NCBI GenBank assembly: GCA_963575745.1
Contig: CAUYUJ010020159.1
Span: 697,944 to 761,943 of the forward strand
Length of the DNA stretch: 64,000 bases
From: Prorocentrum cordatum
Taxonomy: Eukaryota > Sar > Dinophyceae > Prorocentrales > Prorocentraceae
Direction: 5' to 3'
This document shows, in pieces, positions 1 through 64,000 of this stretch. The notes under the pieces were generated by a model. The model had not been told where the DNA came from, searched no databases, and saw nothing but the letters and a program-made list of their open reading frames with translations. Both the position numbers and the translations under genes were made by a program. The first letter of the stretch is position 1. The number at the start of each line of letters is the position of its first letter.

Positions 1-42
1 AGTGCAGAAGAACGTGAACGTGCTGCTCGGACCCCTGATGAC

Positions 43-612
43 ATGCTTCGCCGTGCTTTGGACCGCCAAGCCTCTAAGCTGCGTGAGCACAACGACCTCA
101 AGACGCAGGTCGGCACGCTGCAGGAACAGCTCACAGCGAAGCAGATGGAGCTCACTACTGCCGCCGCGGAGTTGGCCGCCATTCAAGCAGAAGTCGCCAC
201 GGCGCGTGCAGTCATCATGGCAACCTCACCTGGCGACTCAACGGTCGGCAGCCTGGAGGAGGCCATGGGACGTCTGCATGGAGTGGTCGCCGCGGCACCA
301 CGCGCCATGGCCGCTGGCAACCCAGACATGCTCCTCCAGTCGCTCAGCACGCACCTTGTGGAGCTCCAGCGCGCCTTTGCATTACATCGGCGTGCCGTCG
401 TCCCTGGTGGCCCAGGCGCAGAGCCGCGCGCAGAGCCTCATGATGCTGCCCCTGTGCTCGGCGCGCCCATGGAAGTTGTCATGCCTCGTACTCCTGGCAG
501 TATGCACTCAGGCGGCGCCCACCCTTGGGACGCAGCCATCGATCAATATTTGGAAGGCACCGACGCACACGGATATGCTCGTGGCCAGCCTACCAGCACA
601 CCAGGTACGTGA
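43..612 (+). pseudogene. LINE A ORF1-like protein, coiled-coil N-terminal part
   Basis: Frame 1 is open for 189 codons. Residues of about 10-60 are rich in L, Q, E, K and A with heptad spacing (for example LREHNDLKTQVGTLQEQL), which is a convincing coiled coil. A Pro/Ala/Gly-rich tail follows. ORF1 proteins of LINEs often self-associate through coiled coils and bind element RNA; that role is inferred from position and structure, not from a recognised domain. The frame closes with TGA at 610-612 and the protein appears to continue in frame 2, which suggests a frameshift in this copy. Confidence 0.5.
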
Positions 613-2983
613 TCCGATGGCGGTCAGATCCTACTTGAATGGCCTTGACAACGGTTCTTTGGAGTCTATGTCTACGCCCTCACATATGCTAATGGCCCCG
701 AGCGAGGATCCAGCAGTTTTGGCTGTTCCGGCGGACGGCGACTCCGTCGATTATCACGGCTTGCAGCGGCACTCGCTCGTGGACACCTTCGTCCTACATC
801 ATCCGACCGACGCATCTCGAACTTTCCGTGCGCATCTCAACGCCTACGCCGAGCGGTGGAGTTGGAGTGCGGACACGGTATCTTGGCAAGATGTGACCAT
901 GGCGCATGAGGACTGGACTTGGTGGTGTGTACCACACGCCGAGCTCATGATCAGGCTTATACCTCAGCTTCGGGAGATGGCGCCAACTGAGGCCGCCATA
1001 CACGACATGGCCGTCGCCTACTGTGAGACCGCCTGGCGTGACGCTGCTGACCACAATGCACAGGTATTGTTGGTCCTAGCCACGCACCCGGCGAACCCTG
1101 ACTCTTGGTATGCTGAGGCGAGGCAACTCCTCCTACAGCTGCGAGGGGCACGACTCCTACTGGCCCAGGCCCAGTACATGCACGAACAGGAGGGAGTGCA
1201 TGCAGGTACGAGGCCCATTGAAGCCCATCGTGCCTTCGGAGCCTCGATGGCCAATATCCTACACCAGCGCACCTTACTGGCAGGTGGCAGCACATTGGTT
1301 TCATCGGCAATGACCGCGCCAGAAGGGCCTCCACCACCACAAGACCTGGAGCACCCACCTTTCCCCGATACCGAGGATGACGTGCACCCTTCTGCCCCTG
1401 ACGATGCCGCAGCACTCATGCAAGTTCGATGCAGTACTGCAATGGCGGCAGGGGTCTCCCTCAGCCCTATGCGACGTCTTGTTGTTGAACGACGCGTGCG
1501 AGACTCGAGATGCGTGGCGGTGAGATCGAGTAACAGTGAGGTCGATCAGGGGAGCCACGCCCCTACCTCGGGCACGCATCAGTCCACGAGACATGTTGCT
1601 GCGGGGCTAACTCCGACGAGCGTGGCTGCCGACGGGCAGGCGGCTTCCCCCTTGGGCCCGAAGCTGCGTGAGTCCCCCGCGCTCGCCCGAGTCACGCCCA
1701 GGGCCCTTGACGAAGGGGCGGCCGATGCCCCTGGGTGCGTCACTAGTGTCGCAGCAGGGTGCTCTCAGCATACGGGCCACCACAGCGGCATCCAGGACGG
1801 CTCACTATCTGGTTCGAAACAGTCCAATGGTGGGATCAATATTACTACGGCCCTACAGTCGACGGCACCGCCGACCTCGGCATCCACGAGACCACGTCGC
1901 GCACCACGTGGCACCCGCAGGAGGGACTTCAAGGTAGCCACCTTCAACGGCAGTGGTTGGCCGCAGGTTCAGGACTACCTGGCCAACTGCCACGGCGCGC
2001 ACCTCGTCTTCGCTCAGGAGTTGAAGCTGCGAAACGACCAGGTCAAGCGCGCCCAGGAGTGGTCAATCAACAACGGCTGGAAATCATTTCTTACAGAAGC
2101 TGTAACAGGCCCAGATGGCGGCCCTTGTGGGGGAGTCGGCATCTTTCTACGCAAGCATATTGGCGCAATTGTGCTCACCTCATGTATCAGCAGTCGCGTA
2201 CTCGTGCCAGCACACGTGGTTGCAATCATGACCCAGGGCGGTCTGAGGCATGGCTTTGTCGCTGCATCTGTGTATCTCGAACAAGGGCTTCGCCCGGCTG
2301 GACGCAACGCACAGATCCTAAAAGACCTCGGGGCCCTGCTGTCGCACTACGGGCTCCCTTTTCTCTTGGGTGGGGATTGGAACATGCCCCCTGCCATGCT
2401 TGACGGCTCTGAGTGGCCCATGCGATTTCGGGCCCGCGTTGCGGGTGCGTCCAACGGTACGTACCGGGATCCTGCCACGGGGAGTGTCTCGGATTTGGAT
2501 AATTTCGTACTCAGCGATTGCCTGGCCAGTATGCTATCCCAGCCCTTGCGGGCATCACAATTTCCGCCGCGCAATCACTACGTTGTGGAGGCCCCCCTGG
2601 GACCACAGGCTCGTGCACAAACCATTCGAGTGCTCCGAGGACCCAAGCCTTTCCCAAACCAACCCACGGCATCCCTGCGCAAGGACTTGGAGGATGTCGA
2701 TGGCGAACCACAGTGCACTGTCTTGCGTGGGGACCCCGGGCTATCCTGGGTGGAACTCATGAGGGACGACTCTCAACATCGGTTAGGACCTTGTGACGAC
2801 CACCCCACGCGGTTGGACAACATATGCACACATTTGCATCGTGGAGTGGAGGCGGAGTTGCCCCCCTTATTTAGCTTGCCGCCCAATGGTTTAAGGCGCG
2901 CAGGGCGAGGAGCTGCGCCGAGGCACAAGCGCACCGCGGCAGGGGGGGGCCCTGGCGAGGCGCCAGCCTGCTGCGTCCGCTGA
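590..2983 (+). pseudogene. LINE A ORF1 distal part and AP-type endonuclease domain
   Basis: Frame 2 is open to the TGA at 2981-2983; upstream of about 590 it is probably only a shadow of the frame-1 ORF. Residues encoded at about 600-1450 form a helical, Trp/Ala-rich region I do not recognise. From about 1925 an exonuclease-endonuclease-phosphatase fold is readable: TFNGSGW with the first Asn, AQELKL with the metal-binding Glu, GGVGIF, GGDWNM with the Asp/Asn pair, VSDLDNF, and a closing RNHYVVEAP with the catalytic His. In LINEs this domain nicks the target DNA to prime reverse transcription. The catalytic residues look present, although the element is broken downstream. Confidence 0.75.
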
Positions 2984-3008
2984 GGCCCGCGCCCTACGCC
3001 TACTGCAG

Positions 3009-3566
3009 TTGCGCGTCGGCGATGTTCAGCTGGCCCAGGCGAGACGACCATGCCAGGTCGCGCAGGCATGGGCACACCTCTACTCCTTCCTCGCCCAAGA
3101 AGGTAAGGAAGGCAGGATGAGGAAGCACATCTCCCCTCCCGTCACAGCTGTACTTCCGTATCTACTACACACAGCCGCCCAGCAGCCTACCCTGCAGCAT
3201 CATTTGCTCGGGCTAGCGTCGTCCTACCTCGGACGGACTGCTGCAGCCATCGAAAGAAGGATGGCTACGGCTAGGGCTCGCTCTTTCACAACATGGATCC
3301 GACAGCACTTGAGGCAGCGATCAGGACCCATGCGCCGTTGGTCGGAACCCCGTGGTTGGACGATTTCACAAGTTGACACGCCCTTGGGACCTTCCAGCTC
3401 CTCTGAGGACATATGTCTGGTCCAGCGACAGTCTTGGAAGGACGTGTGGGAAGGATGTGAAGGCGACCTCCCCTCCTCACCCAGAGCGTTCATGACGATG
3501 GCGATGGTGACCTCATCGTCGAAATGCGCGGCCTATGGCAGGCTGGTCCACGTGTGCCTCCCTTGA
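3009..3566 (+). pseudogene. LINE A linker between endonuclease and RT
   Basis: Frame 3 carries a 185-codon stretch rich in Arg, Gln and Trp (for example FTTWIRQHLRQ, SWKDVWEG) that sits where LINEs have the linker before the RT fingers. It lies one frame away from both the endonuclease and the RT blocks. Frameshifts near 2983-3009 and near 3490-3560 are therefore needed to join them. No domain is recognised; the assignment rests on position, strand and non-random composition. Confidence 0.4.
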
Positions 3567-4777
3567 GCATCGAAGCCCTTCGGCAAGCGGCACGGAGTTT
3601 CTCGGGACGCACGGCCCTTGGGCCAGATCAGTTCAGACCTCGACATTGGGCGTTGGCCTCCAACGGGGCCCTGGCTGTCTTGGGGTACCTACTACATCTG
3701 TGTGAGGCCTTTGGGACATGGCCCACGGGTACTAGGCGCGTACACATCATTCTACTGGGCAAACCGACGGGTGGGTACCTACCTATTGCGTTGCTCCCAT
3801 CCATCTATTGAGTATGGGCCCACGCCCGACTAGCTTGGGTCAGGGCGTGGGCGTCCCGTCTAGATCGCCAGTATCTTGCACTTGGCTCGCAGCGATCAAC
3901 GACGGACGTTGCAGCTCGCGTGATGGTAACAGCAGAGGCAGGTGGACATCTGCGACCAGAATCGCAGGCATCAGTGCATGCGATCGTTGGTGTAGCAAAG
4001 TGCTTTGACAAAGTGCCGTGGCTGCGGCTGCTGCGTGCGGGGATCCAGCAAGGCTTTCCTGGGCCACTGCTCCTCCTCGCATTTCGGATATACATGTGCA
4101 GCCGACGTTTGGTATGGGACAATTGCTACTCGGATGTCGTGTATGCGCAGTGTGGTGTGTTACCAGGATGCTCGACTGCCATGTTCGCGTTGCAGTGTAT
4201 CATGATTGCCCCCCTCGATCACCTCACACGCAGCACTATGGACATACCACGTAGCATCGACGTGCATGCGGACGACATCACAGTACATACATATGGCGTA
4301 CTACGACGCATCGGTTCGTGGTCTCAGCAGGTTCTACGGCTTTTGGTGCAAATGCTTCAGGCCCTCGGGCCCCCTCCAGCTGCCCACAAGATGAGGCTCA
4401 CTAGCTCCATCCCTGCGTTGGGAAAGCATGTGGCCTATCAGCTACGGGATCTTGGGCACGTCTACGCGGAGGCATTGGAGGTTCTTCGGGTTGAGGTCTC
4501 GGGACGCCCAGTACGCTACAGTAGGCTTCGACAACGTGTGAGGGGTGTGGCCAGTCGTCGACCGCGCTTTATCTCTCTGCACAGAGCTGGTCCTCTCCTC
4601 AGTCGTTTCCACAGGCAGGCTCTCCCACCAGCCTTGACCTATAGGCGTGCACGGAGCCCCCCCCCCCCCACGACTTGTATAACACATGCGGCAGGCACAG
4701 CGAGGTGTGTGGCACGCCCCAGGCTCCAGCACATCGTGTTGGATTACATCATGCCTCCAGGGAGCTATTTTCACTGA
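3524..4777 (+). pseudogene. LINE A reverse transcriptase domain with in-frame TGA and altered motif A
   Basis: Frame 2 encodes RT. GRTALGPDQF begins the fingers and KPTGGYLPIALLPSIY is the conserved block before motif A. A TGA at 3809-3811 sits where relatives usually have Arg, and the same frame then continues VWAHARLAW. Motif A reads VGVAKCFDKVPW (3985-4020), with Gly where the first catalytic Asp is expected. Motif B is GVLPGCSTA and motif C is HADD (about 4264-4275). The premature stop is one C-to-T change from CGA. Loss of the motif A Asp would by itself abolish polymerisation. Confidence 0.8.
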
Positions 4778-6450
4778 TCCCCAGGTGGAGGCCCGGGCCG
4801 CGCCGCTGCACCAGTGGTCCCTCCTGCTTCGCGATCCGCAGGTGCCCCATTGTGTCTTGCAGTCAGCATGGCTTCGCCAGATCCAGAAGATCTATCACTC
4901 TCCCCACCCGTGGCGGCACGTGTCGGGTCCCGCTGGTGCCACAGTGCTTGCACTACGAGAGCTCGGTTGGGCCACTATCAGCAGCACTGTTTGGAGGACG
5001 GACCTAGGGGTTCGGATCAACGTTCGTGATGAGGCGCCGTCCACCATCCATCAGCTTGCTAGGGTTGCTGGAGTGCGACGACTCTGGGAAAAGTGGGCCC
5101 GACGGCCACCTCTCCCAGGACACGATGCCATTCCTCGGGAGCCTATTGGATATTGGATCGAGCCAATATTGCAGGTCCTATCCAAGGTTGAACTACACGA
5201 AGGCGACGACTCAGGGAACGAGGACGAGCATGGCGATCCCGATCATGAGGGCGATGCATGCCCGACCCCGCCCCCTGTTGGACCCAGCCCGTTTGCCTAC
5301 AAGTGGAAACCCTCCCTCAAAGAAGCAGGTCTTTTACGTGCGTATCTGGGAGGCGGTCTCTGGAGCCCATCAAGGCTTGCGAAGTGTGGATACAGGGACA
5401 CGGACACATGCCCTCGGTGTACGGCGACATCCTGCGATTTGTATCATATTGTGCACGGGTGTCCAGCACTACATACACAGCGTCAGCTATACATGTCTTA
5501 CATTCGCACGGAGGGATTCCCTAGGCAAGTGCGTGACTCTATGTTATGGTCGGCAGGACTCGTCTCTCGTTCATGCTTCCCACCGCTACCACCACGGGAC
5601 AGCACTGGGCACTGGCACATCCAATATGGCGACCCGCAAGGTGTCACAGGAAACGTGTGCACGGACGGTGCGTGTCAGCGCATGTGGTACTGGCCTGAGG
5701 CCACACGTGCAGGCTTGGGTTTCTGTCAGTTGAGTGAGCCGCCTCCAGGGGTAGATATTCTTGTTTTTGGGGTTCTCCCGGGCCCCATACAGTCCTCGCC
5801 CAGGGCCGAGCTTCTCGCTTTCCTTCAGGTCCTCCAGGTTTGCCTCCCCCCCGTTTGTGTGCACACCGACTTCAAAGGCCTGGTTGACGGCCTTGCCCTT
5901 GGAGCCCGATGGCGCTGCTCGCCTCGGCGTTTAAACGTCGACCTTTGGGAACGCATATGGGCCAAGATTTCTGACCTGGGCGAGGTGGGGTCTGATGTGC
6001 GAGTTACCCTAGTTAAAGGGCGCCAGCAGGGCCAGAGCACCGATGCCCGAGGCAACCGGTGGGCCGACCTTGCTGCGCGCAATGGCAGAGACCCCCACTC
6101 CATCCCCAGAACTCAGGTCAAAGCTATGAAGCTTGGCCGCCAACATTACACTCGCATCCTGCGATGGAGTACTACTGCCCTGGGGCTTTTCTTTGGCGAA
6201 CAGCGGGTTGATACTCGGCCCCGCAAGAAAGCCTGTCGGCCCCTCTGGAGCCCAAGGAGGATTCGGTTCATCTGCGCCATGTTTTCACCCAGGTTCCCCA
6301 TCGCAGCAGTTGGAGATGCGAGTTTTGTAGGAAGGGCTCGAAGCTTGAAAGGACCCGTCGTCGTCTCTCTGTGCTTGCCTGCCCTGCTCGTTTGCGCGCT
6401 GCTGCCGCCATCCCTCGGCGCCCCTTCCACTGTCACTCCTCCTGGACACG
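4686..6450 (+). pseudogene. LINE A C-terminal region: Cys/His cluster, RNase H, terminal zinc motif
   Basis: Frame 3 is open from 4686 to 6641. A CxxC...C...HxxxxxC cluster (CPRC, then LYHIVHGC) lies at about 5408-5465. RNase H follows with its acidic set readable in order: VCTDGA (about 5655), SPRAELLA (about 5795), HTDFKGLVDG (about 5865) and GNRWADLAA (about 6051). RNase H removes the RNA strand after first-strand synthesis. After about 6200 the sense sequence moves to frame 2, where HVFTQVPHRSSWRC then EFC gives a CxxC terminal finger at about 6310-6330. The shift marks a small indel. Frame-3 sequence beyond about 6250 is probably not real protein. Confidence 0.7.
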
Positions 6451-6649
6451 CCGCGCGCGCCCAGGCTGACAATGAAGGGCAGATGCCGACGAATGAGGGC
6501 AGCAGCTTCGGTGCTGCCGTGCGATCTCGCCCCCCCTCGGACTCGTTTCGCTCGGTGCGCCCTCGGACAGAGTCCCCGTGCGTGGCCAGGAGAGTGTCCA
6601 AGGGGAGGCGCCCCCCCCCCTCCCTCCTCGGGCCTGGGTAGCCCTTCCT

Positions 6650-7579
6650 CGCCTCGCCCCCGCAGCCCCTCCCCTGGCTTTGAAAGACACGTCAGGCCAC
6701 GCGTGTGCTTCGAGCCCGTCGCTGTCGCTTGGGATGGAGCTGCGAGTGCCCAGGCTGATGCCGCTGCCAGGGTTCTTTCTTCTCCAGAGCGCTCGGGACC
6801 CACCTTCCTCCCAGACAAGCGGAGGCGGATCGGCTCCAAGCGCCCAAGTCGGCCCTCGCTGGCCGACACGACAGCACCAGCCGAGCCTATGCCTGGAGCG
6901 GGCCCCGTTCCTGCCACGGCCGCTCGCGGCCACAGACTCTGGGTTTCCTCGGGTCATGTTTGCCTGCGCGTTTCCTGTGGGGCTTTCACGACGGGCACAG
7001 CTGGTGACCTCCCAATTGATTGCCCGTCGGGGAGCGCGCCCAGTTTGTCAGAACGGGCGGTGCGCAACCGACGCCTCTTCATGCAGGGTTTTCATCCTGC
7101 GGACGAAGGAATGGAGGGCTCACGTCGAGTTCCCGCACCTCGTCCGCTACTCGTCTCAGACCCTGAGATTCACTGGGTCAGGCTCCACGGGGGCCCACCT
7201 TCTCACCCAGGCTGCGGGACTTAATCCCCCGTCTCTTTTGTCTGCGTGGCTGGTACCCGAGATCCTTTTGGTGGGGTCCCAGCCTCCTCGCAGGCCAGCC
7301 AGGCTGCCAGCGGCTTGGCGCCCATGGTGGGCGCTCGTGCTCAGCGCGACGCTTCCCTCGGCAGTGCCGTATCCTCCTCCCTGCTCTCATCCTCCCCCCT
7401 CCTCCTCCCTCCCCTCCCCTTCCCTTCGGGCCGTGGCCCTGACGCGCGACGGGGGCAGCAGCGCAGGCCCCGGGCGTCGAGGCCCGAGGGTCCGGAACCC
7501 GCGCGGGCCGCGCGCAGAGGGGGGGGAAAAGGGGCAGGCAGGGGGCGGGGGGGAGACTTCTGAGAAGCACCCCGCCTCT
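6650..7579. other. G/C-rich stretch downstream of LINE A, no recognised gene
   Basis: A long plus-strand frame (6578-7933) is open, but its translation is Pro/Arg/Ser-rich without a recognisable domain. C-rich runs (for example 7370-7430) and G-rich runs (7508-7552) explain much of the openness. It could be LINE A 3' untranslated sequence. Confidence 0.4.
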
Positions 7580-7790
7580 GAGAATTATGATGTTCCAACC
7601 TACTTTAGCCTTGATCGCCGAAAGGAATTTCGAGCACCAAAGAAGTACAGAAACTTGAGGGTTTTCACGTGTCGGGCCGTGGGAGACACTCGTCCGACAT
7701 TGTTTCGACACTCTTTCGACACTCTTCCGGGTGCTCGAAATCATTTCTGGGATGTGGTCCTTAAGTACGATTGGAGCAACATAATCTTAG
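7580..7790. repeat. Inverted repeat (foldback unit), arms about 60 bp
   Basis: The segment 7580-7638 matches the reverse complement of 7729-7790 with scattered mismatches. The best-matched core is ATTTCGAGCACC at about 7626-7638, which is repeated inverted at 7729-7742. The spacer is about 90 bp and contains TTTCGACACT repeated. There is no coding capacity. It resembles a small MITE-like foldback sequence. Confidence 0.6.
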
Positions 7791-7963
7791 AATGTACATG
7801 CGCAGGCCGAAAGATTTTCTTCTTGAGCCCCACATGTCGAAGCGACGCGCCGATCCCCTCCGTTCTCCTCCCACCTCCTCTTGCCTCTTCTTTCATTCCT
7901 TCCCTTCATCATCCTGGGACCCCCCCCCCGTAGAATCATAGAATTGGTATGCAGATCCACGGC

Positions 7964-8128
7964 TCCGTGGATAGCATGATGATTCACTTGCGGTGCTCCG
8001 CGGATCCGATTTCCCCTCGGTCCCGGATGCGAATTATTAGTATTATATATATTCCTGGGTAAAAATGGATCCATCGTTTCTTCACACACAGGAAATTGGA
8101 TCCGCGCAGCACAGAAAAAGTATCCACG
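7964..8128. repeat. Inverted repeat with GGATCC-rich arms
   Basis: The stretch TTGCGGTGCTCCGCGGATCC in the left arm (about 7988-8007) is the near reverse complement of 8091-8117, which reads GGAAATTGGATCCGCGCAGC. The outer parts share ATCCACGG/TATCCACG. The left arm also contains the short palindrome TCCACGGCTCCGTGGA (7966-7981). The spacer is AT-rich. Confidence 0.55.
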
Positions 8129-8139
8129 AAACTCTCCCA

Positions 8140-8955
8140 CACCCGAAAAGGGATCCAATTGGATCCATCGATGTTCTCATATTTTTGTTTAAGAGAAAAA
8201 CAACTTCGGCCCGGGGATGTAGTCGAGCGCTTGTGATGGAGAAACCTCTCGAAAAGCTGGGCCAGTGATTCTTGGCCAACTTGCCGGAAAGCTGGCTCAG
8301 TTTCTTTAGCGCGCTCGCCCCTCCGGCGCTGACACAAAAAATTCGCCAGGCTTGTCTTCAGAAGTGTCCAGAGAGCTGGCCCAGGATCCTTAAGTGATGA
8401 TTTTGTTGATCATATATTCGGCTGTACTCGGGCGATCGCAGACACGGGTCCGCGGCTCCAGGGTCGGCGGTGAGCGAGGGGGGGGAATCGCGAAGGGGCG
8501 GGCCTTCTCGGAAGGCGCGATGCCTTCTCAGGAGGCTCTGCGAGGAACGTTCTCAGAAGCACCCCTGCCTCTTAGCCTACGCGGGCCGGTGGCCTCCGCG
8601 GGGGCGCGGGGGGGGCCAGAAAGGCCGCCACCGCCGCGCCGCACGCCACGAGCGGCAGGCCGCGCCCCGGAGGCCATACTCTTTGCCTCGGGCTCGGGAC
8701 CCTCGGCGTGCACCCAGACGTCCGGCGACCGTGGCGCTTTCTCGACTCCGCGGCCCCAGAGTCGGCGGCGAGCGAGGGGGGCAGTCGAGAAGGGGCGGGC
8801 GAGGGGGAAAACTGAGGAGGGGCGGGTCTTCTTAGAAGGCTCGGAAGTCCCTACGCCCTCTGACTCTGAAAAGTGTTCTGAGCCCCCCCCGAAGGCGCAA
8901 ACAAAAGACTTTTCAGAAGGCGCGATGGCTTCTGCGAAGTCCCGCCGCTTTCTGA
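8140..8955. other. Mosaic of short direct repeats, no recognised gene
   Basis: A roughly 80-bp motif around GGTCGGCGGTGAGCGAGGGG (about 8463) recurs at about 8762 as GTCGGCGGCGAGCGAGGGGG. In both copies it is followed by GAAGGGGCGGGC. The phrase GAAGGCGCGATG also occurs twice (about 8513 and 8918). The long frames here are by-products of GC bias. Confidence 0.45.
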
Positions 8956-9145
8956 TCAGGCGATCGCGAACATGGGTCAGGGGGGCGTGGATGAGCGACG
9001 GGTCCCATTTCCACGGGAAATCGCGGATCTCCGCCGCCGAACGAGGCGGCACTGGCCGCATTTCGGGGAGGGCGCCTCCCCCGATCCATGGATCTGGCGA
9101 CCGCGCGCCAGATCCCTGGATTGCTAATCCATGCTTGCGCGCCCC
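8956..9145. repeat. Dispersed repeat family H, copy 1, with internal hairpin
   Basis: This 190-bp block matches 37296-37473 along its length, including TCAGGCGATCGC at the start, CCGCCGCCGAACGAGGCGGCAC in the middle and the closing ATCCATGCTTGCGCGC. At 9083-9122 it forms a hairpin: a 15-bp arm starting GATCCATGGATCTGG, spacer CGACCGCGCG, and a right arm with 13 of 15 pairs. It has no coding potential. It may be a short nonautonomous element. Confidence 0.75.
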
Positions 9146-9434
9146 CGATCTGAAAAGGCCTTCTCCTCAGTTCCCTCCCCTCGCGGGCCGCCCACAGACG
9201 TCTCCACCGCTTCCGCGGCGACGGCCTTCCGCACCGGACGCCTCCGGCGGAGCGGCGCAGCGCGGCCTGCAGAGAAGTGCGGGTCGAGGCGGGGTGCGGC
9301 GCGAGGCGGGGCGAGGTTGGGCGAGCGGGCCCGCTGGCGCAGGGCTCGAGCAGGCGGCCGGCTACAGCACTGCTTTGCCCCAAACTCCAAACTCGGGGGC
9401 GGCCAAGATGGGGGTGATGATTAAAGGGGGTGGA

Positions 9435-10663
9435 TATCATGGAGAGAGCGTGATCCACCGCCGCTTTACTGTGGAAAATTGCCAACCTTTTCCTCCGGAA
9501 CCCGGGGGGGGTCGCCCCCCCCCCCCTCCGAAAATCCCCCCCCTCCTGCTGGAACCCCCCCCCCCCCCTCTCCCCGGCAAAAACCTCCCTCCCCTAACCC
9601 CTCCCCCCCCCCCCCCCCTCCCGCTCGAAAACCGGAGGGGGTCACTACCGGTTCGAACCCCCCCCCCTTCCGGATCCGGAAAACCCACTACCGGTTCCCC
9701 CCCCCCTACCCTCCGGATCCGGAAAACTGGAGGGGGCCACTACCGGTTCGCACCCCCCCTTCCCCTTTCCCCCCCCCCCCTACTCACCGCCAGCAAACGA
9801 CTCCCGGTCCCCACCACCGTCCGCATCACATCCCCCACTGGTGTTCCCAGCACCACTGTCCTCACCACCGCTGTCCCCACTGGTTCCACCACCGCCCCTA
9901 CTGTCCCCACCAGTGGCCCCACCACTGTCGCACTGTCCCCGCTGTCCCCAGAACTGTTCCCACCACGGTTCCACTCTCCCCACTGTCTCCACGGCCCCAA
10001 CCACTGCCCGACTATCCCCACTGTCCCCACTGTCCCACTGACTCCTCCGCTGTCCCACTGAGCTGTCCCACTGTTCCCACCACTGTCCCCACTGTCCCCA
10101 CCACTGTCCCCACTGTACCTCTGTCCCATTGTCCCACCGCCGTCCTCGCCACCGCCTTCACCACTGTCCCCACCACCATTGTACCCTCCACTGTCCCACT
10201 GTTTCCACCTCATTCCCATTGTCCCCACACCACTGTCCCCACCACCACCGTCACCACCACTGTCCACTGTCCCCCCCTGTTCCCACCATTGTCCCCACCA
10301 CTGTCCCCACCACTACCGTCCCCACCACTGTCCCACTGTCCCACTGTCCCCACCACTGTCCCGCTATCCCCTCACCACTGTCCCCACCAACACCGTCCCC
10401 ACCACTGTCCGCACCCCCACTCGGTTTTCGAGGGGGGGGGGGGTTCGAACCGGTAGTGACCCCCCCCGGTTTTCGAGGGGGGGGGGGGTTCGAACCGGTA
10501 GTGCCCCCCCCCTTTTCATGATGAGCTGGGGGGGGGGGGAGGGGTTCGAACCGGTAATGACCCCCCCCCCCCGGTTTTCCGGAGGGGGGGGGGGAGGGGT
10601 TCGAACCGGTAGTAACCCCCCCCGGTTTTCCGCCAGCAGCGGTAGAACACGCTCTTTCATATC
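9435..10663. mobile_element. Foldback element 1: inverted arms of G/C-tract repeats around a minisatellite
   Basis: The outer ends are inverted relatives. Left (about 9435-9480) reads GAGAGAGCGTGATCCACCGC. The reverse complement of the right end (about 10626-10663) has AAGAGCGTGTTCTACCGC followed by GGCGGAAAACC. Inside, each arm carries about 45-55-bp repeats made of a C or G run next to GGTTCGAACCGGTAGTGACC. On the left these appear as GGTCACTACCGGTTCGAACC (about 9638-9660, again near 9687 and 9740). On the right they appear in the opposite sense at about 10442, 10487, 10544 and 10597. No protein is encoded. Long inverted arms made of tandem repeats are the hallmark of foldback-type elements. 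Confidence 0.65.
9790..10425 (+). repeat. CCACTGTCCC-type minisatellite in centre of foldback element 1
   Basis: About 640 bp of degenerate repeats are built from CCACTGTCCCCAC and CACTGTCCC. They start at about 9850 as CACCACTGTCC and run to about 10410. G is almost absent from this strand. The open frames here (Ser/Pro/His-rich on plus, Gly/Asp-rich on minus) are repeat artefacts. Confidence 0.85.
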
Positions 10664-11289
10664 GTGGCGGTGGCCCTGATATTTCCCCTGACCTCATGAC
10701 ACCTTTTCTTATTTCATTACGTGCCTGGCCCGTCCCCTGGGCCGCGCACATGCCGCCGGCCATGATTTGCGCCCCCCCTCCTGGACGCCCTCCTCTTGGA
10801 CGCCCCCGACAAACATGGATCTGTTCGCCGGCGCGACACAAACGTGTGCGATGCTCGTAGATCAACGGATCACTCGACGCATTGTTTCGTAGAGTCGACG
10901 AAAGAACAGTTCGGGGTACAGTCGGGGCGCTGAAGAAGGAGCCCTTGTCGGTTGGGAGGGGCTCGGTGTTCCTTGATTGTTTTACGGTTTGCCTCAGGTT
11001 GTCCTGAGGCTTTCCATGGGAAGTCGAAAGTTCATTCGTAGGAAAAAAGGGCCTCGTTCCTCATGTAGGGCTGGTCAATGCCCCGACGGTGAATCAGTTC
11101 TGCAGTCGATATCCTCCTCGACGGGCGGCGCGGCGCGGCGCGCCTCAGAGCAGCGCGCGTGGCGTCGGGTGGGAGCGGCGGCGCGGCGCGGTGGACCCGG
11201 AGCGGCGCGAGGCGCAGCAAGGGCGAGGTGCGGCGGGAGGCTGAGGGGGGCAGCGCGACGAGCGCGCACCGACGCAGAGCGAGGCGAGG
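10664..11289. other. No recognised feature
   Basis: This is unique-looking sequence with a small hairpin, CCTCAGGTTGTCCTGAGG (about 10992-11009). It passes into a GCGCGGCGCG-rich stretch from about 11120. I see no supported gene. Confidence 0.4.
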
Positions 11290-11605
11290 CGGGGAGGAGG
11301 AGGAGGAGGAGGAGGAGGAGGAGGAGGAGGAGGAAAAGGAGGAGGAGGAGGAGGAAGAGGAAGAGGAGGAGGAGGAGGAGGAGGAGGAGGAGGAGGAGGA
11401 GGAGGAGGAGGAGGGGGAGGAAAAGGAGGAGGAGGAAAAGGAGGAGGAGGAGGAGGAGGAGAGGAGGAGGAGGAGGGGGAGGAGGAGGGGGAGGATGAGG
11501 ATGGAGGAGGAGGAGGAGGAGGAGGAGGAGGAGGAGGAGGAGGAGGAGGGGGAGGAGGAGGAAGAGGAGGAGGAGGAGGAGGAGGCAGAGGAGGAGCAGG
11601 CGGTC
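11290..11605 (+). repeat. (GGA)n microsatellite
   Basis: Over 300 bp are nearly pure GGA with rare AAAA or GGGG interruptions. In other frames it translates as poly-Glu, poly-Arg or (minus strand) poly-Ser; none should be taken as a protein. Confidence 0.95.
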
Positions 11606-11805
11606 ATCAGAGGTGGCTCAGACAGCTGTGCCTCTAACGATAGTCCAGCTTCAGCGGTCGCGTGCGCGACGGACATGCGGCTCGGCATAGACTTGACGTG
11701 GCCGCTTTCAGCTACGTGTGAGGAGCGGGTGTCCGTCGTCATCCAGCTGTACGCTCCCATATTTTCTCCCCATTACCTCTTGGTTTTTGTTTACCCCTCC
11801 CATCG

Positions 11806-11909
11806 TGCAGGAATCCAGAGACCCCCAGCAGGTTTACTGTAAGAGAGTCTGTACGTCGACGTTCGGGCTCCACTCATCAAGGCAATCATCCGAAGAAAAT
11901 ATATCGCCA
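11806..11909 (+). repeat. Copia 5' LTR, preceded by target duplication CATCG (11801-11805)
   Basis: It runs TGCAGGAATCCAGAGACCCC... to ...ATATATCGCCA. Compared with the 3' copy there are six substitutions, at CC/TC, GTAC/GTGC, CTCC/CTCA, AATC/AAGC and two in the last 12 bases. At 104 bp it is very short for an LTR. Confidence 0.93.
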
Positions 11910-11921
11910 TGGTAGCGGAGC
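11910..11921 (+). promoter_or_regulatory. Primer binding site complementary to initiator methionine tRNA
   Basis: TGGTAGCGGAGC directly follows the LTR. The complement of the conserved eukaryotic initiator tRNA-Met 3' end begins TGGTAGCAGAGC, so 11 of 12 bases match. It also overlaps an ATG (11909-11911) that opens a short frame with an Ala/Gly-rich N-terminus, possibly the original gag start. Confidence 0.8.
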
Positions 11922-12180
11922 CGTGGTCCCGGCCCTCCCAGTCTACGGGGTCGGGCTCCGCGGCTCCCGCTCCCGCCAGCGGCGCGGGGAGCCCCACCAG
12001 CCTGGGGCGGCCCGCCGGCGCGGGAGCCGCAGCAGGGCCGGCTGGGCCCAGCGGAGGCAGCGGCGACGAGTGGGAGTTCCTCGAGGTCCACAGCGGCTGG
12101 AGGAGAGTGCGTGGCGCGGTCGCTGCGCAAGTTGTTCAGGCTCAGGAGGGCCTGGGCGGCGCTGGGCCAGCACCTGAAGG

Positions 12181-14208
12181 ATGTCACGAAGCTGCGAGCG
12201 AACCGCCGCTAAGATGGCGGAGGAGCGCACGCACGCTCTAGAGCAGCAGATGGTGGCGATGGCTCAGGAGCTGCAGAATCGCCAGCAGAGGGATAATGAT
12301 CTCCCGGCCGAGGTGCAGCGTCTCGGCCGTGCGGCCGAGGCTCGACCACGGGTGGAGGGACCTGTGCTGCAGCCTCGAACTGAGTCGCTCGTGGACATTC
12401 GCACGCTGTGCAAGCCAGACGTGTTCTCGGGGGTGATCTTCAAGGCGTACTGTGGCGTTGTGAACGCTGACTTGCTGGCAGGGATGCGGCTGGCAGAGAG
12501 TGTTGACGAGGCCTCAGTCCATATCGGTGACTTCATAGAAGAGAGTATGAGGCAGGCCTCGCAGCAGCTGTATTACATCTTGCTACTCCTCTGCCGGCAG
12601 CACCCTCTGACGACGATCGTGAACGCTGGCGAGAATGAGGGCTTCCAGGCTTGGCGCAAGCTGGTCAAGTACAACGAACCGAATGCGAGGTCCCGCATCG
12701 CGGGGCAGCTGCAGAATCTCCTGAACTTCGCGTTCACGGGCGATGTCGAGGACCGGCTGGCGCTGTTCGAGCGAGAGCTCCTCAGGTGCGAGCAGAGGAG
12801 CGGCGAGGCCATCTCGGCCTCCATGAGGATCCGCATCGTCCTTCGGCAGCCCGAGGAAGGCCCTCTACGCCAGCACCTCTTGCTCAATGCGACCAGGCTG
12901 GTGGAGTGGCAGGATTCCCGACGCGAGGTCACCGACATCCGCTGTGCCCAGAGCGCCATCGCCCCGGTGCCCGTGCCCATGGATCTGAGTGCGTTCACCA
13001 AGGGCGACGGCGAGGGTAAGTCCAGGGGCGACGGCAAAGGCAAGGGCAAGTCCGGCGGCAATGGCAAGAGCAAGGGCGACAGCACGGGCAAGTCCAAGTC
13101 CGGCGGCAAGGGCAAGACCGGCAGCAAGTCGCATGGCCAGCAGCTTGGGCCCCTCTGCTGCGGCCGCGGCGGTCGCGGCCGCACCCAGCGCGAATGCCCG
13201 AGCAAGCGCAGGGGGACGTTGGCGAGCATGGGGCAGACGCTGGCTCGCATCAACGCCTCCCAGTCGACGAGCACGACTGCGCCGTCGGCGGTCAGCTCTA
13301 TCTCGACGGCTGCGACTACGAGGCTGAGTCTGGCGACGGCGGTGTCCGGCGCGAGCTCTCGGCAGGTCGCAGCACTCTACCTGAACGACGCGGACGAGCA
13401 GGCCAGCTACCCGTCCGCGAACATCCACTCCCTCATCATCTACGACCCAGGGCCGGACAAGGCGGGCGCGGTCGACTCTGCGATCGGCGCGGCCTTGGGC
13501 CTGGACATGATCCACGGCAACTCAGATGCGGAGGAGGTCGAGCTCAACGGCATCTTGCGCGTGGGCATCGACTTGTGCGCGGCGGCCTCGGCGCTGCTGC
13601 GTGGCTCGTGTGCAGACTACCGGGTGCACGAGGGTGGCCAGGCGATCTCGTGCAAGACCGCCTCTGGCCACTACGTGAACGACGAGGGCGTTAGGCTCCT
13701 CGCGGGGACGTCGACGATGCCTGGGGCATCCCAGGCGCGCGCTGCCAAGTTCAAGGTGGCGGACGTCAGCAAGCCGTTGCTGAGCGTCGCGGAGATGGTC
13801 GACTTGGGCCATCGGCTCGTCTTCGACTCCGAGGGCGGGCGGGACATTAGCTACGCGCGTCGCAAGACCAGCGGAGGCGTCGTCAAGTTCTGCCGCAGGA
13901 GCAAGGTCTACGAGATGGACTTGCACGTTGACCCGCGCGCGCCGGAGGTCTGCCCGGTCGAGGCGGCAGGCCGCGAGCCTCCTCCCGAGGGCGAGGCCAG
14001 CCAGCCAGGCGCGGCTCACGAGGAGGTCGCAGAGGGCCCGCCGGCACGGCTGGCGAGGGAGCCCGCGGCGCCGACGGCGGCCGAGCGAGCCGCGCATGAG
14101 GTGCTGCGCGAGCCCTTCAGACGAAGAGCCACCAGGAGTCGGCGCTCGCGGTGGTTGGCATCGACTACGGCTACCTCGGTGAACGAGAGGGCGCCACGCC
14201 GCCGCTGA
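12181..14208 (+). pseudogene. gag-pr: Copia gag and protease region
   Basis: Frame 1 is open for 675 codons. Residues of about 60-260 form a helical gag domain (for example LQNLLNFAFTGDVEDRLALF), followed by a Lys/Gly/Ser-rich basic stretch (about 280-320). A damaged zinc knuckle at about 13154-13195 reads CGRGGRGRTQREC, with Arg where the usual His stands. The protease active site is expected at VGIDLCAAASALL (about 13561-13600). The Asp is present, but the following Ser-Gly of the DSG motif reads Leu-Cys. The region ends in an Arg-rich tail where the frame is lost. A spacer with HxxxC..C, usual before copia integrases, is not seen, so a small deletion near 14110 is likely. Confidence 0.8.
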
Positions 14209-14846
14209 TCGGGGAGGATTCGAAGCAGCGTTGGTTCCACGCGTCGGTGGTTCCATCCAAGGGGGCGCAGCATCCCTGGCCGGCGAAGTCGTGGTCCAGG
14301 AGGCTGGCATCGGCTGGCCACAAGCGCTTAATCTCCCGCTCGGACGGCGAGGCGCCGCTCGTCGCCCTGAAGACCCGCGTCGGGGCCAAGCTCAAGGAGG
14401 AGTACGGCGTCGAGACGGTGCCGGAGGAGAGCGCGGTCGGCGACTCTCAGGGCAACGGCCTTGCCGAGCACGCGGTGCGCGAGGTCAAGGCCAAGGTTTG
14501 GACGGCGCGGGCGCAGGTGGGCGACCTCCACTGCGCGAGCATTGGCGTCGAGCACCTGGTGACCCCGTGGATGGTCGAGTTCGCGGCCATGCCCATCAAC
14601 CTGGGCAGGCGTGGCGCGGGCGGCCGCGCGGCTTGGGAGCTTCGGCGCGGCCGCCCCTTCAACGAGGACCTGGCTTGCTTCTCGGAGAAGGTCATGTACC
14701 TCCCACGGGGCCAGCGCAAGGCCGGGATCGATGACAAGTTCATCGCTGGGCTCTATCTGGGGCCCACGCTTCGGACGGACAAGGTCTACACTGGCACGGG
14801 GTTGGGCGCACTGCGGGCCAGGGCCTTCAAGCGGTTGACGGTCTAG
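14112..14846 (+). pseudogene. int: Copia integrase
   Basis: Frame 3, minus one relative to gag. The catalytic triad is readable: VVGIDYGYL (first Asp, about 14162), ISRSDGEAP (second Asp, about 14340) and SQGNGLAEHAVREVK (Glu, about 14466). This matches a DDE retroviral-type integrase core. The block FIAGLYLGPTLRTDKVY near the end matches the usual copia region after the core. The frame closes with TAG at 14844-14846, but clear homologous sequence continues in the same frame, so the stop is a mutation. Integrase would join the cDNA ends to host DNA and produce the 5-bp duplication seen. Confidence 0.85.
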
Positions 14847-15678
14847 CAGCGGGCGGACAAGGACCTGCTGAACAGTCTCGCGGGGAAGCCGTGGGCGCCG
14901 GTGCCGACGGACATGGCGGTGGACGAAGCACCGGTGGCCATCGAGATCCGAGCGCCGGCGCCGGCGCCGGTCGCGCCCGCGGGCGAACCTCTGGCGCCCA
15001 TTCCCGAGGCTGAGGACCTCCCGCCCCGGGCTCCCCGAGTCGGGCGGCCACCGGCAGGGCCGCGGGCCGTCTACATCAGGAAGGACGTCGAAATCGCGAA
15101 GTACGGGATTTCCCCGGGCTGCCACGGCTGCGCCGCGATCCTCGACGGCGCCCGGGCGCGGGCCCACAACTCAGCAGAGCGCCGCGCTCGGATCGACCAG
15201 GCGATGCAGGGCGACGAGGATCGAGGCGAAGCAGAGGCTCGAGGGCGCCCGCGAGCGGAAGCGCCATCGCGCTGACGTCGCCGGGCCTGTCTACCAATGA
15301 GGGCGGCTCGTCCGGCAGTGGCGGCACTGGCGGCAGGTGCCGCCAGCACCTGAGGCCGCGGCGGCGGCTGACGTGGCGATGGCTCCGGCACACCGCGACC
15401 CAAGCGACGACAACATGCAGGAGGAGATCGGTGCCCTCCTGCTCTCCCTCGGCTACAGCGGGCGCAAGGCCGACGTGATGGAGGCATTCTGCCCGAATAG
15501 GCTTGTGGGCTTTGCCCCGCTCTTCGGTCTGGTCCATGGCGGCTCGTTCGACTTGAGGGTTGGCTGGGGCCTGACCGACCGCCAGCAGCAGCGACAGTGC
15601 CGGGAGCTGATTAAGCACTACGAGGTGTACTTCATCTTGGGTAGCCCTCGCTGCGCGCCGTTCTCCATGCTGAAGTAG
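14847..15678 (+). pseudogene. Copia integrase-to-RT spacer with GCxGC motif
   Basis: The first half (to about 15200) is in frame 3: an Ala/Pro-rich tether, then YIRKDVEIAKYGISPGC followed by HGC, giving CxxC with a downstream His (AHNSAERRARID). Around 15210 the sense frame becomes frame 1 (for example RIEAKQRLEGARERKRHRAD). A TGA follows at 15295-15297. The next block contains DVMEAFCPNRL and YEVYFILGSPRCAPFSML, ending in TAG at 15676-15678. This large conserved spacer is additional to the classic copia architecture. I associate it with dinoflagellate copia elements from memory; its function is unknown. Confidence 0.6.
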
Positions 15679-17870
15679 CTGAACGAGGGCACGGAGAAGC
15701 ATCGCGAGGCCGACGCCATCGGGTGCGAGCACTTGAGGTTCGCGATGGGGCTCTACACGCTGCAGGTGAAGAACGACCGCGCGTTCTTGCACGAGCGCCC
15801 CTGGAGCGCGGACAGCTGGGACCTGGACATCGTGAAGGGCGCGCTGGTTCTCCCCGGCGTCGAGGTCGGGCGGGGCGACCAGTGCGCGTTCGGCCTGGCG
15901 GTTGCGGACGCGCACGGCGACAGGCTCGCCAAGAAGCCGACAGGATGGATGAGTATCAACAAGTTGGCGTTGGAGGAGGTCTGCATGCGCTGCCCCAACG
16001 ACGCCGGCATTGGCAGCAGACACGAGCACTCCACCTTCGTCGGCCGGAACATGCGCGTGGCGGAGAGGTGCCCGGTGAAGCTCCCCCGTGCCATCCCCCG
16101 TGGTCTCCGCCGGCACCTTGGGAACAAGAAGGTGCTCACGCTTTCGGCCCTGGATGTTGGGCCGAACGTGGGCGACGAGGAGATCGGCCTGGAGGACTTC
16201 GTCGGGCGGTGGCGCGACACGCTGAGGACCGAGTTCTACCGCGACCTCACTGGCCTACCGCTGGACCCCACGCTGGTGAAAGCCGCGAGGCGCCGGGAGA
16301 TGGATTTCATGGCGCAGCTCGGCGCGCGGGTCTACGCGAGGGTGGAAGACTGCCAGCGCGAGCTCGGACGGAGGCCTTTCAGCGCGCGCTGGGTTGACAT
16401 CGACAAGGGCGACGCCGACCGGCCGGACTACAGATCCAGGCTCATCGCGCAGGAGACCAATGCGCAGAGCACCGTCGCCGGGGACGACATCGGCGCGGTG
16501 TTCGCGGTGACCCCGCCGCTGGAGCGCCTTCGGCTCATCTGCAGCTTGGCGATGTCAAGCGACCCGTCCGAGGGTCGCGTGCTGCGCTTCCTGGGCATCT
16601 CGCGGGCACGCCCGCACTGCGAAATCAAGAGGACGGTCTGCGTCAAGCTTCCAGGGAAGGATCCGATGTCGCAGGAGGTCGGTACGTGTGGGCTCTTGCG
16701 GATGGCGCTCTACGGGACGCGCGACGCTGGCCAGGTTTTCGAGCTCGCTACCGCCGAGACGGTCATTGGTGCTGGCTGCGACCAGTCGGCCTTCTCACCT
16801 TGCGTGTACTGCCACAAGGACCTGCAGGTGAGCTTCTTCCACCACGGCGATGACTTCGTGCTCGAGGGCTCCCGGGGCGGGACGGAGTCGATCTGCGAGG
16901 CTCTGAAGACGAAGTTCATCGTGAAGGACAGGGGCGTGCTCGGGCCGGCGCCTACCGACGCGAAGGAGATCACGCGCCTCAACAGGGTAGTGCGCTGGCG
17001 AGACCGATGGGGCCAAGGGGGCGGGGCCATTGAGTACGAGGCGGATCCCAGGCGCGCGCAGATCCTGCACGCACAGCTCGGAATGGACCCCCGCACTACG
17101 AAGTCATTGAGCACGCCAGGGCTGAGCCAGAAGCTGACACCTGAGGTCGAGCGCGAGCTGAACGAGCACGAGGCGGCGGAGTACCGCAGCGCGTGCATGA
17201 GGCTGGGCTACCTGGCGCTCGACCGGCCAGAGGTGCAGTTCACGGCCAAGGAGTGCGCTCGCGGCATGCAGAAGGCGACAGAGCGACGCCTCCGCCTCCT
17301 GAAGCGTGTTGGGCGCTTCTTGATCGGGGCGCCGCGGGCCATCTGGAGGTGGGGCCGACAGCGGGCGCCCACGGTGATGGACATCTAGTCGGACACTGAC
17401 TGGGCAGGCTGCCCGATCACGCGGAGGGGTGCCAGTTCAGATGTGATCAAGCATGGGCAGCCCCTGATCGCGACGGCATCGACGACTCAGATCCCCATAT
17501 CCATGAGCTCGGGGAGGCTGAGTTCTACGGCTGTGTGCGAGCGGCCAGCAGGCCCATCGGCATGCAGTCGCTGTGCCGGGGCCTAGGCAGGGAAGCGAGC
17601 CTTCGCATTTGGAGCGGCTCGGCGGCTGCTCTTGGCATCATGCAACGACGGGGCTGCGGCAAAGTCCGACGTCTCGTGACGCCGACGCTGCGGGTGCAGA
17701 AGGCACTCAAGGACGGACGGTTTCAACGGGTTAAGGTCCCCGGGAAGTCAAACCCGGCGGACCTGGGGACGAAGTTCCTCGACCAGGTGGCGATGCTCCG
17801 AGGGCTGAAGATGATGAGTGTCGAGCTCTCGGAAGCGCCTCTCTCGAGTGCCCTTCAGGCGAATGTCTGA
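15679..17870 (+). pseudogene. pol: Copia reverse transcriptase and RNase H
   Basis: Frame 1 to 17388. A pre-RT block has FLHERPWSADSW, KKPTGWMSIN and HEHSTFVGRNMRVAERCP. RT motifs follow: motif A region FLGISRARPHCEIK (about 16588) has Gly where the catalytic Asp is expected; the TVCVKLPGKD and LYGTRDAGQVF blocks follow; motif C is HHGDDFV (about 16841-16861). A TAG at 17386-17388 precedes SDTDWAGCPITRR, the RNase H start with its Asp. A one-base deletion near 17513 shifts the frame. The end (SLCRGLGREASLRIWSGSAAAL, then PGKSNPADLGTKFL) is in frame 3 up to 17870 and matches the copia RNase H C-terminus. Confidence 0.85.
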
Positions 17871-18096
17871 ACCAGAGGCGCGAGCGGCCATTTTTGCCTG
17901 GCCATTTTGGCCTGCAGCCTTTCGCCCCGCGCTGTCATTGGCTTGGACGGGCTGCGGTCGTCAGCGCGGTGATGGCGTGTTCTTGTGATTGCAGTGCTCG
18001 ACCAACGTCGTCGTGGTCCAGAGCGCTGTGTATTGTTCATGAGTTTCGGAGCTTTTTCAGGATTCGAGCATCGTGCCTGGCTGAGGAGCTGGGCGG

Positions 18097-18108
18097 CGCG
18101 AAGGGGGC
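18097..18108 (+). other. Polypurine tract before 3' LTR
   Basis: GCGCGAAGGGGG ends one base before the LTR's TG. A purine run here primes plus-strand DNA synthesis in LTR elements. Confidence 0.65.
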
Positions 18109-18212
18109 TGCAGGAACCCAGAGACCCCCAGCAGGTTTACTGTAAGAGAGTCTGTGCGTCGACGTTCGGGCTCAACTCATCAAGGCAAGCATCCGAAGAA
18201 AAGATCTCGCCA
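18109..18212 (+). repeat. Copia 3' LTR, followed by target duplication CATCG (18213-18217)
   Basis: It is 104 bp, TG...CA, with six differences from the 5' copy. The CATCG directly after it equals the five bases directly before the 5' LTR. Confidence 0.93.
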
Positions 18213-18217
18213 CATCG

Positions 18218-19175
18218 GCGTTGGTAAGAGGGAGTTGTCGAGTGCGCCAGCAGCATTAGCAGCATACCCGTCCGCAGGTCTAAGGTTCAAGGAGGACGAG
18301 GAAAAGGAAGGCAGGAAGGAAGACGGAAGGAAGCAAGGAAGGGGAAACGAGCGAACGAGGAGGAGGAGGAGGAGGAGGGGCAGAGGTGCATCGGCAGCTG
18401 ATGTAGCTCTTGCCATACACCCCGCGTGGGCCTCCTGCCGCTCACCGGTCTTCCCCGCCCCCCCCTCCCCAGCCAGGCATGGTGGCTTCGCGGAGCAACC
18501 AGTTCTTGACGCAGACGGAGCAGGAGCCGTTGGGTGGGTCCGCCGAGGTTTCGCCACGTTCCCGCCCGTGGGCGCCTCGTGGGCGCACCTTGCCCTCGGC
18601 GGGTAATTTTGCGCACGCAGCATGGTTCACACTGTATAGATAACACCGCCCAGCTTGCGCAACACAACTCACAACACATAGGTCACATCGCAGAACTTAC
18701 ACTACATAACGCAAGCAACGCTGCTTACACAGCGTAGCTTTCGATACAGTCGACCTTTCATCATCTACACCGCATGCTTCACATCGCGTATCTTACCCAG
18801 CATGCCCTTCACCTCCACAGTGCAATCACTCATTGGTTTGGGCCCGCGATGGCTGACATAGTGCGACAAACTTCTGGAGGGGCAAGACTGGCCGATATGG
18901 CTGGCCGTCAATATTTTTTTTTTGGGGGGGGGGACCGTCCTTCACAAGGCCCCCTAGTTGCATTCTTTTTTTCTACCCTCCTCCTCCTCCGCCGAGGGAG
19001 GGGGGAGCGGGGGAAGAGCAAGGGAAGAGGGAGGAGACTGAGCTTCGGAGGAGGACGAGGCCCAGGCGGAGGACGGAGGAACGGAGGGACGAGGGAGGGG
19101 CGCGAAGGGCGCTGGAGGAAAGGGCGAGGAAGTACGCGACAGAAATCAGAGTGAGGGGGCCGAACGGTCATTCAT
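18218..19175. other. Non-coding stretch with simple repeats
   Basis: It contains (GGA)n at about 18355-18378, an ACA/CAC-rich segment at about 18650-18830, and G/A-rich sequence at about 18990-19150. No gene is recognised. Confidence 0.5.
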
Positions 19176-20056
19176 TGTCCCTGGGTGCGTGGCTAAAGTG
19201 AGAATCCGTGGTGGGGATCCTGTTTGTTGCGCTATTGTTATTGCTGCTGCTGGTGTTGTTGTTGGTGGTGGTGTTGTTGTTGCTGTTGTTGCTGTTGTTG
19301 TTATTGTTGTAGTTTGTTGTTGTCGTCCCTCCCGCGACCCACCCCGCGACCCACCCGCGACCTTCCCCGCGACCCACCCGCGATCCACCCGCGACCCACC
19401 CCGCGACACACCCGCGACACACCCGCGACCCACCCGCGACCCACCCGCGACCCACCCGCGACCCGCCCGCGACCCGCCGGCCCGCGACCCACCCGCGACC
19501 CCCCGTCGACCCACCCGCGACCCAACCCGTGACACACCCACATTGTTTTGACAAAAAATGGCGCCTGCGGCGGGCTCGCTTTATAACCTGAAAACTTTTG
19601 CGCCTGCGGCGGGCTTCTTCAGAGCTTCGCAGACTGCCGATGTCCCTGGTTGCGTCGCTAAAGTAAGAATCCGTGGTGAGGAGTATGCTTGTTGCGGTGT
19701 TGTTGTTTGTTGTCGTCGTCCCACCCGCGACCGCGACCCACCCGCGACCCACCCGCGACCCACCCCGCGACCCACCCGCGACCCACCCCGCGACCCACCC
19801 GCGACCCACCCGCGACCCACCCCGCGACCCGCCTGCGACCCACCCGCGACCCACCCGCGACCCACCCGCGACCCACCCGTGACCGTGACCCGGCCCGCGA
19901 CCCACCCGCGACCCACCGTCGACCAACCTGCGACCCAACCCGTGACCCACCCACATTGCTTCAACAAACAAATCGTTTTTTGCGGCGGGCTCGCTTTATA
20001 GCTTGAAAACTTCTGCGCCTGCGGCGGGCTTCTTCAGAGCCTCGCAGACTGCCGAC
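19176..20056. repeat. Tandem duplication (465 bp + 416 bp), each with a CGCGACCCAC minisatellite
   Basis: Unit 1 (19176-19640) and unit 2 (19641-20056) start alike (TGTCCCTGG then TGCGT, then AGAATCCGTGGTG). Both contain an array of CGCGACCCACC-type 10-11-mers (about 19335-19540 and 19730-19950), then CCCACATTG. Both end with TGCGCCTGCGGCGGGCTTC followed by TTCAGAGC and CGCAGACTGCCGA. Unit 1 also has a GTT/GTG-rich stretch (about 19215-19320). The Thr/Arg/Pro or Gly/Ser/Arg translations are artefacts. Confidence 0.85.
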
Positions 20057-20105
20057 ATACCCGCTGCCCCCTCACTCTTATCCGCAACTGCGGGGTGCTA
20101 CGCAT

Positions 20106-20240
20106 TTGCGGATTCATCGGATTTGCGTTGAACCCCCTTGGCGGCACCTTCAGCGCCGCCGCTGGCGCCCTTCGCGCGCCACGACGGGGGGCCCAGCGCA
20201 GATTCAAGAAGCCCGCGCGGATCTTCGACGGTTTCTGTTT
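20106..20240. repeat. MITE-like repeat family M, copy 1
   Basis: It shares with 52651-52763 and 53187-53325 the order GCG-rich end, CGGATTTGCGTTGAA, CTTGGCGGCACC, GGCGCCC, CGCGCGCCA, and a closing CCGCGCGGATCTTCG. The ends are imperfect inverted repeats. It has no coding capacity. Confidence 0.6.
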
Positions 20241-20701
20241 GCGTTGTGGAGTCTTCCCCCCCAGAGGGAGACGGATGGCGGGAGGGGAGCGTGAAGGAAG
20301 GTTCGGCCGTGGACGGGACTCCGCGGCCGATGCCTCCAGGAGGCGGGGAGGGAAGGAAGGAGGAGCAGGAAGAGGAGGGGGGAATGTGATGGGGAGGCGG
20401 AGGGGGGGAGGGGCAGGACTCCGGAGGAATTTGGGGGACGGGCTGGACGAAGCATCATGATGATGGGCGTGATGAAGAGTACGAGAAGGATGGCAAAGAG
20501 TGAAATGAAAAGAAGGGGGAGGAGCGGGAGGCGCTTGGAGGAAGAGAACGGGAACGACGAGGAGGAACAGGAGGAAAAGGAACACGGCGAATAACGAAAT
20601 CATGTGGACGATGAGGAGGGAAGTAAGGAGGATGAGGGCGAAGGCGAGGACGGCCGGAGGCTGAGAAGGGGGAGGGAGGCAGTGGGAGGAGAGGGATGGA
20701 G
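20241..20701. other. Purine-rich stretch, no recognised gene
   Basis: GGA/GGGA-rich sequence gives long spurious frames on both strands. It provides the target into which LINE B inserted. Confidence 0.5.
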
Positions 20702-20721
20702 GAGGAGGGAGTAAGATGAGG
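20702..20721 (+). repeat. Left target site duplication of LINE B
   Basis: GAGGAGGGAGTAAGATGAGG is identical over all 20 bases to 27734-27753. It ends at the base before the spliced-leader-like sequence, so it fixes the 5' boundary of the insertion. Confidence 0.9.
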
Positions 20722-20743
20722 TCCGTAGCCATGTTGGCTCAAG
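20722..20743 (+). other. Dinoflagellate spliced-leader sequence (one mismatch) at LINE B 5' end
   Basis: The 22 bases begin TCCGTAGCCAT and end TTGGCTCAAG. They match the DinoSL consensus at 21 of 22 positions; the exception is G for T at position 12. In dinoflagellates this leader is added to nuclear mRNAs by trans-splicing, so its presence in genomic DNA marks a reverse-transcribed mRNA. Confidence 0.88.
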
Positions 20744-20912
20744 TTCCATCTTCTCGAGGTGGTACAGTGACCAACGATTGTGAGCCAGCAAGTAGGAAGG
20801 TGGCTTTGCCTCGCTTGCTGGCGCTTTCTCGCTGGGCCGCCCGCCCCAAGTCTTCGATTTTGTGAGCTCCTGCTGGAGCATACTCCCCTCTGCCTCTGTG
20901 TGAGCCTTGTCA

Positions 20913-21821
20913 ATGCCTGAACATGCGCGCAGGGCCAGAAGTGACAGGTCTCCTGCCCAAAAGTCTGCCAAGATGGAGGAGCCGACAGGTGAGGAAATTG
21001 AGGCTCACGCGATGCTTGGAGACAGTCTTCCTTCTACTCCTGGTGTTCCCTCTGATGCCAAAGATCCTTGGCAGGCGGCTGACCCATGGAAGGGAAGGGG
21101 CAAAGATCCTGCTGCGCTCCCTGCCCCGCCTACTCCACCCTCGCGCGGCAGGCCTGCCAAGCGTGAGGAATCTATGTCGCAGGCAACCCCTCCTTCCAAT
21201 CCAGTCGACGTCGAGGAGCTGCTGGCTGCCTTCAAGGCGGAACTCGTCACCACTGTCGATGCCAAGTTCGATGTTGCTCGTATTGCCATGGTCGCCGACA
21301 TCACTACTCACACGTCCAATCTCGTCCGAGCTGTTGCCGCTAAACAGGAGCAAGTCAACATTCAGGTACAAGGTGAACTTCATGCCCTGCGCGCTGCACA
21401 AGAAGCCATGGAGAAATCGCAATAGGAGATGCGTACACAGATTGAGGCGATTCGCAAGGAGCTGTACATTGCGGAGCGGGCCATTCCCAGCAAATATTAT
21501 GCGGACCTCGACGTTTGGGAAAGAGACCCTGACCCATCGATCATGATCGCCATACTCTCTGCCCTCGCCTCTGCTGCTGATGTCGCGGCTGTGCTCGCAC
21601 CGTGGCTCGAGGAGGTAGACATCAAGGAGAATCAGTGGAAGCTCGTTGAAAGCGCCCCCAACAGACGATATACGACCCAGATGGCTGGCGATACGGGGGC
21701 TGCTCAACGAAAGGTACCTGCTACTCGGAGCGCCCTTCGTAATCAAGCTGGATATTGGAAAGACTGTAATGTATCGGCAACGGAGGGTGGTCGTGCCAGA
21801 ATCTACGCCGGTCACGATTAG
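20913..21821 (+). pseudogene. LINE B ORF1-like protein
   Basis: The first ATG in the long frame 3 is at 20913, 169 bases after the spliced leader (MPEHARRARSDRSP). The N-terminal half is basic and Pro-rich. Residues of about 90-200 are helical with heptad-like spacing (for example ELVTTVDAKFDVARIAMVAD, LHALRAAQEAMEKSQ), a probable coiled coil. TAG at 21423-21425 interrupts, and the frame continues QIEAIRKELYIAERAIP. After about 21650 the sense reading appears to change frame. The fold is unrecognised; the ORF1 role is inferred from its place upstream of the endonuclease. Confidence 0.55.
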
Positions 21822-22229
21822 TCTCCCAAGCAAACACGCACTGAAATTCAAACAACAAGGCTGGCAAACATTGCGAAAAACATTCATCCCCATGCGAGAA
21901 TCAAGCACAATAGGACCAAGGGCACTGTCTACTTCGAGGCTTCGAGAGTGTTCCGATGATCACGGTCCAACCTCGTGACATAATGGAGGCACGTCCGAGT
22001 CCTCTCTGGAACTATGGGTTTGTCCATGCGAGGAAGGTGGACCAGAAAACGGTGCAGGACGGTTTCGTTGCTCATTTCTATGCGATGGGAGACCAAGTCC
22101 AGTGGCGTATTTAGTCGTACCACGAATGTATGGCAAGACATCCCCAGCAACATTAACAGGGAAAGTGTGATCGGGACTTGGAAGACACCTGCTCTCCTGC
22201 ATCATCAGCCTGACATAAGAAAGAGGAAG

Positions 22230-23656
22230 TGTGACACATTTCGTGGGTTTTCCCGTGGCCAAGCTATTTTTTCTCTGCAGGAGGTTCATGGCTCTCAGGC
22301 AGAACTTGACTTTCAACGCTATCAACGCATGCTACGGTATGGCGGCATAGATTCCTTTCCGCGCTGCTGGTGGCGTGGTCCTGATTATTCCGATAATGAC
22401 AACAGCATAATTTCAAGCAGGGTTGGATGAGGAGCGCATCGTATATTCGGAGTTGATTCCTGGCCGTGCTCAGCGTCTCGCGATCAAGTCCGTTCTTCTT
22501 CATGAAGGTCATGAAGGTCAAGAGCACACTATGTGAGTCTGCTACAACATTATCAACTTTGGTCTCCCTTCCGAACAGGTGGATTCCCTGACAGCCAGGA
22601 TCGCTGCTGAGACCCAGATTGCTGCACAATGTCCAGAAAAGGGCCACAGTATTAGTTATGGGTGACTTCAATTTTTCGGCCGACGCGCCCATGCATCTTC
22701 ATGTTCCAGAGATAGACACAGGTCTTCTTGTGCAGCCTCGGCAGCGGGAGCATGGCGCCTCGCGGTGGCTCGCGCTCTCGGACCTTACGGAGCTTGACCC
22801 TGAGAAGCCGACGCGCTATACAGCTGGTGAGCACCAGTTGGCGGCTCTTGACAAAGTTTCCACATCCACGCCACAATGGATGATATTGCAATGGGATATC
22901 ACTGCGGCTGTTTTGACAGAGCCAGAACGACTATGTGTACCTGGCATCTCAGATCATGCTCCTGTCTCCATCTCCCTTCGTGGACGGCCTCAACGCCTTC
23001 GAGGCCAACGAGCTGTTTCTGCCTTCCTCTGCAAGCCCAGGGAGTTCCAGGAGATGCTCCAACTGCTGATCAGCCAGTCGGAGTTAGAGAGGGCGTCGCC
23101 GATTCCCAAGTGGCGTGAGCTTAAGAGGTTAAGAGAGGCTGCGCGACCTGCCCGTGACAAACTGGCCCGCTCTGCGACCCCACCTCTGGAGGCTCGTCTG
23201 ATCATTGTTCGCTCGATTTCGAGAGCGGTTCATTTTGTCGACGTAAAGCTTGCCTCAACTCTGCTCCCTCGCGCGCCCATTGCTAAAGATCACACGAAGC
23301 TCGACGGGGCGTCCTCCACGGTCTCGCTGCTCGCCCCCGTGGACTGTTGTCGTCAATGCGAGCAGCTGAGACGTGAGATTCAGGATGCACGAATCGAGGC
23401 TGCCCATGCTCAGGTCCGCGCGGGGCACGCCCCACATCGCGAAAAGAAGCGCCTTCGAGCGCATATGAGGGCTGAGCGACGCAGGGGGGAACTCCGGGCT
23501 CCAAGAGGCAAGGCTCTCCCGCTCCAGGGCCTCGAGGGCCCCCCCCTCTGGCGTCGCTCTCACCTCTCCCTCGGAAATGACCGGCCCTGGGGGGCCAGTG
23601 GGCCGCAGTTTTTGCATCGAATTCGGCCCCGCTCGGGCATCTTCGAACGCGCCTAG
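22230..23656 (+). pseudogene. LINE B AP-type endonuclease and linker
   Basis: Frame 3 at about 22262-22294 gives FSLQEVHGS, the LQEvHG motif with the metal-binding Glu of LINE endonucleases. In frame 2 from 22619, VLVMGDFNFSADAP supplies the Asp/Asn motif and GISDHAPVSISL (about 22943-22978) the terminal SDH catalytic triplet. Between them several frameshifts and stops occur (about 22430-22620). The rest to 23656 is an Arg/Glu-rich linker that resembles the usual endonuclease-RT spacer only by position. Confidence 0.75.
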
Positions 23657-23817
23657 AGAAGCACGTTAAGCCGTGTGATTTGTCTGAGGTTTCGCCCCCG
23701 ACGCGGGAGATAATTTAGCCTTCGATCGACTGCGCCTCGCCGGCGGCCCCAGGCCTTGACGGGCTTCCGCGCGCTGCTCAGCAGCAGACTCGTCTGGCGG
23801 GTCCCGTTCTCTTCGAT

Positions 23818-24348
23818 TTGCTTCAGGTTCTCTTGAGTGGGCATCCCCCGCCTTTTGAGCTGAATGAGCTACTTCTGGTGTTTGCCCCTAAGGGTAGACG
23901 CGCTGAAGACTCGTCGTTTGTTCTTCGCGAGCCTGCTGCCACGAGGCCACTGGCGCTCAAAAACACAGATGCCAAGATTCGTGCCTCGGCGTGCAATTAC
24001 TCCCTCAAGCCGGTTCTCACGCGTGACGCACGCCCTGGCCAGAGAGGATTCGTGGCTCAGCGGAACGTTACTCTCCTCGACACGTCTGCACGTCTTGCCA
24101 GCATGCAGCCTGCCGTGCAGGATAAGCTGCCTGCTCTGCTCTTACTGGATTTTGGAAATGCTTCCCCTCTCGCTGTCATCTCTTTCTCTGGTGTTTGCTT
24201 GAGCTCACCAATCTCCCTCTCGGCTTTCAGCATTTCGCTCGTGCAACTTATTCATTCGCTGCCGCTTCTGTAGTTTTGCAAGGCCTCTGTTCCTTTTTTT
24301 TGATTCGTTGAGTCGGGCGTCATGCAGGGTGGCCCACTTAGCGGCGCA
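23818..24348 (+). pseudogene. LINE B reverse transcriptase, N-terminal half (to motif B)
   Basis: Frame 1. FELNELLLVFAPKG then RPLALKNTDAKI (about 23950) are conserved pre-A blocks. QRGFVAQRNVTLLD precedes motif A LLLDFGNASPL (about 24142-24174), which retains the catalytic Asp. After stops at 24271 (TAG) and 24301 (TGA) the same frame reads VESGVMQGGPLSGA, a clear motif B. The protein is cut there by the satellite insert. Confidence 0.8.
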
Positions 24349-24479
24349 GTGCGGAAAGTGCGCCAGTGGGTCTCCCTGAATACACTAAAGGGGGGGGGGG
24401 TCCAGACCCCCCCCCTCCGTCCCTTGAAGGGGGGGGAGGGGGCGGGGGGGGGTCGGACCCCCCTCCCCCTCGTGTAGGG

Positions 24480-25990
24480 AGTGCGGAGTTGGGAGTAGGG
24501 AGTGGTGAGTAGTGAGTAGTGAGTTAGTGCGTAGTGAGTAGTGAGTATTGGGTAGTGAGTAGTAGTGAGTAGTGAGTATGGGTTGTGGGTAGTGAGTGGC
24601 AAGTAGGGAGTGGGGAGTGGGGAGTAGGGAGTAGTGAATACTGAGTAATTAGTGTGTACTAATAAGTGAGTAGTGAGTGGCGAGTCGTGAGTTGTGAGTA
24701 GTGAGTAGCGAGTCGCGAGTAGTGAGTACTGAGTAGGGAGTAGGGAGTAATGAGTACTGGGTAGTGAGTAATGGGTAGTGAGTAGTGAGTATGGGCAGTG
24801 GGTAGTGAGTGGCAAGTAGGGAGTCGGGAGTAGGGAGAGGGGAGTAGGGAGTAGTGAATAGTGAGTAGTTAGTGTGTATTAATAAGTGAATAGTGAGTGG
24901 CGAGTCGTGAGTTGTGAGTCGTGAGTAGCGAGTCGCGGGTAGTGAGTACTGAGTAGGGAGTAGGGAGTAGTGAGTACTGGGTAGTGAGTAGTGGGTAGTG
25001 AGTAATGGGTGGCGAGTAGTGATTAGTGAGTAGTGAGTTGTGGGTGGTGCGTAGTGCGAACTGAGTAGTGAGTGGTGAGTAGTGAGTAGTGAGTAGCGAG
25101 TAGTGAGTAGTGAGTAGCGAATAGTGAGTAGTGAGTAGTGGGTACTGAGTAGTACGTAGTGCGTAGTGAGTAGTGAGTAGTGAGTAGTAGTGAGTAGTGA
25201 TGATTAGTGAATAGAAAGTAGTGGGTAGTGGCAGTGGTAGTAAGTAGTGAGTAGCGAGTAGTGAGTAGTGAGTAGTGAGTAGTGAGTAGAGTGTAGTCAG
25301 TAGTGAGTAGTGGGTAGTGATTAGTGAGTAACGAGTAGGGAGTAGCGAGTCGTGAGTAGTGAGTAGTGAGTGCTGAGTAGGGAGTCGGGAGTAGTGAGCA
25401 GTGAGTAGTAAGAAGTGGGTCGCGAATAGTGGGTTGTGAGTAGCGATTGGTGAGTAGTGGGTCGTGAGTAGTGACTAGTGACTAGTGACTAGTGAGTTGT
25501 GACTAGTGACTAGAGACTATGTAGTGAATCGTGAGTAGGGAGTAGTATGTAGTGAGTAGTGAATAGTGAGTAGCGGGGAGTAAGTAGTGAGTATTGAGTA
25601 GCGGGTATCGGAGTAGCGAGTAGCGAGTACTGAGTACTGTGTAGTCAGTATTGTGTAGGGAGTGGGGAGTAGCGAGTAGCGAGTAGTGGGTAGTGAGTAG
25701 TGATGAGTGGGCAATGAGTAGTTAGTAGTGAGTAGTGAGTAGTGGATAGTGGGTAGTGGGTAATGAGTAGTGATTATTGAGTAGTGAATAGGGAGTAGTG
25801 AGTCGTGCTTAGTGAGTATTGAGTAGTGGGTAGTAAGGAGTGAGTAGTGAGTAGGGAGGAGGGAGTAGTGAGTAGGGAGTAGTGAGTAGCGAGTAGTGGG
25901 TGGTGGGTAGTGAGTAGTGGAGAGTGAGTAGTGAGTCGTGAGTAGCGAATAGCGAGTATTGAGTAGGGGGTAGTGAGTAGGGGGCTGGGG
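24480..25990 (+). repeat. GAGTAGT 7-bp satellite
   Basis: About 1.5 kb is built mostly of GAGTAGT, with variants such as GGGTAGT, GAGTCGT, GAGTAGC and GAGTAGG. Longer-range repeats also exist: about 24570-24740 and 24780-24950 share TAGTTAGTGTGTA and TAATAAGTGA. At the right end it grades into GGTTAGTGGTTAGGGGG sequence (about 25985-26060). Confidence 0.9.
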
Positions 25991-26060
25991 TTAGTGGTTA
26001 GGGGGTAGGGGGGCCCTCGTGACTCCCTTTGGGGCTGGGGTTAGTGGTTAGCGTTCGGAT

Positions 26061-26290
26061 TCGGGGTTTGGGTTCGGGTCAGGACTAGGGGTAGGGGTGG
26101 CGGGGTCGGGTTCCGGCGTCAAGGGGCGGCGTGGCGAAAGGGGGGGAGGGGGGGGGGGGGGTCCCCGACGACGGGTCGTGGAAAGGGGGGGGGGGGGGCC
26201 GACGACGGATCGGGGAAGGGGGAGGGGGGGGGGCCCGACGACGGATCGGGGAGGGGGGGGGGCGGGGGTCCTAACCCCCCCCCCCTTGGG
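26061..26290. repeat. G-run repeats CGACGACGGATCGGGG at right end of insert
   Basis: CCGACGACGG(A/G)TCG followed by long G runs occurs about three times between 26165 and 26260. It ends in a C run at 26275-26285 that pairs with the G run at the left end of the insert. Confidence 0.6.
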
Positions 26291-26306
26291 GAGATCCAGC
26301 GGCGCA

Positions 26307-27617
26307 CCCTCCACAATGCGGGCCCTCTGCATGGATCCGATAGTTCGTGATGTGCGCAAGGGCTGAATGCATTCCCTGGGGCGGAGGTTGGCGCTTGTGC
26401 GGATGATGTCGGGGCGCCTCTTTGGGGCATTTAAGCTTTCGTGAACTTGACTTGGGTTTTTTGTTATGCTGCGCAGATCCCAGCGGGTCTCCGCTGGAAG
26501 CTTGAGAAGTGCAAATTGAGCCCTGCTGGTGCTGCATTCTCGTGCGAGCTAAAAGAGAGCGCGCAGAGTTTCTTATCTAAGCGAGTGCCCATGTGGGCTG
26601 ACATCCCCATGGTCGGCTGCGCTGAATATTTAGGGGTGTGGACCGGCCCGTCAGCATCGAGACCCGCGATGCGGGCGCGTAAGTGGCGCGGTGTCATGCA
26701 TGATCTTGCTGCGGCAGAGGCCGCCCCCTCAGTTGCAATCGCTCTGTGCAACTCTCGAGCGGTCTCGAAATCTGCTTATATTGCACAGCTCTCGCCAATG
26801 CCGAAATCCATTTCGAAGAGGGGGGGCTGGGCGTTGCGCCGCGTCGCTCCGTTCTTGGTCTCGCACCCGCCCTCGATCTCTCCGCATCTCGTGCGCGGCT
26901 GCGCTCATTCGTTCCGCGCTCTCGACAATTACTAATTGGCGCCCTCTCTGGTCTCGCCGTAAGCAGCAGCGTCAGCAGCGCGCGCCCATGGTCGTCAGGA
27001 CAGCAAACAACTGGCCCCCGCCGCATTGGCGCGCTCGCCCGTGCGCACAGGAATTGCATGCTGCCAGCCAGTCGTTTCCAGCCTGCCCGCGCCTGCACCA
27101 ACGTGTGTTGCATGCCCGCCACGCCCTCGCCGAAGCTCGCAACATCTTCCCAGGGGCGCCCATCCAGAGGACGACCGCCCATGGTGTGGAAGAGGCGACT
27201 TTGGTTGACTCCCTGGGAGATACGATTGCGAAGCGCATATCGAAGTGGGCCTCGAGGCCCCCGACAGCACGTGCTCTCGCGGCTCTAAATTGGCCGAAGT
27301 TGAGAGATGTCATTGTTCGAATGCCTCCAGCATGGCAGATCTCAATGCCGCGGATTCTGGCGGGGGGGTGGACGACGAAACGGCGCATGTCGCGAAGGGA
27401 CTGCCCATGCAAATTCGGATGTCTTCATGAGCTGGACGCACAAGGTCGCGACCTTAGTTGTCCCGAGCTCTGGGCGGCTGTTCTACAGATCTGGGAACCG
27501 AATGACCCGATCGAGACATTCCTTGATCGCAGGCTTGCTTTGTCGGCGAAGATGACAGATGATCAGCGCAAGCTAGTCGCCCAGAGAGTTGTAGTCGCTT
27601 ATCATATGTATCAATAA
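26307..27617 (+). pseudogene. LINE B reverse transcriptase C-terminal half and Cys-rich tail
   Basis: Right after the insert, frame 3 reads PSTMRALCMDPIVRDV, which continues motif B. Motif C is ACADDVG at 26393-26413 in frame 2. The thumb (LRWKLEKCKLSPAGAAF, then WADIPMVGCAEYLGVW) follows to about 26935. Frame 3 from 26691 to the TAA at 27615-27617 carries the C-terminal part, including WPKLRDVIVRMPPAWQ and a CPCKFGC cluster (about 27400-27425). A further Cys-rich stretch (about 27620-27680) lies just beyond the stop. No RNase H is seen. Confidence 0.75.
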
Positions 27618-27733
27618 TGTAAAGAATGCTACGATCGCCACCCCGATCGCCGAGTGTGCGAGGGCTGCTCGTGCCCAATTGCTCCAACAGTTTAAGGGAG
27701 AGGACTAATCGAACCTCATTCCGAGCTACGCGC

Positions 27734-27753
27734 GAGGAGGGAGTAAGATGAGG
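27734..27753 (+). repeat. Right target site duplication of LINE B
   Basis: This is a 20/20 match to 20702-20721. The bases outside the pair differ (G versus C on the left side; T versus A on the right side), so the repeat is exactly 20 bp. Confidence 0.9.
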
Positions 27754-28330
27754 AGGGGGAGGAGGAATAAGAGGAAGAGGAAGATAAATGATATGACGAC
27801 GATGAGGAGGTGGAGGAGGAGGAGGAGGAAGAGGAGGAGGAGAGGGAGCAGGAGGAGGAGGAGGAGGAGTGCAAACTCAAGACGCATCAACGGTGCTGTA
27901 AAGAAACAGCCTTCCAAGTTCCGTCGCACTAGTTCCCTGAAAGAAAGTAGATTCCTTCGTTGCGGGAAGTTGCCCATGCGAAGACAACCGCTTGAGAATC
28001 CTAGACCCTGCCGAAACACCGGTCTGGGGACTTCCAACGCTGCAGGTCAACGCGACTGGTGCGTCCTGACAATCCGAAACCGTGCCATAATTTCATTTCT
28101 GGGACTTCAACGCCGCGAATCAACACGTTTGTCGCGTGCTGACATCTGTATTCCGTGCCAGAACACCATCCCTGGGACTTTGACCGAACGATTTTTTTGT
28201 GACATTGCTGCACGCGTTTATGACGAATGTGCGGGTCGCTCAGGCGAGAGCAACGTTTCTCTGCAAATGTTTGAGACGAGTGCGCGCGGCGCCAAGGCGA
28301 GAGCCATATTTTCAAAACCGCCGGCCCCCC
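27754..28330. repeat. GGA tract and a 73-75-bp tandem repeat
   Basis: 27754-27872 is GGA/GAA-rich. From 28024, 28099 and 28172 three units begin CTGGGGACTTC, CTGGGACTTC and CTGGGACTTT. They share AACGC, CGTGCTGACA or CGTCCTGACA, and CCGTGCCA. The phrase GCGCGCGGCGC then AAGGCGAGA occurs twice just after (about 28284 and 28365). Confidence 0.65.
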
Positions 28331-30030
28331 TTACTTGAAATTGCTCCAAACGTTGGAAGCGATTGCGCGCGGCGCTAAGGCGAGAACCGCAGTATGAAAA
28401 CGACCCACCCTCCATTCGTAAGACGGCTGCGAGTCATCTGCTTCAGTATCACAACTGGCGCAGGAATCTCTGGCGAAATACCCAACCCGCCATGCCGACA
28501 CGTCCGGGAGTGCGGCAGTGAGAGGTTATGTTCATGGGGGAGGGATTTGGGGAGGACACGGAGCAGGATGAGCACGAGAGGCGGGAAGGAAAACATCGAA
28601 CCTGGTTTCGCGTTCTGCCCCGCGTGCCTCTTGGGCCAGACCTGTGTCCGTCGTTATTTGGCCCAGGAGAAGGAGGAGACGACGGAAGGTGAGGGAGGGA
28701 GGGGCGGAGAGGAAGAGGAAGAGGAAGGGAGAAGATAGGAAGAGCAGAAAATAATGTGAGGGAGGGCAGGGAGGAGGCGGGGGAGCCGGGGATGAGCGGG
28801 GAAGTTAGGAACATGAGGTAACGGTGGGGGGGCGGCGGAGGAGGAGGAGGAGGAGGAGGAGGAGGAGGAGGAGGAGGAGGAGGGAGGAGAAGGGTGGAGG
28901 AGGATGCACGAGAAATGGAAGCGGGCATCCAGCTGGCCGCCTCCAACGCCCATCGCAATCGACAGGCAGCCTCGCTTCACCGCTCAGATCCGAAGGATCT
29001 CGGTGGAGAAGGCATCACTGCGCCCGACGCCCGTCATCAGCAGCTTGTCGAGGCGGGAGAGGACGGCCGTGCCCGTCGAGTTGGCCGCAGTCCTGAAGCC
29101 CTTCATGGATTCGTCGCACTGCGCTGCGGCCCTGCTCCCCCGCGCTCGCGCTGCAAACGGTGGGCCTCAAGGGCCGCAGCTCCACTTGGAGTACTAGCCA
29201 CGCCCGTTCCTGACTTGCTCGGCGCTGAGGTCCAGGACGGCCGACCGCACGCTCCCGGGGCACCTCATGGACTGTGCGTTCCAGCGCCCGCACCATAAGC
29301 ACCATCCCGCGGGCCCCTCTCATCGCCCATCGCGGACAAGGGCGAGCCAGGGAGGAGGCGGAGGAGGAGTAGGAGGCGGAGGCGGAGGAGGGGGAGGAGG
29401 AGAGGGAGGGGGAGGGGGACAAGCTAGGTGCGCTCGCGTCATATCTGACGTCCTACCCCTCCCTCCCATCCCTTACCATGGCGCTGATTTTCTCTATCCG
29501 CGGACGCGTGTCGTAGCGGACCTGTGGCTCCGCGCGCGCGTGCGTAGTGGGTGGTGGTGCGCGTGCGTGCGTGCGTGCGTGTGTGCGTGGTTGTGGTGGT
29601 GGTGGTGGTGGTGGTGGTGGTGTGGTGTGTGGTGGTGCTGGTGGTGGTGTGGTGCTGGTGGTGCTGGTGGTGGTTGTGATGGTGGTGGTGTGGTGGTGGT
29701 GGTGGTGGGGTGGTGGTGGTGCGGCGCGGTGGTGGCGGGCGGATGGGCGCGCGAGAAAGAGGCCCGCGCTGGGGCGAGAACGCCATCCTGAACGACGGAG
29801 GCCAAACACCGATCCGAAAATGAGGCCCACGCTGCAGCGGGAGCACGATTCGGAACGATTCGGGAGCAGAAATGAGGCCGGCGCCTCAGCGAGAGCAGCA
29901 TTTTGGAAAAAACGCAGGCGAAAACCCGTTTCCCGGGAATCCTGCGTGTGAAAAAACAGTACGCGGGGGGGGGCCGGCCATCTTCGGGACGCCATCAGGG
30001 GAAGTGGGAGAGTATTTTCATATTCTGTAA
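28331..30030. other. Simple-repeat-rich stretch without recognised gene
   Basis: It contains (GGA)n at about 28836-28882 and 29343-29430, and GTG/GGT repeats at about 29553-29745. Between them the frames are open but show no domain. CCTTCATGGATTCGTCGCAC and neighbouring sequence (about 29100) are unique-looking. Confidence 0.5.
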
Positions 30031-30102
30031 TTGTGGAGGAGGAGGAGGAGGCGGAGGAGGAGGAGGAGGAGGAGGCGGAGGAGGAGGAGGAGGAGGTGGA
30101 GG
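30030..30102 (+). repeat. (GGA)n tract at 3' side of the minus-strand retrocopy
   Basis: About 70 bp of GGA/GCG. A similar GGA tract (31436-31466) flanks the other side of the retrocopy, as expected if a GGA target was duplicated on insertion. Confidence 0.8.
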
Positions 30103-31432
30103 ATTTTCTTCAACATCAGCCACAGGACACGATCCCTGGGCTCTTCCAGCAGCGCGGGCAGGAGGAACTCCAGGGCGGGGACGATGAAGGCCACCACGAC
30201 GAGCCCCGAACACGTCGCAGGAGAAGCCGAGGATAGTACTTCGCCTTCACGTTGCGTTTGGAACGAGCGTCCAGCCGAGTACCCTTGAAACCAACTCTCT
30301 GCGCGCGGGAGCCGTACTCACAATCGTCCACAGCCTCGCGGAGAATACCCTGGGCGAAAACGAAAGGAGCTGCAGCAGCGGTGGGACCGTCACCAACGCA
30401 AGGTGTAGCATCATCATCATCATCTTCACGAGCTGGAGCTTTACGCAGCCAAGCACGGGCGACGAGATCACGAGCAAACCACCACGAAGAGCTCGAGACC
30501 CGATCGACACCATCCACATGGCCATGACGATGCGCAGTAGCAGGCGCCAGCTTGTCCAGGGGCTCGTCGGTCTGAGCCTTCGCAAGCAGGCCGCCCGCCT
30601 CCGCCTTACACTCGGATTCGGTGAACATGAGATGATCCTCACACGCGCTGGCAGGGAGGATGGACGAGTTCGGCTTGACCTCGTCCATCTGCTTGGTGAG
30701 TTGGGCCTCGGACTCGTGCGGCAACGCTGCGCCACCACCCTCAGAGCCATCCGCGGCAAGGGGGTTGACCTGCACGCAGGAAACTTGACAGCAGGCACCA
30801 ACACTTCCAGGAGGTCGTCCACGTTGCACGTACCACCTCGAAACTGATGAGCGCCAGCACCTGGAAAGAAAGGCAGAGCCTCGCGGCACAGCACTGCGGG
30901 TTGAGAGGGGGCCGACGGCGCCGCCAGCATCTCAACGTTCGTATCGCGCTGCAGCCCGCCGACCTCCGCGTGGCATTGCTCCTCGGAAGCAGGTGTCGCC
31001 GAGGGGACGCCTGAGCCTAAGCGTGGGCCCGCCTGGGCTGCGACCCATGCCTCGCGCGGGGCACCAGCACTCGGGCAAGCCGCTGCATGCCATGCAACGT
31101 TCCGTCGTAGACGACGGCCACCAGAAAGACGATCGCCAGCCACAAGGGAGCGAAGAGCAGGCCGTGCAATGTCTTCGCGTCGGGCGACCTCGTCAGCAGG
31201 GCCATGCTGAAGAGAACGCAGCCGATCCACCTCCTTGCGGAGCACGTCGATCTGGCCAAGGAGCTTCCTCACCAGGTTGTCTGCGGCGGCCCGCGCTGCC
31301 GCTGCGCCTCGAAGAGGCGGCTCCCGTAGTGACATGCCCAAGCCCCTGCAGCGCCACACTCCAGACCGGCCATGCGCGAGGGAAATGGCGACCAGGGGGC
31401 TTGAGGCCGGCTTGAGCCAAAATGGCTACGGA
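30103..31432 (-). pseudogene. Spliced-leader-headed processed retrocopy of a host mRNA
   Basis: The minus strand starts with an exact DinoSL at 31432-31411. The first ATG in a useful frame is at 31335-31333 (MSLREPPLRG), giving a helical Leu/Arg-rich N-terminus (NLVRKLLGQIDVLRKEVDRL). A shifted frame at about 31180-31080 encodes a membrane-like segment, LLFAPLWLAIVFLVAVV. Another frame (30889-30230) is Glu/Ala-rich. A third frame near 30200-30110 ends in a hydrophobic stretch, FIVPALEFLLPALLEE, vaguely like the LETM1 membrane motif. No introns are evident, and the frames need at least two indels. The product is not identified; a membrane protein is plausible. Confidence 0.55.
31411..31432 (-). 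other. Exact dinoflagellate spliced leader (relict) at 5' end of the retrocopy
   Basis: The plus strand reads CTTGAGCCAAAATGGCTACG then GA; its reverse complement equals the 22-nt DinoSL consensus, with T at the variable first base. A weaker CCGGCCTCAAG directly downstream (31410-31400) could be the stump of an older leader. Confidence 0.93.
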
Positions 31433-31850
31433 CGGACGAGGAGGAGGAGGAGGAGGAGGAGGAGGCGGGGCCCGCGCCACGGCCCGCTGCGGCATCGCCT
31501 TGCGGTGCGTCGTGCCGGCGCCGGCGCAGGCTGGCGCGGGGCGGCGGCGCACCAGCGCGGCACGTCCTCCACGAAGACGGCAGCTTGGCAGAGGAGGAAG
31601 AGGTACCCATACCTCTACCCTTCGCCCGTTTTCCCCTTTTTGGGCCTTCTGGGAGGCCCTCGTCGCCACCGCTGGATTCGCCTCGAAATTCGAGTCAGAA
31701 CGCGCCCCGGGAGAGGTTTGGGGAGTTGCGGTATCGGTACTTTTTGGTTTCCCCAGCTTGGCGGAGATTGTCACGTTGCGGAGGTGGCAACCGACCAAAG
31801 CTTGTAGCAGACTTGACCGCCTCGTCGGCCAGCCGATTCCATTACCAGTC
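31433..31850. other. GGA tract and GC-rich spacer
   Basis: 31436-31466 is GGA repeat; the remainder has no recognised feature. A His/Arg-rich plus frame here has no domain. Confidence 0.4.
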
Positions 31851-31859
31851 GCGGTAGCT

Positions 31860-32838
31860 GATCAGACCGTGCGCGACGTCCTGGCGAGGGCGGTACGATG
31901 GAATCCGCCGAACAACCAATGCGTGCTCACCGACGCGTTGATGTCAACGTAGGGCTCGTCGAGAAGGCTTGACACCGACATGAGAAAGTCATCGGCCTTG
32001 GGCCGAAGAGCCACCAGAGACCAGCCCACACTCGTGCTGCCCTGAAACTCCGCCTCGAATGCGGAGCCGTCCAGGAAGATCTGCCCCTACGGCGCGTAGC
32101 CGTCGTGGGCGCCATGCCAGCAGCGCTCGCCACGGCGCCGCGGCCTGCCCGTCCATCCCAGATGGGGCGGCCCACAAGCAGCGCTCGAGCAGCAGCCCGA
32201 TCTCTGGGATGTGCTCGGGCCCTCAACATCGCCATGCGGCCGACGAGCTGGAAGCTGGGCCCGCCAGCAGCGCAGTCGCAGTGGCGATGCAGACGGGTGT
32301 CAGGTGCGACGCCGCAGCGGAGGCACACGTCGCTGGCCGTCGTGCCGACCTCCGCCCTGCGCGCCTGGCACCACATGCCAGCGGCCACAAGCGAGGCCAG
32401 GTAGCTGCCCGCGCCCTTTCGGCCAGAGGCACCCGCCGGCGGCGCTCCCAGCAGCGGCGGGCACGCAGCGGCCGCAGGCGGCGTGGCGATGAGCCTGACC
32501 AGCGGCTCCAACACGCCGCAGTCCGCCAACCCGCGGCCAGGGGCTCCAAGGGGCTCCACGGGGGGAGGGGCGTTCGGCGAGGCTCGATGCATGCACCACG
32601 CGCTGTTCTTGCGGCGCCGTGGCCTTCTCGAGCATCTCCGAGTCTGTCGCGACCGTGAGCTGGGAGCCATGTTGCTGGCCGCGGGCCCCTTGACGCTGTG
32701 CCGGGAGGCAGCAGACGCCTGCGTGCACGCCATGCTATGGGCAAGACCTCGGGAACAGATCTTCATACAGAAAGTTCTGGCTTTTCTCGTGCTGCATCTG
32801 TTCATGGAGGTTGTCCTGTCTCTGGTCTTGGAGGCCAC
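31860..32838 (-). pseudogene. LINE C remnant: Cys/His cluster and start of RNase H
   Basis: The minus-strand frame from 32838 contains VCLRCGVAPDTRLHRHC (about 32320-32270), a CxxC...HxxxC cluster like the one before RNase H in LINE A. One frame over, at about 32083-32045, GQIFLDGSAFEAEF gives the first RNase H strand with its Asp. The reading continues as STSVGWSLVALRPKADDF to a stop near 31867. The rest of RNase H and all of the RT are absent, so this is a short relic. The N-terminal part of the frame is Ser/Arg-rich and may not be real. Confidence 0.55.
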
Positions 32839-33108
32839 CCTTCAACTTGCTATGCCGAGCAGTCGAAGCCAGAGAAAATTTACATCTCCGGAGCGAGCTC
32901 CAACTATCTGGATTTCATGCGTGCTCGTGAGGTGGAGCTAATTAGCCACGTGGAGGGCCTGCCCGTCGGTTCCGGACATGCGCGCGAGGCCGCGCCGTTC
33001 GTGCGTCGGCGCGCTAGACTGGACGAGGCGGCCTTCATCAGAGAACGTGGGCATGAGCTGCGGGACTGGAGGTCACGTTTTTCGGAGTGGGCCGTGGGCC
33101 CGAAGTAA
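32698..33108 (+). CDS. Unrecognised open frame, possibly a retroelement fragment
   Basis: 136 codons end in TAA. The distal half has balanced composition (KIYISGASSNYLDFMRARE, then REAAPFVRRRARLDEAAF and RERGHELRDWRSRFSEW), unlike the repeat-driven frames around it. No domain or start context supports a specific role. It could be an exon or a piece of another LINE ORF. Confidence 0.25.
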   Translation: MPGGSRRLRARHAMGKTSGTDLHTESSGFSRAASVHGGCPVSGLGGHPSTCYAEQSKPEKIYISGASSNYLDFMRAREVELISHVEGLPVGSGHAREAAPFVRRRARLDEAAFIRERGHELRDWRSRFSEWAVGPK

Positions 33109-33960
33109 CGGCCAGTTGTGCGTCGGCGCTCTCAGGTGGACGAGAAAGTCCGCTCGATCGTAGATCGGAAGAAATCCGTTACATCCTGGGCGCCTGCACA
33201 AGATCTCAAATCACAAGTGAATGATTGATGTGTCCAGAAGTGTTGAGGATGTGTTACCTGTAGCTACGGACGGGTGGGGATTCGAGCTTGTTTTCGCCAC
33301 GTGCGGCCTCGCGAGATTGTCGAAGCGAGCTGTAGCGTCAGAACCAGCACGGGGTTTTATCCAGGCAGTCCCCTCGCCCATGGAGCGGTATGATGAGGGG
33401 AGAGCCATTGGAAAAGATGCATGCGGCACGTCGCTTGGTCGGCCAGGAGCCCATGAACCGAGTCCGGCGAAGGACCTCGGTGCATGGATGTTCCGGGGCC
33501 CCACAGTTCGGGAAGTCGAGGCGTCTGTCCACAGAGCTCTTGGGCCGCCCAGGCGACTGGGCGCCTACTTCGAGCCCCTCCCAGGCAGGGGGGACGGGGG
33601 GAGGCAGACCTCCTGTCGCTGTCGTGGGGAAAAAAATCGGCGCGAGGTTCTCGGGCAGTTTTCCGCCTGCGGGGCCCCCCGCCCGGCCCCGAGGCTGTCC
33701 GAGAGCGGTCCAGGAACCGAAGCTGGCCCCGAGGGGCGGGCCTGGACCTCTCGGGGGGTCCACGCTGCGAGGAAAAAATATTCACTGCGTGGAACTCCCC
33801 ATATTTGCATCTATTCGCATGGACCTGTCCGCCGTGAATCTAGGCGCAAGAGCTTTCGAATATAAACGGGCTTCAGTTGTGACGGTCTGGTCATGAATCT
33901 AACTGAGAATGAATTGGAGTATGAACGAGCCTCAGTAGTACGAGCGCGTCTCTGCGCATG
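33109..33960. other. No recognised feature
   Basis: Frames of up to about 200 codons are open on plus (33221-33865), but their composition is Gly/Arg/Pro-rich with no motif. Confidence 0.4.
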
Positions 33961-34575
33961 AGCCTGGGTCCTCCTGGGGCCTCCTGGGGCCTCCTGAAAC
34001 CTACTGGGGCTTCCTGGAGCCTCCAGGAGCCTCTTGGGGCCTCCTGGGGCCTCCTGGGACCTCCAAGGGAGGATTCGTGCCCCAGGAGAGGCCCAACCTA
34101 ATAGCAACAGACGTACATCATGATAAAACATTACGGATTGGAGCCACAGGAGAAGGGGGCAATCTATAGGAACACCAAGGACTCGTGCCCCAGGAGAGGC
34201 CCTGTAGGAACATAAGTACACAGGAGAAGGACAATCTATAGAAACATACGCATAACATCCAGGATTCGTGCTCCAGGTGAGGCCCAATCTATAGGAGCAC
34301 ACGTACAACACATGGGATTGGAGCCACTCCTGTTGCCTTCTGAAGCCTCCTGCTCCTGGGGCCTCTCGGGGCCTCCTGTTGCCTTCCGAGGACTCCTGGC
34401 GCTTCCTCTGGCCTCCCGGGGCCTCCTGTGGCTTCCTGAGGCCTCCCGGAGCTTCCTGGGGCCTCCTAGAGCCTCTTGGGACATCCTGTGGCCTCTTGAG
34501 TCTTTCTGTGGCCTCCTGAGGCCTCCTGGGACCTCATGTGGTCTCCTGGGGCCTTCTGGAGCCTGTTGGAGCTTC
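33961..34575 (+). repeat. GGGGCCTCCT decanucleotide repeats in two clusters
   Basis: GGGGCCTCCT and variants (GGAGCCTCCT, GAGGCCTCCT) recur at about 33967-34075 and again at 34330-34575. The intervening 34076-34320 has repeated phrases such as CCCCAGGAGAGGCCC and CAATCTATAGGA(A/G)CA. Confidence 0.8.
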
Positions 34576-35794
34576 TTGTGGCATCCTGAGGAGAATCTGT
34601 GCCCACAAGTCTGGCCACCGATCGAGACATCTTCAAAATCTGGCCCACCTGGGGGGTGAAAATGAGCGCCTCGCTCGAGACATCCTCCAAATCTGCTCCG
34701 AAAGCGAAGGATGTTGGGACAGAAAACAGGCAAACCGCTTGAGACATCCCCACAAAACAGCCGCGAACGGGACCGTGAGCTAACCCCTGGCGGCTCCCCC
34801 TAGGAGGGTGAAAATGAACGCCTCGCTCGAGACATCCTCCAAATCTGCTCCAGAAGCGAAGGATGTTGGGACAGAAAACATGCAAACCGCTTGAGACATC
34901 CCCGCAAAACGGCCGCGAACGGAACCGTGAGAGAACCCCTGGCGGCCTCCCCTTAGGGGGGTCAAAATGAGCGCCTCGCTCGATACATCCTCCAAATCTG
35001 CTCCGAAAGCGAAGGATGCTTGGACAGAAAATTACTCACTGCGTGGAGCTCCCCATATGTGCATCTCATGTTTTATGTCATGCCGTGGTGAGCGTCTGTT
35101 CATGAGCGGTCAACTACACTAGCGCGTCCACGTGGGCGACAGGGCCGACGAAGCACATCCTCACAATCTGCTCTCCAAGCGAAGGATGTTGAGCCCAGAA
35201 ACAACCGAATCGCCTGAGACATCCCCACAAAATGGCCGCGAACGAGCCCGTGCAAACACCCCTGGCGGCCCCCCTTAGGGGTGCTGAAACCAGCGCCCCG
35301 CCTGAGACATCCTCACAATCTGCTCTCCAAGCGAAGGATGTTGAGCCCAGAAACAAGCAAACCGCCTGAGACATCCCCACACAATGGCCGCGAACGAGCC
35401 CGTGCAACAGCCCCTGCCACATCCTCACAACCCCTGCTCCCCTTAGGGGCGGCTGAAACCAGCGCCCCGCCTGAGACATCCTCACAATCTGCTCTCCAAG
35501 CGAAGGATGTTGGGCCCAGAAACAAGCAAACCGCCTGAGACATCCCCACAAAATGGCCGCGAACGAGCCCGTGCAACCACCCCTGGCGGCTCCCCTTAGG
35601 GGTGCTGAAACCAGCGCCCCGCCTGAGACATCCTCACAATCTGCTCTCCAAGCGAAGGATGTTGGGCCCAGAAACAAGCAAACCGCCTGAGACATCCCCA
35701 CAAAATGGCCGCGAACGAGCCCGTGCAACCACCCCTGGCGGCTCCCCTTAGGGGTGCTGAAACCAGCGCCCCGCCTGAGACATCCTCACAATCT

Positions 35795-36165
35795 GCTGTG
35801 TGTTGAGTAAGTCTCAGACTATGAGTAAGTCTGAGTATGAGTACGCCTGGGTATGAGTAAGTCTGAGTATGAGTAAGTCTGAGTATGGATATGTCTGAGT
35901 GTGAGTAAGTCTGAGTATGAGTACGTCTGGGTATGAGAATGCCTGAGTATGAGTAAGCCTGAGTATGAGTATGTCTGAGTATGAGTAGGTATGAGTATGA
36001 ATATGTCTGAGTATGAGTATGTCTGAGTATGAGTAGGTCTGAGTATGAGTATGTCTGAATAAGAGTAGGTCTGAGTATGAGTAGAACTGAGTATGAGAGT
36101 ATCTGAGTATGAGTAAGTCTGTGTTTGAGCAAGTCTGGGTATGAGCAAGTCTGAGTATGAGTAAC
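35795..36165 (+). repeat. GAGTATGAGTAAGTCT minisatellite interrupting the 152-bp satellite
   Basis: Mostly 6- and 12-bp units (GAGTAT, GAGTAA, GTCT). The minus strand translates as a Tyr/Ser/Thr-rich repeat (for example HTQTYSYSD), which is a repeat artefact. A second, shorter array of the same type is at 36925-37055. Confidence 0.9.
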
Positions 36166-36253
36166 TCCGACAGGAGGGGAGGAGGAAAGAGGAGGAGGGA
36201 GAGGGAGTAGGAGGCGTCCAAGTAATAACAAGAACTCCATCTTAGGATATGGG
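36166..36253. repeat. Junction block J, copy 1 (second copy 37056-37155)
   Basis: A GGA-rich run is followed by GTCCAAGTAATAACAAGAAC and then CCATCTTAGGATATGGGGAA. The same order occurs at 37056-37155, in each case directly after a GAGTAAGTCT array, so array and block move or duplicate together. Confidence 0.8.
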
Positions 36254-37295
36254 GAACAAGCAAACCGCTTGAGACGTCCCCGCAAAACGGCCGCGAACGG
36301 GACCGTGAGAGAACCCCTGGCGGCCTCCCCTTAGGGACGTGAAAATGAGCGCCTCGCTCGAGACATCCTCCAAATCTGCTCCGAAAGCGAAGGATGTTGG
36401 GACAGAAAACAGGCAAACCGCTTGAGACATCCCCACAAAACGGCCGCGAACGGAGCCGTGAGATAACCGTGGCTCCCTTTAGGGACGTGAAAATGAGCGC
36501 CTCGCTCGAGACATCCTCCGAATCTGCTCCGAAAGCGAAGGATGTTGGGACAGAAAACAGGCAAACCGCTTGAGACATCCCCACAAAACAGCCGCGAACG
36601 GGACCGTGAGCTAACCACTGGCGGCTCCCCCTAGGACGGTGAAAATGAACGCCTCGCTCGAGACATCCTCCAAATCTGCTCCAGAAGCGAAGGATGTTGG
36701 GACAGAAAACATGCAAACCGCTTGAGACATCCCCACAAAACGGCCGCGAACGGGACCGTGAGAGAACCCCTGGCGGCTCCCCTCAGGGGGAGCTGAAACC
36801 AGCGCCCCGCCTGAGACATCCTCACAATCTGCTCTGGTAGCCAAGGATGTTGGGACAGAAAACAAGCAAACCGCTTGAGGAATCCCCACAAAACGGCCGC
36901 GAACGGGGCGTGCGTGAATCTCACTATGAGTAAGTCTGAGTAGGAGTAGGTCTGAGTATGAGTAGGTCTGAGTAAGAGTAACTTTGTGTGTGAGTAAGTC
37001 TGGGTATGAGTAAGTCTGAGTGTGAGTCAGTCTGTGTATGAGTAAGTCTGGGTATGCGGAGGAGAGGGGAGGAGAAGGAGAAGGAGGAGGAGGAGGAGGA
37101 GGAGTAGGAGACGTCCAAGTAATAACAAGAACGCCATCTTAGGATATGGGGAATTATAATAATAATACAACAAAAACGGCAGGGGCAACGACAAGGGGGT
37201 CTTGCCCACGGCGGGAGGGATCGAACCCAAATCGCCCATCCCTCGCCGATCGAGGCTTGGGTGCCCCACCGCGCCCCAGGTCGCATCGCCAATGC

Positions 37296-37473
37296 TCAGG
37301 CGATCGCAAAATGGATTGAGGGGGCATGGATTAGGGACGGGTTCCGTTTCCGGATTTCCGCCGCCGAGCGAGGCGGCACCGGCCGCATTTTGCGGAGGGC
37401 AGCTCCCCCGATCCATGGATTTGGTGACCGCGCGCCAAATCCATGGATCGCAAATCCATGTTTGCGCGCACCC
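37296..37473. repeat. Dispersed repeat family H, copy 2, with perfect hairpin
   Basis: It matches 8956-9145 in the same orientation. The hairpin at 37410-37449 has perfect 15-bp arms (GATCCATGGATTTGG and its complement) around TGACCGCGCG. A nearby GGCGGGAGGGATCGAACCC (37210-37228) resembles a tRNA B-box on the minus strand, but no tRNA fold is supported. Confidence 0.75.
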
Positions 37474-37591
37474 AAAATGCATCGGCGATGCATCGCCCAT
37501 TCCAGGCGAACGCTTCACTTCCTCTCCCCAAGAGAGTCCCCCCCCTAGCAAGCCCCAGGTGGGAGGGGGAGGCATGGGGGGGAAGCACACG

Positions 37592-37733
37592 TTGGAAAGG
37601 ACCTCTCAAGCTTTCCTCAGGCTTGCGCAGTGTCCATGAGAGCAAGAACGCAGCTGACTAGGAGAGCAGAGCATTGACAGCGCGAGCGCCGAATTTGCAA
37701 GAGTCCGGGGAAAGCTTGAGAGGTCCCTTCCAA
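37592..37733. repeat. Foldback unit, arms about 38 bp
   Basis: 37592-37629 (TTGGAAAGGACCTCTCAAGC...) pairs with 37695-37733 (...GCTTGAGAGGTCCCTTCCAA) with few mismatches. The spacer is about 65 bp. Confidence 0.75.
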
Positions 37734-39286
37734 TGGGTGCCCACGGTTCGGTCGGGTCGGCTGCGCGGCAGTCGGTGGCGCTCGGTCGGTTCGTTCGATT
37801 CGGTTCGGTCGGCGGCTGCGTCGTCCACGTGGGTTGCGTCCCTTCTCGGCTGCGCCAACTGGTTCGGGTGCCAATCGGGCTCCGGCTTCGCTGTTGGTTC
37901 GGGTGGTTTTCCGGTTGCGCTGTCGTAGAGGACGGTTTGGGGGGAGAGGGGTGATTAGGAGGGCAGGGCGAGGAGAGAGGTCGGACCCGGGAGCACGGAG
38001 GAGGCAGGAGGGGGGGACGGAGGTTGGGATGGCGGGGAGGCGATGCGGGAGGAGGGAGGAGGACGCAGGGTAAGGGGATCGGTCGGGCGCGGCCCCAAGC
38101 AGTCCACCCCATGCTGGGTGAGAATCGGATGAAAAAAAACAAAGCTCCCCCCCCCCTGACAGGGGTAAGGGAATGAAATGGAGGGAAGGGGGGATGCGCC
38201 AGGGGGAGGAGGGAGGGCCGGAGGGAGGGAGGACGGAGGGGAAAGAGTCGGAGGTGGTGGTGTTGACGACGGCACACGGCCGAGCGTTGGCATATTCGGC
38301 GGGTTGGGCGCCGGCTTGGAGAGGGAAGAGCAGCTGGGGGAGGGAAGAGGAAGAGGGGGAGGTGGATGCGTACGAGTGCGAGGAGGAGGAGGAGGAGGAG
38401 GAGGAGGTTGGTGAAGGTTGAAGCGTCGAGATCCTCGAGGCATGAATCGGTCGTTCCCCTTATGTCGGGTGTGGCTTGCCGTGGGGCCCACGCAGAGCGG
38501 TTTTCCGCGTTGCTTGGGTGCGTCCGTCTCGGGGGTGTGCCCTATCGAGTCCGCTCCCCTTCCCCGCGCACCACCCTCTCCAGGCGCAGGCGCGGGCTCT
38601 GTTCACTTCTCCCCCCTTGTTCTTCGGCTTCCGCTGGCTCTGGTCGCGAGGCTGCTGCGCAACCCGCCGCCGAGGCGAAGCAGCTCGAGGTGGGAAGCTT
38701 GCGCAGGAGGTCACGGAGAAAACTGGACGCGCCAGCAGCCCCTGGCAGACACTGCTGCCTGGCGGCGAAGGGAAAGTGGGAAGGAGGGGGAGCAGGCAGC
38801 AAAGGCAGGAAAGTTGGGAGAGGGAGAGCCCGCGTGGAACTCTGGACGCAGAAAGTTGCCGCAAACATCCCGCCGGGACTTTCCACGACGAGACGAGGTC
38901 TGAGATGGCAGGAGGCGTTGGGGGGCGGGGGAGGAGGAGGATCCGCGCACACCGAGGTGCGGGCTCCCCGGAGTCGCCGAAGACGGGCCCGCCAGAGTCA
39001 GAGCCGGACCCTGTGCGGCCGCTGAGGCAGTAGACCAGAGGCGCCGACAGGGGGGGGGACTTGCCGAGGGGGGGAGAAGCATTGAGAGCACAGCAGGGTC
39101 CAAATCGCTGCGATCGATCCGACACATCCGCTCCGAGGCGATTCGATGCAAGTGCTGTGGCGGTCTGGTGCGGCTCGATGGTTGCATGGCGCCGTCGGGC
39201 ATCCTGGCGCAGCCGGTCCGATTCGATATCGGCCCTCAGACGATGCGGCCCGAACCGACGCACATCCCGACCCGATCCTCGTCCTC
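37734..39286. other. GC-rich stretch without recognised gene
   Basis: It contains GGA runs (about 38380-38407), G-rich strings and long overlapping frames on both strands with no domain. The CGGTTCGGTCGG-like repeats at 37745-37870 are short and degenerate. Confidence 0.4.
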
Positions 39287-39558
39287 AACCTCGTCGTCGT
39301 CGTCCTCGTCGTCGTCCTCGTCGTCGTCCTCGTCGTCGTCATCGCCGTCGTCCTCGTCGTCGTCCTCGTCGTCGTCCTGGTCGTCGTCCTCGTCGTCGTC
39401 CTCGTCGTCGTCCTCGTCGTCGTCCTCATCGTCGTCCTCGTCGTCGTCCTCGTCGTCGTCCTCGTCGTCGTCCTCGTCGTCGTCCTCGTTGTCGTCCTCG
39501 TCGTCGTCCTCGTCCTCGTCGTCGTCCTCGTCGTCGTCCTCGTCGTCGTCGTCGTCCG
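39287..39558 (+). repeat. GTC/CTC trinucleotide tract (12-bp period)
   Basis: CTCGTCGTCGTC is repeated about 20 times with rare changes. It gives poly-Ser, poly-Val or poly-Arg on plus and poly-Asp on minus. The sequence class is the complement of the GAC tracts at 43-51 kb. Confidence 0.93.
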
Positions 39559-39653
39559 ATCCGAGTGGACGGCGACGGGTCCTGCCGCAAGGCGCCCCGC
39601 CGTCGCCCCCCGGGGGTCCTGGGTGCGCCGCCCACCCGCCCCCCGGAGAGCGC

Positions 39654-39933
39654 GGGGCGTCGCGGCCGGCCTTTTTGCGGGTCCAGGTTCGTCGGTTTCG
39701 GTCCCTGGCCGCTTTCACTAAGGTCGGCGGTGGACAAACCTCCCTTTAGTAAACCTCCCCTTAGTGAAAACGGCCTGGGACCGAAACCGACGGACCTGGA
39801 CCCGCAAAAATGACGGCCGCGACGCCCCCTCGCGAACCGGACACGGCCAATTCCTTAATCGACGTGTCAGGGTAGGAGGTCTATCCACCTCCGATAAGGG
39901 GAGGTTTACTAAAGGTTAGGTTTGTCCACCGCC
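39654..39933. repeat. Nested inverted repeat, two interleaved pairs
   Basis: Pair A: 39654-39723 against 39759-39828, 70-bp arms (outer GGGGCGTCGCGGCCG, inner TTTCACTAAGG) with few mismatches. Pair B: 39726-39758 against 39900-39933, about 33 bp (GGCGGTGGACAAACC ... TTTAGTAAACCTCC). Pair B's left arm is the loop of pair A, so the two hairpins cannot both form fully. Confidence 0.85.
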
Positions 39934-40878
39934 GAAACTATGCCTGGACATTTTTGGCGTACGCTGTTTTTTTATTTTTCGCCCAAGATCCGCCTGCAGG
40001 GGGACATGCCCGACCTAACGCCAGTCCATCGGCGACGCGCTGCCAATTCTGAGTCAACGTTCCCCTCCTGAGACAGTTCCCCCCCCTCCCTTTTTTTCGC
40101 CCCACCTCAGAAGAGCAGGCTCCGAACGGCACTTGCAAAAATTCGGGTGCCCAGTCAAGACGTACCTCCCATTGGTTACTCGAAAGGCTGATGCCACACC
40201 TCTGACCACGAGGGTCGGTCTGGACAAAAGGGTGAGATTCGTAACGGGGGGGGTATTCAGGCAGGCTCAGAGTTAGAGAACTCGCTCTAGAGCGTTCCAG
40301 AGCGCTCTTGAAGGGACGCGGCGCCCGATGCATCCTCGAGACACGCCAGCTCTCAGAGATGCTAGATGTGTCCTCGTCTGGATTCATCAAGTCATCCTCG
40401 TCTTGCCTTCGACTTCGTTGCGAAGCTGGTTTCGGCCTCGCCGCCAGGCGCTTCCCTGGATAAACAAGCACCTTCAGCGCCGGCAGACGCCGGGAAAACG
40501 AGCCACAACAGCTGATTTGCTAACCCCCCCGTTCTGCTGGCCACCCTCTTTGTCCGACCCGAGGCGGAGGGATCGATGAGCTCGTCCTGCCATCCGCCCT
40601 CAAACCGTGGATTCCTGGCCTCTCTGGAAGCCTGGAAGGGGGAGCGGGAGCCAGGGGACCGTCGAGCATCACACGCCTCGTCCCCCCAGGCAGGCGGGGG
40701 GTCGACGGAAGAGGTGCTAATCGCTCTGGGCCCATTTTAGGTAATTCATGGCGGCCACGCTGCGCCTCTCAAGATGAAGCGGGCGGCGCATTCCTGCGAG
40801 TACCTCTGTGGGGATGCAGCCCTTCGACAGACTGTCAAGATGGCACCGCGACGATCCTTCTCTCACGCACGGTCCACG
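39934..40878. other. No recognised gene; contains half copy of a MITE-like repeat
   Basis: 39975-40022 (ATTTTTCGCC..., then CCTGCAGGGGGACATGCCCG) matches the right end of the repeat at 41701-41874. The remaining sequence is unique-looking. Confidence 0.45.
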
Positions 40879-40937
40879 ACAGGAGGAGGAGGAGGAGGAG
40901 GAGGAGGAGGAGGAGGAGGAGGGAGGAGGAGGAGGAG

Positions 40938-40979
<42 letters not shown>

Positions 40980-41101
40980 GGAGGAGGAGGAGGAGGAGGA
41001 GGAGGAGGAGGAGGAGGAGAGGAGGAGGAGGAGGGAGGAGGAGGAGGAGGAGGAGGAGGGAGGAGGAGGAGGGAGGAGGAGGGAGGAGGAGGAGGAGGAG
41101 G
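40879..41101 (+). repeat. Compound (GGA)n(GAT)n(GAG)n microsatellite
   Basis: GGA to about 40938, GAT to about 40978, then GAG/GGA to 41101. Translations are Glu-, Asp-, Met- or Ser-runs. Confidence 0.95.
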
Positions 41102-41372
41102 CCTTGGAGGGCGTGGTCCGTTGATCGGGCCACTGCATCCCTGATTGGTGCAGGACCGTCATCAGGATTTGGGGCGCTCTCAACGGGTGTCAGCGCTCTG
41201 CTGGCGCGCTCCCGAAAGGGGTCGCCTTCGATAGATCGAGAAGGTGATATATCTCCCCGGGGGGAGGCGGCGGGAGCCGGCAAGCAGCAGACTGGCGGCG
41301 GAGGGCGGTGGACTGAAGAAAAGGGAGACGTCCTCACTTTGATTTCAGGGCCTCTGGAGTCGGCCACGCAAT

Positions 41373-41598
41373 GGGGATCAGCCAGTCCCTTCTGATAGGG
41401 ACAAGGAAAGGCGACACCAACACCAACAGGGCGAGGAGATGCAAAGAGGCAAGGGGGGTCTCCCTGGTGGTGTGGTCCCCCCCTCTCGCTCGAGACATCC
41501 CCAGCCTCCAGCTCGGGGAGGCCTCGTGGACCTCCTCGCTGGAAGTGGCCCCCCTGTTGGTGTTGGTGTCGCTTCTCCTCCCTCCGATTCTGATCCCC
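41373..41598. repeat. Foldback unit with CACCAACACCAACAGGG arms
   Basis: GGGGATCAG (41373) and GCGACACCAACACCAACAGG (41411-41430) recur inverted at 41590-41598 and 41552-41572. Between the arms partially complementary C- and G-rich stretches continue the pairing. Confidence 0.7.
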
Positions 41599-41700
41599 TC
41601 TGGCTGACGCTGGTTTGGGAGCCCCGTGGAGCAGACCCCCCCCCGTCCTCCGCTGACCCAGGCTTGGGAGCTGCCATGCGGCGGGCTGCTGCCCCGACTT

Positions 41701-41874
41701 AGCGTTACGTCGGGCCTGCCCCTCTACAGGAGGAATATTCAGGAATAGTCAAAACAGAGTCTGGGGACGATTTTTTTACTATTGTTGACAATTTGACGAG
41801 TATTTTTTTGCTATTTCTAATTTTTCGTCAAAAAAAAGCCTGTAGGGGAACAGGCCCGACCTAAAGCTAGCGCT
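41701..41874. repeat. MITE-like element with about 30-bp inverted ends and AT-rich core
   Basis: Left end 41701-41730 (AGCGTTACGTCGGGCCTGCC...) pairs with right end 41839-41874 (CCTGTAGGGGAACAGGCCCG...). The core is T/A-rich (ATTTTTTTACTATTGTTGAC), in contrast to the surroundings. A half copy is at about 39975-40022. Confidence 0.7.
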
Positions 41875-42836
41875 GGCCCAGGTCGGCGCGTCCCCGAGGG
41901 GTCTCTTACCCTCGGGGGTCCCAAGCGGTATGTGTGGGCGTTTTTGTTTTTCCTTGTCTTGCCGATCGGCGCGGGCCCTCGCTGCGTTTGGGCGCCTGTT
42001 TCGAACAGGTGGAGTCTCCCCTCACAGGACGCACTGTGACAAACAGTCGCACTAAGCAGAGGTCCGGAGCCAGATCCCCCCCCTCCCCACCCCTTGCTGC
42101 CCGATGTTGAAACGCCGAATAAAAAAACGCTCACCTGGCCAGTCAGTGGGGATTCGTGGTGACCGCACAGTTTTTTGGGGATTTGGTCATTCTCCGAAGG
42201 ATCTCTCGGGCGACTTGGGCGCCTCCGAGGTCCCAGAACCGTGCGGCGAACGATCGTGCTGTGAGGTCTTCTGGGATTTCGAGGTCACCGCACACTTCGT
42301 CACTGTACAATTTGGGGCGCCCGGATTGCCGTAGACATTCACCACAGGGTCCCATCTGGAGGGTTTCTCCGAAGGGCTTAGGCGACCAGTCATTATCCTC
42401 CTCCTCCTCCTCTTCCTCCTCCTCCCTCCTCTTCCACCTCCTCCTCCTCCTCCTCCTCCTCCTCCTCCTCGGGTCGCCTACGGCCCCGGGGGAAGCCGTG
42501 CAGTCCCACCCATTACGATCACTGCCACGCTGTTTCATGTAATGTAGTTGGTGATGCTGACATGGACCCTCCTTTATCCTTCCTCCCCCTCCGCCCCGTC
42601 CTCGGTATGCGCGCTTCCTTCTGGCAGCTGCAGGGTCTGCGCCTTGGCTGCTCGCAGAACACGACAACGGTATGGGAGCGGCTCGAGTTCCCGCAGTTGT
42701 GCCCCTACTCAAATCCCAACGGCCTCGCCTCGTGAAAGGCCCATCTGTCCACGCCAATGGAGCAGCCGCGACAGCAGGCGAGGAAACGCAAACGGAGAGA
42801 AGACTCAATGTTAGCCAGCGTGGAACCAAAACGGTA
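41875..42836. other. Non-coding stretch with (CCT)n at 42398-42470
   Basis: A CCT microsatellite and short direct repeats (ACCGCACA at about 42161 and 42289) are present. No gene is recognised. Confidence 0.45.
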
Positions 42837-43002
42837 GGTTATTGCAGCCTATGCGGTGCAATCTATGTGGAGCAATTAAGTTCTGTTCGCAGTGAGTTGT
42901 CCATTCCACTGCTCGCGCAAACATCCCACCCACCCACCCGCAACTTGGTAGGCAAAATCTCTTAAGACCGTGACGGTGGGTACCAAATGGCATTTGGCAA
43001 CG

Positions 43003-43515
43003 ACAGCGACGCCGACGACGACAGCGACAACGACGACGACGACGCCGCCGACAACGACTACGACGATACCGACGACGTCTCCAACGACTTCGACGACGCC
43101 GACAACGACGACGACGACGACGACACCGACGACGACGACGACGCCGACGCCGACGACGACGACGACGACGATGACAACGACGACGATGACGACGCCGACG
43201 ACGACGAAAACAACGACACCGACGACGACGACGACGTCAACGACGCCGACGACGACGACGACGACGGCGGCGACGACGACGACGCCGACGTCGACGACGA
43301 CGACGAGGACGACGACGCCGACGCCAACGACGACGACGAAGACGACGACGACGTCGCCAACGAAGACGACGACGAGGGAGGAGGGAGGACGACGACGGCG
43401 ACAACGACAACAACGACGACAACGACGAGGGAGGAGGGAGGACGGCGAAGACGCGAACGACGAAGAAGGAGGAAGGACGGCGACGCCGACGACGACAACG
43501 ACGAGGGAGGAGGGA

Positions 43516-43549
<34 letters not shown>

Positions 43550-43785
43550 CGACGAAATAGGAGGGACGACGACGAGACGCCGACGACGGACGACGACGAC
43601 GACGACGAGGGAGGAGGAGGAAGGACGACGACGGCGACAACGACGACGGAAACGACCACGACGCCAAAGACTACGACGACGACGAACACGAGGCAAGACA
43701 GAGGACGACGTAGGCGACGACGACGACGACGCGGGACGAGGGAGGACGGCGACGACGACGACGACGACGCAAGAGTGCGCGCGCA
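43003..43785 (+). repeat. GAC/ACG trinucleotide core of macrosatellite unit 1
   Basis: Runs of GACGAC broken by GCC, AAC, TCC and GAGGGAGGAGGGAGGACG. Homologous cores are at about 44845-45275, 46045-46780, 49515-50040 and 50945-51470. They give poly-Asp, poly-Thr or poly-Arg on plus. Confidence 0.9.
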
Positions 43786-44904
43786 CGCTTTTGTAAAAAG
43801 TCCGAGTTGCGAAACCCTGTGTTTTTGTAGGTGTAGAGGTGCGGTCTCGACCCGCGAATCAAAACAGTGTTTTTGTATGTTTTTTTTGACCCACGATGTT
43901 GAAACCCTTCCGAAGCCGATGGGTTTCGAAGGATTTCGGCATACGCGCGCGACGGCGCGCGCGTCTGCACTTCGTCCCGTTTTTTGCAGAGGATTCTTTC
44001 GACGGCACACGCGCAAGGGCGTTCGACAGATTTCGACATGCGCGCGCGAAGCCCGTTTGGTAGCATTTTGTGAAAATCTTGAAAACCTATGGTTTTCTTA
44101 AGATTTCGCAAGAGCTCGCGCGTAAGTTTTTTTGCGAAATCAGTGTTGCGAGAACCTGTGTGTTTTGTATGTTATTCTGGAAATTCGATTGCGAAACCCT
44201 TCCGACACCGAAGGTTGTTGCAGGATTCCGGCATGCGCGCGCGACGACGCGCGCGTGCGCACTTCGTCCCATTTTGCGCAAGGGATTCGTGAACGACTCG
44301 TATGCTAGAACAAAACATGTCCCCGCGTTTATATATGTATATAGATATATACGCCCCCTGGGATAGTGTAAATTCGTATTTAGGATAGACATGTGGTCAT
44401 AATCATATATGATTTACATACCCGAAAGGGGGGCGGATAACGCCATGGGGGGGGGTGAGTCTATTCTCTCTTTCGAAAGGAGAATGTATGCGATGCGACC
44501 TATGGAATGCAATACATCCGGTGCAATATATGCGATGCAATCTACGTGCTGAAATTGATTTTAACAAACGAGTTGGCACATCCCGCGCTCTTGCAAACAT
44601 CCTACCCACCCACCCGCAACTTGGTTGCGATTGCGATGCGTGCTCGGCGTTGGCTGGTGCGTCCCTGCGGCCGCGCCAACCCAAGCACGCGCGCGCAGCG
44701 GCCAGCTGGTTTGGCGCGACCGACGCGGCCGCGGGGGCGCTGATCCCTGGGCACAGACCAGCGGGCACTCCATTGCGAGTCGGCGACTTGGGCGGGCGCG
44801 GTATCATGGCAACGTCGACAACGGTAGACGTCGCGGGCGAGTTTCCTACGACTTCGACGACGACGACAATAGGCGACGACGACGCCGACGACAACCACGA
44901 CGGG

Positions 44905-44935
<31 letters not shown>

Positions 44936-45235
44936 GCGACGACGACGACGTCGCCAACGACGACGACGACGACGACGAGGGAGGAGGGAGGAGGATGACG
45001 GCGACGACGACAACGACAAGGGAGGAAGGAAGACGACGACGACGACGACGAGGACGACGGCGACGGCGACGAAATAGGAAAGACAACGACGACACGCCGA
45101 CGACGACGACGAGGGTGGAAGGACGACCATGGCGACAACTACGACGGAAACGACGACGACGCCAAGACGACGACGACGACGGCGAGGAAAGACAAAGGAC
45201 GACGACGGTGACGACGACGACGAGGGAAGAGGGGA

Positions 45236-45267
<32 letters not shown>

Positions 45268-47239
45268 CGCAAGAGCGCGCGCGCACGCTTTTGTTGAAAA
45301 TGCGTGTGTCGAAACCTTTGTTTTGTATTGTTTTTGGGGAGCGATTTTGACATCCTTCCGAAACCAAAGGTTGTTGAAAGATTGCGGCATGTGCGCGCGA
45401 CGCTGCGCGCGTTTGCACTTCGTTTCTTTTTGTTGCAAAGGGTTCTCGCGACGGCACGCGCGCGAAACCCGTTTGGTAGTATGTTTGCGTAAGATTTCGC
45501 AAGAGCTCGCGCGTAAGTTTTTTAGAAAACCAGTGTTGCGAAACACTGTGTTGTTGTACCTTTCGACACCGAAGTTTTTGAAGGATTTCGGCGTGCGCGC
45601 GCGACGACGCGCGCGTGTGCACTTCGTCCCGTTTTTGCAAGGCACGAGTGCAAACTTATGATTTTTGACAAACGACTGTGCGCGCATAGTAAATGTTGCA
45701 GAGTATGGCGGGGGTGACTGATCCGGCCTGGCCGTGATAGTATGAATTCATTTTCACAATGGACGATGGGGCACAACCATATGAACATTGCAATACGAAA
45801 AGGTGACCCGTTAACTCCAGGAGGGGTCTATTCTCCTCTAAGCAAGTGGAATGTACGCGGTGCGACCTATGTAATGAAATCGACGCGGTGCAATCTACGT
45901 TGTGCTACCTATGTGGAGAAATTAATTTCTGTCCGCAGTGAGTTGTCCACTCCACTGCTCGCGCAAACATCCCACCCACCCACCCGCAACTTGGCTTGCA
46001 AAATCCCTTAAGACCGTGACGGTGGGTACCACATGGCACTTGGCAGCAACAGCGACGCCGACGACGACAGCGACAACGACGACGACAACGACTACGACGA
46101 CACCGACGACGTCTCCAACGACTTCGACGACGCCGACAACGACGACGACGACGACACCGACGACGACGACGACACCGACGCCGACGACGACGACGATGAC
46201 AACGACGACGACGATGACGACGCCGACGACGACGATAACGACGACACCGACGACGACGACGTCAACGACGCCGACGACGACGACGACGACGACGACGACG
46301 GCGGCGACGACGACGACGCCGACGTCGACGACGACGAAGACGACAACGACGCCGACGCCGACGACGACGACGAAGACGACGACGACGTCGCCAACGAAAC
46401 GACGAGGGAGGAGGGAGGACGACGACGGCGACAACGACGACAGCGACGAGGGAGGAGGGAGGACGGCGACGACGCGAACGACGAAGAAGGAAGGACGGGA
46501 CGGCGACGCCGACGACGACGACGAAGACGACGACGACGACGACAACGACGACGACGACGACGACGAGGAGGGACGACGACGAGACGACGACGACGGACGA
46601 CGACGACGACGAGGGAGGAGGAGGAAGGACGACCACGGCGACAACGACGACGGAAACGACCACGACGCCAAAGAGGACGACGACGACGAGCACGAGGAAA
46701 GACAGAGGACGACGTAGGCGACGACGACGACGACGACAACGACGCGGGAGGAGGAAGACGACGACGACGACGCAAGAGCGCGCGCACGCTTTTGTTGAAA
46801 ATCCGTGTTGCGAAACCGTGTGTTTTTGTAAGTTTTTTGGACACACGATTTTGAATTCCTTCCGAAACCTATGGGTTTTGAAGGTTTTCGGCATACGCCC
46901 GCGACGACGCGCGCGTTTGCACTTCGTCCTTTTTTTGCATGGGATTCTCGCGACGGCACACGCGCAAGGGCGCTCGACAGATTTCGACATGAGCGCGCGC
47001 GAAGCCCGTTTGGCAGCATGTTGTGAAAATCTTGAACAACCATTGGTTTTCTTAAGATGTCGCAAGAGCTTTCGCGGAAGCTTTTTTAGCAACTCTGTGT
47101 TGCGAAACCTTGTGTTTTTTGTATGTTTTTTTTTCCAACCCTCCTGGGTTGGGTTCTCGTTTTGAATAGATTACTGCTCGCGCGAACATTCCTTCCTTCC
47201 TTCCTTCCTTCCCGCCCCTCTCTCCCCCCCTGCCTTTTA

Positions 47240-48810
47240 CCTGGCTCGTCGCTGCGTTTCGAGGGCGGCTGGGGGCTGCGATCTGTGAATGTGTCGCCAC
47301 TTTCGAGGGCTGATGGGGGGCCCAGCACAGTGGCACCCGCGGCGGACTCAAATGAGACCTCGCCATCCCTGGGGGGGCTGCGATCTGTGAAACTGTCGCC
47401 ACGTCCGAGGCCTGCTGGGGGGCCCAGCACAGTGGCACCCGCGGCGGACTCAAATGTGACCTCGCCGTCCCTGGGGGGGCGCGATCTGTGAAACTGTCGC
47501 CGCTTTCGAGGGCTGCTGAGGGGCCCAGCACAGTTGCACCCGCGGCGGACTCAAATGGGACCTCGCCATCCCTGGGGGGGCCGCGATCTGTGAAACTGTC
47601 GCCACTTTCGAGGGCTGCTGGGGGGCCCAGCACAGTGGCACCCGCGGCGGACTCAAATGGGACCTCGCCATCCTTGGGGGGCTGCCATATGTGAAACTGT
47701 TGCCGCTTTCGAGGGCTGCTGGGGGGCCCAGAACAGTGTGCACCCGCGGCGGACTCAAATGGGACCTCGCCATCCCTGGGGGGCCGCGATTTGCGAAACT
47801 GTCGCCCCTTTCGAGGCCTGCTGGGGGGCCTAGCACAGTGTGCACCCACGGCGGATTCAAATTTGACCTCGCCATCCCTGGGGGGGCGCGATCGGTGAAA
47901 CTGTCGCCACTTTCGAGGCCTGCTGGGGGGCCCATCGCAGTGGGTACCCACTGCGGACTCAAACGAGACCTCACCATCCTTGGAGGGCTGCGATCTGTGA
48001 AACTGTCGCCACGTTCGAGGCCTGCGGGGGGGCACAGCACAGCGGCACCCGCGGCGGACTCAAATGTGACCTCGCCATCCCTGGGGGGGCGCGATCTGTG
48101 AAACTGTCGCCACTTTCGAGGGCTGCTGGGGGGCCCAGCAAAGTTGGCACCCACGGCGGATTCAAATGGGACCTCGCCATCCTTGGGGGGCTGCGATCTG
48201 TGAAACTGGCGCCACTTTCGGGGTTTGCTCGGGGGCCCAGCACAGTGGGCACCCACGGCGGATTCAAATGACATCGCCATCCCTGGGGGGGTGCGATCTG
48301 TGAAACTGACGCCAATGGGACCTCGCCATCCCTGGGGGGCTGCGATCTGTGAAATTGTTTCCACTTTAGAGGGCTGCTGGGGGGCCCAGCACAGTGGGTA
48401 CCAACGGCGGATTCAAATGGGACCTCGCCATCCTTGGGGGGCTGCGATCTGTGAAACTGTCGCCACGTTCGAGGGCTGCTGAGGGGCCCAGCACAGTGGG
48501 CACTCACCGCAGACTCAAATGGAACCTCGCCATCCCTGGGGGGCTGCGATCTGTGAAACTGTCGCCCCTTTCGAGGGCTGCTGAGGGGCCCAGCACAGTG
48601 GGTACTCACCGCAGACTCACTAGACCTCGCCAACCTTAGGGGGCTGCGATCTGTGAAACTGTCGCCACTTTCGAGGGCTGCTGAGGGGCCCAGCACAGTG
48701 GGTACCCACCGCAGACTCAGATTAGATCTCGCCATCCCTGGGGGGGGCTGCGATCGGTGAAACCGTCGCCACTTTCGAGGGCTGCTGAGGGGGCACAGCA
48801 CAGTGGGCTT
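47240..48810. repeat. 102-bp satellite inserted in macrosatellite unit 3
   Basis: About 15 monomers are anchored on CGATCTGTGAAACTGTCGCC at 47280, 47381, 47482, 47584 and so on, each with GGGGGGCCCAGCACAGTGG and GGACCTCGCCATCC. Monomers are 101-104 bp. Because 102 is a multiple of three, minus-strand frames stay open with a 34-residue repeat (for example DGEVPFESA...GPP...RKWRQFHRS). Several frames do so equally, which argues against coding. Macrosatellite sequence stops near 47127 and resumes near 49039. Confidence 0.88.
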
Positions 48811-50625
48811 CCCGCACGTCTTTCTCCTGCTCTTCGTTCCCGACTCCCCATGTCCTCTTCGAGCCTGTAGTTGTCGCCCCTCGTTCTTGTATGGTTCTCC
48901 TGCGCATCATGCCATTGGCGCGTGTCCCAAGTAGCTTACATATCAAACAACGGATCCTGCAATTTGATTGTCCGTGCAAGTTTCGGCCAACTCCTCGTTT
49001 CCCATGATACATATGGGTTGGGTACGTCACAAGGTAGTCTGGAAACTCGATTGCGAAATGCTTCCCGCACCGAAGGTTTTTGAAGGATTGCGGCGTGCGC
49101 GCGCGACGACGCGCGCGTGTGCACTTCGTCTCATTTGTTGCAAGGGATTCGTGAAAAAGTGCGGTGTTAGAACAACAAATGTCACCGCATAGTGTTTTTT
49201 ACACAAGGAACCTCAGGGGGGGTAGCCGGCCTAGCTGGGATGGTATGATTTCATAGTTAGGATGGACGAGTGTGCAGATTATATATGAAATCGTATTGCC
49301 CCAGGGGGAACCGATAAGTCTGGGGAGGGGGGAGGGGTAGAGTCTTCTGTTTTTAGAAAGGAGAATCTACGAACTGCAACCTATGCAAAGCAGTCTGTGC
49401 GGTGCAATCTACGTGGTGCAATCCATTCTGCTGAACTTGAAGTCGTCATCTCCACCGCTGGCGCAAACATCCCACCCACCCACCCGCAACTTGGTTTGCA
49501 AAACCTGTTAAGACCGACTACGGCGACACCGACGACAACGACTAGGACGACACCGACGACGTCTCCGACGACTTCGACGACGACAACGACGCCGACGACG
49601 ACGAAGACGACGACGACGACGCCAACGAAGGCGACGACGAGGGAGAAGGAAGGACGACGACGGCGACAACGACGACAACGACGACAACGACGAGGGAGGA
49701 GGGAGGACGGCGACGACGCGAACGACGACGAAGGAGGAAGGACGGCGACGCCGACGACGACAACGACGAGGGAGGATGGAAGACGATGACGACAACGAGG
49801 ACGACGACGGCGACGAAATAGGAGGGACGACGACGAGAAGCCGACGACGGACGACGACGACGACGTAGGAGGAGGAGGAAGGACGACCACGGCAACAACG
49901 ACGACGGAAACGACCACGACGCCAAAGAGGACGACGACGACGAACACGAGAAAAGACAGAGGACCACGGCGACGACGATGACGACGACGCGGGAGGAGGG
50001 AGGACGGCGACGACGACGACGACGACGACGCAAGAGCGCGCGCGCACGCTTTTGTTGAAAATCCGTGTTGCGAAACCCTTGGTTTTTGTATGTTTTTTGG
50101 ACGCACGATTTGGAAATCCTTCCGACACCGATGGGTTTTGAAGGTTTCCGGCGTACGCCCGCGACGACGCGCGCGTCTGCACTTCGTCTTATCTTTTGCA
50201 CGGGATTCTCGCGACGGCGCACGCGCAAGGGCGTTCGACAGATTTCGACATGCGCGCGCGCGAAGCCCGTTTGGTAGCATTTTGTTAAAATCTTGAAAAA
50301 CCTATGATTTTCTTAAGATTTCGCAAGAGCTCGCGCGGAAGCTTTTTTAGCAACTCTGTGTTGCGAAACCATATGTTTTTTGTATGTTTTGTGGGAACTC
50401 GATTGCGAAATCTTTCCGGCACCGCAGGTTTTTGAAGGATTTCGGCATGCGCGCGCGACGACGCGCGCGTGTGCACTTCGTCCCATTTGTTGCAAGGGAT
50501 TCGCGAAAAAACGTTATGTTAGAATCAAAAATGTCACCGCGTAGTGTTTGTTACAAGGGAACCTCACGGGGGGAACCGGCCTGCCTGGGATGGTACGATT
50601 TCATAGTTAGGATGGACGAGTGTGC

Positions 50626-50767
<142 letters not shown>

Positions 50768-51425
50768 TGAAATCGTATTATCCCAGGAGGAGCCGATAAA
50801 TCCGGGGGCGGGGAAGGGGGGTAGAGTCTATTATCTTTTTAGAAAGGAGAATCCACTCTGCTGAACTTGAAGTCGTCATCTCCACTGCTCGCGCAAACAT
50901 CCCACCCACCCACCCGCAACTTGGTTTGCAAAACCTGTTAAGACCGACTACGACGACACCGACGACAACGACTAGGACGACACCGACGACGTCTCCGACG
51001 ACTTCGACGACGACAACGACGCCGACGCCGACGACGACGAAGACGACGACGACGACGCCAACGAAGGCGACGACGAGGGAGGAGGAAGGACGACGACGGC
51101 GACAACGACGACAACGACGACAACGACGAGGGAGGAGGGAGGACGGCGACGACGCGAACGACGACGAAGGAGGAAGGACGGCGACGCCGACGACGACAAC
51201 GACGAGGGAGGAGGGAAGACGACGACGACAACGACGACGACGACGGCGACGAAATAGGGGGGACGACGACGAGACGCCGACGACGGACGACGACGACGAC
51301 GTGGGACGACCACGGCGGCAACGACGACGGAAACGACCACGACGCCAAAGAGGACGACGACGACGAACACGAGAAAAGACAGAGGACGACGTAGGCGACG
51401 ACGACGACGACGCGGGAGGAGGGAG

Positions 51426-51463
<38 letters not shown>

Positions 51464-52159
51464 AAGAGCGCGCACGCTTTTGTTGAAAATCCGTGTTGCG
51501 AAACCCTGGGTTTTTGTATGTTTTTTGGACGCACGATTTGGAAATCCTTCCGAAACCGATGGGTTTTGAAGGTTTCCGGCATACGCCCGCGACGACGCGC
51601 GCGTCTGCACTTTTTTTTTTGTTGCAGAGGATTCTCGCGACGGCACACGTGCAAGGGCGTTCGACAGATTTCGACATGCGCGCGCGCGAAGCCCGTTTGG
51701 TAGCATTTTGTTAAAATCTTGAAAAACCTATGATTTTCTTAAGATTTCGCAAGAGCTCGCGCGGAAGTTTTTTTAGCAACTCTGTGTTGCGAAACCATGT
51801 GTTTTGTATGCTTTTGTGGAAACTCGATTGCGAAATCCTTCCGGCACCGAAGGCTTTTGAAGGATTTCGGCATGCGCGCGGGACGACGCGCGCGTGTGCA
51901 CTTCGTCCCGTGTTTTGCAAGGGATTCGTGAAGAAAATGTCATGTTAGAACAACAAATGTCACCGCATAGTGTTTTTTACAAGGGAACCTCAGAGGGGGG
52001 AAACCGGCCTGCCTGGGATGGTACGATTTCATATTTAGGATGGACGAATGTGCAGAAAATATATGAAATCATATTATCCCAGGGGGAACCGATAAGTCCA
52101 GGGGGGGGGGAGAGTTTATTCTTTTTTAAGAAATCAGAATTTACGCGATGCTACCTCTG

Positions 52160-52345
52160 CGACGGCGACGGCGGCGCCGGGCGGCACCGCCTGCAAAAAC
52201 CGCCGCTCACCCCGAGAGGCGGCGACGGCGACGGCGGCGACGGGCGGCACCGCCCTCAAAAGCCGCCACTCGTCCCGAGCGGCGGCGACGGCGACGGGCG
52301 GCGACGGGCGGCACGGCGACGAAACGCCTGCACTGGTCCCTAGAT
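52160..52345 (+). repeat. GGCGGCGACGGCGAC tandem repeat, about 70-bp units
   Basis: The phrases GGGCGGCACCGCC, AAAACCGCC/AAAGCCGCC and CCGAG(A/C)GGCGGCGACGG occur twice to three times. It follows directly where the partial macrosatellite unit 6 loses similarity. Confidence 0.75.
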
Positions 52346-52650
52346 GGCTAAGACAAGCAAGAACCCCTCAGTGCACGCATTGTTTGGGGAATCCGATAGT
52401 TTCAGGAAGGGCTTCAAATTCGCGGGGCCGACTAAGTTATCGGATCTTCCTCGGCGGAAGCCGGCGATCGTAAAGAGAGAGAGAGAGAGAGAAACAGGAA
52501 GAATGAGAGGCTGAGGTGTAGCCGGTGAGCGTGAAGTTGCGCCCACCAAGAAATGGCAACATGTTTTCTCGCATTTAATTCACGGGCTCACACGTCGAAG
52601 AAGAAAACAATAATAAGCAATTACATAAAAGTAAACTGTTGGAGCTCTGC

Positions 52651-52763
52651 GCGGGTTTGTTGGATCGGCGTTGGACCCCTTGGCGGCGCCTCTGGCGCCG
52701 TCCCTGCCGCGCTTCGCGCGCCAGGGAGGTAGTCTCAGCGAAGAAATCCGCGCGGAGCTTCGA
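52651..52763. repeat. MITE-like repeat family M, copy 2
   Basis: The left end GCTCTGCGCGGGTTTGTTGG and the reverse complement of the right end (GCTCCGCGCGGATTTCTTCG) agree at 16 of 20 bases, so it has terminal inverted repeats. The interior is GGCGGCGCCTCTGGCGCCGT and CGCTTCGCGCGCCAGGGA. Confidence 0.7.
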
Positions 52764-53186
52764 ACATTTATGCTTATGCCCTTGAACGTTCCCCTACAAT
52801 GTGCAGCTCGCATGTGCATCATTGCTTCCTTGGCTTTCTGACGACCCACGTCACAGGAGTTTAAGCATGTTTTGTGTGACTCCTCTGTCCAGGCTGCCTC
52901 AATGTTGCCTGTTCCGTTGGTGGCAGCATTGGAACATTACTTGATGTGATTCCGTCGGGGGGAAAAGAAACATACCAAGGTTAGACTAGATGAGAAAGCC
53001 GTTTGCTTGGTTGTCCACCGTTGCAGGTCCGTCCGCTTGCGCCAGCACGGGACGCAAGCATTCACTTCATCGTGATTGGTCGCAAGCGATTGCTAGTGCT
53101 ACGGTGCTACGGCGTCATTATTTGCATGTTGGCTTCCGCCGCCCCCCTGCCGAAGAAACACATCGGCATAGACCATACAATTTAGA

Positions 53187-53325
53187 AAGTCTGCGCGGAT
53201 TTCTTCGATCGGCGTTGAAAGCCCACTGGCGGCGCCTTTGGCGTCGTCCCTGGTGCTCCCCGAGCTTCCAGGAAGGGGTTCCAGTGCCGACCGAAGAGAT
53301 CAACACGGACCTTCACAGGTTTGTG
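53187..53325. repeat. MITE-like repeat family M, copy 3
   Basis: It starts CTGCGCGGATTTCTTCGATC, shares CGGCGTTGAA and CTGGCGGCGCCTTTGGCGTC with copies 1 and 2, and ends CGAAGAGATCAACACGGACC. Its right half has diverged. Confidence 0.6.
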
Positions 53326-53773
53326 TAAATGTTGATTCTGTTTCGTCAAATGTTCGCAACCACTAATGTGCCACTCTTGGGAGCGTACGGGGTCAGTACA
53401 TACTCAGGTGCTCGGTCTTGCCCCCTATTATAGGTGTTTGGCATGTACTTGCATATGCTGTTTATGACGTTGCCTTCTGTCACGGTGCTGGCCAGTATTT
53501 TTGATCATACGTGAACATGTATAACGGTGCCTATTATGCACACGCGTGTTATTCCTGGTCCAGAGCATGAGTATACCCCGGGCTCTTCAAATCCTACTTT
53601 CGCCAAGCCAGTCAACCGGCAGCAGTGCAATATGTAATGTGAGCACATGATCACACACGATGTTCTCTGTACTCGGCAATCCGCCTGGTGCTCACACATG
53701 CACATAAGTATGTGTGCGTATATGCATGTATATCATTGTAGGGGCAATCAGGGTGCAATTAATTTTTGGGCTG

Positions 53774-54155
53774 CACCCTTGCACCCTTGCACCCTTAGCT
53801 AACGGAGCATCCCTGCACCCTTGCACCCTTGCACCCTTAGCCGCTAAGGGTGCAACCCTGCACCCTTGCACCCTTGCACCATTAGCTAAGGGTGCAGCCC
53901 TGCACCCTTGCACCCTTGCACCCTTAGCCGCTAAGGGTGCAACCCTGCCCCCTTGCACCCTTGCACCCTTAGCTAAGGGTGCAACGGTGCACCCTTGCAC
54001 CCTTGCACCCTTAGCCGCTAAGGGTGCAGCCCTGCCCCCTTGCCCCCTTGCACCCTTAGCTAAGGGTGCAACGGTGCACCCTTGCACCCTTGCACCCTTA
54101 GCCGCTAAGGGTGCAGCCCTGCCCCCTTGCACCCTTGCACCGTTAGCTGGAAGTC
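53774..54155 (+). repeat. Left-arm array: CACCCTTGCACCCTTAGCTAAGGGTGCA units with palindromic joints
   Basis: The joints alternate between CCCTTAGCTAAGGG and CCCTTAGCCGCTAAGGG, each a palindrome. Between joints are two to three CACCCTTG or CCCCCTTG words. Joints fall about every 44-49 bp. The matching inverted array is at 55660-56030. Confidence 0.9.
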
Positions 54156-54589
54156 GGCGGCCTTTCCCCGCCCCAGTGAATGGCAGCCTGCACGGCCGCC
54201 GAGCCCAGAGGAGTCCAAACTCACAGGGGGACCATAGGGAGTGAAGGAGGAGCAGGCGGAACACATCTCGTAAAATACAGCCACCTCCCCCAGTTTCTCT
54301 TCGTCCTCCTTGCCCCGTCCTTGCCGCTCCTCCAGATTCCTTCTCCCACTCCGGCCCCTCCCTCTCCTCCTTCTCCTCCTCCTCCTCCTCATCCTCCCCC
54401 TCCTGCTCTATGCGCCGTTGCGGTTTTAAGTGCGAGGGCGCAAGGGTGACAGGGCGCAAGGGTTGCACCGTTGTGGCTGGCAGCCCTTTCTCAAAAGATT
54501 TGGTTTTTATTGTTGACTCCCCCCCGGCCCCCCGCCCTCTTGGGAATTATGCTCCCCCGGGAGCCTCCAGGGGCCAGGATGCAGGGCGC

Positions 54590-55095
54590 ACGGGTGCAAG
54601 ATTGCAAGGGTAAAAAGTGCCAGGGTGCAAGGGTGTACGGGTGCAGGGGTGTAAGGTCGCAAGGCGCCCTTGCAAGGGTGTAAGGGTGCAGAGGTGCAAG
54701 AGGGCCAGGGCGCACGGAAGAATGCAAGGCCGTAAGGGTGCAAAGGTGCAAGGGGGCAAGGGTGCAAGGGTGCAAGGCCGTAAGGGTGCAACGGTGCAAG
54801 GGGGCAAGGGTGCCAGGGTGTACGGGCGCAAGGCCGCACGGGTGCAACATTGCAAGGGTGCGAGGGTGTAAGGGTGCAAGGGTGTAAGGGTGCAGCGGTG
54901 CAAGGGTGCATGTGTACAAAGGGGTCAAGGTGCAAGGGTGCAAGGGTGTAAGGGTGCAGCGGTGCAAGGATGCATGTGTACAAGGGGGTAAAGGTGCAAG
55001 GGTGCAAGGGTGCAAGGGTGCAGCGGTGCAAGGGCGCATGTGTACAAGGGGGTAAAGGTGCAAGGGTGCAAGGGTGTACGGTTTCAAGGCACCTC
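54590..55095 (+). repeat. Central GGGTGCAA minisatellite of foldback element 2
   Basis: Direct GGGTGCAA, GGGTGTAA and GGGGCAAG words occur with no inversion. Longer blocks such as CAAGG.TGCATGTGTACAA repeat every 70 bp or so from 54905 on. Confidence 0.85.
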
Positions 55096-56092
55096 GATGT
55101 CCGGGTGGGTTGGGTTCTTCGCTCCTGGGCGAGTGCGCAAACGCCACTCTAGATCGAGAAGCTCTGGAGGAGGAGGAGGAGGAGGAGGAGGGTGTGGAAC
55201 TGAGGAAGAGAGGGCAAGGGGGGAGGAGGAGGAGGAGAAGGAGGGGGAGGAGGAGGAGGAGGAGGAGTACGTCAGGAACAAGGGGGAGCAAGTTGAAGGG
55301 GACAAATTGAAGGGGAGATGGGGGGAGAAAAACCAGGAGGAGGAGGAGGAGGACGAGAAGGAGGAGGAGAAGGAGGGGGATGGGCGATGATGGATCTTAT
55401 GGCGATGATGGGGGGGGGAGAAGCAGGAGGAGGACGAGGAGGAGGAGGAGGAGGAGAGAAAAGAAGGAGGAGGAGGAGGAAGAGGAGAGAAGGCGGAGGA
55501 GGGGGAGGAGGAAAAGAGGAAGAGGAGAAATATGAGTGAGGTGTATATGTTTCTAAGATGTGCTCAGCACGTGAAACCTTTGTTTCAATGCAGTTCCACT
55601 GAGCTCGGCGGCCGTGGGCCCTGCCATCCACGGGCCATGGTAAGGCCGCCCACTGGCAGCTAAGGGTGCAAGGGTGCAAGGGGGCAGGGCTGCACCCTTA
55701 GCGGCTAAGGGTGCAAGGGTGCAAGGGGGCACCGTTGCACCCTTAGCTAAGGGTGCAAGGGTGCAAGGGGGCAGGGCTGCACCCTTAGCGGCTAAGGGTG
55801 CAAGGGTGCACCGCTGCACCCTTAGCTAAGGGTGCAAGGGTGCAAGGGGGCAGGGTTGCACCCTTAGCGGCTAAGGGTGCAAGGGTGCAAGGGTGCAGGG
55901 ATGCGCCGTTAGCTAAGGGTGCAAGGGTGCAAGGGGGCAAGGCTGCGCCCTTAGCGGCTAAGGGTGCAAGGGTGCAAGGGTGCAGGGATGCACCATTACC
56001 GGCTAAGGGTGCAAGGGTGCACCCCGAAATTAGCAACCCTGATCGCCCCCACGCTGATGTATATGTGCGTGCAGGCGTGTATGTGCGCACAC

Positions 56093-56235
56093 CTAGGCGC
56101 ATCTCGCACAGTTTGAGCAGCTCACGCCGTGTGAGCACATCCAGTTCCACAGCTTGTAGGATGTATTGCGTGAGTGCGCGCTCCGTGCTCAATTGTTCGG
56201 TTGTCTTGGCCAGTGCGCTCTCCTGTTCGCAACGC
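56093..56235 (-). CDS. Candidate host exon fragment next to foldback element 2
   Basis: The minus strand reads RCEQESALAKTTEQLSTERA then LTQYILQAVELDVLTRRELL and KLCEMRL, an amphipathic helix with balanced composition. This differs from every repeat frame nearby. It is bounded by GGGGCACAG before (acceptor-like) and CCTAG followed by GTGTGC after (donor-like). The donor-like end lies within two or three bases of the end of the foldback element. No family is recognised, no partner exon is found, and the call could be chance. Confidence 0.3.
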
Positions 56236-57343
56236 CTGTGCCCCCGCCCTCCCTCCATTAAGTTGCTTGCGCGTATGAGCACGAGCCGAAGCTACGGTCT
56301 CGATATCACAGCCGTGGCGCGCGCACCTTCATGCGTGAGGGGTGAGATGGGCAATTTGGAGGAGAAGGAGGATGGGGAGAAGTCTGATACTCAGAGGAGC
56401 AGGAGGTCATGATACTGATACGTTCCAAGATTTCCTGGTTGTCCCAGATTTCCTGATGGCCCACACGGGTTGCAGAAACTAGGGCTGTTAGATAGTCCGG
56501 AATTCCTGCGACGCATCCTTAATTGATTGCATCATGACATCAATCTTGCTTGAGATCAAAAGAATAGGAGGAGGAACTCGATAATCATTAGGGGAAGGAG
56601 AAGGAGGAGGGTAATGCTTGACAGGGTGCCCGCCAAGGTGGGGCGGATGGATTACGCGTGCGAATGAAATTTCTTGTGCATTGGACAATGTCTGCAGGAG
56701 AGTCGGTAGCGGCAACGGCGTAGCTTGTGCTGTGCAGTGCCAATTGTTTCAAACAGTGAATTCCTATTTCCTGCTTTCCTCAGACCTGGGCTCCGTGAAA
56801 CATTGTCAGCCTGTGTTTTGCAATGTGTCGGGCCTCGGGATCCTCACGGGTCTACCCGATTCGAGAACGGGTCGACGGTATGAACCGATGCATCCTCCGC
56901 TGCTCTCCTGTTTTGATCGGTTGCTCGAACTGCCGGTCGCCTCAGTCCCGCATGATCAACGACAGGCGCTTTTGCTTTGTATTATTCCGTTCATGCTCGC
57001 AAAATCTTGTACAGGCACAGTGTCTGTCATCCCCTTTATGTGCCTGTGTATTTGTTGTTGTGTCCCGCCCCGCGGTCTTGGCTCCTTTTCGTGTGAGTAT
57101 TCCTCCTCCTCCCCCTCCTCCTGATGAACATCATACTTGTGCCCGTCAAAACGACGGTCCTTTTTTGTAGTTGCACGAGTTTTTGTGCAAGGGCGGTTCC
57201 ACAGGCTTGGCCACCATCGCGCGGTGTGTACTCGTCGGGACGAGTGGTTTGCCAACCAGCTTGCTGCTTGACCGCGTCCGGGCCTGGTGCTGGCAGAAAT
57301 CGGCGAGCCTGCCCATCTCTTCGCCATTGTGACATGTCGGATC
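56236..57343. other. No recognised gene
   Basis: A 168-codon plus frame (56618-57124) is Cys/Ser/Leu-rich without a motif. The rest is unique-looking. Confidence 0.4.
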
Positions 57344-57487
57344 TTAGGAAATCGCGGGGGCCGTCAGTCGCACGCCCCTCGAGATCAGTGCGACGGGCCC
57401 TGGCCCGCCGCACTGGTCTTAGCAAATCGCGGGGGCCGTTCAATCGCGGAGTCCAGTGCGACGGGCCTCAGCCCGCCGCACTGGTCT
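57344..57487. repeat. Two-copy 78-bp repeat with strong hairpin
   Basis: Each copy has AAATCGCGGGGGCCGT and then CAGTGCGACGGGCC...GGCCCGCCGCACTGG (first copy) or CAGTGCGACGGGCCTCAGCC then CGCCGCACTGG (second). The hairpin stem is about 12-14 bp with a one-base mismatch. Confidence 0.7.
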
Positions 57488-58478
57488 CTATAGGCCCGCC
57501 CCCTTGGGCGTTTAGGTGCGCTTTCGTTCGTTTCGTTCGTCAATCGCACGCTGGAGCTGCCACCGACGGGCCAACCATCGCAAGACAGCGCTCCGACAGG
57601 CGGGGCGCTCCAGAGAGGGCCCCAGCCTCTGGCGCACCCCCGGTCTCGGCGGAAAGGCGGCGGGAGCAGAGCGGGGGGACGGCTCCGCCTGCGGAAGTCG
57701 GCGGCAGGTGGCGTCAGTAAGAGATCCCGACGTCAGCATGATGAGATTCGGAATAATGTAAGATAAACATTGAAAACATAAGAATAACATATACATAATA
57801 AAAGACAAAAATATGATTGGATTCGGGGTTTGGGGAATCGGCCCAGCGCAGCGGAGACGGGAGCCGCAGGTGACCACGAATGCCCCTGCGTTCTTGTGGT
57901 AAAAACGGTGGCGCGTCGACGGCAGCGGGGCCCGCACATTTCTCGTGCCCCCCCCCCCCTGTCGCTAGGGGGGCACAGGGCCCCACCCAGCACCTACCAG
58001 CCAGAGACATGTCCCAGCCCCTACCGGTGGCATCGCCTTATCTCGACGCCGATCTGCTGGAGTCTTTCGGATTCCCAGGGCGCATTCTTAAGATTGGCAT
58101 CGCCTTCGGGCTTGCCAATCTCAAGGATAAGGATACGCCCGAGGCTCGTTAGGCACTGCACGGGGCACGCAAACCACATGCTTCCCCGTGCAGAGTGAGG
58201 GACCTAATAGACAGGGGTCCTAAGGATTGTCGCTGTTTGCGGCCTTCCAGGGTCTTCCCTGACCGAGGATGAGAAATGTGTGCTCGGCAAGGGTCCTGAG
58301 TATGGGATCCCGTTCCCTCGGCCAGCACGGCCAGTCTGCACCAGAAGCACCCTTTTGTAGGTGCGGTTTCTGGCACGCGCAGGGGGGGGGGGGGGGGGCA
58401 AACTCCAGCACGCAGGCCGCCACTGTCGCATATCAGGCAAATGCCGACAGACCGCGCACCAGACCACCTTTGCGTGAT
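57488..58478. other. Unrecognised sequence; short open frame and terminal hairpin
   Basis: A 90-codon frame (57880-58152) ends with a non-repetitive peptide (DADLLESFGFPGRILKIGIA). It is followed at 58154-58197 by a hairpin CACTGCACGGGG / CCCCGTGCAGAGTG. No function is assigned. A G run lies at 58383-58398. Confidence 0.35.
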
Positions 58479-58585
58479 GGTTCAAAGGTGGGGTCATGAG
58501 GGATGGGGTCCTGAGGACGAGGTGCCTCCTCTTGGATCCCTTCCTATCCTGAGGCCCCCATCCCTCAGGACCCCATCTTTGAACC
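58479..58585. repeat. Foldback unit, arms 39 bp
   Basis: 58479-58517 (GGTTCAAAGGTGGGGTCATG...) pairs with 58547-58585 (...GGACCCCATCTTTGAACC) at 34 or more of 39 positions. The spacer is 29 bp. Confidence 0.8.
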
Positions 58586-58839
58586 ACCCACTTGCGTTTG
58601 GTCGGCTCAGGGGCCCCCATTTTCCGTCACGATTTGCGAACGCCCAGGCATGGCCCCAGCACGCTGTCCCGCCTGCTCCCTTCGGGCGTGTTGCGCCATG
58701 GGGTGGCGCTAAGTGGTGGATCGTCGTCGAGCCCAAGAAAAACGATAGAGGAAGCTCGTAGATCTGCGAACATTCTACGCATTGGCCGTAGCACCGAGGG
58801 AACACAATTGACCCCAAACATTACCTCCTGCGCGGAGCA

Positions 58840-58985
58840 ACACATGTTGTGCAATCTATGTGGTGCAGCTGCTGTTGCGCAGTTGATTCCACTGCGCCGC
58901 GCGTGACCACCGCCCATGATCGTGCAAACATCCCGCCACCCACCCGCAACGTGGCTGGCTAAACACCTTCCCGAGGCAGCGCCTG
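58840..58985. repeat. Diverged macrosatellite fragment
   Basis: TGTGCAATCTATGTGGTGCA, then GTGCAAACATCCCGCCACCC and CGCAACGTGGCTGG, follow the order of the conserved left part of the 42.8-52 kb units, without the GAC core. Confidence 0.65.
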
Positions 58986-59274
58986 GGGACCCGATGGGCC
59001 CCCGGGCGCAGGCCCGGGCCGCGCAGACGAAACCCGTGCTGCAGTCATGTTGCGCTGGTCCTGGAGGCTCCAAAACGTCCCCTGGAAGGGGGGCCCCTGC
59101 GAGCCTCCTGCTGCAGTCCGTGCACGGAGCAGACAGGACAAGGACGGGCAGGAACGCCGAATACAGAGAGGCGAAGCACGAACGGGAGGGAGGATGACAG
59201 GGACCAGCGGGAGAACGAGCAGGACGGATGCAGAAGAGAGGCTGGAGAAAGGCAGGAGAACGGCACAGAGGGAG

Positions 59275-59345
59275 AGCGAGAGAGAGAGAGAGAGACATTG
59301 AAAGACAGAGAGAGAGAGAGAGAAAGAGAAAGAGATATGGAGAAG
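59275..59345 (+). repeat. (GA)n microsatellite
   Basis: GAGAGAGAGAGA runs broken by CATTGAAAGACA. Confidence 0.9.
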
Positions 59346-59869
59346 GAGGAGGATGTGCCCCACATGGTACTATGTGACAGGGATGGTGCTTCTGGCACGT
59401 GCGCGAGGGCGTTAAAACGAAGCACGACATGTTTGCGCGAAAGCCTCCTTGGACAGGAATGTTAAATAACGATTTCCTGTGAACCCGCAGCAGCGTATGG
59501 GATGCACTGTTGGACACAAGTAAGTTGTTGAACGAACTCTGTTTATTTTGAGCGTGTTGCGATTGACATCGCTACGGGCCAGCAGCTTGGGAAGGACCCC
59601 GACGCGCCCGCGCAAGTGGCTTGCGTGGTTTTCTTTGGTCGGGATTCGGGCATTGGGCGCATGCTAGATTAATGCGGCTGAACCTTGTGGTGAGGTGAGG
59701 TTGTGTTTTTTTGTGTCCACGAGCTGTTGGGATTCACATTATTCTCTTGTGGTTTCAGCAAGTGCGCTGTGCCAGAAACTGCTGCATCTGCTGCCAAATG
59801 GGGCTTCAATGCTTCTATGCAGAGATTCTCGTACCCCTGGCATTGTTGGTGTGATTTTGACATGGGCGC
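59346..59869. other. No recognised feature
   Basis: Unique-looking, moderately AT-richer sequence; no gene, RNA or repeat supported. Confidence 0.35.
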
Positions 59870-60900
59870 GCGCGTGTGCACTCAGTGTGTTTTGTGTTGC
59901 CTGGGTTTTTGAACACGGTATTTGGATATGAAGAAGCGCGCGCGCATTGTATTGCGATAGAGATGACGTGGGGCGGATAACGGCCTTGCTGGGACGGTAT
60001 GGTTCCATACGGAAGATGAGCGGGGAATCGGACTCACATGCACATTCCAATACGTGAGGCTGGATGGATAAGTCCGGCTTCGGTGAAGTGGTAGAATCTT
60101 GTCTCTCTTCAGCAAGGAGAAATTCACGTTGTGCTGTTGACGGTGTGCAACACATGTTGTGCAACGTATGGGGTGCAGTCTACGTGGTGCAATCTACGTG
60201 CTGCAACCTTACTGGTGCAGCATACCTTGTGCAACGTATGCGTTGCAGCCAGCGTGGCAAAGCTTCTGCTGCGCAATTTGAATAACGCAATCGATTTGGT
60301 GTAAAATATGCGGAGTAATCGAGGTGATGATATCTATTTTGCGAGCGACCAAACAGCGTACCGCATGCGCTTTTCTTCTCCGCGCAAGCTACGTACTGCA
60401 ACATATGTAGAGGAATGTTGGTACATTCTACGTGATACAATATATGCGGTGCCATCGATGTGGTGCAATATACGTTGTGTTGCCCATGTGCATGAACATA
60501 CTGTGGTGCAACCTGTGTGGTGCAACCTCTTCTGCGAAATCGGGGGCAGTCTATGTTGCGCAGTTCGCCCTGCCGAACTTGAAGTTATCAACTCCCCTGC
60601 TCGCGCAGTCACCCCGCCCACCCGCCCGCAACTTGGTTTGTTAAACCAATTCGGCGGCGATTGCGATGACTGTTTGGCGCTGGCTGGCGCGTCGCCGCGG
60701 CCGCTCCAGCGGGCATGCTTACGCGCAAACCAGACAGCCAGCGACGGCGCCGATGCGGATCTCGCCGGCGACGATGACGGCGCCCCCGCGTCGGTGATCA
60801 AGGTTTCGCATGGAGTTCGGCACGCGCGCGCGGCCGACGCTGGGAATGTCTGGGGGGTCAGGTCTGTAGGAGAGCCCGCAGGGGCGTCGGCAGGGCCGTC
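59870..60900 (+). repeat. Diverged macrosatellite unit with expanded TGCAACCTACGTGG words
   Basis: The order matches the macrosatellite: GCGCGCGTGTGCACT; GCGGATAACGGCC...GGGACGGTATGGTTCCATA; CAGCAAGGAGAAATTCACG; many GTGCAATCTACGTGGTGCAA-type words (60130-60545); CCCGCCCACCCGCCCGCAAC; then GGCGATTGCGATG...GCGCTGGCTGGCGCGTC. The last segment also follows the same anchor in unit 2 (about 44630-44700). The GAC core is missing. Confidence 0.7.
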
Positions 60901-61369
60901 TTAGTCGCTCGTTGCCGTGACTCTTGGTTCGCACATTTTCGCGTCAACGTGCTCTTGGCGCGCGAAATGTCTGGTCCAGATTTCCGTTGCACCGAGGGCC
61001 CAGCATGGCTTCCATCTAGAACTTCAAATTCTGAGGTCGTCTCACAGGGTTTCATTGCAAACGGCGCCTAACAAACACGTCTGGGCAAAAGGCCGAAATC
61101 GATGTGTAAACGAGCTTAGAGGCCACGCGAATAACAAAAACGCCGCATCTAATGATATGGTGCACTCAAACGGACCTGCACTAACACACTGTCAAATCAT
61201 GGGGCAAACCAGCGCCCGTCGAACACAGCCGCGTTTAAGACCGGACAAGGCATCCTACAACAGGCCCGCGTTTCCGCGAAACGTTGTCGGGCGCCAGCGG
61301 TGCAAACCCCGCGGCCGTAGCGCGCTAACTGAGAAGACAGCCTGACGGCGATGTCTCTGCGCAAAGCGG
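60901..61369. other. No recognised feature
   Basis: Unique-looking sequence without supported gene or repeat. Confidence 0.35.
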
Positions 61370-62330
61370 CCAAATCCTGCCGCGCGCGCGGCGGCGCAGA
61401 GGCTGCCCCCGTTGCACTTCTCCACGCGCAACGGCCCAACGCCTGCGTTTCCCGCGGGGGGCGACCCGGCGCCTCCGCGCGCGCGGCGGCGCAGGGGCTG
61501 CCCCCATCGCATTCTTACGCAAGCAGCTCAGCGCCGCCGCGCGCGCGGCGGCGCAAAGGTCGCCACCGTCAAAATTCTCCGCGCACGACGGCCAAGCGCC
61601 GCCGCGCGCACGACGGCGCGGGAACGGCTCGCGTTGCGTTTTCTGCTCGCGAAGGCCCCAGCCCGCCGCGCTCGCGGCGGCGAAGAGGCCGCCTCCATTT
61701 CGCCTCTCCATGCACGACGGCACAGCGCCGCCGCGCGCACGGAAGGGCCGAAGCTGGTCTCGTCGCATTTTGTCTGAGCGCGGCGGCCCAGCGCCGCCGC
61801 GCGCGCGGCGGAGCAGGGGCCGCCTCCATTGCGTTCCCTCGCGCACGCAGGCGGCCGCCGCGCGCGCGGCGGCGCAATGGCCGCTCGCGATGCGCTTCTC
61901 CGCGCACGACGGCCCAGCGTCGCCGCGCGCGCGGCGGCGCAGGGGCCGCCGGCGGCGCGTCTTCCGCGCGCGACGGCCCAGCGCCGCCGCGCGCGCGCGG
62001 CGGCGCAGAGACCCCCCCCCCGCTGCATGTCACAGCAATCGACGGCACAGCGACGCCGCGCGAGCGACGGCGCAGAAGCTGGCCTCGTCGCAATTTGCCC
62101 ACGCGCGACGGCGCAGCGCCGCCGCGCGCGCGGCGGCGCAAGGGCCGCCTCCATTGCGTTCCCCTGTGCACGACGGCACGGCGCCCCCTCGCGCGGCGTC
62201 GCAGAAACCGCGCGGCGTCGCAGAAACCGCCGGCGCAGAGGCCGCTCCCGTTGCATGCCTCCACGCACGTCGGCTCAGCGCTTCCGCGCGCGCGCGGCGG
62301 CGTGGAGGCGTTGGCCGAGCGGTTGCCTCG
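61370..62330 (+). repeat. 65-bp satellite, each monomer centred on a CG palindrome
   Basis: CAGCGCCGCCGCGCGCGCGG then CGGCGCA recurs near 61529, 61593, 61659, 61724, 61788, 61850, 61914, 61979, 62048 and 62112, with spacing 62-69 bp. The words between are CCGCCTCCATTGCGTTC, CGCGCACGACGGC and similar. The CCGCCGCGCGCGCGGCGG core is self-complementary. The Arg/Ala/Pro-rich frames on both strands are repeat artefacts. Confidence 0.88.
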
Positions 62331-62875
62331 GCGTCAGCCGAACGGTTGTTGCGAACTTCGATTGCCAGGGCCTCCCCTGTCTCGGCGTCAGCCATGCGAT
62401 TTGGGCGGCGCGCGCTGCGCTGCACTCCTATCTGGCGCAGTGCGCGAGCGGTTTTTTGCTCAGGATTATCGAAGGGCGCCTTGTGTTTCGGCGCCAGCCG
62501 AGCGATTTGCGTGACATCCACCCACCAGAGGGCCCCAGTGCAAGGGTCTAGTAGGCCCTGGATCGCTCGAAGCGCAAGGGTCTGGGAGGCTCTGGGTCGA
62601 CCGAGGCTTCGATAGCTTGGGCGACACTGGATCGCCCGAAACCAGACGGGCACCAAAAACTCCAGGCCACGCGAAACTCATTGGCCTGGGAAGCTCTGAA
62701 TGAAACCGTTCGGGCACCCACCGCGAGCGCGGGTGAGCGCACCCAAGCGCTGGCGGCGTGCGTGGGCGGAGGCGCCCGGGCACCCGCGGCGCGCGCAGGC
62801 ACCCGCGCCCGAATTGACGGCCCGAGTTGACCCCCCCGAGTTGGCCGCCCGAAAGTACCGACCAAAGGGGCCAGG
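62331..62875. other. CGGCGTCAGCC repeats and unique-looking sequence
   Basis: CGGCGTCAGCC or CGGCGCCAGCC occurs near 62328, 62373 and 62490, each followed by A/GCGATTTG or GAACGGTTG. No gene is seen. Confidence 0.45.
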
Positions 62876-63420
62876 CGAGTTGACCGGCCGAAGTGATCGG
62901 CCTAGTCGAACGGCCAAGTTGATCGGCCGAGTTGATCGGCCGAGTTAATGGGCCGAGTTGATGGGCCGAGTTGATCGGCCGAGTTGATGGGCCGAGTTGA
63001 TCGGCCGAATTGATCGGCCCAGCTGATCGGCCAAATTGATCGGCCGAGTTGACCGCGCGCGCGCGTTGACGAGTTGATCGGCCCAGTTGGTCGGCCAAGT
63101 TGATCGGCCGAGTTGATCGGCCGACGCGCGCTTTGATGAGTTGATCGGCCAGATTGACCGCCCAACCGCGCGTTGACCGCCCCGCCGCGCGTTGACCAAC
63201 CGAGTTGACCGCCCGGGTTGACCGCCCAGACGCGCGTTGACCGCCCCGCCGCGCCGTAACCGACCGAATTGACCGCCAAGGTTGACCGCCCAGCCGCGCG
63301 TTGACCGCCCGGCCGCGCGTTGGACCCCCGAATTGACCGCCCGAGTTGCCCGCCTAACCGCGCGCGGACCGACCTAGATCGGCCGCCCATAAGCCAGTTA
63401 ACCGCCCCAGGTTGACCGCG
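62876..63420 (+). repeat. 13-bp satellite CGAGTTGATCGGC, degenerating rightward
   Basis: CGAGTTGATCGGC and CGAGTTGATGGGC are tandem from about 62925 to 63125, with flanking variants back to 62876. From about 63150 the unit becomes CGAGTTGACCGCC / CGCGCGTTGACCGCC. Asn/Ser/Ala-rich minus frames are artefacts. Confidence 0.9.
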
Positions 63421-64000
63421 CAACCGCCTCCCTCGCACGGGGCCGCGAAGGCGAATGGCGGGCGAGACTCGGCCACGACGCGCTGGGAGACACCAGCGGC
63501 CTCAGAACCGCGTTCGATGGAAGGCCGCTCGCGCTGCGCTTTCCGCGCGCGGAGGTGCCTGGCCGTCGCGCGCGCGGGAAATCCAACGCGAGCGCCTTTC
63601 TAGCCGTCGCGCGCGGCGGCGCAGAGGCCCAATCTCGCTCGCGCGCGCCAGGCGGCGCCGCGCCGCCGCGATAGTCGAGCGTGCGAATGCCAAGTGCTGT
63701 CTGGTAGGGTTTCTCCATTCGCTGAGGGGGCTCGCCCGCCCCGCCGCGCGCTTTCCCGCGCGCCGCCCCTTCTCCCGAGGGTTCCCGGGCGACCGCGTTG
63801 ACTCCCCGAGGCTCTCCAAGTCTCCTAAAACGGCCCCGGGTGGCAATCGGCCGCCAAGATGGCCCCAGGTTCTTTCTTGGACGGACAGAAATGGCTCCGA
63901 GACAAATCAACGCGGCACCACGGAGGCCCAGCACGGAACCAAGATGGTTCAAAGAAGCCCCCAATACGTCCCAGGACGGCCCAGGAGGTCTGCAAAAGGA
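63421..64000. other. No recognised feature
   Basis: GC-rich sequence; a minus frame (63398-63964) is Arg/Ala/Pro-rich without motif. GCGCGCGGCGGCGCAGAGGC at 63611-63630 resembles a stray 65-bp satellite fragment. Confidence 0.35.

What the first reader, a model, noticed from the sequence alone, without database searches (positions are those of the whole stretch)
20702..27753. A LINE that begins exactly with a spliced leader, inside a perfect 20-bp target duplication
Seen directly: 20702-20721 and 27734-27753 are identical over 20 bases. The base after the left copy is the first base of a 21/22 match to the DinoSL, and a LINE coding order fills the interval. Processed host cDNAs carrying relict leaders are known in dinoflagellates. 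Here the leader is the 5' terminus of the transposon itself, and the target duplication proves it entered as part of the same insertion. This implies that LINE transcripts are trans-spliced and then reverse transcribed to the very 5' end, leader included. The leader may even serve as the element's 5' UTR and be re-supplied on each cycle, which would relieve the element of an internal 5' end.
Basis: partly seen in the sequence, partly recalled or inferred. Interest (0 to 1): 0.92.

Follow-up and report, generated by a model that had tools for sequence, protein, structure and literature searches.

The report
Jumping gene starting with spliced leader
In a dinoflagellate genome, a self-copying LINE element and its relatives begin exactly with the short "spliced leader" that the cell adds to its messenger RNAs, which suggests that their RNA was trans-spliced before being written back into DNA and that a new copy carries its own re-splicing signal with it.

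Summary
Confirmed and extended. At 20702-27753 a LINE lies between exact 20-bp duplications, and its first 22 bases are the dinoflagellate spliced leader with one change. The copy is dead and carries a 1.96-kb nested insertion. Endonuclease and reverse transcriptase are supported by motifs, sister copies and a homologous protein. In the same genome, 43 of 45 loci read (window included) have the leader at the 5' end; most were found with queries holding leader bases. Of 13 other loci matching the body, 11 have it; two of these were found by body alone. Of 40 5' ends, 20 carry one leader and 20 a stack, 19 of those of the form left when a new leader is spliced at the old one's inner AG. Stack state changes 8 times on four small trees, 6 if only well-supported branches count. 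Two independent insertions share the odd G12, so renewal at every cycle is not shown. Other repeat families share leader and 5' head, but I could not show that they are LINEs. No RNA was examined. Recycled host cDNAs with relict leaders are known; my paper searches listed no LINE of this kind.

The parts
20702..20721 (+). Left target-site duplication, 20 bp, GAGGAG-rich
   Evidence: Exact copy of 27734-27753; no other exact copy in the window
20722..20743 (+). DinoSL leader, 5' terminus of the LINE (T12G variant)
   Evidence: 21/22 to DinoSL; chance expectation 0 in 100 shuffles; same start in relatives
20744..20772 (+). Conserved 5' head TTCCATCTTCTCGAGGTGGTACAGTGACC, shared by repeat families whose bodies do not align; may contain a decayed old leader
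   Evidence: Alignment A1 of 39 of the 41 heads, folds, fossil-leader test p 0.001-0.017
20788..20818 (+). 5' UTR hairpin GCAAG...CTTGC whose stem differs on both sides between families
   Evidence: Of 15 distinct rows outside family C, 10 pair 5/5, 4 pair 4/5, 1 pairs 2/5; L037 has no such hairpin
20904..21425 (+). ORF1-like reading frame (first ATG at 20913), 173 aa, no Pfam match
   Evidence: pieces 44-59% identical in five relatives
22592..23656 (+). APE-type endonuclease region (GDFNF 22661-22675, ISDHAPV 22946-22966)
   Evidence: No direct Pfam match; 35% identity over 176 aa to P0009, which matches PF03372 at 1e-11
23719..24354 (+). Reverse transcriptase, first part (motif A DFGNA at 24148; motif B QGGPLSG at about 24325)
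   Evidence: RVT_1 matches in sister copies L009 1.5e-6 and L012 2.6e-6, just under the gathering score
24355..26313 (.). Foreign nested insertion: imperfect terminal inverted repeats, 8-bp TSD with one mismatch (CAGTGCGG/CAATGCGG), long GAGTAGT heptamer array
   Evidence: Absent from the sister copies that span the site
26314..27617 (+). Reverse transcriptase, second part (ADD motif at about 26399) and C-terminal region
27715..27733 (+). 3' end CTCATTCCGAGCTACGCGC, no poly(A)
   Evidence: Same kind of 3' end in 5 of 5 family-B copies read at their 3' side, window included
27734..27753 (+). Right target-site duplication, 20 bp

Best explanation
This is a dead copy of an APE-endonuclease LINE whose life cycle runs through the host's spliced-leader trans-splicing. 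LINE RNA gets a capped 22-nt DinoSL, spliced at an AG that the resident leader itself provides: its 3' end (CAAG|), which keeps a single leader, or its nucleotide 7 (CCGTAG|CC), which leaves a 15-nt remnant behind a fresh leader. The element's endonuclease and reverse transcriptase copy the RNA from a fixed 3' end without poly(A) to the 5' end, so the leader becomes the first 22 bp of the new copy. That copy again carries both acceptor sites, so host read-through transcription could suffice to re-express it, with no internal promoter. Shown: leader inside the TSD, its recurrence in relatives, stacks and their change, the fixed 3' end. Inferred: splicing of the RNA, use of the CAAG| site, read-through transcription, self-mobilisation rather than mobilisation in trans.
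For: Exact 20-bp TSD abutting the leader. Leader at the 5' end of 43 of 45 loci read. Of 13 loci other than the window that match the body, 11 have it; L046 and L047, found by body alone, have an unrelated 5' UTR behind it, with protein pieces 29-53% identical to the window's. Duplications: L079 13 bp exact in non-repeat DNA; L014 18 bp with 2 mismatches, ending 2 bases before the leader; L009 17 bp with 1 mismatch in purine repeat. Of 40 segmentable 5' ends: 20 single, 18 double, 2 triple; in 19 of 20 stacks the extra units begin at nucleotide 8, 10 units being exactly CCATTTTGGCTCAAG. L016 has two full leaders parted by one G, as if spliced at the AG of a GAGG flank. Single/stacked changes 8 times among 26 copies in four families (6 if only well-supported branches count), no more clustered than shuffles in the three families tested. 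Outer leaders carry 21 edits in all; internal branches would by themselves predict 12.9 under neutral inheritance, while one edit is shared by sister copies and two recur in non-sisters of one family.
Against: No RNA data. Most relatives were found with queries that contain all or part of the leader; a leader-free whole-genome search did not complete (and earlier). L063/L067 (= L028/L027) share G12 with unrelated flanks. The 21 leader edits are fewer than terminal branches alone predict (39.5, p 0.0009), so selection or search bias also acts. If all three repeated edits were inherited, the case for renewal weakens to p 0.001, or 0.047 without the long D stem. A constant-chance model of stack growth fits badly (18 doubles against 9.2). 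L007 and L008 have no leader. The RT matches lie just under Pfam's gathering score. Families C and D, which supply many of the stacks, gave no RT or endonuclease match. L061 and L062 (= L043) share 101 bp of 5' side at 77% and may not be independent.
Confidence: 0.8

Rival explanations
1. The leader was captured once and is now a fixed, element-encoded 5' UTR or promoter, copied by reverse transcription like the rest of the element; trans-splicing onto it is an occasional event that makes the stacks.
For: G12 shared by two independent insertions; A6G and T13G each recur within one family; leader edits fewer than terminal branches predict, as under selection; PMC6050394 (passages) discusses retroposed DinoSL acting as a promoter.
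Against: Half of the 5' ends carry a re-splicing stack; stack state changes often; leaders stay near canonical while protein pieces fall to 29-60% identity and in L046 and L047 the 5' UTR is different. Strong selection on all 22 bases could mimic this.
Confidence: 0.22
2. Ordinary host mRNA recycling: LINE mRNAs, like any trans-spliced mRNA, were retroposed in trans by another element, so these copies are processed copies and not steps of the LINE's own cycle.
For: Recycled host cDNAs with the same nucleotide-7 remnants are known (PMC3229502, PMC12014239, passages); a second leader in the window (31411-31431, minus) precedes an ORF without Pfam match; elements without recognised LINE domains carry the same leader stacks.
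Against: Constant 3' end without poly(A) in 5 of 5 family-B copies, each before GAGGAG-like sequence; several copies span the whole element.
Confidence: 0.13
3. Chance or artefact: a purine-repeat coincidence or chimeric assembly.
For: Flanks are GAGGAG-rich.
Against: The 20-mer contains non-repeat letters and is exact only at the two ends; the junction recurs at 43 loci, some in non-repeat DNA.
Confidence: 0.01

Closest known systems
Recycled processed cDNAs / retrogenes with DinoSL relicts in dinoflagellates (PMC3229502, PMC12014239, PMC6050394: passages; Slamovits and Keeling 2008 not held, known through these)
   Same: DinoSL at the 5' end of an inserted cDNA; truncated relicts cut after nucleotide 7 in tandem; two AG acceptor sites inside the leader
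   Different: There the cargo is host genes and the enzyme is unknown (PMC6050394 favours LTR elements). Here the cargo is a LINE, with a fixed 3' end and TSDs.
Trypanosomatid LINEs L1Tc and ingi (PMC8190864, passages)
   Same: LINEs living in a genome with polycistronic transcription and SL trans-splicing; elements share a 5' hallmark
   Different: L1Tc carries an internal promoter (Pr77) and a ribozyme, and makes unspliced transcripts. Here the 5' end is the spliced leader.
SL-containing retrotransposon annotations in Schistosoma mansoni (PMC5832876, passages)
   Same: Six transposable-element gene models contain the SL; the authors suggest trans-spliced, retro-transcribed elements
   Different: The authors do not exclude chimeric assembly; the passages I read give no termini, TSDs or families.
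dinoRNAV endogenous elements with nearby DinoSL in Symbiodinium (PMC10235124, passages)
   Same: DinoSL taken as a mark of retroposition; LINEs proposed as one possible agent
   Different: Virus-derived cargo; leader within 500 bp of 6 of 26 RdRp ORFs, not the terminus of a LINE

Membership tests
APE-type LINE (non-LTR retrotransposon) | Reverse transcriptase domain | tested here: met
   RVT_1 1.5e-6 (L009, 28.5 bits) and 2.6e-6 (L012, 27.7 bits), both just under the 29.6-bit cut-off; motifs A, B, C in the window copy (motif names recalled)
APE-type LINE (non-LTR retrotransposon) | Apurinic-type endonuclease upstream of RT | tested here: met
   No direct Pfam match; homology to P0009 (PF03372, 1e-11) over the GDFN...SDH region
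APE-type LINE (non-LTR retrotransposon) | Variable target-site duplications | tested here: met
   20 bp exact (window); L014 18 bp with 2 mismatches; L009 17 bp with 1 mismatch, in repeat; not judgeable in L012/L013 and L015
APE-type LINE (non-LTR retrotransposon) | Common 3' end shared by copies | tested here: met
   5 of 5 family-B copies read there
APE-type LINE (non-LTR retrotransposon) | Absence of long terminal repeats | not tested
   No repeat search of the element for LTRs was run
APE-type LINE (non-LTR retrotransposon) | Placement in a named LINE clade | not tested
   No reference LINE set was used
LINE status of families C and D (L080, L079) | RT or endonuclease domain | tested here: inconclusive
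   8 pieces, no RT or endonuclease family in Pfam; none against the window's family or solved structures; hhalign with the endonuclease and RT alignments not significant
Recycled DinoSL cDNA | DNA-encoded DinoSL at the 5' end | tested here: met
Recycled DinoSL cDNA | Tandem relicts truncated after nucleotide 7 | tested here: met
   19 of 40 5' ends carry such extra units; the window copy itself has a single leader
Recycled DinoSL cDNA | Derived from a host gene | tested here: not met
   The window's body is a LINE
Trypanosomatid Pr77-type LINE | 5' promoter plus HDV-like ribozyme, unspliced RNA | tested here: inconclusive
   No Rfam match at gathering score in the window; promoter and RNA not testable here

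The most novel reading that the evidence does not exclude
A class of promoterless LINEs that has outsourced 5'-end definition and capping to spliced-leader trans-splicing. Each insertion installs a leader that is at once 5' UTR, trans-splice acceptor and seed of the next leader, so any co-directional read-through revives the element; a conserved 5' RNA structure behind the leader (possibly pairing with the leader's GGCUC) serves this cycle, and these LINEs could be the machinery that recycles host cDNAs in dinoflagellates.
Probability: 0.37. Interest if true: 0.88.

Novelty: new variant of a known kind. Interest (0 to 1): 0.73.

Why it matters
Which enzyme writes dinoflagellate mRNAs back into their genomes is an open question (PMC6050394, passages: unknown, LTR elements preferred). 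A LINE whose own copies carry leaders and leader stacks makes LINE machinery a concrete candidate. It also suggests a simple way for a LINE to survive in a genome with few promoters: it inserts its own splice acceptor. The stacks are a countable record of past cycles, and full-length RNA reads can test the model directly.

Tried and rejected
Considered and rejected: chance match, purine-repeat coincidence, homology continuing upstream (alignments upstream are GAGGAG repeat; searches show unrelated flanks). SL RNA gene fragment: the leader is followed by TT, not by the GT donor I recall for SL RNA genes, and by LINE sequence; SL RNA genes themselves were not searched. Rfam gave nothing at gathering score in the window, and within 20600-28000 only seven hits below it, all in 24349-24476 or 26242-26299, at the edges of or inside the nested insertion. 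Pfam found nothing in 7 pieces of the window's broken frames. A protein search with the L009 RT piece found nothing. P0004's PF03372 lies outside the part that matches L079, so I do not use it as endonuclease evidence. P0005, from a data set labelled Pyramimonas, matches L079; origin unexplained. Attempts to show that families C and D are LINEs failed.

For that I lowered the main confidence from 0.82 to 0.80, raised the fixed-leader rival from 0.20 to 0.22 and the trans rival from 0.12 to 0.13, and lowered the novel case from 0.40 to 0.37 and the interest from 0.75 to 0.73.

Weak points: the fossil-leader reading of the head has shuffle p of 0.016 and 0.017 for two head forms and 0.001 for two variants chosen after looking. 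Head covariation in A1 is small (1 pair of 13); the second hairpin was checked by script, choosing the better of two offsets, without a phylogenetic control. The mismatch counts were entered by hand. The family-B tree holds 5 of 7 copies; L015 and L016 were left out. The single folded 5' end has z -1.86, with 11 of 200 shuffles folding as well.
Full report
What is there. The window copy lies between two identical 20-mers, 20702-20721 and 27734-27753. The 20-mer has no other exact copy in the window, and shuffles gave no match even with 3 mismatches. Base 20722 opens a 22-base stretch equal to the dinoflagellate spliced leader except for G at position 12; the 21-nt leader core (position 12 left open) is found twice in 64 kb, against none in 100 shuffles. 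The interval is a LINE: an ORF1-like frame, an endonuclease region with GDFNF and ISDHAPV, and RT motifs DFGNA, QGGPLSG and ADD. Pfam recognised none of the 7 pieces of the window's broken frames. The endonuclease is supported through P0009 (35% identity over 176 aa; PF03372 at 1e-11). The RT is supported through sister copies L009 and L012 (RVT_1 at 1.5e-6 and 2.6e-6, just under the gathering score). The RT is split by a 1.96-kb insertion (24355-26313) with its own 8-bp duplication (one mismatch) and imperfect inverted ends, absent from the sisters that span the site. The copy is dead.

The host. The window lies in a 4.13-Gb assembly. A protein search with a piece of L079 returned a Prorocentrum cordatum protein at 87% identity, and one with the window's endonuclease frame returned two more from that species at 33-41%. 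The host is probably that species; this is an inference.

Relatives in the same genome. A search with the first 979 bases gave 44 matches at 40 places, the window included; that tool scores only its best candidates, so this is a lower bound. A pattern search that included six leader bases gave 35 places. I read the 5' end at 45 distinct places: 40 and 5 more. Three further places (on C15869, C17000, C17443) were not read. Of the 45, 43 carry a leader at the 5' end; L018 keeps only the leader's 3' part, L015 has lost the head behind it, and L038 is much decayed. The two without are L007, whose homology starts 281 bases into the element, and L008, which is rearranged. Because these searches contain leader bases, I separate out the places that also match the body: 13 besides the window, of which 11 have the leader. 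Two of these, L046 and L047, were found by body sequence only (67-69% DNA identity) and have an unrelated 5' UTR behind the leader; their protein pieces are 29-53% identical to the window's (best E 4e-32 and 8e-37), and their leaders stand where the element should start. L017, L018 and L025 are also related at the protein level.

Which relatives are LINEs. Family B (window, L009, L011/L010, L013/L012, L014, L015, L016) and the five protein-level relatives L017, L018, L025, L046 and L047 are. All-against-all comparison puts 30 of 32 heads into groups that share more than 1 kb of body: B, C1, C2, D, E, F (L065 joins D at only 65%). For C and D I tested one long locus each (L080, L079): eight pieces gave no RT or endonuclease family in Pfam, and comparison with the window's family, with solved structures (one L079 piece) and with endonuclease and RT alignments gave nothing significant. 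They share leader and head; what they encode is open.

Insertion boundaries. L079, in non-repeat DNA, has an exact 13-bp duplication TTTATTTTCTCGG around an element of about 6.3 kb, leader first. In L014, GAGGAG(T/C)TATTACCAC(A/G)T is duplicated, ending 2 bases before the leader. L009 has 17 bp with 1 mismatch, in purine repeat. L012/L013 and L015 lie in GAGGAG repeat, where a duplication cannot be judged. The 3' end is constant, GCTAC(G/A)(C/T)GC, without poly(A), in 5 of 5 family-B copies, followed in each by GAGGAG-like sequence.

Leader stacks. Of 41 5' ends given to the segmentation, 40 could be cut into units: 20 have one leader, 18 two, 2 three (the script printed 20, 19 and 1, and on reading the tails I moved L043 to three). 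In 19 of the 20 stacks the extra units begin at nucleotide 8 of the leader, ten units being exactly CCATTTTGGCTCAAG: what remains when a new leader is spliced at the AG at nucleotide 7 of an old one, as described for recycled host cDNAs (PMC3229502, passages). L016 instead has two full leaders parted by one G, as expected if splicing used the AG of a GAGG flank. On trees of four families (26 copies) the single/stacked state needs 3, 1, 2 and 2 changes, or 2, 1, 2 and 1 if only well-supported branches count, and is no more clustered than shuffled labels in the three families where that was tested. A constant-chance growth model does not fit (25.8, 9.2, 3.2 expected against 20, 18, 2).

Is the leader renewed? 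Across those 26 copies the outer leaders show 21 edits; terminal branches alone predict 39.5 and internal branches 12.9 more if the leader were inherited neutrally. One edit (G12) is shared by sister copies, and two (A6G, T13G) recur in non-sisters of one family. With one inherited edit p is 4e-5, with three 0.001 (0.003 and 0.047 without the long D stem). This fits a fresh leader at most insertions, but the deficit even against terminal branches (p 0.0009) shows that selection or the leader-based search also keeps leaders intact. L063 and L067 (98.8% alike, unrelated flanks) share G12. Substitutions gather at T12G, T13G and C9A, which could be variant SL RNA genes; these were not searched.

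5' UTR. Behind the leader, families whose bodies do not align share a head of about 30 bases and a hairpin. The hairpin's stem changes on both sides (GCAAG/CTTGC, GCAGG/CCTGC, ACGGG/CCCGT, GTGGG/CCCAC, GCGGG/CCCGC); of 15 distinct rows outside family C, 10 pair fully, 4 have one mismatch and L019 pairs 2 of 5; L037 lacks it. RNAalifold pairs the leader's GG(C)UC with the head's GACC; covariation there is slight.

Literature. Passages of twelve papers were read by term search, none in full. They describe DinoSL relicts on host genes, leave the responsible enzyme open (PMC6050394), describe trypanosomatid LINEs as promoter-driven and unspliced (PMC8190864), and report possible SL-bearing retrotransposons in Schistosoma with assembly error not excluded (PMC5832876). 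Going by titles and abstracts, the lists of searches hold no paper on LINEs that begin with DinoSL; searches showed only part of their hits (10 of 944, 12 of 16, 15 of 25), and most subscription papers, among them Song 2017 and Slamovits and Keeling 2008, are not held.

Verdict. The same leader-and-head start is shared by further repeat families of unknown coding content. What it works like: mRNA recycling turned into a transposon's own cycle. What it is: a LINE variant. RNA evidence is still missing.

Noticed in passing
24355-26313: Nested insertion with imperfect inverted ends, 8-bp duplication CAGTGCGG/CAATGCGG and about 214 copies of a GAGTAGT heptamer; looks like a non-autonomous cut-and-paste element (hAT-like 8-bp duplication, recalled).
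   Followed up: partly
31411-31431 (minus strand): A second, perfect leader followed by a 392-aa open frame (30250-31425, minus) without Pfam match; perhaps a recycled host cDNA.
   Followed up: partly
L001-L078, 5' junctions: 18 of 40 insertion flanks end in GG just before the leader, also in non-repeat flanks such as L019, L020 and L021; could reflect pairing of the target with bases added opposite the cap.
   Followed up: no
20733 and relatives: Leader substitutions gather at T12G, T13G and C9A, suggesting variant SL RNA genes or a copying bias.
   Followed up: no
20744-20758: The conserved head CCATCTTCTC(G/A)AG resembles a decayed 15-nt leader remnant, so the 5' UTR may itself hold an old leader.
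   Followed up: partly
L076 (C15134), upstream of the leader: Further head-like and leader-like pieces lie in tandem upstream of the leader; composite not resolved.
   Followed up: no
L079 (C16334), L080 (C14996): Repeat families of several kb that share leader and 5' head with the LINE but whose coding content no search identified.
   Followed up: partly
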